In this document: one piece after another, positions 1-64,000 of the stretch | Position numbering within the stretch: position 1 is the stretch's first letter | How the letters are laid out: every line of letters starts with the position of its first letter | DNA from: Clostridiaceae bacterium | GTDB taxonomy: Bacteria > Bacillota_I > Bacilli_A > Erysipelotrichales > Coprobacillaceae | Length of the DNA stretch: 64,000 nucleotides | Assembly (NCBI GenBank): GCA_902363625.1 | Contig: CABJAS010000002.1 | Location: 301,819 to 365,818 of the forward strand | Direction: 5' to 3' | Made by a program: the position numbers and the translations under genes | Notes under the pieces: model-generated | What the model saw: the letters and a program-made list of their open reading frames with translations, nothing else | Told to the model about the DNA's origin: nothing | Databases searched by the model: none

Positions 1-347
1 TATGTTCTGTTTGTATCAGTTGCTTCTAAAAATATAGTTCCTTTTTTTGAAAGTTTTGCAAAGGTTAAGACATATCCATCTGTATTTTCAATAGTTAATA
101 AATCATATTTTTGCCCTAACTCTGTAGGCGCAATTTTTAAAAAACGTTCATAATCTTCTCGTAGCATACAAACATCTATATCATCATCCCATGGGATAAA
201 TCCTTGATGACGTACCGCACCAATTGCTGTGCCAGCAAAGGCGAAATAGGGAATATCATGTTTTTCGCATATTTCTTTAAAATCTTTTAATATTTCTAAA
301 ATAATATTTTGCACCCTTTTTAAGGAAACGGGATCATATTCCTGCAT
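1..347 (-). CDS. LicD family protein, 5' part only (3' end outside window)
   Basis: Reading leftward from an ATG at 345-347, with an AGGAAG ribosome binding site at about 355-360, the frame stays open to the window edge (about 115 residues). It contains the LicD signature GTAIGAVRHQGFIPWDDDID at about residues 38-57; in the nucleotidyltransferase fold the DDD cluster supplies the metal-binding acidic residues. LicD proteins transfer phosphocholine or related phospho-groups onto cell-surface polysaccharide or teichoic acid. Substrate cannot be judged here because the C-terminal part is missing. It is probably the first gene of a leftward surface-glycan unit, which is inference. Confidence 0.85.
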   Translation of the reverse strand, partial: MQEYDPVSLKRVQNIILEILKDFKEICEKHDIPYFAFAGTAIGAVRHQGFIPWDDDIDVCMLREDYERFLKIAPTELGQKYDLLTIENTDGYVLTFAKLSKKGTIFLEATDTNRT

Positions 348-448
348 TATGTAACTTCCTCCAAACTTTTAAATTGTATACATTCATTATTCTAATTATA
401 TGATGAATATAAGTCAATAAATTATTGATAATAAATAGTTAAAAAGAA

Positions 449-472
449 AAACCTAATATAATAATCAGGTTT
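449..472 (-). terminator. Rho-independent terminator of the DUF1846 gene
   Basis: Inverted repeat AAACCT / AGGTTT (449-454 and 467-472). On the minus strand it is followed by TTTTCTTTTT. It lies just past the DUF1846 stop codon. Confidence 0.7.
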
Positions 473-477
473 CATCT

Positions 478-1962
478 TTAACGATGATAAAGTTTTTTAG
501 TTTGATATTTATCTTCGCAGGTTAAGTTCATGTTTAATTTACGGAATGTTGTCATATCTACCTGTGATAAAATAACGGTGCTGTGTGCTTCACAATTCTT
601 TAATTTATCTAACTGTTGTAAAGCTAAATGAGATAAAGGATTTGTGGTGGCACTGATGGCTAGAGCGATAAGTATTTCATCTGTATGTAAACGAGGATTG
701 TTATTTCCCAGTGAATTAATTTTTAAACGCTGTATAGGTTCAATGATACTTGGTGAAATCAAAGGAATTTCATCATTGATATTCCCTAATTTTTTCAATG
801 CATTGAGTAAAGCTGAAGAACTTGCTCCTAACAAAGAAGAAGTTTTACCGGTTACGATAGAACCATCCGGCAATTCAATGGCTACTGCCGGTCCATCAGT
901 TAACTCCGCTTTCTTTAATGCAGGAGAAACACAGCGACGCATATCCGTTGAAATATTTGTTGTTGACATGATGATTTCAATTTTGCGAATCGCTTCTTCA
1001 TCCGCATGTCCCTTTTTAAATTCTACTTTTGTATTATAATAGCGACGAATAATTTCTTGATTGCTTGCAGCGCATGCCGCTTCATCATCACAAATGCAAT
1101 ATCCTACCATATTAACCCCCATATCCGTTGGTGATTTATAAGGACTTTCACCTAAAATCTTTTGAAACATCGCATTTAGTACTGGAAAAATTTCAACATC
1201 ACGATTATAGTTGACAGTTGTTTCTCCATAAGCTTCCAAATGGAATGGGTCAATCATGTTGACATCATTTAAATCAGCTGTTGCCGCTTCATAAGCCAAG
1301 TTAACAGGGTGTTTTAAAGGTAAATTCCAGATTGGAAAAGTTTCAAATTTTGCATAGCCTGCTTCAATGCCACGTTTATGATCATGATATAACTGTGACA
1401 GGCAAGTCGCCATTTTTCCTGAACCGGGACCCGGTGCAGTTACCACAACTAGTGGTTTTGTTGTTTCAATATATTCATTTTTTCCATAGCCTTCATCGGA
1501 AACAATGATTTCCACATTATTTGGATAACCGACAATAGGATAATGTAAAAAGACTTTGATCCCTAAATGTTCCAAATGACTTTTAAAGGTATCCGCAGAA
1601 GGCTGATTAGAATATTGCGTAATCACAACACTTCCAACATAAAGACCAATGTCTCTGAAAGCATCAATTAAACGCAGTACCTCTACATCATAGGTAATTC
1701 CCATATCACTGCGTATTTTATTTTTTTCAATATCACCGGCGCATACGGCGATCACAACCTCTACTTTATCTTTCATCTCCAGCAGCATTTTTAATTTACT
1801 GTCAGGAGCAAAGCCAGGCAGTACACGAGCCGCATGATGGTCATCAAATAATTTACCGCCAAACTCTAAATATAGTTTATTTCCGAATTGTCCAATTCGT
1901 TCCAATATGTGCTTAGATTGCAGTTTCACATATTTATCATTATCAAAAGCAATTTTCTTCAT
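478..1962 (-). CDS. DUF1846 (UPF0371) family protein
   Basis: A 494-residue protein of the usual full length for DUF1846/UPF0371, a conserved but functionally unassigned soluble family of Bacillota and some other anaerobes. Visible landmarks are FDNDKYV near the N-terminus, the glycine-rich [19 protein letters not shown] (about residues 174-192), which resembles a phosphate-binding P-loop, and [20 protein letters not shown] further on. A Shine-Dalgarno AAGGAGTG precedes the ATG at 1962. It is a single-gene unit closed by its own terminator. The glycine-rich loop suggests nucleotide or phosphate binding, but no reaction can be assigned from sequence. Confidence 0.85.
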
Positions 1963-2057
1963 TTCTTCACACTCCTTTTTTCAACATCATTCCTTATTAT
2001 AGCAAAGATCGACTCAATTTACTAAACATATTTTATACTTTTAAACAAATCGTAAAG

Positions 2058-2084
2058 AAAAAGGAGCAAGCCTTGCATTGCTCC
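2058..2084 (-). terminator. Terminator of the small membrane protein gene
   Basis: GGAGCAA / TTGCTCC stem (2063-2069, 2078-2084) with an 8-nt loop. On the minus strand it is followed by five T residues. It lies 8 bases past the stop of the 119-residue gene. Confidence 0.85.
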
Positions 2085-2091
2085 CGATAAA

Positions 2092-2451
2092 TTATAGAAG
2101 AGATAGAATAACAGAAGGTAAAATCAGGATAATTCCTACGATAATATCACTGTAAAAAGCAATCACTTCATTGTTGGTAGAACCAATTACTGTTGTCTGT
2201 TCAATATGATCATTGCCGATTTTATTAACCATTTGGTTTGATTGACGGCTAAAGCTAAATCGATTGATCTGCATGCCATCAAGGTTCAGATAACTAAACC
2301 AGGCAATTGCGAAAAAGAGGATACCACTGATAAATACGGGATACATTAAAATATAGGTTAAAGTTGAATGCTGTGCAAAATACCAAATAAGACAGAAAAT
2401 AACAACCAAAAAAAGGCGTATTATAATCTTTTGAAATAAAAGTTTTTTCAT
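2092..2451 (-). CDS. Small membrane protein, DUF3899-like
   Basis: 119 residues with three hydrophobic segments, at about 9-27, 30-52 and 100-118, separated by a short polar loop of about 45 residues. The layout (two N-terminal helices, a polar loop containing FSFSRQSNQ, a C-terminal helix) resembles the DUF3899 membrane family, but this match is from pattern only. GGAGGGATATTTT precedes the ATG at 2451. It has its own terminator and is transcribed divergently from marR across a 186-bp gap. Function unknown. Confidence 0.7.
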   Translation of the reverse strand: MKKLLFQKIIIRLFLVVIFCLIWYFAQHSTLTYILMYPVFISGILFFAIAWFSYLNLDGMQINRFSFSRQSNQMVNKIGNDHIEQTTVIGSTNNEVIAFYSDIIVGIILILPSVILSLL

Positions 2452-2600
2452 AAAATATCCCTCCTTAATTACATTTTATAATAGAATGCAACCAATTTAA
2501 AGAACTTGCTGAAATAGATAATCAAAATGACAAAATTTGTGAGATAATGTAAAAAAAGAAGCTTTTTTGTATCCTATAATTTTGATTTGTGCTATTATTT

Positions 2601-2624
2601 ATTAGTCAATAAAGGTTGACTAAT
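2601..2624. promoter_or_regulatory. Perfect palindrome: likely MarR operator
   Basis: ATTAGTCAA (2601-2609) and TTGACTAAT (2616-2624) form a perfect 9-bp inverted repeat with a 6-bp spacer, just before the ribosome binding site of the marR gene. A TATAAT at 2575-2580 could be the -10 box, which would put the palindrome just after the start of transcription. The size and symmetry fit an autoregulatory MarR dimer site; binding is inference. Confidence 0.65.
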
Positions 2625-2637
2625 AGGAGGGAGTATA

Positions 2638-3069
2638 TTGGATTATCTTACATTAAAGAATGATCTGTTTGATATTCTTGTGCTTAATCAAAAAACTTTG
2701 AAACCTTATGAAAATAAATTGATTTCAAAATTAACTATGCTTCAGTTTCGTACGTTATGCGTACTCAATGTAGAGGGGGATCTTAGCCTTAATGAGTTGG
2801 CGAAGATTCAAAATATTACAAAACAACAACAATCTCTTATCATAAAAAGTTTAGTCAGTGTCGGTTATGTCAGTCGAATGATCGATGAAGTAGACCGCCG
2901 TGTCATTCGTTTTAATATTACCGATGATGGAAAACAATTACTTGATGATCAGTTATCAGGAATGGTGAACAAGATCGTTGAGAGATTTAAGAGCTTAGAT
3001 GAAGATAAGCAGAAGGAGTTATATGCTGCTATTCATTCTATCTGTATGATCTTAAAAGAGGTTGCTTAG
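2638..3069 (+). CDS. MarR family transcriptional regulator
   Basis: 143 residues, the usual MarR length, starting at TTG with a strong AGGAGGG site 8 bases upstream. The winged helix is visible: helices FRTLCVLNVEGDLSLNELAK (about 37-56) and ITKQQQSLIIKSLVSVGYV, then the wing RMIDEVDRRVIRFNITDDGK. MarR proteins are dimeric repressors that usually respond to small phenolic, lipid or oxidant ligands. It is 9 bases upstream of the activase-like gene and so very likely co-transcribed with it, and a palindromic operator sits in its leader. The regulon therefore probably includes the downstream gene. Confidence 0.9.
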   Translation: MDYLTLKNDLFDILVLNQKTLKPYENKLISKLTMLQFRTLCVLNVEGDLSLNELAKIQNITKQQQSLIIKSLVSVGYVSRMIDEVDRRVIRFNITDDGKQLLDDQLSGMVNKIVERFKSLDEDKQKELYAAIHSICMILKEVA

Positions 3070-3078
3070 GGGGTATTT

Positions 3079-6000
3079 ATGAATTTCTTGGGAATTGATA
3101 TTGGCTCTACAACCATTAAGTTGTATTTAACCAATGAATCAGATGAATGTCTATATCGTACTTATCAGCGTCATTATTCGGATGTACAAGCAAATCTGAA
3201 AAGGATGATTAGGGAGATGATGGACGAATTAGGGGATATGCCGATGAAAGTTGCTATGACAGGGTCAGGCGATTAGCATTATCCCAAGCTTTAAATATTG
3301 ACTTTGTACAAGAAGTGATCGCTTGTACATCAACAGTCGAAAAATACATTCCGGAAACGGATGTAGTCATTGAATTAGGGGGCGAGGATGCCAAGATCAC
3401 TTATTTTGAAGGAACTTTGGAACAGCGTATGAATGGAAGCTGTGCCGGAGGAACAGGAGCGTTTATCGATCAGATGGCAAGCCTATTGCAGACAGATGCA
3501 GCAGGATTGAATGAACTGGCAAAACATCATGAAACCATTTATCCGATCGCATCACGTTGCGGAGTATTCGCTAAAACGGATGTTCAGCCGCTTATCAATG
3601 AAGGAGCAGCAAAAGAGGATATCGCCGCTTCTATCTTTCAGGCGGTAGTAAATCAGACAATCAGTGGATTAGCCTGTGGAAAACCTATTCGAGGTATGGT
3701 GGCTTTTTTGGGGGGACCTCTGTATTTCTTATCAAGTTTAAGAGAACGTTTTATTGAAACCTTGGGGTTAACGGAAGAACACGTCATTTTCCCTGATGAT
3801 CCGCAATTATTTGTGGCAATGGGAGCCTCTATTCATGCTCGTGATGCCAAATCAGATCTATTGCTTTCACAAATGTATGAGCGTTTAAACACAATGAAGC
3901 ATCTTGAAGTGGATCAAAATGATATTTTACCGGTTTTATTTAAAGATGAAGAAGAACTGAATACATTTAGACATGCTCATAATCAAAATCAGGTTGAACA
4001 GCGTCAGCTGGAAACTTACAGCGGCGATGCATATCTTGGTATAGATGTCGGTTCAACGACTTCAAAAATTGTATTAATCAGCGATCAAGCGGAACTTTTA
4101 TATACTTACTATGGAAGTAATAATGGAAGTCCCTTGGAATTAGTTAGAAAAATCATGATGGAAATTTATGAACGTCTGCCATCTGGGGTTACCATCAGGA
4201 AAGCAGGGGTTACAGGGTATGGTGAATCTTTAATCAAAGCAGCCTTAAAAGTAGATCTAGGAGAAGTAGAAACGATTGCCCATTTTAAAGCTGCGCAATA
4301 TTTTATGCCAGATGTTGACTTTATTATTGATATCGGTGGTCAGGATATGAAAGCAATCAAGATCAAGGATGGTGCTATTGAAGAAATTCTGTTAAATGAA
4401 GCCTGTTCATCAGGATGTGGTTCTTTTATTGAAACCTTTGCCAGTTCATTAAAAATGTCTGTCGAAGATTTCGCTAAAGAAGCTTTATTGGCAAAACATC
4501 CAATTGATTTAGGAAGCCGTTGTACTGTCTTCATGAATTCAAAAGTAAAGCAAGCTCAAAAAGAGGGAGCCAGCATTGCCGATATTTCTGCCGGATTATC
4601 CTACTCTGTCATCAAAAATGCTTTATATAAAGTCATAAAATTAAGAAGTCCGGAGAGTATGGGCAAGAATGTTATTGTTCAAGGAGGGACTTTCTATAAT
4701 GAAGCGATTTTAAGAGCGTTTGAAAAAGAGACCGGCGTAATTCCTTTCCGACCTACTATTTCAGGATTAATGGGAGCTTTTGGAATTGCTCTGATGGCAA
4801 GAGACACCTGCAAGGAGCAAGCTATAACTTCATTGCTTTCACCAAGAGAACTGGAACATTTAGCTTATGCGAAAACATTCAGACATTGCAGCAAGTGTAC
4901 CAATAATTGTGCCTTAACAATAACTACTTTCAATGACGGACGTGAATTTGTTTCCGGAAATCGTTGTGAACGTGGGGCAAATTTGCCATTGAAAGTGCAT
5001 GATATGCCAAACGGATTTGATTATAAATATCGCCGTGTCTTTGATTATCAGTCATTATTGCCAAGTGTGGCACCAAGAGGAACGATCGGAATACCAAGAG
5101 TTTTAAATATGTATGATAATTATCCATTTTGGCATACATTTTTTACCTCTCTGGGATTCAGGGTTGTCTTATCTCCGCGATCTTCTAAGAAAATCTATGA
5201 GATGGGAATGGAAACAATCCCTTCAGAATCTGTCTGCTATCCGGCAAAATTGGTTCACGGACATATTGAAAGTCTGATTAAGCGAGGGGTTAACGCAATA
5301 TTCTATCCAAGTGTTATCTACGAAAGAAAAGAAGATCAAAACAGCAATAATCACTACAACTGTCCAATTGTTCAGTCTTATCCGGAAGTTGTGAAAAATA
5401 ATGTGGAATCAATAAAACAGGTAAAGTATATTCAGCCTTTTATAACGTTAAATGATAAGCAAAAAGTCTTTGAAACAATGAAGGAAGCTTTAAAAGAGTA
5501 TCATATATCCGAAGACTACTTACATAAAGCCATTGAGCTTGCCTATAGCGAATTAGATCATTATAAAGATGATATTTATAACGAAGGTCAGCTCATCTTA
5601 GACTACATGAAAAAACATCATTGTCAGGGAATTGTCTTAGCCGGACGTCCTTATCATATTGATCCGGAAATCAATCATGGATTAGCAGATCTGATAACTG
5701 CGGAAGGATTAGCCGTTTTGACAGAAGAAATGGTATCCAGTCAACACGCTGTTGAAAGACCGTTAAGAGTAGTCGATCAATGGATGTATCACACCCGTTT
5801 ATATAATGCGGCAGCGTTTGTTACTACTCATGAAGATTTGGAACTGATTCAGTTAACTTCATTTGGCTGTGGCTTAGATGCAGTAACAGCGGATCAGGTA
5901 CAAGAAATCTTAAAAGCAAAAAATAAAATATATACTTTGATCAAGATTGATGAAGGAAGCAATTTAGGGGCAATCCGCATCCGTATTCGTTCATTAAAAG

Positions 6001-7298
6001 CAACGATGGATGAACGTCGTCAGCAGCCAATCGATAAACCAAAAACAAGCTATGTGACAAATCCTGTATCATTTACCAAAGAGATGAGAGAAAACTATAC
6101 CATTTTGTGTCCGCAGATGTCTCCTATTCATTTTCAATTTATTGAACCGGCAGCAAGAAATGCTGGCTATAATTTGGTTGTTCTTCCAGAAGAAGGGAAG
6201 AAAGACATTGAAGAAGGACTGCGTTATGTCAACAACGATGCCTGTTATCCGAGTATCTTAACAATCGGACAGATGATGAATGCTTTAAAGAGCGGTCGTT
6301 ATGATCCAAATAAAACAGCGTTAATTATGACGCAAACGGGCGGTGGATGCCGTGCAACGAATTATATTGCCTTTATTCGTAAAGCCTTAAAAGATGCCGG
6401 AATGTCACAAGTTCCTGTCATTTCTTTAAATGTCAGTGGTTTAGAAAGCAATCCCGGATTTAAGATTACCTATAAACTAGCCAAGGGAATTGCTTTTGCG
6501 GCAGTTTATGGAGACTTGATGATGCGAGTGCTTTATCGTGTCAGACCTTATGAAAAAGAAAAGGGTTCAGCAAATGCTTTATATGAAAAATGGGTAACGA
6601 AAATAAAACAAAATATTGATGATCTGAGTTATCGCAGATTTAAGAAAAATATATATGCAATCGTAAAAGACTTTGATGAACTGCCATTATTAGATATAAA
6701 GAAACCTAGAGTTGGTTTAGTAGGAGAAATTTTGGTTAAATTCTCTGAAGAAGCAAATAATCATATCGTTGATATTGTCGAAAATGAAGGTGCGGAAGCA
6801 GTCATGCCGGATCTGATTGATTTCTTTATGTATTGCTTCTACAGCAATAATTTTAACCATCAGTATTTAGAAACAGATAAGAAATCGAAGCGTTATTCAA
6901 ATCTTGGAATTAAAGCTATTGAATTTATGCGTAAAGATATGCGCAAGGCTCTAAGAGCCTCGAAACGTTTTGATGAACCGGGACACATTGATGATTTAGC
7001 TAAAAAGGCTAATAAAGTTGTTTCGGTAGGAAACCAAACTGGTGAAGGTTGGTTCTTGACTGCGGAAATGATTGAGTTAATTGAATCGGGTGCTCCTAAT
7101 ATTGTCTGTATGCAGCCATTTGGATGTTTGCCAAACCATGTTACAGGTAAGGGGGTTATCAAAGCATTAAGAGCGACGTATCCAAAAAGTAATATTGTAG
7201 CGATTGATTATGACCCAGGGGTTTCTGAGGTTAATCAGTTGAATCGTATTAAGCTGATGTTGTCAACAGCATTTAAATCACTGAAAAAGGAGGATTGA
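3079..7298 (+). pseudogene. Double activase / DUF2229 protein (2-hydroxyacyl-CoA dehydratase activator family), frameshifted
   Basis: The gene encodes about 1,400 residues: two BadF/BcrA/HgdC-type ASKHA ATPase domains (GIDIGSTTIKLYLT at the start; GIDVGSTTSKIVLI from about 4038), each with a cluster-binding cysteine region (NGSCAGGTGAF, CSSGCGSF), then a DUF2229 region with CSKCTNNC and further conserved cysteines. Family activators drive electrons into 2-hydroxyacyl-CoA dehydratases; this long form has no assigned substrate. Frame 1 runs 3079-3276 and stops at TAG; the protein continues in the third frame to 7298. Restoring one G near 3268-3272 (GGC-GA to GGC-GGA) joins the two halves as ...TGSGGLALSQAL. 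No slippery heptamer is present, so this is a null mutation or a sequence error. The rest is intact and not decayed. Confidence 0.85.
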
Positions 7299-7316
7299 GT
7301 CCTCCTTTTTTAAATG
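7284..7316 (+). terminator. Terminator after the activase-like gene
   Basis: AAAAAGGAGGA (7284-7294) pairs with TCCTCCTTTTT (7300-7310), overlapping the stop codon. Outer AGCATTTAAA / TTTAAATGCT arms (7268-7318) could lengthen the hairpin. Confidence 0.85.
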
Positions 7317-7318
7317 CT

Positions 7319-7655
7319 TATTTTATTAAAAAAACAAATTAAAATTTTCACTAGAAATTAATGGAATTAATATTTCATCTAAAGTAATTATTAAAAAATA
7401 TTTGTAAAATAACAAATATTTACATGAATCGTTCATAATGTAAACTTTTTGACCGTTTTTATATTATATCTTCAAGGTTAATTTAATCACTATATTTAGG
7501 AAAAGTCAATGCAATAATTTTACAAAAAAAGTCTAAATTTTACAGAATTAAATATCAAATACTACACAAAACCAGTAGGATTATACTACGTTCATATTGT
7601 TTACTTTTTGATTTATAAGGAAATATGTGTCATAACAATCGGGAGGATTTACAAT
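7319..7655. other. AT-rich leader/promoter region of the giant surface-protein gene
   Basis: 337 bp without a convincing gene. It holds an inverted repeat AAATATTTGT / ACAAATATTT (7396-7405, 7412-7421), a small palindrome ATGAA-TCG-TTCAT (7424-7436) and a GGGAGG ribosome binding site (7641-7646). No consensus sigma-A promoter with good spacing is evident; TATACT at 7582-7587 is a possible -10 without a clear -35. Confidence 0.5.
7396..7421. repeat. 10-bp inverted repeat upstream of the giant gene
   Basis: Perfect arms AAATATTTGT and ACAAATATTT with a 6-bp spacer, about 235 bp before the start codon. It lacks a T-run, so it is more likely a protein-binding site than a terminator; its role is not known. 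Confidence 0.45.
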
Positions 7656-10600
7656 ATGGACGGGTTTAGTGTTAAGAAGTTGTTAAAAAAGATGAAGCAG
7701 ATTGTAAGCGTTTTACTTACGTTTGCCCTTGTATTTACTACGCTTGAAATGCGTACTTTTTTCGTTTCTGCAGAGGAAAGAACAACGAATACCTGTGGCA
7801 ATCCAGCTGTTAAAGTTTCTTTTTCAAGTTGGCAAGGAGGTATCCCAACAAGCCAGTCAATGACGAGCTTGTTAGGAAAGAAAGATACATTTGAAGTTGA
7901 TATTAAAATGGATGGAGAGTTTGATAAAGGTAAGGCAGACAAATTAAATCTTAAAATAGATTTGCCTTATTTCTATTACGATGATGACAATGAACTTATA
8001 ACGACTTATGATATTAATAAGGTACCAGAAGTTCAGCGTGGCGAAAACCTGATGGGGATTCAAGCAGAAATTATAAATCTTGGAGATTATGATTTGCCTG
8101 CTGTTTCTGGTGGTCTTGAAAATTATATATATAGAGGTCCCTTTGTTATTAATGGAGAGCAAAGTTTAATTGCAGGATCAACACAAGTATTAAAAATAGC
8201 TGTCAGCTTCTATGGTAATGTTCCGGAAAATACCGCTGCAAATATTCAAGTAGGTGGTGGTTATAAGAATTATTATAATGAGAGTGACGAGCGCTGCGAG
8301 GTAAATTATTCAGTTGCACCGGGGGCAAGTGAAAACAGCATTTATACATTGATTAATTCGAATCTAGCTTGGGAATCTTTAACGACACAAGTGGAACAAC
8401 CGGTTATATGGGATAAATATAATTATTTTACTTATCAAGTGACGATGAAGAATGTTTCTACTGATGAAGACAGTTATTTCTCTGATTTTGATTTAAATTT
8501 TATGGTTCCTAATGTTGATCAAGAAAAGTTTGGAACTTTAGATGAAGATATTATGGCATGGATTTATAATGAAAATGGAGATCCAATAAAAAATGAGGAT
8601 CATACTATTGCTGACCGTAGTTATGTCGGAGTACCTAATCAAGGTGGGGTATTAGTTTATGATGTTACGGATAAAACAAAGGAAGAACTGGCTAAATGGG
8701 ATTTATCGGAGTATTCAAATGTAACGGATTCTCCAATGGTTTATCACTATACAAATAATCGAACGATTAATATCCCGGTAACAGATAAAAAAATTGAGAT
8801 GGGAGAAGAGAGAACATACTACGTTGCAATTCCGTTTGCAAACAATATTCCTGATGCTCAAGGTATTGAATTTACAACACAGTCTATTTCAACGATTTAT
8901 TTCAATAAAGGACTCTCTTGGTCAAAAACGCAAGGTTTTCAATCTTTTTTTGGAAAACCAGATCCAGGATTTACGCATGAAAAATATGTATTGGATCAAA
9001 GTGGACAGAAGACGGATCATATTGAAGTCGCAATAGGCGATACGGTCAATTATTATTTATCAGGTTTTGAAAATACTGGGAATTTACCAGCATTTAATCC
9101 GGTAGTCACGGATACTTTACCAAAATCTTTTGATCTAAAAAAACTTTCCATTGAGATGGATTTTTCGCAAGAAGATCCGAGTTACATTCCATCATTAGAA
9201 GAATGGTTCAAGAAAGATCATTTAGTAGAATTTGAATTTAAAAGAAGTGATGGAACTTTAGACTATGTAAGCTTAGGTCAATTTAACGCAGAGGCTGATA
9301 CATCATCTTCTAAAGTTTGGTCAATTGATATGGATGGTAAGATTAAGGACTATTTGTATTCAAATCCTGGTACAGAATTTACCGGACAAATGCGATTTAA
9401 CTTAGCAGAAAAAATAAAGGTAAATCAGACTTTCAATGGACGAATTGTGGTTAATGGAGAAGCTCCAATCTTAGATAGCTATTACAATACACTGGATACC
9501 AATTATGAGATGTGGATTTATGTGGTAAGGGACGGCGACTATACCATTACTGAAAAATCAGTACAGCAAGATGATGCAACAGTTGATGCATTGCCGGGAG
9601 ATCCAGTGATTAATGTTGATGCTTATCACAATGATGGAACAAATTATGTTTACAACGATCCATTAAGTGCGGTAGCAAATCAAACTAATACAGGATTCCG
9701 CTATCAATTAGGAAACAATTCTATTTCACAAATCATTCCTGCGACCTTTAAGTCAGGAAGTTTATTAGACTCAAATGGATTAGGATTAGTGGCAGATTCT
9801 ATTAAACTCTCATCAGATTTAGTGAAGAACAGTGTTATTGAAAATATAAGACTTACAAATACAAGTGGCAGTTCGCTTGACATATCGGGGAATACATTAA
9901 TAACTGACAGTAATGGTGATATAATTATTGAAAAATCACAATGGGCTGCATTAGGAAATCTCGCTCATGTAGAAATTAAATTCAAATCTTTTAAAAATAA
10001 TATTTCATTGGCACCAAGCCTTAATATTATGATTAACGGAACACTAAATATGGTCGGTACGTTAACAACAATGGGATCGTTTGAAACACAATACAATGAT
10101 GTCAATGTAGATAAATATGTAGCAGATTATGCAACTATTAATATTACACCGGGAGCTCCAATTATTGATGTTGATGCCTATCATTACGATGAAACAAACG
10201 GTTATAATTTTGGTGATCCATTAGGAGCCGCGGTAAATAACGGTAATTCCGGATATCGCTATCGTTTAGGAAATACTTCTGTTTCACAGATTGCACCGGC
10301 TGCATTTACTTCCGGCAATATGATAAGCGGCGGTTTAGGATTAATTGTTGATTCAGTGACCCTTTCTAAAGGATTGATCGATGTAAGTGAAATTAACGAA
10401 GTGATTATCAGAGGTACAAGTGGAAATAAAGTGATTCCATTTACATCATTAACAACGAATGATAGCGGAGATATTGTTATTAAGAAATCCCAATGGAACA
10501 CAATCGGTAATTTTCAAAATATTGAAGTACGATTTAATTCTTTCAAAAACAATATTGCAATTAATGATGATATTCATATATTGATTAATGGAACTCCCAA

Positions 10601-13600
10601 TGTATCAGGAAATCTAACGGTTACCGGCTCATTTACAACCCAATACAGCAATATTTCAAATATAACCGCAACAGATACTGGAACTTTAAATGTACAGGCA
10701 ATTAATCCGGTATTAACGGGTAAGAGTTTTGATACAAAAGGAAATTATTCAGGAACTAACACACCAGCGACTTTACCGACTAATATTTCAAGATTAACCG
10801 TAGCCAATAATGAGGATAATAATGGATATGAATTTGAAATTGGAAACGGATCTAATTCAGATGTTGGGGCGGCCAATGTAACGATCGATCTAACAGGAAA
10901 CGTTGGAGATAAGAATGTGTGTACACAAACATTCTTTGATTGGTTATTAGATCGTCGTGACAGCAGTTGTTTACCTATGATTAAAGGATTCGATACATCA
11001 GATATTTATTTATCAAGCAATTATGAGTTAGTCGGAGAAATTGATAATGTTCAGATTTTTGATTGGGATCAAGATCCTAAAAAAGATACACCTAAACTGA
11101 CGTTAGCTTTAGCGGATATATCAAAAACAACTGATGGACGTTTACTCATTGATAAAGCTACTCTTAATGCGGCGGGAATTGATCGCTTATTATATATTCA
11201 TATTGAATTTAAAGACTTTTATGGTCAAACCAATGCTAATAATCCGGAGAAATTAAAAGTCACAATTACCGGAAATACAGATTGGTATGATAATTTGGAT
11301 GCAGTTTTAACGTTTAATCCGGAAAATCCAACAATGACTGATCAAACTAAATCAGTAACAGCTGGATTGATGATAAAAAGACCGGGCTTGATGCTGCATA
11401 CTGATATTTATTATTATGACAATACTTTAGAGACTTCTAACCCAGCATCAGGAAATTCAGATGGAAATTTAATGCGCTTAGGAATTCCTTATGATCGTGA
11501 TTTTAAATACCGTGTATCGATTGAAAATACTGAAATTTCGCATTTAGATGATGTCGATCTGTTGATAGAATTACCTATAAATGCGAATAGCGGAGATGAA
11601 GCCAACACAGGGTTCCATACTACTAAAGTCATATTTAATAAAAAATTATTTGAACAGTTTACGGATTTTAAAACATTAACTTTATATGATCGCAATGATT
11701 TAGATCATGGCTTAGAGTTTATTTATGATAAAGCGGCGGAGACATTTACTTCTCCTGACTATGGAACAATAACGTTTAACAGTGAAGGAGAATTAGTATT
11801 TGACCAGTTGGCAGCTATAGGTATAGATGAACTGGGACAGGTAACCTTATCGGGATTAGATGTTGTGCTTAAAAATGAAGATACAGCTAATGCATGGGTT
11901 GATTTCTATGGTTATTCTGATTCATATTTTGGTACAGAAAATACGATTAAAGCTTCAGCTGAAAACTATATCAACAGTATTCGAGATGATAATCATAAAA
12001 TTGCTTCTTCAGATACTGCTATTTCAACAGTAAGTAAGATGTATTTTGATACTATTTTGACCGCAGGATATAAAGACAGTGAGACAGGAGATCGTTTTGA
12101 TCAGATTTCTACGCAAGTGGAAGATGTCCGTACTGGTTATCGCTATAATGGAAACCGCTATTCTGCATCTGATTCCGTTAGTTTTAAAGATGACAGTGAG
12201 TTAGATATCGGCTATAAAGCGATTGGCTCATATATGTTGGATTTCAGACAGTATTTAAATGTTGGCAACAATTATCCGATCGACTCTAATCCTTTGTCAG
12301 GATATTATGGGTATTACAGTCAGGAACATCAAGGTATGAATTATATTTATACTCAATCTTTCAATACTGCCGCAAATCTTGAAATGACCATGAATCTGCC
12401 ATCAGATAAATTTGATACGTATTATATTAAAGTGGATCCCCGTGCGATTGACTACTTGCAAAGCATTACCATCACAAGAAGTGACAAGACAACCCAAACA
12501 TTAAAAAGAAATGAATGGATAAGCAAGGTTGGCAATGGGATTGAAGAGGATGCGTCCGGAAATCATTATTTCAGAATCAACTTAGCTGATGAGAATGCAG
12601 ATTTGTATGAAACAGTGACAGATGGAAGTACAAATACCAGCTACTACAAATCACCGATTGATTATAAAGCAGACAATCCGGTTACATCTATTGTCTTTAA
12701 TTTAGATATTAATAAAACTGAATCCAGTGATGGGGTTAATGCGAATAATCCTGATTTTGGCAGCTGGTATAATCCAAATGACCAGAAAACGAAATACATG
12801 TTTGAAGTCACAGGACGTTTCTATGAGACGGGTAAAGCAGAGGCAACAGCCTCTACACAGTTAAAAGTAGGCAGTAAACGCAGTAAAGAAAGAATCGATT
12901 CAGCCAATAAAAATGCGCGTTCAGAATGGTCATACAGTAATACTTACTATTCTAAAACAGGATACGACTATGGGGATTGGACTGTACTAGAATACGATGC
13001 CCGTCATTTACAATCAACAGCATGGGTAAATGTCAGAAATGATGTAAATAAAGTTTTAAAAGGGGTGCATGATAATCCTAATCTTAATCAGGATATAGAT
13101 GTAGAGTATGGAAAGAAAGATTACTTCTCCGTTAGTTTCTACCGTGAATCAACAGCCGCTAATCATGATTATAAATCGGGGAATAACGGTTGGAAGTATC
13201 AGGACTTAGACGATTTCATTAATAAAATTTCATATGCAGATGAGGTTATATTAAAAGATACCCTTCCAAAAATAAGAACCGATGAACAAAATGGTTATTA
13301 TGGATTCTTAACAGAAGATATCTCAATACCGGAAGCATTATATAAATATATTGACCATATTGAAATTCTTAAACAGCATGTAGAAAAAATTCCAAATTCT
13401 TCATTAGTTCCAGATAGCAGTGATGGGATGAAAGGATATAAGATTACATTAGATAATGAAAATCTGATTATTCTAACAAAAGATGATTTAGGCAGTGCAG
13501 ATGAAAACGGACACTATCAAATTAAATTCCAGTATAAGGAAAGAGATGAAAATGCTGTTTCTGGCGGAAGTAACGATATTGTATTAGAAGAAAATGATTA

Positions 13601-16600
13601 TATTTTCAGTTATAAGATTATCTTAAAAAATATCCCGGGAAATGGAGATTTTGCCAGAGAATTATTAGGCAATACAGATTTAAAACAAGCAGATTTTCAT
13701 GGTACAAATGCAGATGTGGATATTAAAGTAGGTGGATATGTATATTTAATTAAGAACATTAACCCGGTTAATGATGCGGTTAATACGGTCGATTCAACAT
13801 TAAAAAATGATTATGATCAGGAAACCTTGATACCACAAAACAATGACACAGCTTATCTGATGGGATTTAGAATACCGTTTAAAGCAGGCTTTGCACTTGA
13901 GAGTTTATCAACAGGAACCCAATATGATTATGAAAGTGTTGATGATGCAAGCCAAGGCATTATAGCGAATATGACGCCGCATAAGACAAGCTATGGAGTA
14001 AAGATATGGAATCAGGCAGATGGTAGTGGCGCTAAAAATAAGGCTACACGTATTAAACAAGTCAATGCTACAGTTTCTTTGGATTCTCACTATAATATGA
14101 AATCTATCAGTTTTCCAAAAGAATTTGTAGAGGGAAATTGGTTTAATATTGATTCCATTACACTAAATTCAAGCGGCATAAGCAAAGTGTTTGATTATAA
14201 TGCGGATAACGCTAATTCACTAGATCTTTCTCTCTATTTAACAAAAACCAGTGATCCTGATGAACATTATGAATTTGATGTTGATAAATTTATTCGTGAT
14301 TATATTGATAAATTTCCAACTTATAAAGTAGATAACTCTGCTGAAACATATATACAAGAACATATTAATAGTTTTGTTGTAACGATGTCAGCAGTGAATC
14401 CGGATACTGAAAATGATGATACTTTACTGGCAGCATCTCAATATTTAACTGTCGATAAAGCTTTAGGCTATACCTTTACCTATGAAGGGGTATGGGTAAA
14501 CCGAACAGAAACAGATGTAAAAGCTAATGATTGGACAGAAGCTTCAAGACCGACATTTGGGATGACACCAAATGCTTATCCGACCACTAATACATCGTCT
14601 TCGATGCAGGCAGCATTTACTGCAGCGGATTTCAACGCTGAAAATTATCAAGGAAATTTAACCGGAACCACCCCAACAGTAAACTCAGTGATTGCTAACT
14701 TAGTAGGAAAAATGAATGTCGCAATGGAACGCGGTAAGACACTAAATCTCAATGGGACTAATGTAGATACTTTTGCTTACGATCGTCACTTAGATGAAAC
14801 GACCAATACAAATGTAGAATCTCCTGTTGCTAATGGGAAAATAATTCCTCACGACTATATCGATTACACTTTAACTGTTGGAGCTGATGCAAATTCGGCA
14901 ATTCCTCTTCAACATACAGACATGCGTTTTACGGCACCTATAGGTCAACGTATTATCGGATGGGAAATTGTTTCAAATTCTACAGATATTCAAGCAGAGG
15001 ATATTACCGCAACAGTAAAAGATAACGGAAGTGATTTAGTCTTTAAAGCGGATTCTTACTATATCAAAGATAGTGAAAATAATAATACGAACTATAAAGA
15101 ACTAAATATCTCTATTGGGAATGTTACTAAGAGTGAGCTAGACAATCAGATTCAAAAAGGACAGGAAGTTGAAATTGTTGTTTATACACAAACGACAGAT
15201 GAATTAAAGGATAGCGATGGCAATCCGAATTATGAAGAAAAAGTTGTTACCGCTAAATATGAGGTAGTAAGCAAGCCAAAGCATACTTACAGCCAGTATT
15301 CTATAACCGGAAACAAGGATAGCAGTGCTTCTTGGGGTTCTGCTTATTACTCAAAAGTAAATGATGTTATCTATTATCGTAATCGTACCGATTTTTATAG
15401 AAAAAACGGAACTCCTTATACAGGTTCAGATTATACTTCTATTATTACCAGTGATATCAAGTTTAAGGAGAAGATTAATGATTTATGGTTTGAGTATGTC
15501 TATGATGATACGACATCGCAGTACGACGGACAACCAATGACTCTGAAAGTATCCGGTAAAAATGGTGCCAACAAAATAGATATTACAAACAATACAAAGC
15601 ATAATGCTAAAGAGATCACCTTTGAAGTTTCTTTCTTATCAAAAATAACACGCAGTGATGGTACGGTTGACTATTTCAAAGGGTTTGAGCTGAATAAAAA
15701 ACCGAAATTTGAATATCCTGCTGCAATGACTTCAACAAAGCCAATCAAGGTAGAATACTTATTTGAAGTTAATGGCAAAGATGAGTGGATAGGAGAGAAT
15801 GACGTTATAGAAAAAGACTCTGCTCTAAATCCGATACAGACAATTTCAGATGCTTATTATACGATAGATGCAAAGAAAATTCGCTGGACTTATTATGATG
15901 TACCTGCATTAGGCAGTGATAATAAGGAAGTTACTTTTGCGACAACAACGGATCCGTTCATATTTGAAGGAACAGGACGTTATAATGATACCCGTCAAGA
16001 CGACAGCTATCAGATAGCCGATCGCTTTGAAATGATGATGGCAGGGACAGTAAAGCCAATCCATGAGCATAATGTTTTAGTGGATAATACGATTGATGAC
16101 AATGTCACTCCGGTAAATGTTGTTGAAGAAGTAAAATTTGAAGGTGCCGGTCAAATTACAAAAGAAATTGCTCGTGAAAGACCGGTAATCACTTATCAAA
16201 CTCAAATATTTAATACTGAAGATGAAGCAAAGGTTATTTATAACCCAGATATTCAGGCAGTACAAAAGAATAGTTATCGACCAAATGATAAGATGTGGTA
16301 TAAGCTGTCTGTCATCAACAATAAGCTTAACAGCTCAAATGCAGCTACAGGATATCAGGGGGCTTTCTTGAATCCGGTATTCTATGATAAGATTCCGGAA
16401 TATGTTACAGCTGATATGAACAACATTAAAATTCGTTGGTTGGATAAAGAGGGGAATGAGAGATTAGATATACCAAATTTAGAAATAAAAGAGTATGATA
16501 TAAACTCAGTTCCAGATTATGGCGGAGACATGGTCGTTCCTAAAGGAACACCAAAAGAAAGTGTTGGATCAAATATTACCGGAAAAGCATTTGATGATAT

Positions 16601-19600
16601 TAAACCAACAGAAGCCAATTCAACAAAAATTAATTACAAAGTTTATGAGTTCTCGTTTGCAGGAGATGTACGTTTAGAAGTTGGAGAATCTATTGAAATC
16701 TGGTATGAAGCAACGGCTAGAGAAGAGAAGCTGCCAATGGTATATACCAATGATAATGGAAATATTTATCCTGAATATTATCCTAAGATGGGGGAATATT
16801 ATCAAACTGCTTTTACTAGCTCATACGGTATAGCCGGATGGCCGCTAGTTGGAGGATCAAGATCAAGATCAGGAGCGTATGGCGATGGTGCAACGCGTTT
16901 AGTAGACAACAGCGGAATATTAATGGATATGAACTATTTAATCCATGATGCCGGAATTACCGGAACAGTAAATGCCAATGTAGATAAGTGGGAATTTTTA
17001 AAAGGAGCAACAACCTTTATTCCGGGAACGACAGCTAATGTTACAAATGCAGCCTCTATTTATGGAAATAATGGAACAGTAATGGATTATGACAGTGCTT
17101 CAGGCAGTGTTTATCAGGCAGTGAAATATGTTCCGACTGTAACAGGCACAGATCTTGATGTATTACCAACAGGAATTCAATATCAGGGAGCGAATAATGC
17201 CAATCGTGACCAATATGAATATGTAGTGAAACCAAGAACCGATATTTCTAAAACAGAGTGGGATAATAAAACTAAAGATCAGCAGACACCTATTGTCTGG
17301 TCAGAAGCAAGAATCCATTTACAGACAGCCTGGCTGGCTACAAGTTCAGAAATTATTCCGACTAAAAATGCAGGAGAAAGTGATCTTGACTATACCAACC
17401 ACGCTAAAGAATATTTAGGTAATCGCTTTAGTAAACTTAAAGGCTGGGATAAATCGAATCCAAACTACTCTTTTTATCAGTGGAGTAATTATGGAGATGC
17501 TGAAAGAAAACAGTTGTTTATGGACGATTGTATTTCAACTCTTGAATATAAAGATACTTATACAGCACGTTTGTCTGCGTATAACTATGGAGACTGGCAA
17601 TTAGACGGTGTAGAATTTATTTATGTGCTTCCTAAAGGCATGGCACCGCAATTAGATGAAAATGACAAACTGATTATTAGTGCCAATACCTTAACCGGAG
17701 GGGATTCACTAACTCCAATCTATAGTGCGATTGACAGTGGAAAAGTCAAAGTAGAAGTATTACAAGAACCTGGTGGAATAAACAGTGGATATTTAACTCC
17801 AAGAAAGATTCAGGATCCATTCTTAGTCAATGACTATACCAATACAACGACCGATGTGTATAGTGATCATCCTGATTATTATACAACTTCAGAAGCAGAG
17901 TCATGGGTATTTAAAATTACAGTGGATCAGGAATTAAGTAAATGGTTTAACCGTGGAACCAATAAAGGCTATATCCTCAATGTCGATATTGAATGTGTTG
18001 TCGAAACAGTGGATGACAACGATTACTGGTATGATAAAGTCTTTGTATCACCTAAAGAAAGTGTCAATAGTCAATACAGCCAGATTTTTGATATAACGGC
18101 TTGGCAAGGATCTACCAAAGATAAGGTATATGATGCAGCCTATGGATTATTAAGCACTCAGTATGGTGGCATGGATTACTTATGGGATGGTTATGATGGG
18201 GCATATAATGATGGAGATGGTTTTGATGCTATGACTGCCTACAACAGTGGTTCTCCTAATACACCATATATTAACGGATTTAATATTCAAAACAATGAAG
18301 TAATGATTAATGAAAATGTCAATGGCAAAGTGGTCAGTGGGGATTTAAAAGACTACTATGGCAGTGGAAAAACTAATGTTTATGCAAGTACAGGAACACG
18401 TGCGAAAAAGAGAAAACCGCTTATTCGTACATGGACGACCTTAGGAGATGATCAGTCTCTCGATGGCAGCAATATTAAAGATTACTATTTAAATGCGGAA
18501 CTAGATAATAGTTCAATGAATATTCATGTGGAAAACAATTATTATTGGAATGATTTATCTACCAATGGGACATATCCGATAAGTGGCAACTCTGATAGTA
18601 ATAGTACAATGCGCCATTTGCATAACTATTCTACGGACGGTGGAAATAGAGGAACATTCTTCTTCCCGGTAGTAACTGATATTTTACCTGAAAATATTGT
18701 TCCTAAAGATATTAACGGACAGCTTTTTACTACCGATAACAGTGAAAATGCGGCTAAACAGTTAAGCTGGACATTATATGATGGAGCAACTAATTTACCG
18801 GTCAATGCAGAACAGAACCTGTATAAATCAATTGTAGAGTATATTGAAATTGATAAAGAAGATGGCAGTGGAAAAGAAGGTCGTTATAAGATTACTTTCT
18901 ATCAGGATCAGTCAGCTCAAGGAGATGTGCCTGACGCAAAAATCGTTTCAGGGGATACAAGAATTTTTAGCTTTGATTTTACCAATGTGGATATTCCCGA
19001 TGATACTATGCAAAACGGAGAAACAAATTCTGAACTGCTTGCACAATATCAAACGAATAACACCTATGTGACAAGTCAGCTTCCGGGATTTAAATTCATA
19101 ACGGATAACGATATTGAAGGGAATCCGTATACAGTAGGTGCTCTATGGAACCCGTATTATGCAGGCAGATATTCAGTTGGCGATAACAGAAAAGATGCAA
19201 TATACAATAGTGTCACTATACCTTATTCATATAATTCGATATCAGGAGGAGTTATACCAAATAATACAGTCTCTAAATTAGGAACTCGATATTCTATTAT
19301 TGATGCTGTAGAAGATGGTGGTGTAAAGCGTTATGATGAAACAAATTCATTTAACTTAGAGGATTATACCCATATCAGAACAGGTTTAAATCTGAATGAG
19401 ACACAAAAAGATTTTAATTTAAGCGGCGGATTAACACATGATGCAGTCACTGGTGAAACTATCTCAGAACAAGGCATAACCACTTCTATGAGAATTCGTG
19501 TTAAATATGCGCGTATGGAAACTGAAACATATGTCAGTGATGATGTGGACGTATTAGGAATGCGTGATGATGACACAAAAGACGGTATCGATCATTACCC

Positions 19601-22600
19601 TACAATCCATTTTGATGATCCGGGTTATGTGAAAAGTGATATTGACCATAAGCAATTCGGTGATTATTTATGGTATACCACTAAGGTAATGAATAAACCG
19701 GAGAATGCCCAAGATTATGCCCATGCAGGAGATATTCTTCATTCTAAGATCTCTATTGCGATAAAATTACCTTCTAATGTTTCTTATGAAGAAGATTATT
19801 ATTTAGAATTTGAAGATTTATCAGGACAAAAAGTAAAAATTACGAAAGAAGATATAGACAGTGGGGATTCCCTTCGTTCTAAGGGATGGCAGATTAATTA
19901 CTTGAACCATGTCATTGATCCGGATACTTTAGAGGAAACGCTTGTCTTTGAAGTGATTACAGTCGGAGAAGCGGAAAACTATCAAGACTATTATAATGGT
20001 AAAAATTTCCCAGGTTACTTTGCTTCAGACAGTACCTTTGATTTTAAAGTGAAAACAGTGATTGATCATTTAGAATCACCGGATACATTAACAGTTGGAG
20101 AAAATTATTGGGATGAACAGTATGCAGCTAAGTCTTATGTAACTTTAAAAGATACTGGCGGAAATTATTTGAATATTCCGGGATTAATCGAAATTCCACT
20201 TGATTTAGTTGGATTTGAGCGTCAAGAAACAGATTATGAAAAAGATGCTTCAATTCCTGAGGATGTCGATTTAGATTATAATTATGACGGTGATCTTAAA
20301 GATGTATATGCTACAGACTCATCAGCAAGAGTGACAGTATTAAAACCATCTTCAACGACACGTTTAGATACTTCTGTTAAACATACCTTGATTAGTAATC
20401 CGGATGCGGGCATTGTTGTAGCTGAAGATCCGAGTGTCAAAGGAGCTACGGCTATGAATGTCTATCTTGATCAGGTGGTTAATTTAAGTACAGCAGTACC
20501 TGAATTTATCATTGATTATCGTGTGCCTTCAAGAGGAACAGAAGCTGGAACGCTTTATGAAGCACCAATGACAGCAAAACCGATTTTATCGATGATTAAA
20601 GAAATAAGAACCGGTGTATGGGAATTGCCGAAACCGGATAAGTATACAGGCAGTGCTCCTTTAGATGTATTAAAAAATAAATTAAAGGTTCATATTTATG
20701 TACTAACCAGTGATAATCCACCGGCAGCAGCCTATATTAACCCGGGAAATAATGGGGATTATACAGCGGCACATTGGAAAGATCTGGGAAGCTATAGTCT
20801 CACAGAAAACGCAGTTATTAATCTTGAGGATAAAGATTACAACAGCAATATTACGCAAATTCGTTATGTGATCAAAGCGGAAGGAGATATAAAAGAAACT
20901 GTAAAATATCCAGTTCCTAAAGGCTTTAGATTATCTGTAGATGCAGATCCAAACACTGGTGGTATACAGGAAATGGATGAAGTGGATCCTAAGCGAGAGA
21001 ATATTAACGAATTACCTCAAAGCATTAAAGATAATGCTGCTTATGTACGATTAAGTTCTGCTCATATGGATGGATCAGGAAAGAGACTGCATCTAAACAA
21101 CTTTGCAACAGGCTGGTCACGTTATGATGATAGTCAGTACAGTGCAACATCTTCGGCAGCAAGAGCCGGATATTATGTCAATGCAGAGCTGCCATATATG
21201 CAAGTCGATTTAGAACCGTATTATTTCCATCGTTATCAAAAAGAAGATAAGACTTATGGATTTGAATGGTCAGATACAGACATGCTGATTAAACAGAACT
21301 TCAGTACAATGCTGAAATATAAAGCAAGTATTCATAATCTTACGGATGCAGAAATAGAGGCCGCCGGATTTAAAGATGAAACACAGGATAATCTTTCTAA
21401 GCCGCAGATTTCTACAGTACTGCCATATTTAGAAGATATTTTGGATACAGATTATAAATATGTAGATGCTCAGTCTGCAGAATATCAAGATTCATTTGTC
21501 CACGATGATTACTCAGCGACTGAAAGACTGGAAAGAAAACAGTCTCAATGGACCTATTATGTGCTAGATGAAGCTGGGAATATTGTGACGAATTCCAAGA
21601 TCAAGGGTGTCGATTTCGTAAGCTATTCAAAGAGTGCAGACTTGAGTGGGGTTGATCGAAAGATATTGACTTGGAGCTTTGATGGATTCTTAGAACCGGG
21701 ACAAACTATCGTAGTAGATTATATGGTGCCATTAGCGACAAAAGATTTTGGAATGACGTCAACGGACTTGATGAAGTGCAGTGTCTATGGATATAAGCAG
21801 GGAAGCTTAAAACCATTTATTCCAAAAATTGAAAACAGCAATGAAACCTATGCATTTGAAATTGATAAGCGTGATATCAATGATAACGGAATGACAACAA
21901 GTGAAGCTACTCTTGTTAAAGGGGTAGGGGGAATTTCGTTTGAATCCAGACGAGCAATTAATCGTTTGAGATTCTCATATTCTGAATATGATACAGCTGG
22001 ATTTGAAACAACCCGACCTTCATTAGTTCCAGAAGGAACCGATTATCAGTTCAAATCAATTATACTAAATCCGGATATTTATGGTGCTCCTGGCTATAAA
22101 GAGACAATCATTTATGATGTCTTGCCGTATGAAAATGACAAGAATATCGTAAATGCACAAAATAAAGATGATCCAAACTCACTTGGTGCAGATCGTAATT
22201 CAAAATGGAATGGCTGGGTTATTCCGGAAAGTGTAAAACTATTGAGAATGGAAACACCATCAGCTGGTGGAACGATTACTAAAGAATTGGTAGATGGTAC
22301 AGATTGCGAAATCTGGGTAGGACCATTTGAAAAAACAGGTGGTCAAATCAACGTTAAACAGATAAGTGATTTGCCGGCATTTAAAGATACCTCTAATACA
22401 GAATTCTACAGTAACATGTATGCTGATCCAGTGATGCGAAGTCAATATTTTGTTCGTTTATCGGATTTAAAAGCAGTTAAGGCTAGTGATGAAGAAGCTT
22501 ATACTATGCTGACAAAAAATATTCAGGCAATTTGGGCACAGGTAGCAGACGGACAAAATCTTGGATTAGATGGCGGTGTCAAATTTGAATTAAATTACTA

Positions 22601-25600
22601 CTTACATTCTCCATTAAACCTTCCACAATACAATGGTGCTATCACAAGCGATATGGGGGATGATGCAATTCGTAAAAATGTAACGGACTATACGGGATGG
22701 AATACTTTTGCCGTTCAGGCAAGGCAGGATGTAAATCCGATGTCTGTTGTAGAATCGCCACGTGCAGGTGTCTATTTGAATGCTCCTGTAGAAAAAGGTT
22801 ATATCGGAAGCTATGTTTGGTATGATGCCAACTACAATGCCGATATTGATGAAGGTGAATATGTTCGTCGTGATGATGGTCGTCTGATCTTTAAAAATAA
22901 GACCAAAGACTTGGATTATGACGGAGTCAATGATGATCCGGGAATCAACGGAGTACTTGTTGAATTATTATCAGAAAACGGCTATCCGGTAAATAAACTG
23001 GGTGAAGCTGTAGTTGAAGAAGCAGGAACCGGTAAGTTTATTAAGATTGATGAAACAACAGGTCTGAAGATGACCGATATCAACGGAACTTATGAATACA
23101 GTCTTTATGGACCGACAACCTATACAACCGAAGCAGATGCCTATGGCAATAATGGATATTTCGTTATCTCAAACGTCACTCCGGGCAACTATAAATTAAG
23201 ATATACGTTCCCTGAAAAGACGTATAATACACATGCTTTAACTACCTTAGAAATAGGGGATACAAAAGCAAAGATGGAAGTGTATCGTGATGGAGATACT
23301 TTACCAGATCTAGGAAATCCTGGTCAGGGAGATGTGGAAAGCGATGCACAGACAGTAACGAACAAATTAGTGGTACAGACAGCTGACAGCATTCGTATTG
23401 ATGCAATCGGCAGTGATCCAAGCACGTATGCAGCCTATGATGCGAAGATGACCTCATATAATGTCGGTGTATCAAGAGCGTATGTTTATGGCGGAACCGC
23501 ATGGGTAGATGAAACACCTGATCCATCAGATCCGGGCAATGTGATCAGTGACGGATTAATCGGTACAGCAGAAAAACGCTTAGAAAATGTAGATGTGACT
23601 TTCTATGAAGTAACAGACACAGGTTTAGTATTAGCAAAGAATGCGGATGGCAAGGATGCCATCACAAAGAGTGACGCCAATGGATATTTTGAAATGAGTC
23701 TATATCCAGAACGTAGTTATTTAGCTGTTGCAAGCACAGCCAAAACAGATGGGGTTTATAAACCTTCTCCGATTACTTTAAATACCGATCCAAAAGTGCA
23801 GAATAATGACAATGATTTAACTTTATCCAGTGATAAAAAGACCAATCAAACCTTTGTCTTTACTACCGGAGTAGAGTTTGATGCAAGCAATAAGCCAATA
23901 TTAGATGCAAATGGAAACTATTATGGTGTCTACAATCATCTTGGTTTAGGCTTTGTTGAAGCGGGGCGTGGATATATCGGTAAGTATGTATGGAACGATG
24001 TGACTTACGATGGACTTCGTGGAAATTATATAGATGCAAATAATCAAGTTGTCAGTGAACCGGGAGTGGAAAACATCAAATTAATATTAGAAAGATATTA
24101 TTTTGATGATAATACCAATGAATGGAAACCTATTCCAGAAGCAGTCACTGCTTATGAACAGTTGACCAATTCAGGAGGATCTTATACTTTCCAAAATGTT
24201 AAGACCACTTACACACTCGGAGACAAAGTGTATCTAGCAGGCTATAAGCTGAAAGTGGATACCAGCACTTTGCCACCAAATTATACAATTACTAAATTTA
24301 AAATGAACAACGGATTAGATGACAGTAAATTACCGATCTCAACAACAAACGGATATTTAGATGTTACTCAAGATACGGATTCAACGGGAATGATTATTAT
24401 TGCTGAAAAAGCAGATAATGATACGCCAAATGAATATATCAATATCCACGAAGGGGTTAAATATGATATTTCCAATGGTAAGATGATCTTAAACTTAGAC
24501 TTGGGATTAACCTCTATCGATACTTCAACCATCACCGGAACAATCTGGGATGATAAAAACTATGATGGATTGCAAAATCAATATAAGGATGCGGCAGATC
24601 AGTTAGTAAATGAACCGGGAATCAGTAATGTATCTGTCCATTTAGAACAATATTATTATCAAAGTGGACAATGGATACAAAAAACAGACTTCGTATCACC
24701 GACAGTATTAACCGATACTGATGGTCATTACGAATTTAATGATGTTGCTTCTAATATCCTAATTGGCAGTGATCGTTATATGACCGGGTATAAAGTCAAA
24801 GTGGATCAGTTGCCTGCTGACTATGCAGTAAGTAAATACCGTGTAGGCAGTGATGATACGATCAACAGTGATTTAAAAGAAAATAATCTATATTTAAATG
24901 CGGATGATGAATATATTACAGTCGCAGAAAAAGTAACAAACATTAACTATGATATAGACTATATTATTCAAAATGATTTAGGTAATTATGATGTCAATAA
25001 AGTCACTCATCGAACAGATTATGACGGTGGATTGATTAAGTATGAAAAAGCGGCTCTCAAAGGAACCATTTGGGAAGATAAAAACTATAATGGACTTATG
25101 GATACGTATAAAGATGACAGCAACAACGTTCTTGATGAACCAAGAATAGTGAATGTCGATCTACAGTTACAGCAATATTATCTGGATGGATCAGTATGGA
25201 AGAAAGTTCCGGAAGCTCAGTGGAATCCGTTGCTGCATCAAGAATCAACGGATGCAGATGGTAACTATGCATTTGAAGATTTAGAGACCTATGTTCACAT
25301 AAATAATAAGAATTATTTGGCAGGATATCAGGCTGATGTACTAAGAGTACCGAACAATGAAAAATATGCCGTAACACTCTACAAAGTTCCCGTTACAGGT
25401 GATGTAAGAAACAGTGATTTAACGAAAGATTATCAAATGCAAGAAAGCACTGATTATTTAGTGATTGCTGATGAGGTGGCTGCAGGCAGTGCAGAAAACA
25501 CACCGTATATCGTTAGTGTCAATGGAAAACGTTATGACTTCATTACTGCAAAAGACAACATTAACAATGATGGCGGATTCGTTCAATATGAACAGTCTAC

Positions 25601-28454
25601 AATCACAGGAAATGTGTTTGAAGATGAAGATTATGACGGTATCTATGATACGGAAGAAAACTATGCAAAAATAAAAGAAGCAGTAGACAATGGGATTCCA
25701 TTGGAAGTGACCTTAAAAGGGTATTATCAAGATGAAAATGGTATTTGGCAAGAACGATTGGATGAACATGGTAATCCTTATGAACAAAAAGTATTGGTAG
25801 ATGACAATGGTAAATATGTATTCAGTCAGGTGGATACACAGATCTATGCGTCTGGTAAACATTACTTAGCCGGATATCAGTTATTTATCAATACAATTCC
25901 TGATGGCTATGGTTCAACACGTTACTTAATGAATGTTGGAAAACAAGACAGCACTTTATACAAGCAAGGAAATACATTAGCACTCACTAAGACGACACAG
26001 GATAAAGGGTATGTCGGATCAAGCTTTGAAGAACTAAACGGTTATATTATCCCGGCTTACCATAATGCAGAAACTGACAAGGTTAACACGGCTACAGTAA
26101 TCAATGGCTATGATATTGTGAAGTCAAGAGACTTAGAACATTATAATATCGGATTTACCGATAAGGTAGGCGGACAAATTAAGGGAACGATCTTTGATGA
26201 TGAAAACTATGATGGTTTCTATGGCGAAAGCGAAGCCGGTATCAATGACATTGATGTTTATCTTGAACAATATTACTTACTTGATGATGGTACATGGACT
26301 TTAAATAAAGAAGATTATGCTCAGACTCAAACGCAGACATTGAATGGAAAAGATGGATTATTCTTATTTGATGCGGTGCCAACGCATATAACTGCGGATG
26401 ATGGTACGGTGCATTTAGCTTCCTATAAAGTAAAAGTAGGGGATATCCCGGAAATTTATGGAATCACTTATTTGAACATGCGCAGTCAGGATTCAACGGA
26501 TATCTATGATGAAACAAGAGACAGTGATCTTGTAGCAGCGACACATTATCTGACTTCTGGTGATGGAAAGAAAACCAGTGAGGAATATATTTTAACGGCT
26601 TATCCACTTCAGGAAAACGATCCACGCAATGAAGACTATATCTATACTTATAATGGACAGGACTATGATATTCTGGATAATCAGACAATCAATGATTTTG
26701 ATGGTGGATTGGTTCAGTTCAAACAAGGAAGTATAGAGGGAGATGTTTGGCTCGACAGCAGTGATGACTTAGAAACAAGTTATGACGGTATTAAAAATGA
26801 CAACGAGCAGGGTATAGCCGATCAAACGGTTGTTCTATCTCAGTATTTACTGAAGAATGGCAAATGGGAATTAGTAGAAGACGGTGATCTCTTCACGACA
26901 ACAAATGAAAACGGACATTATCTATTTGCAGATTTGCCGGTTTATAAAGAAGAGGATGACGGTACTCGATATCTCTATGGCTATCAGCTGAAGTTAGACA
27001 CGATATCAGAAGAATATGCAGTAACAAAATATCGTCAAGGGGATGATCCTGTAAAAGACAGTGATCTCAACGTAGAAACATCAATGTTGACAGAAGCAAA
27101 TGAGTATATCATATTAGCACATGATGCTACTCACGATGACTATATCAATAAGCCATATACGATTAAAGTCGATAATGGCTGGCTGAAGTCTGCAAGCTAC
27201 TATGATATTTTAGTAGGAGAACACAACAAAGACTACAGTGCCGGTTATGTGGAATATCAATTAGGAAGCATTGAAGGTATTGCCTTTGAAGATGAAGATT
27301 ATGACGGTATCTATAATAATAGTGACCATGTTAAAGCAGAAGTGCTGGTAAAATTGAAGCGCTATTATTACAACAGTGATGAAAGAGAATGGATTGAGGA
27401 TAATCGCAGTCCAAGAGTCATTGATGAAGAAGCTGACGATTATGAAAAGACTGAAAAACCAGAAAGTATCTATCGTCAGATGCTCACCGATAAAAACGGA
27501 CATTATATCTTTGATAATTTAGAGACCTACAAAGAAATAGACGGAAAACGCTATATCTATGGTTATCAGTTATGGATTGATGATATTCCTCAAGGAACGG
27601 CAGCAACTAAGTATCAGCAAAACAATGGTGAAAACGACAGTGCGTTAAAAGCAGATACTAAGCAGTTAATAAAAGCGGATATGTCACTGCCGGAAATGAA
27701 CAGCGGATATTTGACGGTAGCTGAGAATGTTAGTGATAAATCATATCAGAATACACATTATGTCATTGGTAAATATGATACGATTGCCGCTAAATCATTA
27801 ACCGATTATAATGCCGGATTTACATCTATTGATACAGGAAGTATCTCCGGAATAGTATGGGAAGATGAAGATAAAAATGGTATTCGTCATGAAACTGAAA
27901 AAGGAATGGCAGATATCGAAGTGATACTGGAAACCTATTATTACCAGCAAGGAAAATGGCAGCAGTTAAAGGATAAAGTCGTATTGAAAGCTATCACAAG
28001 TGAAGAAGGAAAATATGAATTTAACCACCTGCCAACTTATGGCTACATTGATGAAGAACTTGTTTTATATGGCTATAAAGTTAAAATAGAAAACTATCCA
28101 AATGATTATGAAGTGACAAGCTATCATGCAAATGACATGTATTTAGACAGTGACTTAAATGGCAATACAGGCTATTTATCAGAATATGAAGAATTAATGG
28201 TCTTAGCTTCAAAAGCAGATCAGACAATTGATCCAATGTATACAATAAATGGCTATAATATTGTCAAAGCTTCTAATATCCATGATTTAGATGCCGGATT
28301 CTCATTATATGATCCTGAATATGAAACAGTGATTGAAAATGTAGATACCGGGGATCGAAATCAGTTAACAGGTGTTGCGGGCTTGCTCGCATTATCAGGA
28401 ATAGCTTTCATCGTGTTAAACAAAAAGAAAAAAGAAAAGGATGAGAAGGAGTAG
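7656..28454 (+). CDS. Giant secreted, wall-anchored multi-domain surface protein (SdrD-B repeats)
   Basis: About 6,932 residues (near 770 kDa) from the ATG at 7656, chosen because GGGAGG lies 9 bases upstream and a signal peptide follows (KKLLKKMKQ, hydrophobic 16-30, cleavage near FVSA/EE at 39). An upstream in-frame TTG at 7608 has no ribosome site. The body has DUF11-like adhesin/isopeptide-type segments (VAIGDTVNYYLSGFENTG ... VVTDTLPK), a tandem pair of about 184-residue modules (residues 650-1017), long Tyr/Asp/Asn-rich unassigned regions, and from residue 5048 about ten SdrD-B-like beta-modules with acidic calcium-loop motifs such as DDKNYDGL and EDEDYDGIYD. The end is sorting-signal-like: VDTGD (6896-6900), hydrophobic stretch, KKKKEKDEK. 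The motif is not LPXTG, and no sortase gene is in the window. Role as an adhesin or biofilm stalk is inference. Confidence 0.9.
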   Translation: MDGFSVKKLLKKMKQIVSVLLTFALVFTTLEMRTFFVSAEERTTNTCGNPAVKVSFSSWQGGIPTSQSMTSLLGKKDTFEVDIKMDGEFDKGKADKLNLKIDLPYFYYDDDNELITTYDINKVPEVQRGENLMGIQAEIINLGDYDLPAVSGGLENYIYRGPFVINGEQSLIAGSTQVLKIAVSFYGNVPENTAANIQVGGGYKNYYNESDERCEVNYSVAPGASENSIYTLINSNLAWESLTTQVEQPVIWDKYNYFTYQVTMKNVSTDEDSYFSDFDLNFMVPNVDQEKFGTLDEDIMAWIYNENGDPIKNEDHTIADRSYVGVPNQGGVLVYDVTDKTKEELAKWDLSEYSNVTDSPMVYHYTNNRTINIPVTDKKIEMGEERTYYVAIPFANNIPDAQGIEFTTQSISTIYFNKGLSWSKTQGFQSFFGKPDPGFTHEKYVLDQSGQKTDHIEVAIGDTVNYYLSGFENTGNLPAFNPVVTDTLPKSFDLKKLSIEMDFSQEDPSYIPSLEEWFKKDHLVEFEFKRSDGTLDYVSLGQFNAEADTSSSKVWSIDMDGKIKDYLYSNPGTEFTGQMRFNLAEKIKVNQTFNGRIVVNGEAPILDSYYNTLDTNYEMWIYVVRDGDYTITEKSVQQDDATVDALPGDPVINVDAYHNDGTNYVYNDPLSAVANQTNTGFRYQLGNNSISQIIPATFKSGSLLDSNGLGLVADSIKLSSDLVKNSVIENIRLTNTSGSSLDISGNTLITDSNGDIIIEKSQWAALGNLAHVEIKFKSFKNNISLAPSLNIMINGTLNMVGTLTTMGSFETQYNDVNVDKYVADYATINITPGAPIIDVDAYHYDETNGYNFGDPLGAAVNNGNSGYRYRLGNTSVSQIAPAAFTSGNMISGGLGLIVDSVTLSKGLIDVSEINEVIIRGTSGNKVIPFTSLTTNDSGDIVIKKSQWNTIGNFQNIEVRFNSFKNNIAINDDIHILINGTPNVSGNLTVTGSFTTQYSNISNITATDTGTLNVQAINPVLTGKSFDTKGNYSGTNTPATLPTNISRLTVANNEDNNGYEFEIGNGSNSDVGAANVTIDLTGNVGDKNVCTQTFFDWLLDRRDSSCLPMIKGFDTSDIYLSSNYELVGEIDNVQIFDWDQDPKKDTPKLTLALADISKTTDGRLLIDKATLNAAGIDRLLYIHIEFKDFYGQTNANNPEKLKVTITGNTDWYDNLDAVLTFNPENPTMTDQTKSVTAGLMIKRPGLMLHTDIYYYDNTLETSNPASGNSDGNLMRLGIPYDRDFKYRVSIENTEISHLDDVDLLIELPINANSGDEANTGFHTTKVIFNKKLFEQFTDFKTLTLYDRNDLDHGLEFIYDKAAETFTSPDYGTITFNSEGELVFDQLAAIGIDELGQVTLSGLDVVLKNEDTANAWVDFYGYSDSYFGTENTIKASAENYINSIRDDNHKIASSDTAISTVSKMYFDTILTAGYKDSETGDRFDQISTQVEDVRTGYRYNGNRYSASDSVSFKDDSELDIGYKAIGSYMLDFRQYLNVGNNYPIDSNPLSGYYGYYSQEHQGMNYIYTQSFNTAANLEMTMNLPSDKFDTYYIKVDPRAIDYLQSITITRSDKTTQTLKRNEWISKVGNGIEEDASGNHYFRINLADENADLYETVTDGSTNTSYYKSPIDYKADNPVTSIVFNLDINKTESSDGVNANNPDFGSWYNPNDQKTKYMFEVTGRFYETGKAEATASTQLKVGSKRSKERIDSANKNARSEWSYSNTYYSKTGYDYGDWTVLEYDARHLQSTAWVNVRNDVNKVLKGVHDNPNLNQDIDVEYGKKDYFSVSFYRESTAANHDYKSGNNGWKYQDLDDFINKISYADEVILKDTLPKIRTDEQNGYYGFLTEDISIPEALYKYIDHIEILKQHVEKIPNSSLVPDSSDGMKGYKITLDNENLIILTKDDLGSADENGHYQIKFQYKERDENAVSGGSNDIVLEENDYIFSYKIILKNIPGNGDFARELLGNTDLKQADFHGTNADVDIKVGGYVYLIKNINPVNDAVNTVDSTLKNDYDQETLIPQNNDTAYLMGFRIPFKAGFALESLSTGTQYDYESVDDASQGIIANMTPHKTSYGVKIWNQADGSGAKNKATRIKQVNATVSLDSHYNMKSISFPKEFVEGNWFNIDSITLNSSGISKVFDYNADNANSLDLSLYLTKTSDPDEHYEFDVDKFIRDYIDKFPTYKVDNSAETYIQEHINSFVVTMSAVNPDTENDDTLLAASQYLTVDKALGYTFTYEGVWVNRTETDVKANDWTEASRPTFGMTPNAYPTTNTSSSMQAAFTAADFNAENYQGNLTGTTPTVNSVIANLVGKMNVAMERGKTLNLNGTNVDTFAYDRHLDETTNTNVESPVANGKIIPHDYIDYTLTVGADANSAIPLQHTDMRFTAPIGQRIIGWEIVSNSTDIQAEDITATVKDNGSDLVFKADSYYIKDSENNNTNYKELNISIGNVTKSELDNQIQKGQEVEIVVYTQTTDELKDSDGNPNYEEKVVTAKYEVVSKPKHTYSQYSITGNKDSSASWGSAYYSKVNDVIYYRNRTDFYRKNGTPYTGSDYTSIITSDIKFKEKINDLWFEYVYDDTTSQYDGQPMTLKVSGKNGANKIDITNNTKHNAKEITFEVSFLSKITRSDGTVDYFKGFELNKKPKFEYPAAMTSTKPIKVEYLFEVNGKDEWIGENDVIEKDSALNPIQTISDAYYTIDAKKIRWTYYDVPALGSDNKEVTFATTTDPFIFEGTGRYNDTRQDDSYQIADRFEMMMAGTVKPIHEHNVLVDNTIDDNVTPVNVVEEVKFEGAGQITKEIARERPVITYQTQIFNTEDEAKVIYNPDIQAVQKNSYRPNDKMWYKLSVINNKLNSSNAATGYQGAFLNPVFYDKIPEYVTADMNNIKIRWLDKEGNERLDIPNLEIKEYDINSVPDYGGDMVVPKGTPKESVGSNITGKAFDDIKPTEANSTKINYKVYEFSFAGDVRLEVGESIEIWYEATAREEKLPMVYTNDNGNIYPEYYPKMGEYYQTAFTSSYGIAGWPLVGGSRSRSGAYGDGATRLVDNSGILMDMNYLIHDAGITGTVNANVDKWEFLKGATTFIPGTTANVTNAASIYGNNGTVMDYDSASGSVYQAVKYVPTVTGTDLDVLPTGIQYQGANNANRDQYEYVVKPRTDISKTEWDNKTKDQQTPIVWSEARIHLQTAWLATSSEIIPTKNAGESDLDYTNHAKEYLGNRFSKLKGWDKSNPNYSFYQWSNYGDAERKQLFMDDCISTLEYKDTYTARLSAYNYGDWQLDGVEFIYVLPKGMAPQLDENDKLIISANTLTGGDSLTPIYSAIDSGKVKVEVLQEPGGINSGYLTPRKIQDPFLVNDYTNTTTDVYSDHPDYYTTSEAESWVFKITVDQELSKWFNRGTNKGYILNVDIECVVETVDDNDYWYDKVFVSPKESVNSQYSQIFDITAWQGSTKDKVYDAAYGLLSTQYGGMDYLWDGYDGAYNDGDGFDAMTAYNSGSPNTPYINGFNIQNNEVMINENVNGKVVSGDLKDYYGSGKTNVYASTGTRAKKRKPLIRTWTTLGDDQSLDGSNIKDYYLNAELDNSSMNIHVENNYYWNDLSTNGTYPISGNSDSNSTMRHLHNYSTDGGNRGTFFFPVVTDILPENIVPKDINGQLFTTDNSENAAKQLSWTLYDGATNLPVNAEQNLYKSIVEYIEIDKEDGSGKEGRYKITFYQDQSAQGDVPDAKIVSGDTRIFSFDFTNVDIPDDTMQNGETNSELLAQYQTNNTYVTSQLPGFKFITDNDIEGNPYTVGALWNPYYAGRYSVGDNRKDAIYNSVTIPYSYNSISGGVIPNNTVSKLGTRYSIIDAVEDGGVKRYDETNSFNLEDYTHIRTGLNLNETQKDFNLSGGLTHDAVTGETISEQGITTSMRIRVKYARMETETYVSDDVDVLGMRDDDTKDGIDHYPTIHFDDPGYVKSDIDHKQFGDYLWYTTKVMNKPENAQDYAHAGDILHSKISIAIKLPSNVSYEEDYYLEFEDLSGQKVKITKEDIDSGDSLRSKGWQINYLNHVIDPDTLEETLVFEVITVGEAENYQDYYNGKNFPGYFASDSTFDFKVKTVIDHLESPDTLTVGENYWDEQYAAKSYVTLKDTGGNYLNIPGLIEIPLDLVGFERQETDYEKDASIPEDVDLDYNYDGDLKDVYATDSSARVTVLKPSSTTRLDTSVKHTLISNPDAGIVVAEDPSVKGATAMNVYLDQVVNLSTAVPEFIIDYRVPSRGTEAGTLYEAPMTAKPILSMIKEIRTGVWELPKPDKYTGSAPLDVLKNKLKVHIYVLTSDNPPAAAYINPGNNGDYTAAHWKDLGSYSLTENAVINLEDKDYNSNITQIRYVIKAEGDIKETVKYPVPKGFRLSVDADPNTGGIQEMDEVDPKRENINELPQSIKDNAAYVRLSSAHMDGSGKRLHLNNFATGWSRYDDSQYSATSSAARAGYYVNAELPYMQVDLEPYYFHRYQKEDKTYGFEWSDTDMLIKQNFSTMLKYKASIHNLTDAEIEAAGFKDETQDNLSKPQISTVLPYLEDILDTDYKYVDAQSAEYQDSFVHDDYSATERLERKQSQWTYYVLDEAGNIVTNSKIKGVDFVSYSKSADLSGVDRKILTWSFDGFLEPGQTIVVDYMVPLATKDFGMTSTDLMKCSVYGYKQGSLKPFIPKIENSNETYAFEIDKRDINDNGMTTSEATLVKGVGGISFESRRAINRLRFSYSEYDTAGFETTRPSLVPEGTDYQFKSIILNPDIYGAPGYKETIIYDVLPYENDKNIVNAQNKDDPNSLGADRNSKWNGWVIPESVKLLRMETPSAGGTITKELVDGTDCEIWVGPFEKTGGQINVKQISDLPAFKDTSNTEFYSNMYADPVMRSQYFVRLSDLKAVKASDEEAYTMLTKNIQAIWAQVADGQNLGLDGGVKFELNYYLHSPLNLPQYNGAITSDMGDDAIRKNVTDYTGWNTFAVQARQDVNPMSVVESPRAGVYLNAPVEKGYIGSYVWYDANYNADIDEGEYVRRDDGRLIFKNKTKDLDYDGVNDDPGINGVLVELLSENGYPVNKLGEAVVEEAGTGKFIKIDETTGLKMTDINGTYEYSLYGPTTYTTEADAYGNNGYFVISNVTPGNYKLRYTFPEKTYNTHALTTLEIGDTKAKMEVYRDGDTLPDLGNPGQGDVESDAQTVTNKLVVQTADSIRIDAIGSDPSTYAAYDAKMTSYNVGVSRAYVYGGTAWVDETPDPSDPGNVISDGLIGTAEKRLENVDVTFYEVTDTGLVLAKNADGKDAITKSDANGYFEMSLYPERSYLAVASTAKTDGVYKPSPITLNTDPKVQNNDNDLTLSSDKKTNQTFVFTTGVEFDASNKPILDANGNYYGVYNHLGLGFVEAGRGYIGKYVWNDVTYDGLRGNYIDANNQVVSEPGVENIKLILERYYFDDNTNEWKPIPEAVTAYEQLTNSGGSYTFQNVKTTYTLGDKVYLAGYKLKVDTSTLPPNYTITKFKMNNGLDDSKLPISTTNGYLDVTQDTDSTGMIIIAEKADNDTPNEYINIHEGVKYDISNGKMILNLDLGLTSIDTSTITGTIWDDKNYDGLQNQYKDAADQLVNEPGISNVSVHLEQYYYQSGQWIQKTDFVSPTVLTDTDGHYEFNDVASNILIGSDRYMTGYKVKVDQLPADYAVSKYRVGSDDTINSDLKENNLYLNADDEYITVAEKVTNINYDIDYIIQNDLGNYDVNKVTHRTDYDGGLIKYEKAALKGTIWEDKNYNGLMDTYKDDSNNVLDEPRIVNVDLQLQQYYLDGSVWKKVPEAQWNPLLHQESTDADGNYAFEDLETYVHINNKNYLAGYQADVLRVPNNEKYAVTLYKVPVTGDVRNSDLTKDYQMQESTDYLVIADEVAAGSAENTPYIVSVNGKRYDFITAKDNINNDGGFVQYEQSTITGNVFEDEDYDGIYDTEENYAKIKEAVDNGIPLEVTLKGYYQDENGIWQERLDEHGNPYEQKVLVDDNGKYVFSQVDTQIYASGKHYLAGYQLFINTIPDGYGSTRYLMNVGKQDSTLYKQGNTLALTKTTQDKGYVGSSFEELNGYIIPAYHNAETDKVNTATVINGYDIVKSRDLEHYNIGFTDKVGGQIKGTIFDDENYDGFYGESEAGINDIDVYLEQYYLLDDGTWTLNKEDYAQTQTQTLNGKDGLFLFDAVPTHITADDGTVHLASYKVKVGDIPEIYGITYLNMRSQDSTDIYDETRDSDLVAATHYLTSGDGKKTSEEYILTAYPLQENDPRNEDYIYTYNGQDYDILDNQTINDFDGGLVQFKQGSIEGDVWLDSSDDLETSYDGIKNDNEQGIADQTVVLSQYLLKNGKWELVEDGDLFTTTNENGHYLFADLPVYKEEDDGTRYLYGYQLKLDTISEEYAVTKYRQGDDPVKDSDLNVETSMLTEANEYIILAHDATHDDYINKPYTIKVDNGWLKSASYYDILVGEHNKDYSAGYVEYQLGSIEGIAFEDEDYDGIYNNSDHVKAEVLVKLKRYYYNSDEREWIEDNRSPRVIDEEADDYEKTEKPESIYRQMLTDKNGHYIFDNLETYKEIDGKRYIYGYQLWIDDIPQGTAATKYQQNNGENDSALKADTKQLIKADMSLPEMNSGYLTVAENVSDKSYQNTHYVIGKYDTIAAKSLTDYNAGFTSIDTGSISGIVWEDEDKNGIRHETEKGMADIEVILETYYYQQGKWQQLKDKVVLKAITSEEGKYEFNHLPTYGYIDEELVLYGYKVKIENYPNDYEVTSYHANDMYLDSDLNGNTGYLSEYEELMVLASKADQTIDPMYTINGYNIVKASNIHDLDAGFSLYDPEYETVIENVDTGDRNQLTGVAGLLALSGIAFIVLNKKKKEKDEKE
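9603..10706 (+). repeat. Tandem duplication of a ~184-residue module in the giant protein
   Basis: Two consecutive copies begin PVINVDAYHNDGTN (9603) and PIIDVDAYHYDETN (10158) and share GFRYQLGN/GYRYRLGN, the SQW..(L/I)GN line, SFKNNI and INGT..(V/S)G in order. They differ at many positions, so this is an old duplication of a beta-rich domain. A partial third start, NPVLTGKSFDT, follows at 10704. Confidence 0.8.
22797..28310 (+). repeat. Array of about ten SdrD-B-like modules
   Basis: Module starts (G-x-I-x-G-x-x-W/F-x-D type) fall at 22797, 23481, 23970, 24525, 25050, 25596, 26172, 26727, 27264 and 27837. From the third on, spacing is 525-576 nt, about 184 residues. Each has an acidic DxxYDG loop, then a (L/V)x(L/Q)xxYY strand, a Y.F..(V/L) strand, a GYQ/GYK strand, then a linker with DS(D/A/K)L and a late YDI motif. 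The linker makes these units longer than staphylococcal SdrD-B domains. Copies are divergent, not recently amplified. Confidence 0.85.
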
Positions 28455-28475
28455 CTTTATACTCCTTTTCTCATC
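28440..28475 (+). terminator. Hairpin between the giant gene and the solute-binding-protein gene
   Basis: Arms 28440-28453 and 28460-28475 match except for a 2-nt bulge (GATGAGAAGGAGTA against its complement). It overlaps the stop codon and has no proper T-run, so it may be a leaky terminator or an mRNA-stabilising hairpin that sets the ratio of the two products. Confidence 0.55.
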
Positions 28476-28493
28476 ATTAATAGGAGGGATAAG

Positions 28494-29936
28494 ATGAAAT
28501 ATAAACTTGCTGCAGGCATCACCGTCATTCTTGTGATTGCCATGGTTGCTTATACAATAAGCAAATCACCGAATGAACCGGAGAATCTTATTTTTTCAGG
28601 AGAGCAATCAAAAGTAAAAAAACTAGATGGGGAAAGAAAAGATACTTATATTATTGGTGTTTCACAGGTATCATCTAATGCTCATCCTTATTTGCAAAAC
28701 AATGATTCTGCACAAATGATAAATAATTTTGTTTATCCTTCTTTAGTTCATTTTAATAAAGGAAATTATGAGTATCTTTTAGCTGAAAGCATTCTTTTGA
28801 AAGAACAGGGAACAAGGGCTGTCATAAAAATCAAAACAGGCTTGAAATTCAGCGATGGAAGCCCATTAACAGCTAAGGATGTCTTATATAGTTATTATTA
28901 TTTAAGTCATCCAGATGTTAATTATGAAGGTAAAAACACATGTTTATCCATTAAAGGAATGAAAGATTATCAGACAGGCAATACAAGTGAGATCAGTGGG
29001 ATAAAAGAATTGGACGAACAGACTTTAGAAATTGAATTTTCTGAACTGAAATCCGGTATATTTGACTGTTTGGAACTGCCTATCTTAAAAGATCAGGATG
29101 GATCCTATGATTATTCTTCTAAAACCCAAAGACATCTCGGTGCAGGTGAATATAAAATAGAAAGCTTATCTTTATATGAGCAGGTGACTTTAATTAAAAA
29201 TGAATTTAATAAAGCCAAAACGGATTACAGCAAAATAAAAATAGTTGCAGCTGACCTCTCTTTACTAAATGATCAGGAATTAGATACGATGGTTGTTTCT
29301 AAAAGCAGTCTTGATTCTATAAAACAGCTGGGAGCTTATCGTATATATGAATATTCCAGTAAGCAAAGAGATTTTCTGATATTTAATAGAGATAATGAAT
29401 TGATGCAGGAAGCAGAAAACAGAAGAATTCTTGCTGATGCTTTAAATACACAAGAAATAGTGAAAACTATTTATGAAGAAGGAAGTTTGTCTAAAGGGAT
29501 TTTATCGGGTGAAAAAGATACACCGAATTATTTATCTTTAAAAAAGAAGAGTGAAGAAACATTAAATCAAACGGTTTTATTCCAGCATACCTATGATGGT
29601 ATCGGTTTAGGTTTATTTGATACGCTCAAAAATCAACTGCAAGACAAAATCGTTCTGGCTGATCGAATGGTTGGCTTACAGACATTATCCATTGATGATC
29701 CTAGTGTAGCTATTTATCATTATTCAGGCAGGATTGATGAAGTATTAAATAGTTTTGATTTAAATGGCTACTTTCAGCAGCTAAATGACAGTGAATTGAA
29801 ACAGAGTGCAGATTTATTGGAGAAATATTTAACTCAAGAAGCTTTATGTATTCCACTCCATAATGAAAGTTATTATGTTGTTGAGCTAAATAAAAGAACG
29901 TCAATCGATATTTGGAATCAGATAAACATTTATTAG
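28494..29936 (+). CDS. Membrane-anchored family-5 (oligopeptide-type) solute-binding protein
   Basis: 480 residues with one N-terminal hydrophobic segment (4-23) and no lipobox cysteine, so it is probably held by an uncleaved anchor or signal peptide and is not a lipoprotein. The SBP_bac_5 signature is clear: LKFSDGSPLTAKDVLYSYYY at about residues 117-136, preceded by LAESILL and followed by LDEQTLEIEF. Family members bind peptides, nickel or sugars for an ABC importer, but no importer genes are adjacent. It starts 39 bases after the giant surface gene with AGGAGGG 6 bases before ATG, so read-through expression is likely. It could be an orphan sensor-type binding protein. Confidence 0.8.
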   Translation: MKYKLAAGITVILVIAMVAYTISKSPNEPENLIFSGEQSKVKKLDGERKDTYIIGVSQVSSNAHPYLQNNDSAQMINNFVYPSLVHFNKGNYEYLLAESILLKEQGTRAVIKIKTGLKFSDGSPLTAKDVLYSYYYLSHPDVNYEGKNTCLSIKGMKDYQTGNTSEISGIKELDEQTLEIEFSELKSGIFDCLELPILKDQDGSYDYSSKTQRHLGAGEYKIESLSLYEQVTLIKNEFNKAKTDYSKIKIVAADLSLLNDQELDTMVVSKSSLDSIKQLGAYRIYEYSSKQRDFLIFNRDNELMQEAENRRILADALNTQEIVKTIYEEGSLSKGILSGEKDTPNYLSLKKKSEETLNQTVLFQHTYDGIGLGLFDTLKNQLQDKIVLADRMVGLQTLSIDDPSVAIYHYSGRIDEVLNSFDLNGYFQQLNDSELKQSADLLEKYLTQEALCIPLHNESYYVVELNKRTSIDIWNQINIY

Positions 29937-29985
29937 AAACTCTAATTAGGTATCTAACCCTATATGAAAAGAATAAAGAATTGAA

Positions 29986-30027
29986 AAAACACTGGGTACA
30001 TATCATTTTATTCCAGTGTTTTTGTTT
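29986..30027. terminator. Bidirectional terminator
   Basis: AAAACACTGG (29986-29995) and CCAGTGTTTT (30013-30022) flanked by A-run and T-run, between convergent genes. Confidence 0.85.
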
Positions 30028-30045
30028 AAACAAATATCCGATATC

Positions 30046-30282
30046 TTATTTCTTATTCTTAGCAAAAAAAGAACGATAGATAAAATAGACGATTAAAAGA
30101 ATAATAATTCTGTTTTGAAGAATAAGTGTATCTGTAGCCATCCAAGGATATACATAATTATGAACAAGCTTGTCATAAAATTGGGTTAGATAAATTAAGA
30201 TTCCTTCTATTCGTATCAATAAAAATAAACTGATGGAGGCACTTAGTAAATATAGTATTGTCTTTTTCATTATGTGATTCAT
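30046..30282 (-). CDS. Small two-helix membrane protein
   Basis: 78 residues from the ATG at 30282 (MNHIMKKTI), chosen for GGGAG about 11 bases upstream; the open frame continues 37 codons further but without a ribosome site. It has two hydrophobic segments, about 7-29 and 58-73, and a basic C-terminus (RSFFAKNKK). No family recognised. It is a single gene, convergent with the solute-binding protein gene and sharing its terminator. It may equally be the tail of a decayed gene. Confidence 0.5.
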   Translation of the reverse strand: MNHIMKKTILYLLSASISLFLLIRIEGILIYLTQFYDKLVHNYVYPWMATDTLILQNRIIILLIVYFIYRSFFAKNKK

Positions 30283-30443
30283 TTTATTCTTTCTCCCTAC
30301 TAAATAATCTGATTTCACTATAGCATAAAAATCGGTAACTGGATTATAAAATAATGAAAAGCGTTCTTGAAATATTTTTATTCCGGTTGGCAATAGAATA
30401 GATTTATGTTAAAGTCAAAATAGAAATATCAGAGGGTAAAGGA

Positions 30444-31331
30444 ATGAACTATTTAGAAAATATCAGTGAGCAAATGCAAATAGATGGCATGATTATTAAT
30501 ATTGAGTGTGATAGTAAAAGCAGTGACCAAATTTTGGAATATTTACAGACATGGAAACAGATCGGTATTGTCACAAGAGAAATATTTCTTTATGATCGCT
30601 TGAAAGTAAAAGAATATCTTAGACTTTTTAGCTGTCTTAATAAGATAAAACAATATCAGGATATTATTGATGTCATGGAACTGCATGAATTAATGAATTT
30701 ACGATGCCACCAGTTAACCCATTCACAGAAAAGAAGAATTGCGATTGCCAGAGAACTGCTGCGTGATCCTAAGATTATGTATATCCAAGAGCCGCTGACT
30801 GATCTTGATGAAACTAGTTTTAATATTATATTAAGATGGACAAATACTTTAAAGCAGCAGATGAAATTGATTACCACTTCTTTATCCTTAAAATCAACCT
30901 TACTTTTACCGGGGAATCCTTATAGTTTATTTCAAGGACAGCTGCAAAAAATCTATACAGATGATTATTTTGACCTGCTGCGTCAGGAACCGATGGTTTA
31001 CACTAAAATTAGTGCTAAAGTTGAAAATAAAGTATTTTTATTCGATCCGGAGGATATCAGCTATATTGAAGCACAAAATTCCAAAACGATTATTTGTGTG
31101 CGTGACAGTATGTTTCCTTGTCAGTATACGTTAGATGAATTGGAGGTAAAATTAAAGCGATTCGGATTTTATCGCTGTCATCGCTCCTATCTAGTCAATA
31201 TGCAGAAAGTCGAAGAAGTGAAGAAATGGACAAAGAACTCATATTCGCTTAAATTGAAAAATATGGAAGATAAACATGTTCCTTTATCTAAAGGAAGAAT
31301 TGATAAATTAAAGGAGCTCTATGATTTTTAG
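30444..31331 (+). CDS. Degenerate ABC-ATPase domain fused to a LytTR DNA-binding domain (transcriptional regulator)
   Basis: 295 residues. Residues 1-185 are a worn ABC ATPase: the signature is reduced to LTHSQKRRIAIARELL, the Walker B is IMYIQEP where the usual Asp before Glu-Pro is Gln, and no Walker A loop is present, so ATP hydrolysis is not expected. Residues about 200-295 are a LytTR domain (ISYIEAQNSKTIICVRD ... FYRCHRSYLVNMQKV ... LKNMEDKHVPLSKG). This architecture is known in Bacillota beside ABC-2 exporters. The next two genes are such an exporter, so local regulation is likely. Start ATG has AGAGGG 8 bases upstream. Confidence 0.85.
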   Translation: MNYLENISEQMQIDGMIINIECDSKSSDQILEYLQTWKQIGIVTREIFLYDRLKVKEYLRLFSCLNKIKQYQDIIDVMELHELMNLRCHQLTHSQKRRIAIARELLRDPKIMYIQEPLTDLDETSFNIILRWTNTLKQQMKLITTSLSLKSTLLLPGNPYSLFQGQLQKIYTDDYFDLLRQEPMVYTKISAKVENKVFLFDPEDISYIEAQNSKTIICVRDSMFPCQYTLDELEVKLKRFGFYRCHRSYLVNMQKVEEVKKWTKNSYSLKLKNMEDKHVPLSKGRIDKLKELYDF

Positions 31332-31363
31332 GGCTCCTTTCAGCTGTTTCCAGGCTCCATTCG

Positions 31364-31375
31364 ACTAAAATTAGT
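31364..31375. promoter_or_regulatory. Candidate LytTR-regulator site before the ABC exporter
   Basis: ACTAA-AA-TTAGT, a short inverted repeat in the 93-bp gap ahead of the exporter genes, just upstream of the AT-rich TAAAATAGTATAAA (-10 candidates at 31378-31391). Position suits a regulator of the downstream operon; there is no direct proof. Confidence 0.3.
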
Positions 31376-31424
31376 GGTAAAATAGTATAAAAGTGTGTAA
31401 GATGATTTAAACAGGGGGGATATT

Positions 31425-32267
31425 ATGAAAAATGAATTAATCATGAAAGATGTCAGTATATCTTTTGATGGAAAAAAGGCATTGGATCAATTAAGCTTTG
31501 AAGTTTATGAAAATGAAATTTTTGGTTTCTTAGGTCCCAGTGGTGCCGGTAAAACAACGACAATCAAACTATTGACAAAGCAATTAAAAGCTGACAGCGG
31601 TATGATTGAATTGTTTGGTGAAGAGATCGATTACGTATCACAGGACACATTTGAAAAAATAGGAATATTAAGTGACAACAGCGGTGCCTATGAACGTTTT
31701 AGCTTATATGACAATATTAAATTCTTTGCAGACATCCGCAGAGTGGATCATGCACGAATCGATGAATTATTAAAGCGTGTTGGGCTTTATGAAGACCGTA
31801 ATAAAAAGATGAAAAGTTTATCAAGAGGGATGACTCAAAGAGCGTTGATCGTTCAGGCAGTTTTGCATAAACCGAAATTGTTATTCTTGGATGAACCAAC
31901 AGCAGCTTTAGATCCTTCAACAACAAAAGAGATTCATCAAATGCTGTTAGAATTAAACAGAGAAGGAACAACGATTTTCTTGACTACACACCGAATGGAA
32001 GAAGCAGATCAATTATGTGATCGTATTGCCTTCTTAAACAAAGGACATGTAATCGAATCCGGTAGTCCGGAAGATTTAAAAGTGAAATACGCTAAAGATA
32101 AAATGGTTGCAGTATTTAAAGAAAACGGTAAAGTAGAATTAGATAAGTCATCTGAAGCATTGCTTAAATTAGCCGAGCTTTCAAAAAATGATGAATTGAT
32201 CACCTTGCATACAATCGAACCAACGATTGAAGATATTTTCTTAGAATTAACAAAGGAGGCAGCATAA
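31425..32267 (+). CDS. ABC-2-type exporter, ATP-binding subunit
   Basis: 280 residues with all catalytic elements: Walker A GPSGAGKTT (about 38-46), signature LSRGMTQR, Walker B LLFLDEPT, switch His in FLTTHRMEEAD. The C-terminal extension of about 70 residues is typical of drug/lantibiotic-type exporters (CcmA/BcrA group). Its stop codon overlaps the ATG of the permease. It follows the LytTR fusion regulator. Substrate unknown; self-protection or peptide/drug efflux is inference from the family. Confidence 0.92.
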   Translation: MKNELIMKDVSISFDGKKALDQLSFEVYENEIFGFLGPSGAGKTTTIKLLTKQLKADSGMIELFGEEIDYVSQDTFEKIGILSDNSGAYERFSLYDNIKFFADIRRVDHARIDELLKRVGLYEDRNKKMKSLSRGMTQRALIVQAVLHKPKLLFLDEPTAALDPSTTKEIHQMLLELNREGTTIFLTTHRMEEADQLCDRIAFLNKGHVIESGSPEDLKVKYAKDKMVAVFKENGKVELDKSSEALLKLAELSKNDELITLHTIEPTIEDIFLELTKEAA

Positions 32268-32983
32268 TGAAAATCGCCGGATATAAAATAAAAGCGTTAT
32301 TTATTAAAGATATTAAAAACTTGTTTCGTAATCCAAATGTAGCTTTCATGCTGTTGCTGCCAATCGCTTTTGCTTTCCTTTATACCCATATTATGGAAAT
32401 GCCTGATGAAGCGGGAATGTATGTTTTTAACTTATGTACTATCTTAAATATGGGAGTTGTCCCTATTTCAATAGTAGCAATGAGCATTGCAGAAGAAAAA
32501 GAAAAAAACACCTTGCGTACATTGATGCTTTCTAATGTATCAGCAGTTGAATTCATGACAGCAAAATTGGTGCTAGGAATCGTTATGTTCTTAGGTGTTA
32601 ATGTATTAGTTTATTTTATTTGCGGAGTAGATATTGCATTATTCCCATGGACCATGTTTGTGATCTTTGTTACATCATTATCTGCTTTAATGTTTGGAGC
32701 AGTGATCGGTTTGATTTCAAAGGATCAGATGGCAACAGGATATTATTCAACCCCAGTCATGCTGTTATTTATGGCTCCTATTTTTGGAATGATGTCAGAA
32801 TCCATCAGCAAGGTTACACAGTTTATTCCAACCCAGTCAATGATGTGGCTGCAAAGCATTGAAAGTGCTGGGGATTTAGTGACCGGAAAAGGCTTGTTTT
32901 CCATTGCGGTTATTGCAGCATGGATGATTATTTCACTTGTCGTATTTAAATTTGTCTATAAAAAGAATAGTTTGGACAATTAA
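32267..32983 (+). CDS. ABC-2-type exporter, permease subunit
   Basis: 238 residues with six predicted membrane helices (about 25-42, 50-72, 98-120, 125-150, 160-178, 212-232) and the amphipathic N-terminal KDIKNLFRNPNVAFMLLLP typical of ABC-2 permeases. The cytoplasmic loop EEKEKNTLRTLMLSNVSAVE is the characteristic coupling segment. It overlaps the ATPase gene by one base (TAATG), so the two are translated together and form a 2+2 exporter. Confidence 0.9.
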   Translation: MKIAGYKIKALFIKDIKNLFRNPNVAFMLLLPIAFAFLYTHIMEMPDEAGMYVFNLCTILNMGVVPISIVAMSIAEEKEKNTLRTLMLSNVSAVEFMTAKLVLGIVMFLGVNVLVYFICGVDIALFPWTMFVIFVTSLSALMFGAVIGLISKDQMATGYYSTPVMLLFMAPIFGMMSESISKVTQFIPTQSMMWLQSIESAGDLVTGKGLFSIAVIAAWMIISLVVFKFVYKKNSLDN

Positions 32984-33000
32984 TCGAATATCGCTATAAT
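32972..33000 (+). promoter_or_regulatory. Promoter candidate before the orphan membrane protein
   Basis: TTGGAC (32972-32977), 17-bp spacer, TATAAT (32995-33000), overlapping the last codons of the permease gene. Confidence 0.5.
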
Positions 33001-33041
33001 AAAGGTTAGGAGATGAAGCTATGCATTCGACTAACCTTTTT
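33001..33041 (+). terminator. Hairpin enclosing a start codon
   Basis: AAAGGTTAG (33001-33009) pairs with CTAACCTTT (33031-33039) followed by TT. The AGGAGA ribosome site and ATG (33021) of the next gene lie at the base and in the loop of the hairpin, so it could both end the exporter transcript and hinder translation from read-through mRNA. Confidence 0.5.
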
Positions 33042-33899
33042 AAATATATTTTTTATACTTTTATTGTGTCTGTATGGATTACCTGTCTTTATTTTTGCAC
33101 TTCTTTAATAGTGAATGGCACTATTGAAAATTATAATAAAGCGGCATGGTATTATCATTATAATCAGGTTGATATTGAACCTACTGCAAATATTGAGGAT
33201 TTAAAACAACAGTATACGTCAATGATCGGCTATCAAGATGAACGCCTGTTTCATTTAGAAGATCATGAAATTTCTGTATATCAGCTTATTTCGGCTATTG
33301 AGTTAGAAAGCGGAACGATGCCAAAGACAGAGAATGAGGTCATTATTTCTCGGGAAATAGCCGATTATTTGATCCCTCTTTATCAATTAGAGAGTGATCG
33401 GGATCTTTTTGGCAGAGACTTTTTTGATTATCGTATCTGCGGTATTACGAGTGTTCAGATGCAAAAGGAATGGGTCATTTATATAAAAGAAATTCCTGCA
33501 TCATCAACGCATCGCCTATTATTTTCACCATCAACGGATATGGAGACTTTGCATGAACAATCAGGCTTTACCCTAAATCAACATGACCAAGTGATTGGCT
33601 ATATGCAAAAAATAATGAAAGCTTTAGACCTTTTTGCGATTGTCAGCTTATTTTGTTTGGGTGTGGATCTATTGCTAAGTAAATTAAGTCATTTTAATAT
33701 GCTTCAGACATTTATATTAAACTGCTTAGGCATTATATTAAGTATTGGCATTATCTGTTTAAGTGATGGCGCTTTGAATCAATGGCTGAGTGCAGTTCCT
33801 TATCTGCAATTACAAAGGCAATGGATGTATTTGATTGTACCAAGTGTGTTTATTCTGATTCTTAATCTGGGAATTAAGAAAATAAAGTTTTTTAACTAA
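33021..33899 (+). CDS. Orphan FtsX/MacB-like membrane protein
   Basis: 292 residues: N-terminal helix (7-29), an extracytoplasmic domain (about 30-190) with the phrase MPKTENEVIISREIADYL typical of MacB-type periplasmic domains, then three helices (about 200-220, 228-248, 268-287). It looks like one half of an FtsX-type permease but has no ATPase partner next to it. It lies 38 bases after the ABC-2 permease gene, with its own promoter candidate and a hairpin around its start codon. Function unknown. Confidence 0.7.
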   Translation: MHSTNLFKYIFYTFIVSVWITCLYFCTSLIVNGTIENYNKAAWYYHYNQVDIEPTANIEDLKQQYTSMIGYQDERLFHLEDHEISVYQLISAIELESGTMPKTENEVIISREIADYLIPLYQLESDRDLFGRDFFDYRICGITSVQMQKEWVIYIKEIPASSTHRLLFSPSTDMETLHEQSGFTLNQHDQVIGYMQKIMKALDLFAIVSLFCLGVDLLLSKLSHFNMLQTFILNCLGIILSIGIICLSDGALNQWLSAVPYLQLQRQWMYLIVPSVFILILNLGIKKIKFFN

Positions 33900-33904
33900 C
33901 TTCA

Positions 33905-33933
33905 TTGACAAAAAATAGTTTACGTTCTATTAT
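33905..33933 (+). promoter_or_regulatory. trpS promoter
   Basis: TTGACA (33905-33910), 17-bp spacer, TATTAT (33928-33933). Transcription would start near 33940, at the beginning of the T-box leader. Confidence 0.8.
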
Positions 33934-33939
33934 TTTAAT

Positions 33940-34165
33940 AACAAAAAAATTCGCTTAATTAGGAAGAGTAGCTTGAAAGTAAGATCATAGAGAGTAAGTG
34001 GCTGGTGGAAACTTATATCAATGTTCAAGGGAATGGGCCTGATGAGAAGCAAAACGAAAGGAAACGAGTAGTGGCGCCGCAATTCCTGCGTTATTGGAAG
34101 CAGACATGATGGTGTTTGAATAGGTGGCGGATCAGTTTTTGTCCTATTGGGCAGAAACTTTTTTT
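33940..34165 (+). ncRNA. T-box riboswitch, tryptophan specific, of trpS
   Basis: A Stem I with an AGTA specifier-loop strand (AGAGTAG), paired CTTGAA/TTCAAG, and specifier GAA-TGG with UGG = Trp codon at 34034-34036. The T-box AGTGGCGCCGC is at 34070-34080. The terminator partner CGCCGC-A-ATTC (34075-34085) pairs with GAAT-AG-GTGGCG (34118-34129), then GTTTTTG. A second strong hairpin follows: 34134-34144 with 34149-34159 (11 bp, two G-U) and seven T residues. Uncharged tRNA-Trp is expected to promote read-through. Confidence 0.92.
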
Positions 34166-34184
34166 GTTAGAAAGAGGGAAAATT

Positions 34185-35264
34185 ATGAAAAAAATCATTT
34201 TAACAGGAGATCGACCAACCGGTCGCCTACATTTAGGGCATTTTGTTGGCTCTTTAAGAAGACGTGTAGAATTACAGAATTCAGGAGAGTTTGATGAAAT
34301 TTATATTATGATTGCCGATTCACAGGCATTAACAGATAATGCGGATAACCCTGAAAAAATCAGAAGAAGCATTTTAGAAGTAGCGTTAGATTATTTATCT
34401 GTAGGGTTAGATCCAAATATTACCACAATGTTTATTCAGTCACAGATTCCGGCTTTATATGAATTAACTGCTTATTATTTGAATTTGGTAACGGTGGCGA
34501 GATTACAGCGTAATCCAACGATTAAAGAAGAAATTAAGCAAAGAGGATTTGAGACAAGCATTCCGGCGGGCTTTTTAAATTATCCGGTATCTCAAGCTGC
34601 TGATATCACAGCGTTTGAAGCAACCTGTGTTCCGGTTGGTGAAGACCAGATGCCAATGATCGAACAAACTCGTGAGGTTGTACGCAGCTTTAATCATATT
34701 TATGGGGATGTTTTAGTGGAACCGGAAGGCTTGTTATCGGATAATGAGGTCTGCTTGCGACTGCCTGGCATTGATGGGAAAGCAAAGATGTCAAAATCTT
34801 TAGGAAACGGTATTTATTTATCAGATACACCTGAAGAAGTAAAGAAAAAAGTGATGAGTATGTATACTGATCCTAATCATTTAAAAGTAGAAGATCCGGG
34901 TAGTGTCGAAGGAAATACGGTGTTTATTTATTTAGATGCCTTCTGTAAAGATGAATATTTTGAAAAATATCTGCCTGAATACAAAAACTTAGATGAATTA
35001 AAAGCCCATTATCAGCGAGGTGGTTTAGGAGATGTCAAGATTAAGCGTTTCTTAAACAATGTCTTAGAGGAACTTTTAACCCCGATTCGCGAAAGAAGAA
35101 AAGAACTGGAAAAAGATATTGATGGTGTGATGAAGGTCTTGCAGGATGGCTGTGATAAAGCAAATATTAAAGCGAATGCTACTTTAAAGAAAGCAAAAGA
35201 TGCGATGAAGATCAATTATTTTGATGATCAAGAACATAATATTAAAGATTATTTTCAAGAATAA
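34185..35264 (+). CDS. trpS: Tryptophanyl-tRNA synthetase
   Basis: 359 residues from the ATG at 34185, with GAGGGAAAATT upstream. A longer in-frame start at 34116 lies inside the T-box terminator and is rejected. Class I signatures are intact: [17 protein letters not shown] (HIGH box HLGH) at the N-terminus and KMSKS with [16 protein letters not shown]. The enzyme charges tRNA-Trp in the cytoplasm. It is a single-gene unit between the T-box leader and a terminator, and expression should follow tryptophan starvation through uncharged tRNA. Confidence 0.97.
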
Positions 35265-35270
35265 GAAAAG

Positions 35271-35294
35271 AGCCGGTGATGAATTCACCGGTTT
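35271..35294. terminator. Terminator shared by trpS and iadA
   Basis: CCGGTGA (35273-35279) pairs with TCACCGG (35285-35291), flanked by A-rich and T-rich tails, between convergent genes. Confidence 0.85.
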
Positions 35295-36411
35295 ATTCGT
35301 ATGTTCCTTTTATTAAAAGCTGTTTATTTTGAACGTGAAGAACGCCTTTAATCATCACATCTTCGATATCATTATTTTCATCTAATAGAATAAGGTCGGC
35401 GTCTTTATTAAGCTCAATCTGTCCTTTGTTTAGATTTAACCCTTTTGCTGCATTTACTGTGAAGAAGGGTAATGCTTCTTCAATCGTAAATCCTGTAGTC
35501 AGCATATATTGAAATTCTTTGAATAGACACTCAACACTGGATACGCCTATTTTTATCAGCTGTCCGTTTTGATCATAATGTGACCAACTGCCTTGTCCGT
35601 CAGAGCTAATCGTTATGCGGGATAATGGAAGCTGACGTGTTTTAGCTTCTATTATGGCATGAGTCGGCTGATGGTCAGGGCTTGCTGTCATGTCAATATA
35701 TCCGCCCAGCTTTAACAGCTGATAAGCATCTTCTAATAAATGAGCGTTTCTTGTCACGTGCGTAGGACGAAACAGCGTGATAGGGATATCGGTTTTTTCT
35801 AAGGCTTCAAACACTAGGCTTAATCCTTGCTTTTCATCGCCCATATGTAAAGTCAAAATGCCGGGCTTGCCGCTTAACAAGGCACTGACGCGTACGTCGC
35901 TGGCTAAACGAATCAATTCCTGAGCAGTGACATGACTGGAACGATGATCTGAAAGAGCCAACTTACAGCCAACGACTTCATCAATAAATTGAACATCTTT
36001 CTTAATATCTCCGGTAATTGTAATGGGAGGATATTGATAAGATCCACTGATAATCAGACAATTTAATCCTTCTTCTTTAAGTGCTTTGGCTTTAGACAAC
36101 AGATTTTCAACATCGCGGCTGATACCATCCGTTCCTAAAAGTCCCAACACGGTAGTAATCCCCGCAGTCGTTAATTTAGAAAGGGTAATTTCCGGTGCTT
36201 TTGTTTTGAAGCTTCCTTCTCCCCCTCCTCCGGTAATATGTACATGCTGGTCGATAAATCCGGGAATCAGTTTTTTATGTGTCCCATCAATTCTCTCAAA
36301 TAAATCACTATCAATGTTATCTTCAATCATTTCAATTTTATCACTGACTAAGACATCCTTTTTACCTAAATAGGTAGGGGAATAGACTTCTATATTTTTA
36401 ATCAAATACAT
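35293..36411 (-). CDS. iadA: Beta-aspartyl (isoaspartyl) dipeptidase
   Basis: 372 residues from the ATG at 36411 (MYLIKN), chosen for GGAGG 7 bases upstream. It is an amidohydrolase-fold metalloenzyme that cleaves isoaspartyl dipeptides from damaged proteins. Signatures: GFIDQHVHITGGGGEGSF (metal His pair, about residues 55-72), TLHMGDEKQG, FRPTHVTRN, and the catalytic Asp in TISSDGQGS; the C-terminal NAAKGLNL closes the barrel. It lies 34 bases downstream of the ABC-F gene and is probably co-transcribed with it; the intervening hairpin covers the ribosome site. Confidence 0.92.
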   Translation of the reverse strand: MYLIKNIEVYSPTYLGKKDVLVSDKIEMIEDNIDSDLFERIDGTHKKLIPGFIDQHVHITGGGGEGSFKTKAPEITLSKLTTAGITTVLGLLGTDGISRDVENLLSKAKALKEEGLNCLIISGSYQYPPITITGDIKKDVQFIDEVVGCKLALSDHRSSHVTAQELIRLASDVRVSALLSGKPGILTLHMGDEKQGLSLVFEALEKTDIPITLFRPTHVTRNAHLLEDAYQLLKLGGYIDMTASPDHQPTHAIIEAKTRQLPLSRITISSDGQGSWSHYDQNGQLIKIGVSSVECLFKEFQYMLTTGFTIEEALPFFTVNAAKGLNLNKGQIELNKDADLILLDENNDIEDVMIKGVLHVQNKQLLIKGTYE

Positions 36412-36414
36412 AAA

Positions 36415-36435
36415 AATACCTCCGTTAGAGGTATT
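36415..36435 (-). promoter_or_regulatory. Hairpin covering the iadA ribosome binding site
   Basis: On the minus strand AATACCTC-TAACG-GAGGTATT is a perfect 8-bp stem with a 5-nt loop. The GAGG Shine-Dalgarno is in the 3' arm, and TTT ATG follows. It could lower translation of iadA or act as a weak terminator. Confidence 0.6.
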
Positions 36436-36445
36436 ATAAAACAAA

Positions 36446-37918
36446 TTATCCTAATTGAATACGCTTGGTCGCTATTTTATCTGTAAATGCAGCGTCATGT
36501 TCAACAAAGATCATAGTCGGCTGATATTCTAAGATGAGATTTTCGATCTGAATACGAGATAAAACATCGATATAATTGAGTGGTTCATCCCAAATATATA
36601 AGTGTGCCTGTTGAGCGAGACTGCCGGCAATAAGCACTTTTTTCTTTTGACCGGCACTAAATTCTTCAATATTCTTTTCAAATTGAATTCTTGAAAAGTC
36701 CAATTTTCTTAGAATCGCTTTAAATAAACTTTCATCAATCCCGGCATTTAAGGCATAATCTTTTAAATTACCTTTTAAAAAAGCAGTATCTTGTGACACA
36801 TAAGAAATCTTTAATTGATTCTTAATGACGATAGTGCCTGAATGCGGAATATCCTGCCCTAATAGTAATTTAATGATACTTGATTTTCCACTGCCGTTTT
36901 TACCAATCAACGCAATTCTTTCTCCAACGCAAACATTAAAGCTGAGATTTTGGATAATCGGACGATCATAGGCAATGTTTAAATGATCGACATACAGCAT
37001 CTGACTGCTGTGAAACTTTAATGGATGGATAGCAAGGGACTCCGCTTCCTCAATATTTTTAAGCAGTTTCTCTTTTTCGTTTAACTGGTCGCTTCGTCTT
37101 TTCTCCAGTGTCTTTGAGCGTTTCATCATTTTAGCGGATTTATGTCCAATGAAGCCGCGATCAGGTCTTAACCCGGAGATACGCTGTCCTTTTTTTGTGC
37201 TTTCTACTGCGTCTGACCATTGAGATGTGCGTTTGGCAGCTTCATTCAAGCGCTTAATATCTTTCTTTAAGCGCTGATTCTCATCTAGTTCATACTGATC
37301 TTGATAGTCTTTATTTTGTTTCCAAGTGCTGTAATTTCCTTTTTGGACTTCAATATTGGCTTTGTTGATGGATAACACATGATCGATGCAGCCATCTAAA
37401 AAGGTACGATCATGACTGATTAAGATAAAGCCATTCTTTTTGTTTAAATAATCACTGACAATCTTACGTCCATTCCTATCTAAATGATTGGTTGGTTCAT
37501 CAATTAATAAAAAGTGATGCTCCTTTAAAAATAAGATAGCGAGCATTATTTTAGTCTGTTCCCCTTTTGATAATGTGTAAAACATCTGATACAGGGTTTC
37601 ATCAGGAATTTCCAGTAATGAAAATTCTTTGTAGATCTGCCATTGTTCAATACTTGGAAGCATCTCTTCAATAATATTGATGGTTAAATCATCTTTTATA
37701 GAAAAAGGAAAATAATCAAATTCGATATCTGCACTGATTGCTCCTTTATATTCATATTCTCCCATCAATAGCTTTAAAAAGGTTGTTTTTCCTCTCCCGT
37801 TTCTGCCGATAAAACCAAGTTTCCAATTTGTATCAATCTGAAAGCTTACATCTTGAAAAATATCGTCAAATGAAGAATCATAGGAAAATGTTAATTGGGA
37901 TATATTTATTAATGCCAT
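36446..37918 (-). CDS. ABC-F ribosomal protection protein, Lsa-like
   Basis: 490 residues, two ABC domains in one chain and no membrane helices. Domain 1: GFIGRNGRGKTT, LSKGEQTK, LLIDEPTNHLD. Linker about residues 190-300, rich in Lys/Arg (the P-site-reaching arm of ABC-F proteins). Domain 2: ALIGKNGSGKSS, FSAGQKKK, YIWDEPLNYIDV, switch His in FVEHDAAF. The opening LINISQLTFSYDSSFDDIF and the WDEPLNYID motif place it with Lsa/Vga-type proteins, which free ribosomes from lincosamides, streptogramin A and pleuromutilins. The exact drug range cannot be read from sequence. It is controlled by the attenuator upstream; AAGGAGG precedes the ATG. Confidence 0.92.
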   Translation of the reverse strand: MALINISQLTFSYDSSFDDIFQDVSFQIDTNWKLGFIGRNGRGKTTFLKLLMGEYEYKGAISADIEFDYFPFSIKDDLTINIIEEMLPSIEQWQIYKEFSLLEIPDETLYQMFYTLSKGEQTKIMLAILFLKEHHFLLIDEPTNHLDRNGRKIVSDYLNKKNGFILISHDRTFLDGCIDHVLSINKANIEVQKGNYSTWKQNKDYQDQYELDENQRLKKDIKRLNEAAKRTSQWSDAVESTKKGQRISGLRPDRGFIGHKSAKMMKRSKTLEKRRSDQLNEKEKLLKNIEEAESLAIHPLKFHSSQMLYVDHLNIAYDRPIIQNLSFNVCVGERIALIGKNGSGKSSIIKLLLGQDIPHSGTIVIKNQLKISYVSQDTAFLKGNLKDYALNAGIDESLFKAILRKLDFSRIQFEKNIEEFSAGQKKKVLIAGSLAQQAHLYIWDEPLNYIDVLSRIQIENLILEYQPTMIFVEHDAAFTDKIATKRIQLG

Positions 37919-37938
37919 AAGTGGTCCTCCTTATAATC

Positions 37939-38090
37939 AAAAAAGATTGCAAGAAATTACAATCTTTTTTAGCATAATAAAAAGAAGATATATAATTTCT
38001 TGCTTGGACACACTGAAAATTGCCATTATTTGGCCTCGTGCATCCTATTTTTTAGCAAGAAATTTTATACATCTTCTCATCCCCTTTGTT
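37939..38090 (-). promoter_or_regulatory. Ribosome-mediated transcription attenuator of the ABC-F gene
   Basis: On the minus-strand transcript three segments compete. Segment 1 (38055-38076, inside the leader ORF) pairs with segment 2 (37984-38003; GCAAGAAATTATATATCTTC) over about 20 bp with a 2-nt bulge. Segment 3 (37939-37970) is a terminator: AAAAAAGATTG, loop TAATTTCTTG, CAATCTTTTTT. Segment 2 is also complementary to the terminator loop and base (TAATTTCTTGC, 37949-37959). A ribosome stalled on the leader would free segment 2 to break the terminator. This matches the known logic of ABC-F and erm attenuators. Confidence 0.85.
38052..38072 (-). CDS. Attenuator leader peptide MYKISC
   Basis: A six-codon ORF ending at TAA (38052-38054). 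AAAGGGG lies 8 bases before its ATG (38070-38072) and about 10 bases after the predicted transcript start. It overlaps segment 1 of the attenuator. A longer alternative start (38080, MRRCIKFLAKK, ending at 38045) has its GGGG directly touching ATG and is less likely. Confidence 0.65.
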   Translation of the reverse strand: MYKISC

Positions 38091-38096
38091 ACTTTA

Positions 38097-38125
38097 AATA
38101 TAGGCTATTTTTAACTTTTTAGCAA
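38097..38125 (-). promoter_or_regulatory. Promoter of the ABC-F attenuator
   Basis: On the minus strand TTGCTA (38120-38125), 17-bp spacer, TATATT (38097-38102). The start near 38090 gives a leader of about 170 nt. Confidence 0.75.
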
Positions 38126-38205
38126 CCCTATTTATTCATTTTTTCTATTATAAAATAGCATAGCTGTTTAACATTTGGAGTTGCCAAACAAAAACGAATA
38201 AAGCT

Positions 38206-38322
38206 CTAGCGTTTTGCTCCGTATGGGGGAAAGTTGTCACGATGATTCTTTGCGATTTCTTTATCATATGCAAACTCAACTAAATCGGTAATATCAGCAT
38301 AATTCCACTCTATAAGTTCCAT
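38206..38322 (-). pseudogene. GNAT N-acetyltransferase N-terminal remnant
   Basis: A 38-residue frame begins 7 bases past the HisRS-like stop. EWNYADITDLVEFAYDKE and IAKNHRDNFPPYG resemble the first part of GNAT enzymes of the type with ...A.N..IA.NLRD.FPYPYT. The frame ends at TAG 38206-38208, and nothing acetyltransferase-like follows before the ABC-F promoter. It is best read as a decayed gene, cut down where the ABC-F unit begins. Confidence 0.5.
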
Positions 38323-38329
38323 TTTTCTT

Positions 38330-39256
38330 TTATGAAACAGCTAAAAGAAATCTTTCTAAGCCAATAGCACTTATCAAACAGCGTTCTTTTTTATTTCCAA
38401 GCATTTGATAAGTCCAGTCAACAAATCCACCGTCAACCATTTCAAAGGTTTCATTTCCTTGTTTGACCGATAATTTGAAATTGATACCTTTATAATAATT
38501 ATTATAAACATCATCATTATGAATTGATAATTCTATATTAGGAAAAATAAGTTTGATAGTTTCAACCATTCTGTCAAAAAAGCCGTCATTATCTTTGTAT
38601 CCGTTTCTTTTGCGTAGAATAATAGAGAAACGAACATTTTCTATTTCACTTAATATACCTTTATAAAAGTTTAAGTGCTTTTCTAACAACATTTTTTCAC
38701 AAGTGTAAGACCCTGTATCTATACCGGATGAAACCATACAATATAAGCCAAAATGTGAATATAAACCTTTACCTGCAAAATTTTGTGCTCTTACTGCCCT
38801 AGCAGTAGTCGCCATGTGGATAGGGATGGTATTATTTACTTCTTTTCTTTTTAATTTATCGGCAATAATTATTGCCAACATATTTGAGGGGTCTGCAAGT
38901 GTTTCTGTCCCTCGTAAAGCACTTACTACGTTATATTGATCTACGGAGCCAAAAACGCTACAGCTACCTAATGGAGCAGAGGGAGAAAGCATAATTGTCT
39001 TAATATCCATATTGGATGCTTTTCTCAATAATTTTGATTCCAAATTATGAATTTCTTCTGGATCTATACTGCTAGGGATAGTAAATCTATTTAGTTGGTA
39101 TGACTTTAGAATATCAGTTGCAGTTAAAGTATTTGTTTGTCTATCAAACACTTCTAATAGAAGTGAGTTCAAATCTGATTTTGATAGAGCTGATAACTTA
39201 TCCACTATATTCTTATCCCCAATTTTATTTGTAATTCTACTTAAAATATCACTCAT
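38330..39256 (-). CDS. HisRS/HisZ-like stand-alone class II aminoacyl-tRNA synthetase paralogue
   Basis: 308 residues from the ATG at 39256 (GGAGG 8 bases upstream). The C-terminus GGFVDWTYQMLGN ... SAIGLERFLLAV matches the layout of HisRS motif 3 (GG.YD ... G.AIGLERLL). RAVRAQNFAGKGLYSHFGLY sits where motif 2 is expected, with Arg-Ala-Gln in place of Arg-x-Glu. There is no anticodon-binding domain, and residues 1-50 are helical (LSRITNKIGDKNIVDKLSAL). Paralogues of this kind (HisZ, PoxA, AsnA-like) adenylate or bind amino acids in other pathways; the substrate here is unknown. It has its own TATAAT promoter with a GGTC-N4-GACC site. Confidence 0.65.
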   Translation of the reverse strand: MSDILSRITNKIGDKNIVDKLSALSKSDLNSLLLEVFDRQTNTLTATDILKSYQLNRFTIPSSIDPEEIHNLESKLLRKASNMDIKTIMLSPSAPLGSCSVFGSVDQYNVVSALRGTETLADPSNMLAIIIADKLKRKEVNNTIPIHMATTARAVRAQNFAGKGLYSHFGLYCMVSSGIDTGSYTCEKMLLEKHLNFYKGILSEIENVRFSIILRKRNGYKDNDGFFDRMVETIKLIFPNIELSIHNDDVYNNYYKGINFKLSVKQGNETFEMVDGGFVDWTYQMLGNKKERCLISAIGLERFLLAVS

Positions 39257-39287
39257 AGTTATCCTCCGTACTGTTACTTTCAAAATC

Positions 39288-39328
39288 ATTATAGAATGGT
39301 TACAACAACGAATCTAGGTCGATTGACC
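39288..39328 (-). promoter_or_regulatory. Promoter and Crp/Fnr-type site of the HisRS-like gene
   Basis: -10 TATAAT at 39288-39293, no consensus -35. The site GGTCAATCGACC (minus strand, 39317-39328) is centred 41.5 bases before the predicted start (39281), the classic class II activator position. Confidence 0.6.
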
Positions 39329-39335
39329 AAAAATG

Positions 39336-39369
39336 AAAAACACTTAATATTTACTATTCAATGTTTTTT
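39336..39369 (-). terminator. Terminator of the nucleotidyltransferase gene
   Basis: On the minus strand AAAAACA and TGTTTTT arms (39362-39368, 39336-39342) with a long AT-rich loop, just past the stop codon. Modest stem. Confidence 0.5.
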
Positions 39370-39378
39370 ACTTTGAGT

Positions 39379-40161
39379 TTATTTGATTAAATCTTGAAAA
39401 TACTGTAATGCAACCCTTTCAGCTTCAACCTTTTTGACAATAGGACTTTGTGATAATTCCTCTCTTAACTCAAGATACAAGTTAATAGTAGCCTGCAATG
39501 CATTAACACAGCTTTTATATTCATGAGTAGCAACCGTCTTTTCTAATGCTCCAATATATTGGGGTGCTTCCAATTCGATTTTTCTAACTCCACGAGGTAA
39601 TTTACCTAAGAGAAGCTGTATTAATGGGGCAAGTACTGATTGTCTTAAAAAAGATAAAAAATCAATTGCTTCAAATAGTTCTCTACGTCCAATCTTAGTG
39701 CATGCGTAATGAACCCAAATCCAAAATCTATCTTCAATCCACTGTAAGTCTGGAGTTGGGAAGTATGCTTCTTTTTTAGAATAAATTTCTGTTATGCAGT
39801 TGTTTTCTTCATAGAGAATAGCTGAATCTTCAACCCTATCCAGTAAACCATCTAAGGTTGTAAACTTAAAATCAACATGAAGAACAGGAGAATCATAGAG
39901 GGAAATTATCAATCGAGGTTCTCCAACGTGTTCACCAGTAAAAGCAGCAACTAATGTTCCAAACTGTTCCACAATAAGTAATCTCTCTTTGATAACTTCT
40001 TCATAGGATTTATCATCTGCTACAATCACAAAATCCAAATCAGAATATTCATCTAACGATTTTGTGATATAAGAACCGCTAATTGCAAGTCCTATTATCC
40101 TACTATCTCTTTTTGAAAATTCTAATACGTTTTTTATCATTTCCTGTTGTGCTTTAGTCAT
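39379..40161 (-). CDS. Nucleotidyltransferase, aminoglycoside adenylyltransferase (Ant6)-like
   Basis: 260 residues from the ATG at 40161 (GAGAGGTG 7 bases upstream). The Pol-beta-type motif GSYITKSLDEYSDLDFVIV (about residues 30-48) has the G-S and D-x-D needed to bind ATP and metal; a third acidic residue is likely in LHVDFKF. The rest is helical with WIEDRFWIWVHYACTKIGR, as in the substrate-binding half of AadK/Ant(6) proteins. Adenylylation of an aminoglycoside is possible, but related chromosomal proteins of unknown substrate are common. It has its own promoter with the shared GGTC-N4-GACC site. Confidence 0.75.
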   Translation of the reverse strand: MTKAQQEMIKNVLEFSKRDSRIIGLAISGSYITKSLDEYSDLDFVIVADDKSYEEVIKERLLIVEQFGTLVAAFTGEHVGEPRLIISLYDSPVLHVDFKFTTLDGLLDRVEDSAILYEENNCITEIYSKKEAYFPTPDLQWIEDRFWIWVHYACTKIGRRELFEAIDFLSFLRQSVLAPLIQLLLGKLPRGVRKIELEAPQYIGALEKTVATHEYKSCVNALQATINLYLELREELSQSPIVKKVEAERVALQYFQDLIK

Positions 40162-40210
40162 AATATAACACCTCTCACTTTCCTTTATCAGCATAATTAT
40201 GCATAGGAGT

Positions 40211-40250
40211 ATTATATAAAGAAGAAATAAAAAAAACAGGTCACTTGACC
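40211..40250 (-). promoter_or_regulatory. Promoter and Crp/Fnr-type site of the nucleotidyltransferase gene
   Basis: -10 TATAAT at 40211-40216. The site GGTCAAGTGACC (minus strand, 40239-40250) is centred about 40.5 bases before the predicted start (40204). The spacing to the -10 box is within 1 bp of that in the HisRS-like promoter. Confidence 0.6.
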
Positions 40251-40256
40251 CGAAAT

Positions 40257-40291
40257 AAAAAGTATTGAATACTTATTATCCAATACTTTTT
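40257..40291. terminator. Terminator of the Crp/Fnr gene
   Basis: AAAAAGTATTG (40257-40267) pairs with CAATACTTTTT (40281-40291). It works on the minus strand after the regulator gene. Confidence 0.8.
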
Positions 40292-40302
40292 TAAAATTAT
40301 AC

Positions 40303-40929
40303 TTATGTTGTGGGAAGATTCTTTAATACCTCTTGCTCATTAATTACACTAAAGCTTTTGTTTTCATACGCAATTAGATGTTCTTGTACACATTCATTTA
40401 TAGCACGATTAATGCTTCTAATTGGAGCGTTTACTTCGCTAACAAGCTGTTTTTTGGTAAGCAGATTTAATTCACTTCTATAATGGTGTAAGGATATACA
40501 CCTCAGAAGTCGTTCTTTAACACTTAAAGATGATAATTCTTCAATTAATTCAGCATTTACAACTAATTTACTAGATATTTCTCGAATCAGAAATTTTGTA
40601 GCTTCAAAATCTCCCCTTAACCAGTTTAAAAAATCATCTCTATGAAGCTTATATACATTACAATCTGTAAAAGCGACAATTTCAACAGGTTTTTTGCCAT
40701 CATTAAATTGTTCCATTTCTCCAAAAAAACTACCACTTCTATAAAGATGGATAGTTGAGATGTTTCCTTTCACATTTAAAATGAATGCTTCTGCAATACC
40801 GTCAATCATAAGAATTACATATTCATTTTCTTGCTCAGCAAAAAGAATAGTCTCTTTCTTTTTATACGTTTTTTTAACAAGCTTCTTTTTAATATCTTCA
40901 TTCATGAAATCAATTAAATGTATATTCAT
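40303..40929 (-). CDS. Crp/Fnr family transcriptional regulator
   Basis: 208 residues: an N-terminal cyclic-nucleotide-binding-type beta-barrel (about 15-110, with SGSFFGEMEQFNDGKKPVEIVAF), a dimer helix (about 112-140) and a C-terminal helix-turn-helix (LTKKQLVSEVNAPIRSINRA). The usual cAMP-contacting GE..L..R.S is not present, and there is no N-terminal cysteine cluster, so neither cAMP nor an FeS cluster is the likely signal. The chosen ATG has AGGAGG only 1-2 bases away, so translation might begin at the second Met (nine codons in) or be weak. The two next genes carry a shared Crp-type site. Confidence 0.88.
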   Translation of the reverse strand: MNIHLIDFMNEDIKKKLVKKTYKKKETILFAEQENEYVILMIDGIAEAFILNVKGNISTIHLYRSGSFFGEMEQFNDGKKPVEIVAFTDCNVYKLHRDDFLNWLRGDFEATKFLIREISSKLVVNAELIEELSSLSVKERLLRCISLHHYRSELNLLTKKQLVSEVNAPIRSINRAINECVQEHLIAYENKSFSVINEQEVLKNLPTT

Positions 40930-41005
40930 CCCTCCTTACCAAATTTTTGATTAAATACTATCATCTTTCAATTAGTTAGGTTAGATAGTAAAAATATATT
41001 TTTTT

Positions 41006-41035
41006 TAAAAAGCGATATGACAAGCAATCATACCG
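41006..41035 (-). terminator. Terminator of the HAD phosphatase gene
   Basis: CGGTATGA / TCATATCG (minus strand, one G-U pair; 41028-41035 and 41013-41020) with a 7-nt loop, then CTTTTT. Confidence 0.75.
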
Positions 41036-41043
41036 TATTAAGT

Positions 41044-41700
41044 TTATAATTGTTGGTCTTTTATTAAAGTTAAGACATCGTTTAAGCTTTTGACAATGTC
41101 ATGCGTCATTTCAGCATATTCTTTTTCCGGGTATTTCATATCGGGAATGCAGATAACACGAATTTCAGCACTGTGAGCCGCCAAAATACCGGCTTCTGAA
41201 TCTTCTAATACTAAAGCCTCATCAGGATTGACTCCGAGCTTTTCGCAAGACTTCAGGAATACTTCCGGATTAGGTTTTCCTTTTGACACTTCATCACCGC
41301 AGATAGAATCATCAAAATAAGAAGCAATCTTTGCATTCTCTAAAATAACGTCTACACGATGACGATTAGAAGAAGTCGCTACAATCGTTTTATAGTTATT
41401 CTCTTTCAAATATTTCAGCAGTTCAATTAAACCGGGTTTAACAGGTACTCCTTTTGTTTCAAATAAATCTGCCATATAAGCATGTACCTTCAAAATAACC
41501 TCTTCAATAGGAAAATCTTCTCCAAATTCTTTATGGAATTGATCATAAATTCCGGCAATAGGTTTACCCAGTAAGGTTTTATAAAATTCTTTTGTCATGG
41601 TATGTCCCAGTTTATTGCATTCAATCACATAGCCATCAAAAGTGACTCTTTCACTATCGATCATGAGACCATCCATATCAAAAATAACCGCTTTAAGCAT
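41044..41700 (-). CDS. HAD superfamily phosphatase/phosphoglucomutase (beta-PGM-like)
   Basis: 218 residues with the four HAD motifs: nucleophile FDMDGLMIDSE (residues 7-17), ATSSN (motif II), KGKPNPEVFL (motif III Lys) and VLEDSEAGILAA (motif IV). The C1-type helical cap lies between motifs I and II. Members remove phosphate from sugar or nucleotide phosphates or isomerise glucose-1-phosphate; the IDSE start after motif I fits the beta-PGM/GS1-like group. Single gene with its own terminator. Substrate not predictable. Confidence 0.9.
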   Translation of the reverse strand: MLKAVIFDMDGLMIDSERVTFDGYVIECNKLGHTMTKEFYKTLLGKPIAGIYDQFHKEFGEDFPIEEVILKVHAYMADLFETKGVPVKPGLIELLKYLKENNYKTIVATSSNRHRVDVILENAKIASYFDDSICGDEVSKGKPNPEVFLKSCEKLGVNPDEALVLEDSEAGILAAHSAEIRVICIPDMKYPEKEYAEMTHDIVKSLNDVLTLIKDQQL

Positions 41701-41896
41701 AGTATAATCCGCCTTTCATTTTGTTAGTTATAATGTAAACTAAATTATACCAAGTGTCAATTTAAACTAAATTTAAAATTAAACAATAAATGTTTTTTAT
41801 AAAATACATTACTAATATACGAACCTTTTGCATATATTTTAGGGGAACCGTAAATTTAGTGGCGATAAACAAAAAATAAAAAATGATAAATAGGTG

Positions 41897-41924
41897 TTGA
41901 CAAGTTAAATTAAAAATGTATAAT
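41897..41924 (+). promoter_or_regulatory. Promoter of the T-box amino-acid transporter operon
   Basis: Perfect hexamers TTGACA (41897-41902) and TATAAT (41919-41924) with a 16-bp spacer; start near 41931. Confidence 0.85.
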
Positions 41925-41930
41925 GAGGGC

Positions 41931-42167
41931 ATACAAACAAACCCAACGATAAAGAGAGTAGTTATCTGAAATGTTTCAGCGAGTTAATGTAGGTGAGAGA
42001 TTAACACAGGAAAGATGGCGAAGCGCACTTTGGAGGGGAATATCTGAATGCATAGGATATTCGGTAAGCTTACCTTACAAGCGAGAGTGGATATGAGGTC
42101 AACTTATATCAACGAGAGTGGTACCGCGATATATTCGTCTCTTGATTAATTTCAAGAGGCGTTTTTT
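41931..42167 (+). ncRNA. T-box riboswitch of an amino-acid ABC transporter operon
   Basis: Stem I begins AAAGAGAGTAG with the AGTA strand; the canonical T-box AGTGGTACCGCG is at 42117-42128; the terminator CGTCTCTTGA / TCAAGAGGCG (42136-42145, 42152-42161) is followed by TTTTTT. Aligning the specifier loop with the trpS leader gives GAA-GCG (42023-42025, Ala). One base on is CGC (Arg, 42024-42026) and further on CAC (His, 42026-42028), so the amino acid is undecided. Confidence 0.92.
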
Positions 42168-42190
42168 ATTTATAAAAGGAGGAGAAAGAG

Positions 42191-42910
42191 ATGTTAGATT
42201 TTAGCTTAGTTTCAGCGGTTGTCATTGATTTCAGCAAGATGACAAAATGGATCCCAACATTTATTGATGGGACAATCGTAACGATCGTATTATCGTTGCT
42301 TACTGTGGTAATAGGATGTATATTAGGGTTGATTGCCACTCTAATGAAACGGTCTAATAGTAAAATCCTCAACTTTGTAGCAGCAGCTTATACACAGGTA
42401 ATCCGTGGAACGCCGATTTTACTTCAGTTATATATTTGGCTGTACGGATTTACACTGATCGGAATAGCGATTCCGGCAATGCCGTTCTTAGGTCCAACTT
42501 ATGGTTCAAGAGTATTCTTAACTGCGGTCGTGGCTTTAGGGATTAACTCAGGGGCTTATATTTGTGAATTATTAAGAGGTGGCTTGGATTCAGTCGATAA
42601 AGGGCAAATGGAAGCCGGTCGTTCATTGGGATTAACCAGTACACAAACAATGCGTTATATCATTATACCGCAAGCGGTAAAGGTGGTATTGCCCGGGCTA
42701 TGTAATGAATTTATTATGATGATTAAAGAATCTTCAATAGTTTCGGTTGTTGGAGTATTTGATGTGATGTATACAAGCAATATCGTAAAGGCTTCTACTT
42801 ATTCCGTATTTGAACCTTTAATTATTATTGCTGTCATATATTTTGTATTAACTTCGGTATTAACAGCAGCTATCGGAGTTATAGAAAGGAAGATGAATAC
42901 AGATGCTTAA
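42191..42910 (+). CDS. Polar amino-acid ABC transporter, permease subunit
   Basis: 239 residues, five or so membrane helices, with the HisM/GlnP-type [19 protein letters not shown] near the N-terminus and the coupling motif [20 protein letters not shown] (about residues 144-163). GGAGGAGAAAGAG precedes the ATG. It is the first gene behind the T-box; its end overlaps the ATPase gene by 8 bases. The single permease probably works as a homodimer importing a polar amino acid. Confidence 0.93.
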
Positions 42911-43637
42911 AACAAATGATCTATATAAAACTTACGGTAAGTTAGATGTATTAAAAGGAATCTCAACAGAGATTCATACAGGTGAAGTAGTCGCTATCAT
43001 TGGTCCATCAGGATCTGGAAAATCTACTTTCTTACGATGCTTAAACTTAATGGAAGAACCGACAAAAGGAGAGGTTATCTTCAAAGATGTGAACTTAACC
43101 ACTAAAGAAGATAAGTCTTTCAATATTAATAAAGTACGTGAACACATTGGAATGGTGTTCCAGCACTTCAATTTATTCCCGCATATGACAGTTTTGGAAA
43201 ATATCACATTGGCGCCAATCCAAGTAAAAGGATTGAATAAAGACGATGCTCAAAAGAAAGCAATAGAGCTGTTAAAGCGTGTTGGCTTAGTCGATAAAAA
43301 GGATGTTTATCCAAATAAGTTATCAGGGGGACAAAAACAGCGTGTGGCGATTGCCAGAGCATTGGCGATGGAACCGGACGTGATGCTGTTTGATGAACCA
43401 ACCAGTGCTTTAGATCCGGAAATGGTAAAGGAAGTATTATTAGTTATTAAAGATTTAGCAGAGAGTGGAATGACAATCGTCATTGTGACTCATGAAATGG
43501 GATTTGCGAAAGAAATCGCATCACGTGTGATGTTTATTGATCAAGGGATCATATTGGAAGAGGGAAAACCGGAGGATGTCTTTAATCATCCTAAACATCA
43601 GCGTACACAAGAATTTTTAGATAAAGTGATGTATTAA
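42903..43637 (+). CDS. Polar amino-acid ABC transporter, ATP-binding subunit
   Basis: 244 residues, GlnQ/HisP type. Walker [10 protein letters not shown]-loop [20 protein letters not shown] (family hallmark), signature LSGGQKQR, Walker [15 protein letters not shown], switch [10 protein letters not shown]. It is translationally coupled to the permease gene and precedes the binding protein by 19 bases. It energises import of the T-box amino acid. Confidence 0.95.
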
Positions 43638-43656
43638 TAAAAAGGAGAGAGAAACT

Positions 43657-44505
43657 ATGAAAAAGCTATTAACTGCATTATTGGCTGTCGTGATGATGGT
43701 GACATTAGTCGGATGTTCAGGTGGAGAAAAGAAAGATAAATTAGATGAAATTAAAGCGGCAGGGAAACTTGTAGTTGGGACTTCACCCGATTTCCCACCT
43801 TCAGAATTCTATATTTTAGATGAAAAAGGACAGAAACAAATTGTCGGAAGTGATATCGCTCTAGCAAAAGCAATCGCTGAAGAATTAGGGGTTGAATTAG
43901 AAATCAAAGCAACAAACTTTGATGGTGTGCTTGCCAATATCCAATCTGGACAAGTAGATATGGGTATTTCTGGATTTGCGGCAACTGAAGAAAGAAAGAA
44001 AGTGATGCAGTTCTCAGTTGGGTACCAAAGAGAAGCTGATGATGGATATCAAGGCTTAGTAGTCAGCAAAGCAACAGCTGAAAAGTATAAAACATTAGAA
44101 GAATTAAAAGCAGCTAATTTAAAAATCGGAGCACAAGCAGCTTCTATTCAATATGAAATGGCAACAAAATTAACAAAAGAAGCAAATATTCAGCAATTAG
44201 GAACAACAGATGCGATTGCTTTAGCACTGAATGCCGGAGACATCGATGCAATGGTTTCAGCTAGTTCTTCTGCTGAACCAATGTTAAAGACATTCCCTGA
44301 TTTAGTATTGCTGCCTCAAGACGAATTTGATTTAGATCCAGAAAAAATGTATTCAACAAATGTAATTGGGTTCCCATTAGGAGATGAATATAAATCATTG
44401 ATTGAAGTAGTAAATAAAGTGATTGAAGATGCAAGAGCGAATGGTGATTTAGATAAATGGGTAAATGAAGCAAAAGCTCAGGTATCTAAAGCGATTGAAG
44501 AATAA
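43657..44505 (+). CDS. Polar amino-acid ABC transporter, substrate-binding lipoprotein
   Basis: 282 residues. The signal ends in lipobox LVGC (Cys at residue 21), so it is a diacylglyceryl lipoprotein on the outer face of the membrane. The family-3 (SBP_bac_3) core is visible: GKLVVGTSPDFPPSEF, GSDIALAKAIAEELGVELEI, DMGISGFAATEERKKVM, LKIGAQAASIQYEMA. The ligand pocket residues do not reveal the amino acid by eye. Last transporter gene; a terminator separates it from the peptidase gene. Confidence 0.94.
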   Translation: MKKLLTALLAVVMMVTLVGCSGGEKKDKLDEIKAAGKLVVGTSPDFPPSEFYILDEKGQKQIVGSDIALAKAIAEELGVELEIKATNFDGVLANIQSGQVDMGISGFAATEERKKVMQFSVGYQREADDGYQGLVVSKATAEKYKTLEELKAANLKIGAQAASIQYEMATKLTKEANIQQLGTTDAIALALNAGDIDAMVSASSSAEPMLKTFPDLVLLPQDEFDLDPEKMYSTNVIGFPLGDEYKSLIEVVNKVIEDARANGDLDKWVNEAKAQVSKAIEE

Positions 44506-44510
44506 TCATT

Positions 44511-44533
44511 AAAAGCAACCACGGTTGCTTTTT
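44511..44533 (+). terminator. Terminator after the amino-acid transporter genes
   Basis: AAAAGCAAC-CACG-GTTGCTTTT (44511-44532), T-run to 44533. Some read-through into the peptidase gene is likely. Confidence 0.8.
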
Positions 44534-44558
44534 ATAAAAATAAAAAAGGAGAAAAACA

Positions 44559-45725
44559 ATGGACTGCAAACAAATTATTAAAGATTCAGTAGAATCAAAA
44601 GTAGAAGCTTACATGAGCTTAGTTAAGAGTATGTATGAAAATCCGGAAATCGGAAATGAAGAATTTGAAACAATGGAATTACTTTCTTCATACTTAGAAA
44701 AAGCCGGATTTGAAACAACTAAAGGATACGTAGTGCCGACCGGCTTTTTAGGAAAGTATGAGACTGGGAAACCGGGACCGAAGATTGCTTTTATGTGTGA
44801 ATATGATGCTTTGCCGGAAGTCGGACATGGCTGTGGGCATAATCTGATTGCAGGGATCGGAATTGCGGCAGGAGAAGCCTTAAAAGCTGTTATGGATCAA
44901 TTTGGCGGTACTGTATTAGTGGTTGGAACACCGGCTGAAGAAAATTTTGGCGGTAAGGTTTCGATGGCAAACGCCGGCGTATTTGATGATGTAGATGCGG
45001 CATTGATGGTGCATCCGGGAACATCAAGTGGATTAGGTGGACGTTCAAATGCGATCAATCCAGTTAAATTCGAGTTCTTTGGAAAAAATGCACATGGATG
45101 TCAGCCTCAGGATGGCGCTTCTGCCTTAGATGCAGCTGTAATGACATATATTCAAATTAACCTGTTAAGACAGTTTGTAGAAAAGAATACATTTATTCAT
45201 GGGATTATCAGAGATGGCGGAGCAGCTGCTAATGTTATTCCGGCTTATGCCTCAATGGAATACTATTTCAGAGCACCGACCATGAAATATGCTTTAGAAG
45301 TTACAGATAAAGCGATTGAATGTGCAAAGGGAGCATGTCTTGCGACAGGAACAACTTTCAAGACATCTATTTATGAATGCCCTTACGAAGATACATTGAT
45401 TAACTACACCTTAGCGAATATTTTAAATGATAAATATATGGAATTAGGTGTTCCGGATATCGAGCCTGTTAATGAAGTGGGTGACGGATCAACCGACGTT
45501 GGAGCTGTAAGCTATAAATGTCCGACCATTCAAGGAAGAATTAAAATCGCAGATACTTGTGTAACCGGACACTCAAAAGAAATGGCAGCAGCGACAATTT
45601 CACCGGAAGGTAAAAACGGTTTAATTAAAGCAGCGGAAGGAATCGCTTTAACCGCACTGGAATTATTAGAAAAACCGGAATTGCTTCAAAAAGCAAAAGA
45701 TGAATTTATTGCCGCAACAAAATAA
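44559..45725 (+). CDS. M20 family amidohydrolase/dipeptidase (PM20D2 / AbgB-like)
   Basis: 388 residues, zinc aminoacylase fold. Metal and catalytic signatures: CEYDALPEVGHGCGHN (about residues 74-89), GTPAEENFGGK (catalytic Glu and metal Glu), MVHPGTSSGL, FFGKNAHGCQPQDGASALDA (lid domain), and late GHSKEMAA. This clade removes acyl or amino-acid caps from amino acids or dipeptides, for example beta-alanyl dipeptides or aminobenzoyl-glutamate. Its place after a T-box-controlled transporter suggests it frees the imported amino acid from a conjugate; that is inference. Confidence 0.88.
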   Translation: MDCKQIIKDSVESKVEAYMSLVKSMYENPEIGNEEFETMELLSSYLEKAGFETTKGYVVPTGFLGKYETGKPGPKIAFMCEYDALPEVGHGCGHNLIAGIGIAAGEALKAVMDQFGGTVLVVGTPAEENFGGKVSMANAGVFDDVDAALMVHPGTSSGLGGRSNAINPVKFEFFGKNAHGCQPQDGASALDAAVMTYIQINLLRQFVEKNTFIHGIIRDGGAAANVIPAYASMEYYFRAPTMKYALEVTDKAIECAKGACLATGTTFKTSIYECPYEDTLINYTLANILNDKYMELGVPDIEPVNEVGDGSTDVGAVSYKCPTIQGRIKIADTCVTGHSKEMAAATISPEGKNGLIKAAEGIALTALELLEKPELLQKAKDEFIAATK

Positions 45726-45778
45726 TTAAGGGTTCTTAGTTGATAAAAATAAATGAGTATTGTAGAATAAATTAGATT

Positions 45779-45828
45779 TCTCTAATGTGTACAATGTCAC
45801 AAACGTGATTTCATTAGAGAGTCTTTTT
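45779..45828 (+). terminator. Terminator after the M20 gene
   Basis: TCTCTAATG (45779-45787) pairs with CATTAGAGA (45812-45820), then GTCTTTTT. The loop holds a second small hairpin, TCAC-AAAC-GTGA. Confidence 0.8.
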
Positions 45829-45881
45829 ATTTTAGAATAGAGTGTTTAAAGAATGATAAACTAACCAAAAAGGAGAAAACT

Positions 45882-46703
45882 ATGAAGATAGTCAAACGTT
45901 TATTAAAGATATTTGCTGCAATGCTTGTGGTTGGTTGTCTCTGCATAGGATATGCCTTTTTAGTGGAGCCTAAACGATTGGTTGTCAATGAATATACGTT
46001 AGAAAAGAATGATCAGCTATCCTCAATGAAGGTTGTTCAGCTGTCCGATACACATGTCGGAGACCATTACGATATAAAGCAATTAGATAAATTAGTTGAG
46101 AAAACGAATCGCTTAGAACCAGATTTGATTATCTTTACAGGCGATCTGTTTGATAATTATAGTCAGTACCCTAAAAAAGATGAAGTTCAAAAGAGTCTTT
46201 CACGTTTACAAGCGACGTATGGAAAGATTGCGGTATGGGGCAACCGAGATTATGGCGGTGGTGCCGAACGCATCTATCAGGATTTAATGGAAAATGCGGG
46301 ATTTATTGTGTTAAGCAATGAAGTGATGTCAATGGAAATAGACAATAAGGTATTCTCTATCGGCGGTGTCGATGATTTTTTACTGGGAGATCCGCAAATG
46401 AAAAGCACAGCGAATCAATTAAATGGAGATTATAATTTATTATTGATGCATGAGCCTGATGAAGCCGAAACCTTGGTGAATACGCCGGCAGATTTAATTT
46501 TGACCGGGCATAGTCATGGCGGACAGATTCGTCTTCCGATTATTCCGGGAATCCGTACAGAGCTGGCTCAGCGCTATGTTGATGGATTCTATACGATTGA
46601 CGAAGAAACTCAGCTGTTTGTCAATACCGGTATTGGCACAACAAAAATTCATGCACGGTTTATGGTACCACCGGAAATCGATGTGTTTGAAATCAAATTC
46701 TAG
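45882..46703 (+). CDS. Membrane-anchored metallophosphoesterase (YkuE-like)
   Basis: 273 residues. An N-terminal helix (8-28) anchors it; the calcineurin-type domain follows: LSDTHVGD, FTGDLFDN, WGNRDYGGG, LLMHEPD, TGHSHGGQIRLP. The third motif is GNRD rather than GNHD/E: the metal-binding Asn is kept but the usual catalytic His is Arg. The rest of the active site is intact. Family members hydrolyse phospho-esters of lipids or nucleotides at the membrane; substrate not assigned. Confidence 0.88.
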   Translation: MKIVKRLLKIFAAMLVVGCLCIGYAFLVEPKRLVVNEYTLEKNDQLSSMKVVQLSDTHVGDHYDIKQLDKLVEKTNRLEPDLIIFTGDLFDNYSQYPKKDEVQKSLSRLQATYGKIAVWGNRDYGGGAERIYQDLMENAGFIVLSNEVMSMEIDNKVFSIGGVDDFLLGDPQMKSTANQLNGDYNLLLMHEPDEAETLVNTPADLILTGHSHGGQIRLPIIPGIRTELAQRYVDGFYTIDEETQLFVNTGIGTTKIHARFMVPPEIDVFEIKF

Positions 46704-46775
46704 AACTCAAAAAGAAGTGTACCCAATAGTTTGGATATTCAAATAGGGGAATTCATTTCAAAAGAGTTCTTTTTT
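46702..46775 (+). terminator. Possible long-loop terminator after the phosphoesterase gene
   Basis: AGAACTC (46702-46708) pairs with GAGTTCT (46764-46770), then TTTTT. The 55-nt loop makes this uncertain. Confidence 0.45.
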
Positions 46776-46831
46776 AATACACTGGTTTTTTTAATAATGA
46801 AATGCTATTATAGAGGCAATGAGGTGTAGAT

Positions 46832-47428
46832 ATGGCAAAATTTTATGCAGTAAAAAATGGAAAAGTACCGGGAATTTATTCTACTTGGGAAGCATGTAAA
46901 AAGCAGGTGGCAGGATTTTCCGGAGCAGAATATAAGAGTTTCACAACCAAAGAAGAAGCAGAAGCATTTATTAAAGATCAGCCTAAAACGATAGATCAGC
47001 CTGGATTGATAGCTTACGTTGATGGCAGCTACAATATTAAAACAAAAGAATATGGATATGGCTGTGTCCTGTTGGATGGGCAGAGTGTAGTTAAAGAATT
47101 GCTGGGAAAAGGAGATCATCCGGAGTATGCGTCAATGCGTAATGTTGCCGGGGAAATATTTGGAAGTGAAGTCGCTATTAATTATGCGATCGAACATGGT
47201 TACTCAGCAATTTATATCTATTATGATTATGAAGGGATTCAGAAATGGGCAGATGGATTATGGAAAGCAAACAAATTCGGAACTCAGCGATACCAGCAGA
47301 TCATTAAAGAGTTTAGAAAAAAAATAGCGATTCAGTTTATTAAGGTTTTAGCGCATAGCGGTGATTTATATAATGAAAGAGCCGACTATTTAGCGAAGAA
47401 AGCAGCGGGGGTTATCAATGAAGATTAA
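46832..47428 (+). CDS. Ribonuclease H with N-terminal viroplasmin-type hybrid-binding domain
   Basis: 198 residues. Residues 1-45 (KFYAVKNGKVPGIYSTWEAC ... FTTKEEAEAFI) are the RNA:DNA-hybrid-binding domain. The RNase H core follows with its acidic residues in YVDGSYN, NVAGEIFG, YYDYEGI and NERADYLA. It cleaves RNA in RNA:DNA hybrids during replication and repair. It overlaps the RNase M5 gene by 11 bases, starting the housekeeping block; ATGAGGTG lies 8 bases before the ATG. Confidence 0.92.
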   Translation: MAKFYAVKNGKVPGIYSTWEACKKQVAGFSGAEYKSFTTKEEAEAFIKDQPKTIDQPGLIAYVDGSYNIKTKEYGYGCVLLDGQSVVKELLGKGDHPEYASMRNVAGEIFGSEVAINYAIEHGYSAIYIYYDYEGIQKWADGLWKANKFGTQRYQQIIKEFRKKIAIQFIKVLAHSGDLYNERADYLAKKAAGVINED

Positions 47429-47951
47429 TGAGGTTATTATTGTTGAAGGAAAAACGGATACGCAAGTATTAAAATCGTTTTTAGACGTGGATACGATTGA
47501 AACCGGAGGATCGGGACTAAATCAAAAGACATTGGAATATATCAAAACAACAAGCTTAACACGTGATATTATCGTGATGACAGATCCTGATTTCCCGGGC
47601 AAACAGATCCGAGATCAAATATCAAAAGTGATTCCCCATTGTAAGCATGCCTTTGTGAATAAAAAAGATGCGATCAAGCATCATAAGGTAGGGATTGCCG
47701 AAGCAACGCAGGATGCGATTTTAGAAGCACTGGAAAATGTCGTGACATTCAGTCCTGACAGTGAAAGCATTACTTGGGCAGAATTTATTCAATTAAACAT
47801 CATCGGTGATAAAAAAAGACGTGAAGAAATATACGAGCATTTTCATTTAGGCTATGGGAATGTTAAAACATTGTTTAAAAGATTGAATTTAGTTGGCATT
47901 ACCGCTCAGCAGATTCAAGATTTTATAGCTCAGGGAGGAAAAGACGCTTGA
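47418..47951 (+). CDS. rnmV: Ribonuclease M5
   Basis: 177 residues, a Toprim-domain endonuclease that makes the final cuts of 5S rRNA precursor. Motifs: VIIVEGKTDTQVL (catalytic Glu) and MTDPDFPGKQIR (DxD), then GIAEATQDAI; C-terminal FIQLNIIGDKKRREEI and FHLGYGNVKTLFKRLN are typical of RnmV. It sits immediately before rsmA as in Bacillus; the end overlaps the rsmA start by 4 bases. Confidence 0.95.
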   Translation: MKINEVIIVEGKTDTQVLKSFLDVDTIETGGSGLNQKTLEYIKTTSLTRDIIVMTDPDFPGKQIRDQISKVIPHCKHAFVNKKDAIKHHKVGIAEATQDAILEALENVVTFSPDSESITWAEFIQLNIIGDKKRREEIYEHFHLGYGNVKTLFKRLNLVGITAQQIQDFIAQGGKDA

Positions 47952-48772
47952 GAGATATCGGAAAAGTAAATCATACATTGGAAATATTGGATCACTTTGA
48001 ATTGCGGGCTAAGAAATCTTTCGGTCAGAACTTTCTGGTAGATATCAATATTATTAGGAATATCGTAGAGTGTGCGCATATTAAAGAAAATACCTGTGTC
48101 GTGGAGATTGGACCGGGAATCGGCGGATTGACTGAATATATTGCTAGAGCAGCCAAAAAAGTAATTGCCTATGACATTGATGAACGGTTAATGGATGTGT
48201 TATCTTACAGTTTAAGCGAATATCCCAATGTTGAAGTGCGTTTGCAGGATTTTTTAACTGTTGATCTTCATTCCTTGGCAGAGGAAGTCAAAGACTATGA
48301 GCATCTTATCATTATTTCTAATCTGCCTTACTATATTACCAGTGAGATTTTAACCAAAATCATGATAAGTCCAATAAAAATTGATTGTTTTGTCGGTATG
48401 ATGCAAAAAGAAGTCGCTTTGAAGCTGACGTCTAAAGAAAAAAGTCCGCTGCGTCTGCTGATGGACTGTGTCGGTGAAGTGAACTATGAATTTACCGTAA
48501 CCGCAAATGTGTTTATTCCTAAGCCTAATGTTGATTCGGCTGTTATCTCAGTCACTTTTAAGGAAATGAATAAAGAAAATCTGGCAGATTTTTATCACTT
48601 TCTGCAAGCCTGCTTTAAACAAAGAAGAAAAACGATTTATAATAATTTATCTCAGGTGGCACAAGATAAAGATAAGCTGAAAGATATCTTAAAAACATGT
48701 AATATTGATCCTAAATTACGTGCAGAACAATTATCTTTAGATCAATTTAAAGAATTGTATGACCTTATTTAA
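47948..48772 (+). CDS. rsmA: 16S rRNA dimethyladenosine transferase
   Basis: 274 residues starting at TTG (47948) in a TTGA overlap with rnmV; GGAGG lies upstream. Motifs: KKSFGQNFLVD, SAM-binding VVEIGPGIGGLTEYIA, and catalytic NLPYYITSEIL; C-terminal small domain with FKQRRKTIYNNL. It dimethylates two adjacent adenines in the 3' helix of 16S rRNA (ksgA function), a late step in 30S assembly. The motif I Gly pattern separates it from Erm resistance methylases. Confidence 0.96.
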   Translation: MRDIGKVNHTLEILDHFELRAKKSFGQNFLVDINIIRNIVECAHIKENTCVVEIGPGIGGLTEYIARAAKKVIAYDIDERLMDVLSYSLSEYPNVEVRLQDFLTVDLHSLAEEVKDYEHLIIISNLPYYITSEILTKIMISPIKIDCFVGMMQKEVALKLTSKEKSPLRLLMDCVGEVNYEFTVTANVFIPKPNVDSAVISVTFKEMNKENLADFYHFLQACFKQRRKTIYNNLSQVAQDKDKLKDILKTCNIDPKLRAEQLSLDQFKELYDLI

Positions 48773-48802
48773 TATTTTTCATATATTTAAATAGGTGGTC
48801 AT

Positions 48803-49558
48803 ATGAAAATAGGAGATTTAGTAGTACGTATAAAATATAACCGCGACATCGTTTTTGAAATCTATGATATTCAAAAGGATGTCGTTTATTTAAAAGGTGT
48901 AGAAGTTCGTCTGGTAGCAGACAGTACACTGGATGATTTAGAACCGGCACAGGAAAGTCATTTTGTTTCTAAGCTGGATGAATCCACATTGTTAAGAAAT
49001 GATAAAGTGATCAGGGGAAAAGTACTGCATTTAGACGGAGATCCCAGATACTTAAAAATGTGTGAGGAAAAGTATAAAACATTGGGAGTTCGAGCGGTCT
49101 GCATTTATTTAAAAGAAGGCGAAATGAAAGATCAGATCTATGAATTGCTGGAAAAGCATAAGCCGCAAATCTTAGTAATTACCGGACATGACTCTATGTC
49201 CAGAGAGGGAAACTGTGAGAATATTGATACTTACAGTCATACCCGAGACTATATTGAAGCGGTGAAGCAGGCACGTTTATATGAAAGCAATATTGATCAG
49301 TTAGTGATTTTTGCCGGAGGCTGTCAATCCAATTATGAATTACTGATTGCAGCAGGTGCTAATTTTGCTTCTTCACCACAAAGAAAGAATATTCATGCCT
49401 TAGATCCTGTTTATATAGCTTTTCAAGTAGCCAATGAAAGTGTGAAGAATTATGTCGATGTTGAAACTGTCATTAAAAATACTTATAATAAAGCTGCAGG
49501 GATCGGTGGAATTGATACACGCGGGGTAGCCCGCAACATCTATCCGAGAAGGGAATGA
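48803..49558 (+). CDS. yabG: Sporulation-specific protease YabG
   Basis: 251 residues, family U57. Landmarks: MKIGDLVVRIKYNRDIVFEI at the start, KVLHLDGDPRYLKMCEEKY, ILVITGHDSMSREGN, FAGGCQSNYELLIAAGANFA and GIGGIDTRGVARN at the end. YabG processes spore coat and germination proteins, so its presence marks a spore-former. In Bacillus it lies between ksgA and ispE as here; the small veg and ssp genes that lie there in Bacillus are absent. AGGTGG precedes the ATG. Confidence 0.93.
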   Translation: MKIGDLVVRIKYNRDIVFEIYDIQKDVVYLKGVEVRLVADSTLDDLEPAQESHFVSKLDESTLLRNDKVIRGKVLHLDGDPRYLKMCEEKYKTLGVRAVCIYLKEGEMKDQIYELLEKHKPQILVITGHDSMSREGNCENIDTYSHTRDYIEAVKQARLYESNIDQLVIFAGGCQSNYELLIAAGANFASSPQRKNIHALDPVYIAFQVANESVKNYVDVETVIKNTYNKAAGIGGIDTRGVARNIYPRRE

Positions 49559-49563
49559 ATGGG

Positions 49564-50403
49564 ATGAAAATAAGAGCACACGCTAAGATTAATCTTGGTT
49601 TAAATGTAGTTGGGAAAAGAGAAGATGGCTATCATGAGTTAGAAATGATCATGGCGCCGATCTCTTTGCACGATCTTCTTTATATCAATATCATTGATGA
49701 AGGAATAGAGATTTCTGGCAATAGTACAATTATGCCGGTCAATGAAAAAAATATTATGTATAAAGTAGCTAAAGCAATGATGGAACGCTATGACATCAAA
49801 AAGGGAATTCGTATCCATATCTACAAGCATATTCCGATGCAGGCTGGATTAGCTGGCGGCAGTGCTGATGGAGCGGCAGTGATGCGTGCCATCAATCTCT
49901 TATTTAAATTAGGACTTAGCTATGAAGAACTAGCTGAACTGGGCAAAACGATAGGAGCAGACATTCCTTTTTGTATTCATGAAAAAACGGCTTTTGTATC
50001 CGGAATTGGTGAAAAACTGGAATTCATAGATAACCGTATTCATAAACATATTGTTTTGATTAAGCCAAGAAAAGGAGTGTCTACGAAACGTTCTTTTGGA
50101 ATGCTGGATATAGCAAATGAGATTCATCCGGACTGCCGTGGATTAAAAGAAGCCATACAAGAAAATGACTATGACAAAATGCTCACATGCATGGGGAATA
50201 CACTTGAAGGTGTTTCGGTAAAGATTGTGCCTCAGATTGGTGAAATAAAAAACACTCTTTTAGAAATGGGCCTCGATATAGCGTTAATGTCTGGCAGTGG
50301 GTCTTGTGTATTTGCTTTAACAGAGGATGAAAAACTCGCAGATTTAGCTGTAGATCGTTTCAGAAAACAGAAAATATTTGCACAGAAGGCAACTTTTTTA
50401 TAG
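49564..50403 (+). CDS. ispE: 4-diphosphocytidyl-2-C-methyl-D-erythritol kinase
   Basis: 279 residues from the ATG at 49564 (MKIRAHAKINLGL), preferred because GAAGGG lies 10 bases away. An in-frame ATG at 49555 overlaps the yabG stop (ATGA) and is possible. GHMP kinase motifs: AKINLGLNVVGKREDGYHEL, PMQAGLAGGSADGAAVMRA (ATP loop) and LMSGSGSCVFAL. It phosphorylates CDP-methylerythritol in the MEP isoprenoid pathway, so this organism makes isoprenoids by MEP. Confidence 0.95.
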   Translation: MKIRAHAKINLGLNVVGKREDGYHELEMIMAPISLHDLLYINIIDEGIEISGNSTIMPVNEKNIMYKVAKAMMERYDIKKGIRIHIYKHIPMQAGLAGGSADGAAVMRAINLLFKLGLSYEELAELGKTIGADIPFCIHEKTAFVSGIGEKLEFIDNRIHKHIVLIKPRKGVSTKRSFGMLDIANEIHPDCRGLKEAIQENDYDKMLTCMGNTLEGVSVKIVPQIGEIKNTLLEMGLDIALMSGSGSCVFALTEDEKLADLAVDRFRKQKIFAQKATFL

Positions 50404-50485
50404 AAAAATAGGGGGTATTACCGTAATACTCTTTTATTTTTATAGGTTTTTTGGTAGAATAATGTCGGATAAAAGGGGTGGAGCA

Positions 50486-51865
50486 ATGAATATTTATGCA
50501 ATTGTATTAGCTGCCGGCAAAGGAACAAGAATGAAATCTAGTTTGCCAAAGGTGGCACATGTTGTGCTATATAAACCCATGATTAAACATATCTGCGATG
50601 AATTAAAAAAGATGGAAACATCTGAAACAATCGCTGTAATTGGTCATGGAAAAGACATTATCCGTAAGATCATGAAGGATGAAGTGTCTTACGTTGAACA
50701 AAATGAACAGTTAGGAACCGGACATGCTGTTAAAATGACAGCACCAATCCTGGAAGACAAAGAAGGAATTACCTTAGTGATTAATGGGGATGCCCCGTTA
50801 TTAAGAAAAGAAACATTGGATGCTTTGGTACAGGTGCATCAAGAAAATAAGAATCAAGCAACGCTTTTAACAGCACATTGCGATACATCAAAATCATTTG
50901 GTCGTATCTTGCGTAATGCCCAAGGTGATGTTGATGCCATTGTGGAAGTAAAAGATGCAACGCCAGAACAGCTGGCTATTACAGAAATGAACACCGGAAT
51001 TTACTGCTTTGACAATCAATTATTATTTGAAGCTTTGAAACAGGTGACAAATGATAATGCCCAAAAAGAATATTACATCACAGATGTAGTCAAAATTTTA
51101 AATCAAATGGGTAAGAAGGTCGGAAGCTGTGTGATCAGTGATTTTGATGAAGTCGGCGGTATCAATGACCGTGTAGAATTAGCTAAAGCTCAGAAAAAAC
51201 TGCAGCTGCGTGTCAACCATGAATTATTACTGAACGGAGTGACGATTCTTGATCCGGAAAATACGTATATTGCCAGAGATGTTGAAATTGGACAAGATAC
51301 AATTATTGAACCGGGATGTATCATTAAAGGCGATACGGTGATCGGACAGAATTGCCATATCGGACCTTATTGTGAATTTGATAATGTAATTATTAAAGAT
51401 AATGTCGAAATTAAATTCTCAGTGCTGAGCGATTCAATCGTTGAATCAGGTGTCGATATCGGTCCTTATGCGCGTTTAAGAAAAGATTGCCATATCTTAG
51501 AAAATGTTCATATGGGCAACTTTGTAGAGATGAAAAATACAACTTTCGGTGTTGGCAGCAAATGTGCGCATCTGAGCTATATAGGAGATGCGGTCGTTGG
51601 AAAAGATGTTAATATCGGCTGTGGAACAATTACCAGCAATTATGATGGAAAAAATAAATTCAAGACAATTATTAAAGACAATGTCTTTGTCGGTTGCAAC
51701 TCAAACTTAGTGGCACCTGTGACTTTGGAATCCGGAGCTTATGTTGCAGCAGGATCAACGATTACTGAAACAGTACCGGAGGATGCATTTGCCATTGCAA
51801 GAGAAAGACAAGTTACAAAAGAAGAATATGCTAAAGTATTGAAAGAAAAAAGAGAAAGAAAATAA
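50486..51865 (+). CDS. glmU: Bifunctional UDP-GlcNAc pyrophosphorylase / GlcN-1-P acetyltransferase
   Basis: 459 residues from the ATG at 50486 (GGGGTGGAGC upstream); a 36-codon upstream extension overlapping ispE is rejected. N-terminal uridylyltransferase: AIVLAAGKGTRMKS, EQNEQLGTGHAV, VINGDAPLL. C-terminal left-handed beta-helix with hexapeptide repeats and acetyltransferase landmarks GPYARLRKD, GNFVEMKN, HLSYIGDAVVG, NYDGKNKFKT. It makes UDP-GlcNAc for peptidoglycan and teichoic acid. It is paired with prs, 11 bases downstream, as in Bacillus. Confidence 0.97.
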   Translation: MNIYAIVLAAGKGTRMKSSLPKVAHVVLYKPMIKHICDELKKMETSETIAVIGHGKDIIRKIMKDEVSYVEQNEQLGTGHAVKMTAPILEDKEGITLVINGDAPLLRKETLDALVQVHQENKNQATLLTAHCDTSKSFGRILRNAQGDVDAIVEVKDATPEQLAITEMNTGIYCFDNQLLFEALKQVTNDNAQKEYYITDVVKILNQMGKKVGSCVISDFDEVGGINDRVELAKAQKKLQLRVNHELLLNGVTILDPENTYIARDVEIGQDTIIEPGCIIKGDTVIGQNCHIGPYCEFDNVIIKDNVEIKFSVLSDSIVESGVDIGPYARLRKDCHILENVHMGNFVEMKNTTFGVGSKCAHLSYIGDAVVGKDVNIGCGTITSNYDGKNKFKTIIKDNVFVGCNSNLVAPVTLESGAYVAAGSTITETVPEDAFAIARERQVTKEEYAKVLKEKRERK

Positions 51866-51876
51866 GGGGCAAAAAA

Positions 51877-52833
51877 ATGAAAGAAACAACAACACTCATT
51901 GCATTATCAGCTAGTCAGAAATTAGCAGGGGATATCGCAAAAATCTTAGATGGAGACGTTTGTGATACAAAAGTTCATCACTTTGCTGATGGGGAGATTT
52001 TAGTCGAAATAAATGAATCTGTACGTGGTAAACATGTTTATATTATTCAATCAACTTCATGTCCGGCGACTGAAAACTTAATGGAGCTATTAATTTGTGT
52101 AGATGCATTAAAACGTTCTTCAGCTGCTGAAATTACTGCCGTTATTCCATATTTTGGTTATGCAAGACAAGATCGCAAGGCAAAAGCCAGACAGCCGATC
52201 ACAGCTAAATTAGTTGCAGACTTATTACAAACTGCCGGTGTTGACCGTGTTGTGACTGTGGATTTACATGCTGCCCAAATTCAAGGCTTCTTCAATATTC
52301 CGGTAGATGACATGACTGCGTTGCCGTTATTAAGCAATTACTTCAAAGATCAGGGTATCGAAGATGTTACTGTAGTTTCACCGGATCATGGCGGAGCAAA
52401 CAGAGCAAGAAAATTAGCGAATGCTTTAGATGTGCCTTTAGCTATCATTGATAAACGCAGACCTAAACCAAATGTAGCAGAAGTAACGGGAATTATTGGC
52501 GATGTTGCTGGAAGAAACTGTATCATGGTAGATGATATGATTGATACCGGCGGAACAATTGCTGCCGGAGCTCAAGCGGTTATGGATAAAGGCGCTAAAG
52601 CGGTTTATATTGCCTGCACCCATGCAGTATTCTCAGGACCAGCTTGTGAAAGACTGCAAAACTCAGTAGCAAAGGAAATTATCGTTACAGATACTATTCA
52701 ATTACCTGATGAAAAGAAATTTGATAAATTAAAACATGTGTCTATCGCTGACTTAATTGCAAGTACGATTTACAACATTGAACATTCTAAGCCAGTGAGT
52801 GATGTGTTTTCTAAATATGATTTTGAAGAATAA
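51877..52833 (+). CDS. prs: Ribose-phosphate pyrophosphokinase (PRPP synthetase)
   Basis: 318 residues, class I length. Motifs: FADGEILVEINESVRGKHV, catalytic loop YFGYARQDRKAKARQPI, DLHAAQIQGFF (ribose-5-P/metal), VVSPDHGGANRARKLA, and PRPP loop VDDMIDTGGTIAAGA. It makes PRPP for purines, pyrimidines, His and Trp. Last gene of the block, closed by a strong terminator. Confidence 0.97.
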   Translation: MKETTTLIALSASQKLAGDIAKILDGDVCDTKVHHFADGEILVEINESVRGKHVYIIQSTSCPATENLMELLICVDALKRSSAAEITAVIPYFGYARQDRKAKARQPITAKLVADLLQTAGVDRVVTVDLHAAQIQGFFNIPVDDMTALPLLSNYFKDQGIEDVTVVSPDHGGANRARKLANALDVPLAIIDKRRPKPNVAEVTGIIGDVAGRNCIMVDDMIDTGGTIAAGAQAVMDKGAKAVYIACTHAVFSGPACERLQNSVAKEIIVTDTIQLPDEKKFDKLKHVSIADLIASTIYNIEHSKPVSDVFSKYDFEE

Positions 52834-52841
52834 TGAAAAAT

Positions 52842-52864
52842 AGTGCCAGATAGGCACTTTTTTT
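52842..52864 (+). terminator. Terminator after prs
   Basis: AGTGCC-AGATA-GGCACT (52842-52858) followed by T7. Confidence 0.9.
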
Positions 52865-52955
52865 ATTTATCTTAGATAAATTCTGTCGATATTATGGGAA
52901 CGATTACATATTTATAATAAAGTGGGACATGCTATGATGAAAGCGGGTGATCGTC

Positions 52956-53351
52956 ATGAAAGGACAGCAATTAAAACAGCCATCAAACCTGCAGACACTA
53001 AGAATGACCATCAATTTATTGACGCCTGCCCTATGTGGAATCGTATTAGTAGAATTATGCTTACAAATCATTTGGAACTACTTCATATCAAATAGTTATA
53101 TGAATGATTTGTTGGCAACAGCATTAGTCGGATGTTTGCTTTTTGCAACGATGGAAGGAATATTAGGAAAGAATTCCTATGCTTCTACCATCACAAGCGG
53201 TATTTTTTATCTTTTCGGTGGTTTTTTATCATTATTTATAGATCAATTTGATATTGTTATATTAAATATAACAATCAGTATGCAAGTATGGGCGCTTTTA
53301 TTAATCATTATTGGGGTCTTCTTTATTTATTGCGGGCAATATGGAAAATAG
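52956..53351 (+). CDS. Four-helix membrane protein of unknown function
   Basis: 131 residues from ATG 52956 (an in-frame GTG at 52947 is an alternative; neither has a strong ribosome site). Four hydrophobic stretches: about 22-44, 52-70, 76-94 and 100-127, with the short polar start KGQQLKQPSNLQTLRM inside the cell. No family recognised. It sits between the prs block and the two-component genes and has its own terminator. Confidence 0.65.
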   Translation: MKGQQLKQPSNLQTLRMTINLLTPALCGIVLVELCLQIIWNYFISNSYMNDLLATALVGCLLFATMEGILGKNSYASTITSGIFYLFGGFLSLFIDQFDIVILNITISMQVWALLLIIIGVFFIYCGQYGK

Positions 53352-53373
53352 CTATCAATGCGATAGCTATTTT
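53345..53373 (+). terminator. Terminator of the four-helix protein gene
   Basis: AAAATAGCTATC (53345-53356), loop AATGC, GATAGCTATTTT (53362-53373); overlaps the stop codon. Confidence 0.85.
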
Positions 53374-53382
53374 TAGTTACGA

Positions 53383-53411
53383 TTGCTTTCAACTTGGAAA
53401 ATCGCTACAAT
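53383..53411 (+). promoter_or_regulatory. Promoter of the response-regulator gene
   Basis: TTGCTT (53383-53388), 17-bp spacer, TACAAT (53406-53411). The predicted start near 53418 leaves a 5' leader of only about 16 nt with its AGGAAG ribosome site. Confidence 0.65.
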
Positions 53412-53433
53412 AAAAGATAAAGGAAGTGATCTT

Positions 53434-54111
53434 ATGCATTATCAATGTTTAATTGTCGATGATGAAAAACCATTGGCACAAAGCACAGAAGAATATTTCA
53501 ATCTTTTTAATGTTACTTGCAAAGCTGTTTTCGATGCTCCTTCTTGCTTAGAATTTTTTAAGCACCATACGGCTGATTTGATCTTGTTAGACATTAATTT
53601 AAAAGAAAGCTCTGGCTTTGAACTATGCCGTCAATTAAGAAAAGAGATCAGTGTTCCTATTCTATTCATCAGTGCCAGAAACAGTGATGACGATATTTTG
53701 CTGGCATTGAATATTGGCGGTGATGATTATATTTCAAAACCGTATTCACTCAGTGTCTTACTTGCTAAGGTGAAAGCGGTCTTAAAACGATACAGTAATG
53801 CATTCACCAGCGCAGATATTTTTGAGATTGATGATTTTATGATCAATTTTAGCAGTCATGAAGTAAAGGTTGGGGCGGAGATAATTAAATTAAAGGCGTT
53901 GGAATATAAATTGTTAGCTTATCTTGTTATGAATCGAGGAAAAGTCTTAAAGAAAGAAGAACTTTTTGAAAATGTTTGGCAGGATACAATTACAAGTGAT
54001 GGTACTTTAAATGTACATATCCATCATTTGCGTGAAAAAATAGAAAAAGATCCTAATCATCCTCAATTAATTGAAACCATTTGGGGAGTAGGTTATCGAT
54101 TCAAGGAATAA
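53434..54111 (+). CDS. OmpR-family response regulator
   Basis: 225 residues from the ATG at 53434 (AGGAAG 7 bases upstream; the upstream 17-codon extension overlaps the promoter and is rejected). Receiver: acidic pair D9/D10, phospho-acceptor Asp53 in LILLDINL, Ser80, Lys102 in YISKPYS. Winged-helix output about 130-225 with LKALEYKLLAYLVMNRGKV and VHIHHLREKIE ... GVGYRF. Its histidine kinase is 0.9 kb downstream beyond a GNAT gene; the likely targets are the ABC transporter genes at 56.3-59.5 kb. Confidence 0.95.
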   Translation: MHYQCLIVDDEKPLAQSTEEYFNLFNVTCKAVFDAPSCLEFFKHHTADLILLDINLKESSGFELCRQLRKEISVPILFISARNSDDDILLALNIGGDDYISKPYSLSVLLAKVKAVLKRYSNAFTSADIFEIDDFMINFSSHEVKVGAEIIKLKALEYKLLAYLVMNRGKVLKKEELFENVWQDTITSDGTLNVHIHHLREKIEKDPNHPQLIETIWGVGYRFKE

Positions 54112-54222
54112 AGGATAGAGCAGAAGCTTTAATGGCTTACAGTATTGAAAAATTTTTGTTTGTTGTAATGGGCTTCGTGCAACAAGTAATTTATATTATA
54201 ATTATCTATGGAGGATAGGCTG

Positions 54223-54750
54223 ATGACTTTTTTAGAGACAGAACGAATGAGATTAAGGAATATGAATGAAAAAGATGTCGATGAAATGTTTGATTATCGA
54301 AATAATGAGATATGTGGGAAATATCAACGGAACCAAGAAAAAAATTATGAGAAGCTTATTGAATTGGTAAAGAATAAAACCAGGGATATCTTGAATGTAG
54401 AAACCTCTACATGGCTTGCAGTAGCTTTAAAAGATACGGATAGTCTGATTGGCGATATTGTGGTAATGCCAAATGAGGGGACAATTTCTATTGGCTATAC
54501 ATTTTCTTACAAAATACATCGCCAAGGGTATGCTTATGAAGCTCTATCTACTTTACTCGAATATTTGCATACCCACTATCCTGAATGGGATTATATTTCA
54601 TTCACTGAGGTTGATAATGAACCAAGTAAAGCATTACTTAAAAAACTTGGCTATATAGATTTAGGCTATTTGCCGTCAAAGAATTCGCAAGTTTTCGGAA
54701 AATGGCTTCGCCCAGATACAGTAGAAGAAATTTCACAGGCAGTTATCTAA
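54223..54750 (+). CDS. GNAT N-acetyltransferase (RimJ/RimL-like)
   Basis: 175 residues from ATG 54223 (GGAGG 8 bases upstream; the ATG at 54208 has no site). Acetyltransferase_3-type start FLETERMRLRNMNEKDVDEM, then SLIGDIVV, IGYTFSYKIHRQGYAYEAL (acetyl-CoA loop: Q/R-x-x-G-Y/A) and EVDNEPSKALLKKLGY. It probably acetylates an amino group of a protein or small molecule; substrate unknown. It has its own TATAAT (54197-54202) and splits the response regulator from its kinase, so it looks like an insertion into the two-component operon. Confidence 0.88.
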   Translation: MTFLETERMRLRNMNEKDVDEMFDYRNNEICGKYQRNQEKNYEKLIELVKNKTRDILNVETSTWLAVALKDTDSLIGDIVVMPNEGTISIGYTFSYKIHRQGYAYEALSTLLEYLHTHYPEWDYISFTEVDNEPSKALLKKLGYIDLGYLPSKNSQVFGKWLRPDTVEEISQAVI

Positions 54751-54787
54751 ATTTTGTTTTGTCATAACAATAAAAGGGGAATTCATT

Positions 54788-54856
54788 ATGTTTCTTTTTC
54801 TATTTGACAAACAAAAGATTATCAAAAGTATTTTGAGTTATAATAGCGGTATTTAA
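54788..54856 (+). CDS. Possible 22-residue ORF in the gap before the kinase gene
   Basis: AAAAGGGG lies 9 bases before ATG, and the product MFLFLFDKQKIIKSILSYNS.. is short and hydrophobic at its start. The 257-bp gap (54751-55007) is otherwise AT-rich with no clear promoter or terminator. It may be chance or scar sequence left by the GNAT insertion. Confidence 0.2.
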   Translation: MFLFLFDKQKIIKSILSYNSGI

Positions 54857-55007
54857 ATGAAAAATATTATTCACCGAAAAGAGATAGATAAGAAGTATGT
54901 TATTTAAATAAAAATATAAAATTTTTAACACACACTAAAATAAGTAAAATTTATTCAGAAATAAAATAGCGATAATTTGTTAGAGATTGATTTAAGGAGG
55001 AACTAAG

Positions 55008-56279
55008 ATGAGATTAAAATTTATCCTCTTTTTATTTATGGGATTGTTTTTAATAGAAGGGATGATAGGTTGGAGTGTCATAGGGAAAATTAAGGATACG
55101 CCGCTCGATAATGTTATGGTGAATGATTTAAGTCAGCAGATTAACCAGCAATGGGAGACACTAATACAGACACAATCATGTACAGTGACAGCGAATATCG
55201 ATTTAGACTTTACTTTACTTGATCATGATGGGAAAAAAGTGTATACGTCATCTCCGTCTATTTCGCAGTCTATGGAAGCGGCAATCCGAAACCGTGACAG
55301 TATTATCGATATTGAACAAAACGGACAAAGTGTAGGAAAGATCTTAATTTATAACGACAGCACTCAGCGTTTAACTTCACACCTTGTCTTTCTTTTACAG
55401 ATTTTAGGAGGAACACTGATCATTGAAGGTGTCATCTTGATTGTATATACGTATTACATAAATAAGCGAATGATTCAGCCTTTTCGTACATTGCAGCGTT
55501 TTGCTAATAGAGTAGCGGGTGGAGATTTAGATTTCCCTTTAGAGATGGATCGTCATAATAACTTTGGGATTTTTACTGAGAGCTTTGATTTGATGAGAAC
55601 CGAACTAAAAAAAGCACGGCTAAAGGAACAGGAAGCCAATCAAAGCAAGAAAGAATTGGTTGCCAAGATGAGTCATGATATTAAAACACCAATTTCCTCT
55701 ATTAAAGCAATATTAGAATTAATGCTAATCAAGGTAAAAGATCCAAAAGAGCGTGGACAATTACAGATCATTGAACAAAAAGCTAACCAGATTGATGAAC
55801 TTGTATCTGATTTGTTTCATGCGACTTTGGAAGAATTACAGGAATTAACCATCACTGTTAAAGAACATTCAAGTCAAGAGTTAGCGACATTGCTTCAGGT
55901 GGCAGACTATCAAGATAAAGCGGTCATTGGAGAAATACCGGATTGCTTACTTTTATTTGATGCTCTTCGTTTACAGCAGGTATTTGATAATCTGTTTGGT
56001 AATTCTTATAAATATGCCAATACAGCAATAGAAGTCTATTTTAAAATTATTGATGATGAGTTCCTTATTTCTATCAAAGACTTTGGTGAAGGGGTAACCG
56101 AAGAAGAACAATCTCTTATATTTAATAAATATTATCGAGCTAAGAATGCCGAAGAAAAAAGCGGAGCGGGATTAGGATTATATATTTGCCGCTATATTAT
56201 GATGCAGATGAATGGTGCAATCGAATGTGAGAAAACGGCAGACGGTTTTATTATGCAGGTGGCTTTAAAACTGGCATAA
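55008..56279 (+). CDS. Sensor histidine kinase
   Basis: 423 residues: helix 1 (4-23), extracytoplasmic domain about 24-124, helix 2 (125-150), HAMP (about 151-205), HisKA with phospho-accepting His223 in KMSHDIKTPISS, and HATPase with N box LQQVFDNLFGNSYKYA, IKDFGEGV (G1) and AGLGLYICRYIM (G2). The roughly 100-residue sensor domain is larger than that of the BceS type, so it can detect a ligand itself. GGAGG precedes the ATG. It pairs with the response regulator at 53.4 kb. Confidence 0.94.
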   Translation: MRLKFILFLFMGLFLIEGMIGWSVIGKIKDTPLDNVMVNDLSQQINQQWETLIQTQSCTVTANIDLDFTLLDHDGKKVYTSSPSISQSMEAAIRNRDSIIDIEQNGQSVGKILIYNDSTQRLTSHLVFLLQILGGTLIIEGVILIVYTYYINKRMIQPFRTLQRFANRVAGGDLDFPLEMDRHNNFGIFTESFDLMRTELKKARLKEQEANQSKKELVAKMSHDIKTPISSIKAILELMLIKVKDPKERGQLQIIEQKANQIDELVSDLFHATLEELQELTITVKEHSSQELATLLQVADYQDKAVIGEIPDCLLLFDALRLQQVFDNLFGNSYKYANTAIEVYFKIIDDEFLISIKDFGEGVTEEEQSLIFNKYYRAKNAEEKSGAGLGLYICRYIMMQMNGAIECEKTADGFIMQVALKLA

Positions 56280-56317
56280 TTAAGAAATAATTAAGGATTG
56301 GATAAAGACCGTTAAGA
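56280..56317 (+). promoter_or_regulatory. Candidate response-regulator site: three TTAAG(A/G) repeats
   Basis: TTAAGA (56280), TTAAGG (56291) and TTAAGA (56312) are direct repeats 11 and 21 bp apart, so on one face of the helix, in the gap ahead of the ABC transporter genes. This is the usual pattern for OmpR-type regulators. Confidence 0.45.
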
Positions 56318-56361
56318 ATTTTACATGGTAGGATGGATATATAAGGAGAGGAGATTCAACT

Positions 56362-57117
56362 ATGAAAAAAATTATATCTACCCATAAGCTGTGTAAAACA
56401 TTTTCCAGTGGCGGCGTATTACAACATATTTTAAAAAACTTGGATTTAGATATTTATGATGGGGATTTTACGGTGATTATGGGACCTTCCGGTGCAGGCA
56501 AGTCGACTTTGCTTTATGCTTTATCCGGAATGGATAAGCCTTCTCTAGGGGATATTCATTTTAGAGATGAAGAAATATCCAATTATTCGGATGATCGTTT
56601 AGCGATCTTTCGCCGTCATCATTGTGGCTTTGTTTTCCAGCAAATCTACTTACAGGATAATATGAGTGTAATGGATAATATTCTATCTGCCGGATTGCTG
56701 GTCAGTCGTAAGAAGAAAGAAGTTGTACAAAGGGCTAGACAGCTGCTGTCTCAAGTAGAGATGAAAGAGGAGCTTTATCACAAATTTCCAACTCAGCTTT
56801 CCGGCGGAGAGGCACAGCGTGCAGGCATTGTCAGAGCGTTGATCAATCAGCCCGATATCTTATTTGCGGATGAACCCACCGGACAATTAAATTCATATGC
56901 CAGTACAGCTGTCTTGGATGTTTTAACTCATTTGAATCAATCCGGACAAAGCATTGTGATGGTAACCCATGATGTTAAATCTGCTCGTCGGGCAAATCGT
57001 ATTTTATATTTACAAGATGGAGCTATCCGCGGAGAATGTAATTTAGGTGAATATCTCCCAAACGATGAAAAACGTCATGACCAGTTAACTGCCTTTTTAA
57101 AGGAAATGGGGTGGTAA
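56362..57117 (+). CDS. ABC transporter ATP-binding protein, LolD/MacB type
   Basis: 251 residues with Walker A IMGPSGAGKSTLLYAL, Q-loop FVFQQIYLQDNMSVMDNI, signature LSGGEAQRAGIVRAL, Walker B DILFADEPTGQLNSYA and switch VTHDVKSARRA. This is the mechanotransmission group that works with FtsX-fold permeases. The permease gene begins one base after its stop. Function in antimicrobial resistance or peptide sensing is likely from context with the two-component system. Confidence 0.94.
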   Translation: MKKIISTHKLCKTFSSGGVLQHILKNLDLDIYDGDFTVIMGPSGAGKSTLLYALSGMDKPSLGDIHFRDEEISNYSDDRLAIFRRHHCGFVFQQIYLQDNMSVMDNILSAGLLVSRKKKEVVQRARQLLSQVEMKEELYHKFPTQLSGGEAQRAGIVRALINQPDILFADEPTGQLNSYASTAVLDVLTHLNQSGQSIVMVTHDVKSARRANRILYLQDGAIRGECNLGEYLPNDEKRHDQLTAFLKEMGW

Positions 57118-57118
57118 T

Positions 57119-59488
57119 ATGCAATCTGTCTGGCAATTAGTAAAAGCCCAGTTTCATAAAAGCAAAAGCCAAGCTGTTTCATTTTTTGTTATTGTATTGG
57201 TAGGCGCCATTCTTCTTAATATCGGGTTAGTTATCACGCATAATTATGACCGCAACTATGATCAGCATGCCGATAGATTAAATAGTGCCGGCGCTATTCT
57301 AGCGATAAAATCACAGGATGAGAAGCTGGTTAATAAACTTATGACAGCCATGCAGGAGGATGACCGCAGTGCAGAGGTTGAAAAACGTGATATTCTTTTT
57401 GCCACCGCAACACTCGCTTACGGAGATGGCGAGCAAACCCGTAATATGGTGTTTATGAATCAACAGGATCGCCCCAATATCAGTCAGATTGATTATATTG
57501 AGTATTCCTCTGATGCTTATGAACATCCGATCTATTTGCCTTGGCTGTTTCATACCGGGGGCAATTATCAGCTAGGAGATTCATTCGAGATGGAGATCGT
57601 CTTAATGAGTGGGGAAAAGGAGACAAAAATATATCAAGTTGCCGGCTTCTTTGAAGAACCGATTTTAGGAACCGTTAATTCCACGATTTCAGGAGTGGTA
57701 CTGCCTGCTCAGGAATATCAGGACTTATCACAATCTTTTGACGGTAAAATAGATGGAACGATCTTTAATGCGATATTAAAAGAAAATAAAACAATGGGAG
57801 AAAATTTTGTCGGCACGTATAATACTTTACTTGAAGATTATGATTCTAATGTGTATCATGATTCATCTTTTTATTTAATGGTCAAGCAAGCACGTACAAT
57901 GACATCATCCATTGGTTCTATGATTATCATTGGTTTTTCGATGATCATTGTAGCGGTTGTCTTAGTGATGGTGAAGTTTAGAATCGGTAATACCATCGAA
58001 GAAGAAATAAGGAATATGGGAGTACAAAAAGCTATTGGCTACAGCAGTCATCAGATTATTTCATCGCTAATTGTGCAGTTCTTGATCCTGACATTGCTAG
58101 GAAGCATAACTGGCATAGGGGTATCCTATCTGATCCTGCCCTCTATTTCTAATATGTTTGCTTTGCAGACCGGAATCGTCTGGAATCAGGGCTTTGATCT
58201 TGTTTCAGCGTTTATAAGTGTTGTTGGAATTTCTTTAATGGTTATTTTGACTGCTTATTTAAGTGCTCGCAAAATAGGCAAATTAACACCGATCACCGCC
58301 ATTCGCACCGGAATTGCCACCCATAGCTTTAAAAATAATCCCTTTCCACTTGAAACAACGAAAGGAAATTTACCGATGCTTCTCGCCGCTAAAAACTTCA
58401 TTCATCAAATTCGATTAAATATAATGATTATGTTCGTTGTTATGGGGGTCAGTTTTGCGGCAATGTTTGCGATGGTAATGTATTATAATATTTCCGTAGA
58501 ATCAACAAAATTTGTAGAGATGGTATCCACTGAAGTCCCAACGGTTCAAATTAATGCGCTTGATGAGGCAGGAGCAGATCGTTTATTAGCCAGCCTGCAA
58601 AATACGAAGGGGGTAAGGAAAGCCGCCTATTATGATCAGGTCAGAGCCTCTATCGGAACTAAAGACAGTGAAGTTTTCTGCTATATTATGGATGACTTTA
58701 GTGCTTTGGATAATCAGTTGGCAGTTTACAAAGGCAGATTCCCTAAGCATGACAATGAAATTGCGATCAATGGATTGCTTGCGAAAAACATGAATAAAAA
58801 TATTGGGGATACAGTCACTCTTAAAAAAGGAACCGCAGAAATTGAATACTTGATTACAGGGTTTAGTCAGGGCTCTAACTATATGGGACATGAAGCGATG
58901 CTGACAAGCAAAGCCTTCCAACAATTAGATAGCAGTTATCATGCTTTATGTATTTATGTCTATTTGGATAAAGGAGTAGATACTGTTAACTTTATTGAGG
59001 ATTTAGATCAATATTCCGATGATATTGCTAAAACGACTAATGCACAGCTGCAAATTGAAAGTATGCTGGGAGTTTATCAAAATATTGTCACGATTATCGC
59101 CTTTATTATCATGCTGATTACGGTGGCGATTGTTAGTATTGCCTTATATATGGTAGTCAAAACAGCTGTGATTCGTAAAAGGCAGGAATTTGGTATTCAA
59201 AAAGCGATTGGTTATACAACCCGTCAGTTAGTTTTGGAAACAGTCTACACTTTTTTACCGGTTGTATTCATTGGGACAATTCTAGGATGCTTGTTAGGAA
59301 AAGTGGGCTTGAATGCTATGCTGAGTGTTTTATTCAGCAGTATTGGAATGATGAAAATCAATTTTGCTATTCCGACTTTCTGGATGATTGGTGTGGGCTC
59401 AGCAATCTTCCTATTTGGACTTTTGATTACCGTGATCGTTTCAATACGTATTAGAAAGATAAGTCCGTATAATATGCTGAAAGAATAA
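57119..59488 (+). CDS. FtsX/MacB-type ABC permease with two FtsX units
   Basis: 789 residues. First unit: helix about 18-40, extracellular domain (about 45-265), then three helices (about 270-292, 318-345, 360-382). Second unit: helix about 437-460, extracellular domain (about 465-640), three helices (about 652-680, 710-735, 755-780). FtsX landmarks EIRNMGVQKAIGYSSHQI and RQEFGIQKAIGYTTRQL precede the two C-terminal helix sets. It is directly coupled to the ATPase gene. It differs from BceB (one large loop, ten helices) and resembles the Vex/YknZ-like double-unit permeases. Confidence 0.92.
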   Translation: MQSVWQLVKAQFHKSKSQAVSFFVIVLVGAILLNIGLVITHNYDRNYDQHADRLNSAGAILAIKSQDEKLVNKLMTAMQEDDRSAEVEKRDILFATATLAYGDGEQTRNMVFMNQQDRPNISQIDYIEYSSDAYEHPIYLPWLFHTGGNYQLGDSFEMEIVLMSGEKETKIYQVAGFFEEPILGTVNSTISGVVLPAQEYQDLSQSFDGKIDGTIFNAILKENKTMGENFVGTYNTLLEDYDSNVYHDSSFYLMVKQARTMTSSIGSMIIIGFSMIIVAVVLVMVKFRIGNTIEEEIRNMGVQKAIGYSSHQIISSLIVQFLILTLLGSITGIGVSYLILPSISNMFALQTGIVWNQGFDLVSAFISVVGISLMVILTAYLSARKIGKLTPITAIRTGIATHSFKNNPFPLETTKGNLPMLLAAKNFIHQIRLNIMIMFVVMGVSFAAMFAMVMYYNISVESTKFVEMVSTEVPTVQINALDEAGADRLLASLQNTKGVRKAAYYDQVRASIGTKDSEVFCYIMDDFSALDNQLAVYKGRFPKHDNEIAINGLLAKNMNKNIGDTVTLKKGTAEIEYLITGFSQGSNYMGHEAMLTSKAFQQLDSSYHALCIYVYLDKGVDTVNFIEDLDQYSDDIAKTTNAQLQIESMLGVYQNIVTIIAFIIMLITVAIVSIALYMVVKTAVIRKRQEFGIQKAIGYTTRQLVLETVYTFLPVVFIGTILGCLLGKVGLNAMLSVLFSSIGMMKINFAIPTFWMIGVGSAIFLFGLLITVIVSIRIRKISPYNMLKE

Positions 59489-59513
59489 AGAATCTGCAAA
59501 TCGCAGATTCTTT
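59487..59513. terminator. Bidirectional terminator
   Basis: AAAGAATCTGC (59487-59497), loop AAATC, GCAGATTCTTT (59503-59513). It overlaps both stop codons of the convergent genes. Confidence 0.9.
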
Positions 59514-60181
59514 TAGATCTCGAAAGACTGATTTTCATGTTCAATCTTATGTATTTGAGGATAATTCTTTAAAGGTTCTTCATTTAGATAATCCTGCATC
59601 AATTCAACGGCATCACCAAAATGCATTGGCAGGATATGTTTAATTTGGGCATGCTTTAAAATTTCTTCAATTCCCCACCAAGCATTCTCTTCTTGACGAG
59701 GATCAAGAGGAAGCATGGCTACATCAATAGTAAGACCATCAAGTTTTGCCATCTCTTTTTTAAAGTTATAGGCTTGATTATCATTAAAGTTCTTAGGTTC
59801 TCCTTCCCAATGCCACCAGTTGAGATCACCGGCATGATAGATGACTTTATCTTCAACCGTGACTAAAAAAGCAACACCGGCATCCGTCGAACGTAAGGTC
59901 TTGATCATTAAATCCTCAATTTCATAAGTTTCGTTCTTTTTAACGATGTGAATAGAATCTGTTTCTTTTATACGTGTGTCTTTTGAAAGAATAAAGGTTG
60001 CGTTAGGAAATAAATCAAAAATATCACGGTTAAAATGATCTTGATGAAAATGAGTGACAAAGCAATAGACTTTTTTATTTACTGGATAAAGGGGCAATTC
60101 TTTTTGGTAATAATCAAATACTAAAACATGGTTTTCAAGTTCAATCATGAATCCACTGTGGAAAATATAGGTTGCTTTCAT
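59513..60181 (-). CDS. MBL-fold metallo-hydrolase (UlaG-like)
   Basis: 222 residues from ATG 60181 (GGAGG 6 bases upstream; the upstream 13-codon extension is rejected). Metallo-beta-lactamase fold: THFHQDHFNRDIF carries the H-x-H-x-D-H metal motif, followed by YHAGDLNWWHW (Asp bridge) and LPMHFGDAVE (last His). It opens with IFHSGFMIELENHVLVFDYY. Substrate of this cytosolic hydrolase group is usually unassigned. Single gene. Confidence 0.9.
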   Translation of the reverse strand: MKATYIFHSGFMIELENHVLVFDYYQKELPLYPVNKKVYCFVTHFHQDHFNRDIFDLFPNATFILSKDTRIKETDSIHIVKKNETYEIEDLMIKTLRSTDAGVAFLVTVEDKVIYHAGDLNWWHWEGEPKNFNDNQAYNFKKEMAKLDGLTIDVAMLPLDPRQEENAWWGIEEILKHAQIKHILPMHFGDAVELMQDYLNEEPLKNYPQIHKIEHENQSFEI

Positions 60182-60383
60182 AATATTCCTCCTTAAATCA
60201 TTATAAAACAGTATCGGCATTTCGTCTATGAATATGAAAAAGTATAGAATAATGGGCTATAATTTAATAAATAATAAAAAAATGGGAGTGATAGCACTTA
60301 CAATGATAAAAAATGTTTGCAGAAACACGATTTGTGTTATAATGTGTAAGTTGTAAAAAAGATTAAGAAAGAGAGGTATTGTG

Positions 60384-62201
60384 ATGAGTAACATTCGTAA
60401 CATTGCAATTATTGCACACGTAGACCACGGAAAAACGACATTAGTTGATCAGCTATTAAGACAATCAGGAACCTTTAGAAATAATGAACAGGTTGCAGAA
60501 AGAGTAATGGATAGTAATGCCTTAGAAAGAGAAAGAGGAATTACGATTCTAGCTAAAAACACAGCGATCAATTATAAGGATTATCATATCAATATCATGG
60601 ATACACCGGGCCATGCCGATTTTGGCGGTGAGGTAGAACGTATCATGAAAATGGTCGATGGGGTTTTGTTAGTGGTAGATGCATACGAAGGAACAATGCC
60701 TCAAACTCGTTTTGTATTAAAAAAAGCATTGGAATCAAAGGTTAAGCCCATCGTTGTTATTAATAAGGTAGACCGTCCGGTTGTCCGTATTAGTGAAGTA
60801 CGCGATGAAATCTTAGAGTTGTTTATGGAATTAGGGGCAGAAGATGACCAGCTGGATTTCCCAACTGTTTACGTATCTGCTTTACAGGGAACATCAAGTT
60901 TATCTGAAGAATTATCAACACAGGAAGCAACTATGGATCATCTGTTCGATATGATCATTGATGAAATTCCGGCTCCCGATGTTGATGAGGAAGGTCCTTT
61001 ACAGTTCCAGCCTGCTTTATTAGATTATAATGACTACGTTGGACGTATTGGAGTTGGGCGTATCAAACGTGGTAAAATCAAATTGAATGAAACCGTATCA
61101 TGTGTCAGAGCGGATGGTTCTGTCACACAGTTTAGAATTCAAAAATTATTTGGGTTCCTTGGATTATCAAGAATTGAAATTCAAGAAGCAGCAGCAGGGG
61201 ATATCGTTGCCATTGCCGGATTAGCGGATATCGGTGTAGGTGAAACCGTATGTACAATGGGAAAAGAAGAAGCTTTACCGTTATTACGTGTAGATGAACC
61301 AACAATTCAAATGGTATTTGGGACAAATACTTCTCCATTTGCAGGTAGAGAAGGAAAATTCGTTACTGCAAGCAAAATTGAAGAACGTTTATTTAAAGAA
61401 ACAAATAAAGATGTATCATTAAAGATTGAAAGAATTCCCAATTCAGAAGAGTGGATTGTAAGCGGACGTGGAGAACTGCATTTATCAATTTTAATTGAAA
61501 CAATGCGCCGCGAAGGTTATGAACTGCAAGTGTCTCGTCCGAAAGTTATTTTAAAAGAAATCGATGGTAAGGTTTGCGAGCCATGGGAAGATGTACAGGT
61601 GGAAGCCCCTGACGATTGCATCGGTTCAGTAATTGAGTCATTAGGATTTAGACGTGGTATTATGCAAAACATGACAAGCCACGATGGACAGACAAGAGTA
61701 ACATATCATATTCCATCAAGAGGAATGATCGGTTTCATGACAAACTTCTTAACAATGACCAAAGGATATGGAATTATCTCTCATACTTTTATGGAATATC
61801 GCCCGGTAGATGGTGAAGCGGTTGGAGAAAGACAATTAGGGGTATTAATCTCAATCGATTCTGGACAATCAACGGCATATTCATTAGGCAGCGTGGAAGA
61901 TCGTGGAGTTATGTTTATAGGTCCCGGTGTTGAAGTTTATGAAGGAATGATCGTTGGAGAACACAGTCGTGATAATGACTTAGTAGTAAATATCACTAAA
62001 GGAAAGAACTTAACCAACACACGTTCTTCTTCTAAAGACTCTACTGTTGTGTTAAAGAAACCAAGACAGTTTAACTTAGAGTCATGCTTAGATTATATTA
62101 ATGATGATGAACTGGTAGAAGTAACACCGGAAAACATTCGTTTGCGTAAACGTCTATTGACAGATCAGGAACGCCGTCGTGCGAATCGTGAGAAACTATA
62201 A
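60384..62201 (+). CDS. typA: Ribosome-associated translational GTPase TypA/BipA
   Basis: 605 residues from ATG 60384 (AGAGG 7 bases upstream). G motifs: AHVDHGKTT (G1), RERGITI (switch I/G2), [11 protein letters not shown] (G3), NKVD (G4), SALQG (G5). EF-G-like beta-barrel and C-terminal domains with [22 protein letters not shown] follow. BipA helps 50S assembly and growth at low temperature or under stress. Single gene with its own terminator. Confidence 0.97.
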
Positions 62202-62203
62202 GA

Positions 62204-62232
62204 AGTATTAGGAATTGCCTAATGCTTTTTTT
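62204..62232 (+). terminator. Terminator after typA
   Basis: AGTATTAGG-AATTG-CCTAATGCT (62204-62226, one G-U pair) then T7. Confidence 0.85.
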
Positions 62233-62313
62233 CTTGAGTGAACATGGGATTTTCTGTGTTTTATTTGCTTTTAAAGAGGTAATGTTGTACATTTAAATGG
62301 TGAGGTGAAGCCT

Positions 62314-63354
62314 ATGGGATATTTAATAATACTAATTTGTATGATGATTGTAATCATGAACATACTAAAAATTATATTTGCTGAGATGGATGGACGACGT
62401 GCAAACAAGCAGTTCAATGTTGCATACTTTTTACAGTTTACCCGACCTTTTGCTTATGGAAGAACAAGCTATATCATTTTTATTGCGCTGCTGATCTTCT
62501 TGTTTACAAATGATTTGCCTTTGTTTTCAATGGCATGGCTGTTAGAGTTTGTCACATTATTGTGTGTCTCAGTCATTATCGATGTTGTTTCACAGTTTAC
62601 TTATTATAAGTATGCACAGCGTCGTTTTAAAGATGGAGTGGATAAGGCGATTGCTATTCGCAGTAAGATTAATGAAGAAAAAACAATTGAAAATAAAGAA
62701 GATATCATTTATCCAGAGCCGGGATTAGGATTTGAAGAAGTAGCACAATCGTATTTAACACCGGAAGACCATCTTGGAATAGCGAGTATGGATGCCGGAG
62801 AATTTGCTGATTCGATCCATGATCTGCCGGATGTCACTTATGTGATTGATACAAGAAAAGTTGATGCGGAACATCGCTTAGCGGATAAAGGTGTCAAAGT
62901 GACAACCTTAACGCAACAAAATCGTTTACCATTTAAAGATGGAAAACTGGATACATATATCGTTGCGTATACTAATTTTGATAAAAGCGATGTGCATCGT
63001 ATTTTGAAACCGGGTGGATTATTATTAGTTAAACAGCGAGGCGGAGATAATCTGAAAGAGTTAAATCCATTGTATATGCCGATCAACCCGAATACTAAAT
63101 GGAATAAATACGCTTGTCAGGCAATTCTGGATCAAAACGGCTTTACAATTCTTGATGGCAAAGAACAATTGGCTAAGATTGGGTTTAGAAGCTTATCAGC
63201 ACTATTTACATATCTGAAAGAGGCAATGCCGGATAGAGTAACAAACTCCGATATGTATATCAACCAGTATGCTTATATTGATGAATGTATTAAACAAAGA
63301 GGATTCTTTGAACTGACTATTCATGAATTTTATTTAGTGTGTCGAAAAAAGTGA
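62314..63354 (+). CDS. Membrane protein with a degenerate methyltransferase-like domain
   Basis: 346 residues from ATG 62314 (GAGGTG 6 bases upstream). Three hydrophobic helices (about 2-22, 50-68, 74-96) precede a cytosolic part. Residues about 160-275 look like a class I methyltransferase: NRLPFKDGKLDTYI, DVHRILKPGGLLLVKQRGG. The SAM-binding GxGxG motif I is missing (VTYVIDTRKVDAEHRL is in its place), so SAM use is doubtful. The C-terminal AYIDECIKQRGFFELTIHEF is not assigned. No family with a known role recognised. Confidence 0.65.
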   Translation: MGYLIILICMMIVIMNILKIIFAEMDGRRANKQFNVAYFLQFTRPFAYGRTSYIIFIALLIFLFTNDLPLFSMAWLLEFVTLLCVSVIIDVVSQFTYYKYAQRRFKDGVDKAIAIRSKINEEKTIENKEDIIYPEPGLGFEEVAQSYLTPEDHLGIASMDAGEFADSIHDLPDVTYVIDTRKVDAEHRLADKGVKVTTLTQQNRLPFKDGKLDTYIVAYTNFDKSDVHRILKPGGLLLVKQRGGDNLKELNPLYMPINPNTKWNKYACQAILDQNGFTILDGKEQLAKIGFRSLSALFTYLKEAMPDRVTNSDMYINQYAYIDECIKQRGFFELTIHEFYLVCRKK

Positions 63355-63380
63355 GAAATCATCATATAAATTAAATAAAG

Positions 63381-63394
63381 TGAAAGCGCTAAAA
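63381..63394 (+). promoter_or_regulatory. cre-like catabolite control site before ptsH
   Basis: TGAAAGCGCTAAAA matches the cre consensus TGWNANCGNTNWCA at all but one position. It lies about 50 bp upstream of the ptsH -10. Confidence 0.5.
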
Positions 63395-63430
63395 AAATTT
63401 TGCTTTTCCTATAGAATTTCATTGAAAATG

Positions 63431-63439
63431 TGATATAAT
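63431..63439 (+). promoter_or_regulatory. ptsH extended -10 promoter
   Basis: TGA-TATAAT (TGn extended -10), start near 63446; no good -35. AAGGAGGAATT precedes the ptsH ATG. Confidence 0.6.
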
Positions 63440-63475
63440 ATATCCAGTCAAATTGTATTAAGGAGGAATTATATA

Positions 63476-63745
63476 ATGGCTGAAAAATTAAGTTTTGTAG
63501 TATCTGATCCTGTTGGGTTACATGCAAGACCAGCAACTATCTTAGTAAATCAAGCAAGCAAATTCGCTAGCAATGTTAAATTGATTTATAATGAAAAAGA
63601 AGTTAACTTAAAATCTATCATGGGTGTTATGTCTTTAGGTGTTCCAACTAAAGCAACTGTAGAAATCGTTGCTGAAGGTGAAGACGAAAAAGAAGTAATC
63701 GCATCTATCGCTAAAGTTATCAAAGAACAAAAAGTAGCAGAATAG
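63476..63745 (+). CDS. ptsH: Phosphocarrier protein HPr
   Basis: 89 residues. His16 in GLHARPAT is phosphorylated by enzyme I, and Ser47 in LKSIMGVMSLG is the HPr-kinase site that makes CcpA corepressor in Bacillota. It passes phosphate from enzyme I to sugar-specific EIIA proteins. It stands alone, without ptsI in the window, with its own promoter, cre-like site and terminator. Confidence 0.97.
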   Translation: MAEKLSFVVSDPVGLHARPATILVNQASKFASNVKLIYNEKEVNLKSIMGVMSLGVPTKATVEIVAEGEDEKEVIASIAKVIKEQKVAE

Positions 63746-63755
63746 TTATGAATAG

Positions 63756-63777
63756 AAGCCCGTTTGGGCTTTTTTTA
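63756..63777 (+). terminator. Terminator after ptsH
   Basis: AAGCCC-GTTT-GGGCTT followed by a T-run. Confidence 0.88.
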
Positions 63778-63827
63778 TTTATATATATAGAATTTTTAAA
63801 AAAAATAAAAAAAGTAGAAAAAAAGAC

Positions 63828-63856
63828 TTGTCAAAGGAGAGAGGACGTGGTAATAT
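63828..63856 (+). promoter_or_regulatory. Strong rRNA-operon-type promoter
   Basis: TTGTCA (63828-63833), 17-bp spacer, TAATAT (63851-63856) with extended TGn. An A/T-rich UP-like tract (63791-63824) lies upstream. Start near 63863. Confidence 0.8.
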
Positions 63857-63862
63857 AAACAG

Positions 63863-64000
63863 GCAGTCCAATCAAGGGCGGCGGAGACCATTGAAAACTG
63901 AACAGAACACGTCAAACAATTTCGATCGAAAGAAAGAAAAATTGAGAAAAAAAGAAACAAAAGTCAGAAGACAAAAAAGAGTCAAAGAAAAACAACTTTG
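63863..64000 (+). other. Probable rRNA operon leader; 16S gene beyond the window
   Basis: The phrase CCATTGAAAACTGAACAG (63888-63905) is typical of transcribed rRNA leaders and spacers in Bacillota, and the rest is A/G-rich and unstructured. No 16S sequence is reached by 64000. Confidence 0.65.

Follow-up and report, generated by a model that had tools for sequence, protein, structure and literature searches.

A putative ribosome-dependent transcription attenuator upstream of an Lsa-type ABC-F gene, and related octamer-bearing leaders in Bacillota

The locus and the parts of its leader

The window, a 64,000-nucleotide stretch of bacterial DNA, carries on its minus strand a gene for an ABC-F protein preceded by a compact leader (Table 1). 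The protein is of the ribosomal-protection type (NF000355, 459.7 bits, above the cut-off of 380); against the NCBIfam Lsa family NF000167 it scores 716.5 bits, below the curated cut-off of 750, and we therefore call it Lsa-type only. Its best match among solved structures is Lsa(A) (7nhk, E 7.6e-128), and the nearest organism-named protein among the best 120 of 7997, from Beduini massiliensis, is 94% identical. Immediately 3' of the ABC-F stop lies a beta-aspartyl-peptidase gene (36444-35293, minus strand; TIGR01975, 415.5 bits), which may be co-transcribed with the ABC-F gene and so stand under the same switch. Upstream of the attenuator follow a 319-aa protein without an NCBIfam match (38330-39289, minus strand) and a nucleotidyltransferase-like protein (39379-40194, minus strand) with weak matches of 19-21 bits to the Lnu(F) and ANT(6) models. 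Farther away are a T-box leader (RF00230, 128.8 bits; 41937-42145, plus strand), just 5' of a stretch that reads by eye as an amino-acid ABC transporter operon (42191-44505), and a single 6948-aa open frame (7608-28454, plus strand) encoding a giant repeat-rich protein, surface-protein-like by eye.

A preliminary description of this DNA had listed a promoter, a frame encoding MYKISC, a leader:segment-2 helix and a competing terminator, and all of these, together with a Shine-Dalgarno (SD) sequence for the frame, are present on the minus strand between 38125 and 37919. Some particulars need qualification. The promoter hexamers are there, but their match to the consensus is by itself no better than chance (3 sites versus 3.2 expected in a 601-base scan of both strands). 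The six-codon frame stands as described; the transcript start near 38090, from which its distance was counted, is placed by the position of the -10 box. The terminator loop had been given as TAATTTCTTG, complementary to segment 2; the pairing holds, but the predicted loop is UUUC only, and TAATTTCTTG is that loop plus the inner stem. A consensus terminator scanner called no terminator in the scanned 601-base region around the element, probably because the A-U-rich stem contains two G-C pairs only and the scanner requires three. A second copy of the leader octamer TTTCTTGC lies inside the terminator (37956-37949, minus strand), where the alternative partner of segment 2 consists of the 5' arm, the loop and the inner 3' arm; the leader:segment-2 helix reaches to about 37979.

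Table 1. Features of the element and its gene, in window coordinates
Feature	Position	Strand	Basis or remark
Promoter-like site TTGCTA-17-TATATT	38097..38125	-	TTGCTA 38125-38120, 17-nt spacer, TATATT 38102-38097
Shine-Dalgarno AAAGGGG of upstream frame	38081..38087	-	8 nt 5' of ATG
Upstream frame ATG TAT AAA ATT TCT TGC TAA (MYKISC, stop)	38052..38072	-	about 18 nt past the inferred start
Leader octamer TTTCTTGC (segment 1 core)	38055..38062	-	begins 10 nt after A of ATG
Hairpin separating leader from segment 2	38006..38045	-	RNA folding
Segment 2, core GCAAGAAA at 38003-37996	37979..38004	-	alternative partners: leader, or terminator
Intrinsic terminator hairpin and T run	37939..37970	-	by folding
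Shine-Dalgarno AAGGAGG of ABC-F gene	37926..37932	-	sequence
ABC-F ribosomal protection-like protein, Lsa-type, 490 aa	36446..37918	-	ATG at 37918
Covariance model R1 match	37973..38096	-	62 relatives in model, window held out

Mutually exclusive computed folds and co-variation of the paired segments

For the 192-nt leader the computed folding energy is -54 kcal/mol, compared with -33.05 (sd 3.91) for shuffled sequences (z -5.36), and none of 200 shuffles folded as low. Partition-function folding of the free transcript gives probabilities of 0.93-1.0 for the eight octamer:segment-2 pairs and of 0.96-1.0 for the terminator stem; once the leader segment is removed, segment 2 turns to the arm and loop of the terminator. 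A ribosome was modelled as a footprint masking the leader, in four placements that together with the free state give five states, and all five keep the hairpin between leader and segment 2 in their minimum-energy folds, its base four pairs shorter in one. Placing the ribosome on the start codon (-15 to +16), codon 3 or the Cys codon brought the terminator to 0 and the antiterminator to at least 0.99, and the shortest footprint (-15 to +13) gave 0.1 and 0.9. The terminator and antiterminator states are mutually exclusive by computation, and a ribosome on the leader flips the ensemble from the first to the second, the outcome of the folding check that the preliminary description had suggested.

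The folding is blind to the stall position, each placement on the leader opening the terminator. Such behaviour would also suit a general sensor of translation stress, in which slow initiation or amino-acid shortage opens the terminator and no particular drug is read. We consider this unlikely, given that 51 of the 52 elements found by a model scan, albeit with a model trained on ABC-F leaders, precede two kinds of drug-resistance gene, the remaining one lying at a contig end. Control at the level of translation, with structure hiding the ABC-F start site and transcription not ended, appears very unlikely: unlike in erm-type translation attenuators, the SD of the resistance gene is not sequestered, lying 3' of the terminator, unpaired in the centroid fold and engaged in weak pairs only in the minimum-energy fold, and the hairpin ends in a T run, even though both levels are described as acting jointly for vmlR and cplR in the accessible text of PMC9226507 and PMC10201436.

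Is the pairing itself under selection? We compared the duplex energy of each locus's own segments with that of segments exchanged between loci, uncorrected for relatedness, in 86 of 88 loci; the two left out pair at 6 of 8 positions only. Own segments paired better in both helices, at -22.09 versus -18.08 when swapped for leader:segment 2 (z -14.8) and -18.78 versus -15.97 for segment 2 with the downstream part (z -13.1), and none of 2000 permutations was as good as the own pairing. The window behaves likewise: its leader reaches -26.9 with its own segment 2 and a mean of -18.0 (best -23.4) with those of other loci, and its segment 2 reaches -16.3 with its own downstream part, against a mean of -10.1 (best -15.2) with others. 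As a check on relatedness, 31 less redundant loci gave z -9.7 and z -8.1, respectively, and z -8.4 when the octamer was excluded and the flanks alone were compared. Four controls came out at z -1.6, +2.4, +1.3 and +0.1, and one was off, the neighbouring 16 nt against the downstream part (z -4.6). The preliminary description had proposed a co-variation search in close relatives; co-variation is found here in both the 86 and the 31 loci, whose members other than the window are more distant. In two loci, L055 and L082, the changes run in parallel, with octamer, complement and terminator altered together. RNAalifold on alignment A2 recovered the octamer helix only and no double changes, as expected of loci chosen for carrying both exact octamers, which makes these columns invariant by selection.

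The two states recur beyond the window. Across 83 of the 86 loci (three were skipped), the free state shows leader:segment 2 at 0.95 and the terminator at 0.90, and masking the leader raises the pairing of segment 2 with the terminator from a mean of 0.00 to 0.59; the rise is at least 0.5 in 52 of the 83 and smaller in 31, the latter a point against the proposed switch, all as equilibrium values. An ordinary terminator beside a chance repeat, with no switch, would be an extremely improbable account of the locus: terminators occur frequently and the promoter hexamers do not exceed chance, but the folding z-score, the co-variation, the match to a model that excluded the window and the gene context all stand against it.

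Relatives, gene context and the form of the upstream frame

The relatives comprised 113 ABC-F loci, three from viral contigs, at least 80 from genome contigs and 30 fetched from a class-wide sample in which 72 of 398 genomes had an ABC-F match; identity in the best tblastn segment was 57-63%. Removal of five duplicates left 108 loci, examined with the window over up to 400 nt upstream. Counting the window, the octamer TTTCTTGC occurs in 89 of 109 loci, twice or more in 42, and GCAAGAAA in 68. A strict test, requiring an ATG or GTG with an SD-like string and, 6-13 nt further on, the exact octamer, was passed by 79 of 109 loci with the window and 78 of 108 without it. By this test, not every relative keeps the element, and the other 30 count against the switch. 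Nine of the 30 carry leader octamer variants, which were entered by hand into the swap test. The 20 loci lacking the exact octamer include near-matches and others with no recognisable element, and the viral contigs gave no match to the leader pattern. The strict test also loses loci with the leader at the edge of the 400 nt, such as L026, which, with L056 and L060, matches covariance model R1; the other seven of ten loci without a clear leader do not.

R1 draws on 62 of the 78 relatives that pass the strict test, selected for an exact complement and by length limits, with the window excluded. On the 64-kb window its top match is the element (42.4 bits, E 9.6e-6), followed by the same site on the opposite strand (29.7 bits), and the next independent site scores 17.2 bits. 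This held-out match places the window in a family composed of SD-start-UUUCUUGC, GCAAGAAA and a terminator with UUUCUUGC. Rfam adds no name: the T-box is the sole family above its gathering threshold in the window, the best match in region 37900-38150 reaches 32.9 bits against that family's threshold of 55.8, and no family exceeded threshold in eight related loci.

What do these elements precede? In 341 genomes of the class of the Anaerostipes genome, R1 matched in 22 (28 rows, 22 distinct elements), and all 22 elements lie upstream of a same-strand Lsa-type ABC-F gene (53-64% identical). In 250 genomes of the class of the Brevibacillus genome it matched in 25, yielding 30 distinct elements, 24 upstream of a same-strand ABC-F gene (54-62% identity), one at a contig end and five before genes for Cfr-family 23S rRNA A2503 methyltransferases (614-649 bits, NCBIfam cut-off 550). 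The two samples together hold 52 distinct elements: 46 with Lsa-type ABC-F, five with Cfr-family genes and one at a contig end. The ABC-F context is partly circular, since R1 was trained on ABC-F leaders, some from genomes that recur in the 250-genome sample and one in the 341-genome sample; the Cfr context is not, as these loci lie outside the training set. In all five Cfr-family loci (L158, L165, L173, L174 and L175) the attenuator has the start-stop form, and in L174 and L175 the octamer differs at one or two positions. On an Enterococcus faecium plasmid, R1 matches upstream of lsa(E) with 67.6 bits, where the leader reads ATG TAT AAC TTT TCT TGC TAA and segment 2 and the terminator are present. 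Similar DNA occurs in 107 plasmid records, of which 102 are from Enterococcus, 106 reach 99% identity or more and one was read in context; the Cfr-type element, searched against plasmids, gave no match.

The upstream frame varies far more than its spacing. A looser pattern that also required segment 2 and the terminator copy gave 93 distinct elements, in which the conserved UUUCUUGC begins 7-12 nt past the start codon's A. Their frames are AUG-stop (39), Mx (7), M..SC (35), M..SCx (5) or M..FLA (7), so that the octamer either goes untranslated or is translated in one of two frames. These forms bear on nascent-chain sensing, in which the drug would stall the ribosome, in the style of erm leaders, at one specific codon for a conserved peptide (M-x-x-F/I-S-C) that itself is the sensor. 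A C-terminal S/Y-C, give or take one residue, ends the frame in 40 of the 93 elements, and the accessible text of PMC10201436 attributes importance to uORF identity in vmlR; but the S-C codons are nearly always TCT TGC, which is the octamer itself, 46 of the 93 frames (M or Mx) end before the octamer, seven read it as FLA, and the swap tests point to selection on the pairing, so that we judge nascent-chain sensing quite improbable. Peptide conservation was dropped as a signal, the apparent M..SC consensus being the octamer read in one frame. MYKISC, which the preliminary description had taken for the sensing part, is probably not the sensor, in view of the relatives' variable reading of the octamer and their frequent AUG-stop frames.

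The start-to-octamer spacing is kept and the peptide is not, which is most simply read as masking of the octamer by a ribosome held on the start codon. Judged from these leaders, the switch probably requires such a held ribosome, with the pairing segment a set distance away. Among the 39 start-stop frames the octamer most often begins 8 nt after the A (34 of 39), and with a toeprint distance of 16 nt, as given in the accessible text of PMC9226507, it would end at the edge of the footprint. The stops in these frames are UAA (22), UAG (11) and UGA (6), with no UGG. A stop after AUG is partly demanded by pairing, since GUUAC in segment 2 pairs with GU(A/G)(A/G); the occurrence of all three stops and the absence of UGG favour, short of proof, selection for a stop codon. 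In a FastTree phylogeny of 90 ABC-F proteins, the four frame classes (M..SC and M..SCx counted together) need 10 changes and start-stop alone seven, three of them forced by well supported branches. The window's nearest neighbour in this tree is an Anaerostipes hominis locus (leader MIISC), although the window sits on a long branch and its placement is unsure.

Proposed mechanism and known attenuators

We propose that the element is, with high probability, a transcription attenuator that senses antibiotics of the peptidyl transferase centre (pleuromutilins, lincosamides and streptogramin A) at initiation. With no drug present, the short upstream frame would be translated and the ribosome would depart quickly, leaving the octamer UUUCUUGC to pair with segment 2, and the terminator would halt transcription before the ABC-F gene. 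A drug would hold the ribosome on the upstream start codon, where it would cover the octamer and free segment 2; this segment would then pair with the terminator arm and loop, and RNA polymerase would continue into the gene. Essential to this would be an SD, a start codon, an octamer at a fixed distance and three-way pairing, whereas the MYKISC peptide would be largely incidental. We infer the drugs, the stalling at the start codon and the read-through; according to the accessible text of PMC10201436, LsaA-type ABC-F proteins and Cfr share these drug classes in their resistance spectra. The ribosome-dependent transcription attenuator of the preliminary description is supported by the folds, the conservation, the co-variation and the held-out match, its peptide sensor is not. 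The peptide may yet count for more than we assume: for vmlR, efficient induction by lincomycin is described as depending crucially on which uORF is present (PMC10201436, accessible text), although variants MDN, MDK and MRK also worked (PMC9226507, accessible text).

We lean somewhat towards a broader reading, in which the element is a widespread drug-class sensor RNA common to ABC-F and Cfr genes, with a frame reducible to AUG-stop that would read a blocked initiation complex carrying fMet only and need no elongation. ABC-F proteins of this kind have been caught on the 70S complex with initiator tRNA (PMC10201436, accessible text), and, if this reading is true, such binding would close a feedback loop.

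The kind of attenuator is known. The published cases, taken here as described in the accessible text of each source, include vmlR (PMC9226507), cplR and lsaA (consensus MAGN; PMC10201436), lmrC (PMC8546547), and are5sc and tiaA (PMC12421871), and the window has the parts of such a system: a short uORF with its own SD, a terminator, a computed exclusive antiterminator and a downstream ribosomal-protection ABC-F gene. One of the closest systems is vmlR of Bacillus subtilis (uORF MIN), an ABC-F gene with a short uORF within an anti-antiterminator helix, in which an initiation-stalling drug holds the ribosome on the uORF and the terminator is opened; compared by description, it differs in its three-codon uORF, RNA polymerase pause sites and SD-hiding hairpin, and the accessible text of PMC9226507 mentions no start-stop form. 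Induced by stalling, cplR of Clostridioides difficile (uORF MRI) likewise has a 5' hairpin hiding the uORF and a terminator before the gene, but its uORF consensus is MR[I/M] and its terminator, unlike that of the window's element, also sequesters the gene SD (PMC10201436). The lsaA leader shares an Lsa-type gene and a very short uORF, and is set apart by uORF consensus (MAGN versus M..ISC); MYKISC matches none of the LsaA (MAGN), VmlR (MIN) and CplR (MR[I/M]) consensus sequences in the accessible text of PMC10201436. In Streptomyces are5sc and tiaA, LSAP drugs arrest ribosomes on the first codon of the uORF, with an antiterminator able to form, although these leaders are actinobacterial, with uORFs MLV and MVGDDDISG, again compared by description (PMC12421871). 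A start-stop element that stalls ribosomes and regulates an mRNA is described for AUGUAA of Arabidopsis NIP5;1, which, unlike the window's leader, is eukaryotic, boron-dependent and acts via mRNA decay (PMC11915504, accessible text), and start-stop overlaps in E. coli have been discussed as termination-reinitiation sites (PMC9841429, accessible text).

In the accessible text of the literature searched, including PMC8632094, PMC11109978, PMC2965389 and PMC10219788, we found no description of the octamer family, no lsa(E) or Cfr attenuator of such a kind and no bacterial start-stop drug sensor. The family is widespread across Bacillota and apparently unnamed. Start-stop frames, at six nt, fall below the default minimum of nine nt in uORF4u (PMC10219788, accessible text), which may explain why they went unseen. 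Their form is unusual, and one switch type would, from the sequences, be used by two unrelated resistance mechanisms. The family offers one sequence-defined candidate switch for inducible pleuromutilin, lincosamide and streptogramin A resistance across Bacillota, potentially tying ABC-F and Cfr resistance to one regulator that also stands before lsa(E) on an enterococcal plasmid. Can a bacterial ribosome stalled at a start codon with a stop right behind it act as a sensor without any peptide? The start-stop members pose this question.

Some leaders carry a further short frame. In four clostridial loci (L026, L045, L051 and L053) a second frame, seen by eye as M followed by E/D/I, N, T/K, D and T, lies past the attenuator or its terminator and ahead of the ABC-F gene, and in L176 a short GTG frame with N-D-T precedes lsa(E); these frames are possibly a second layer of control.
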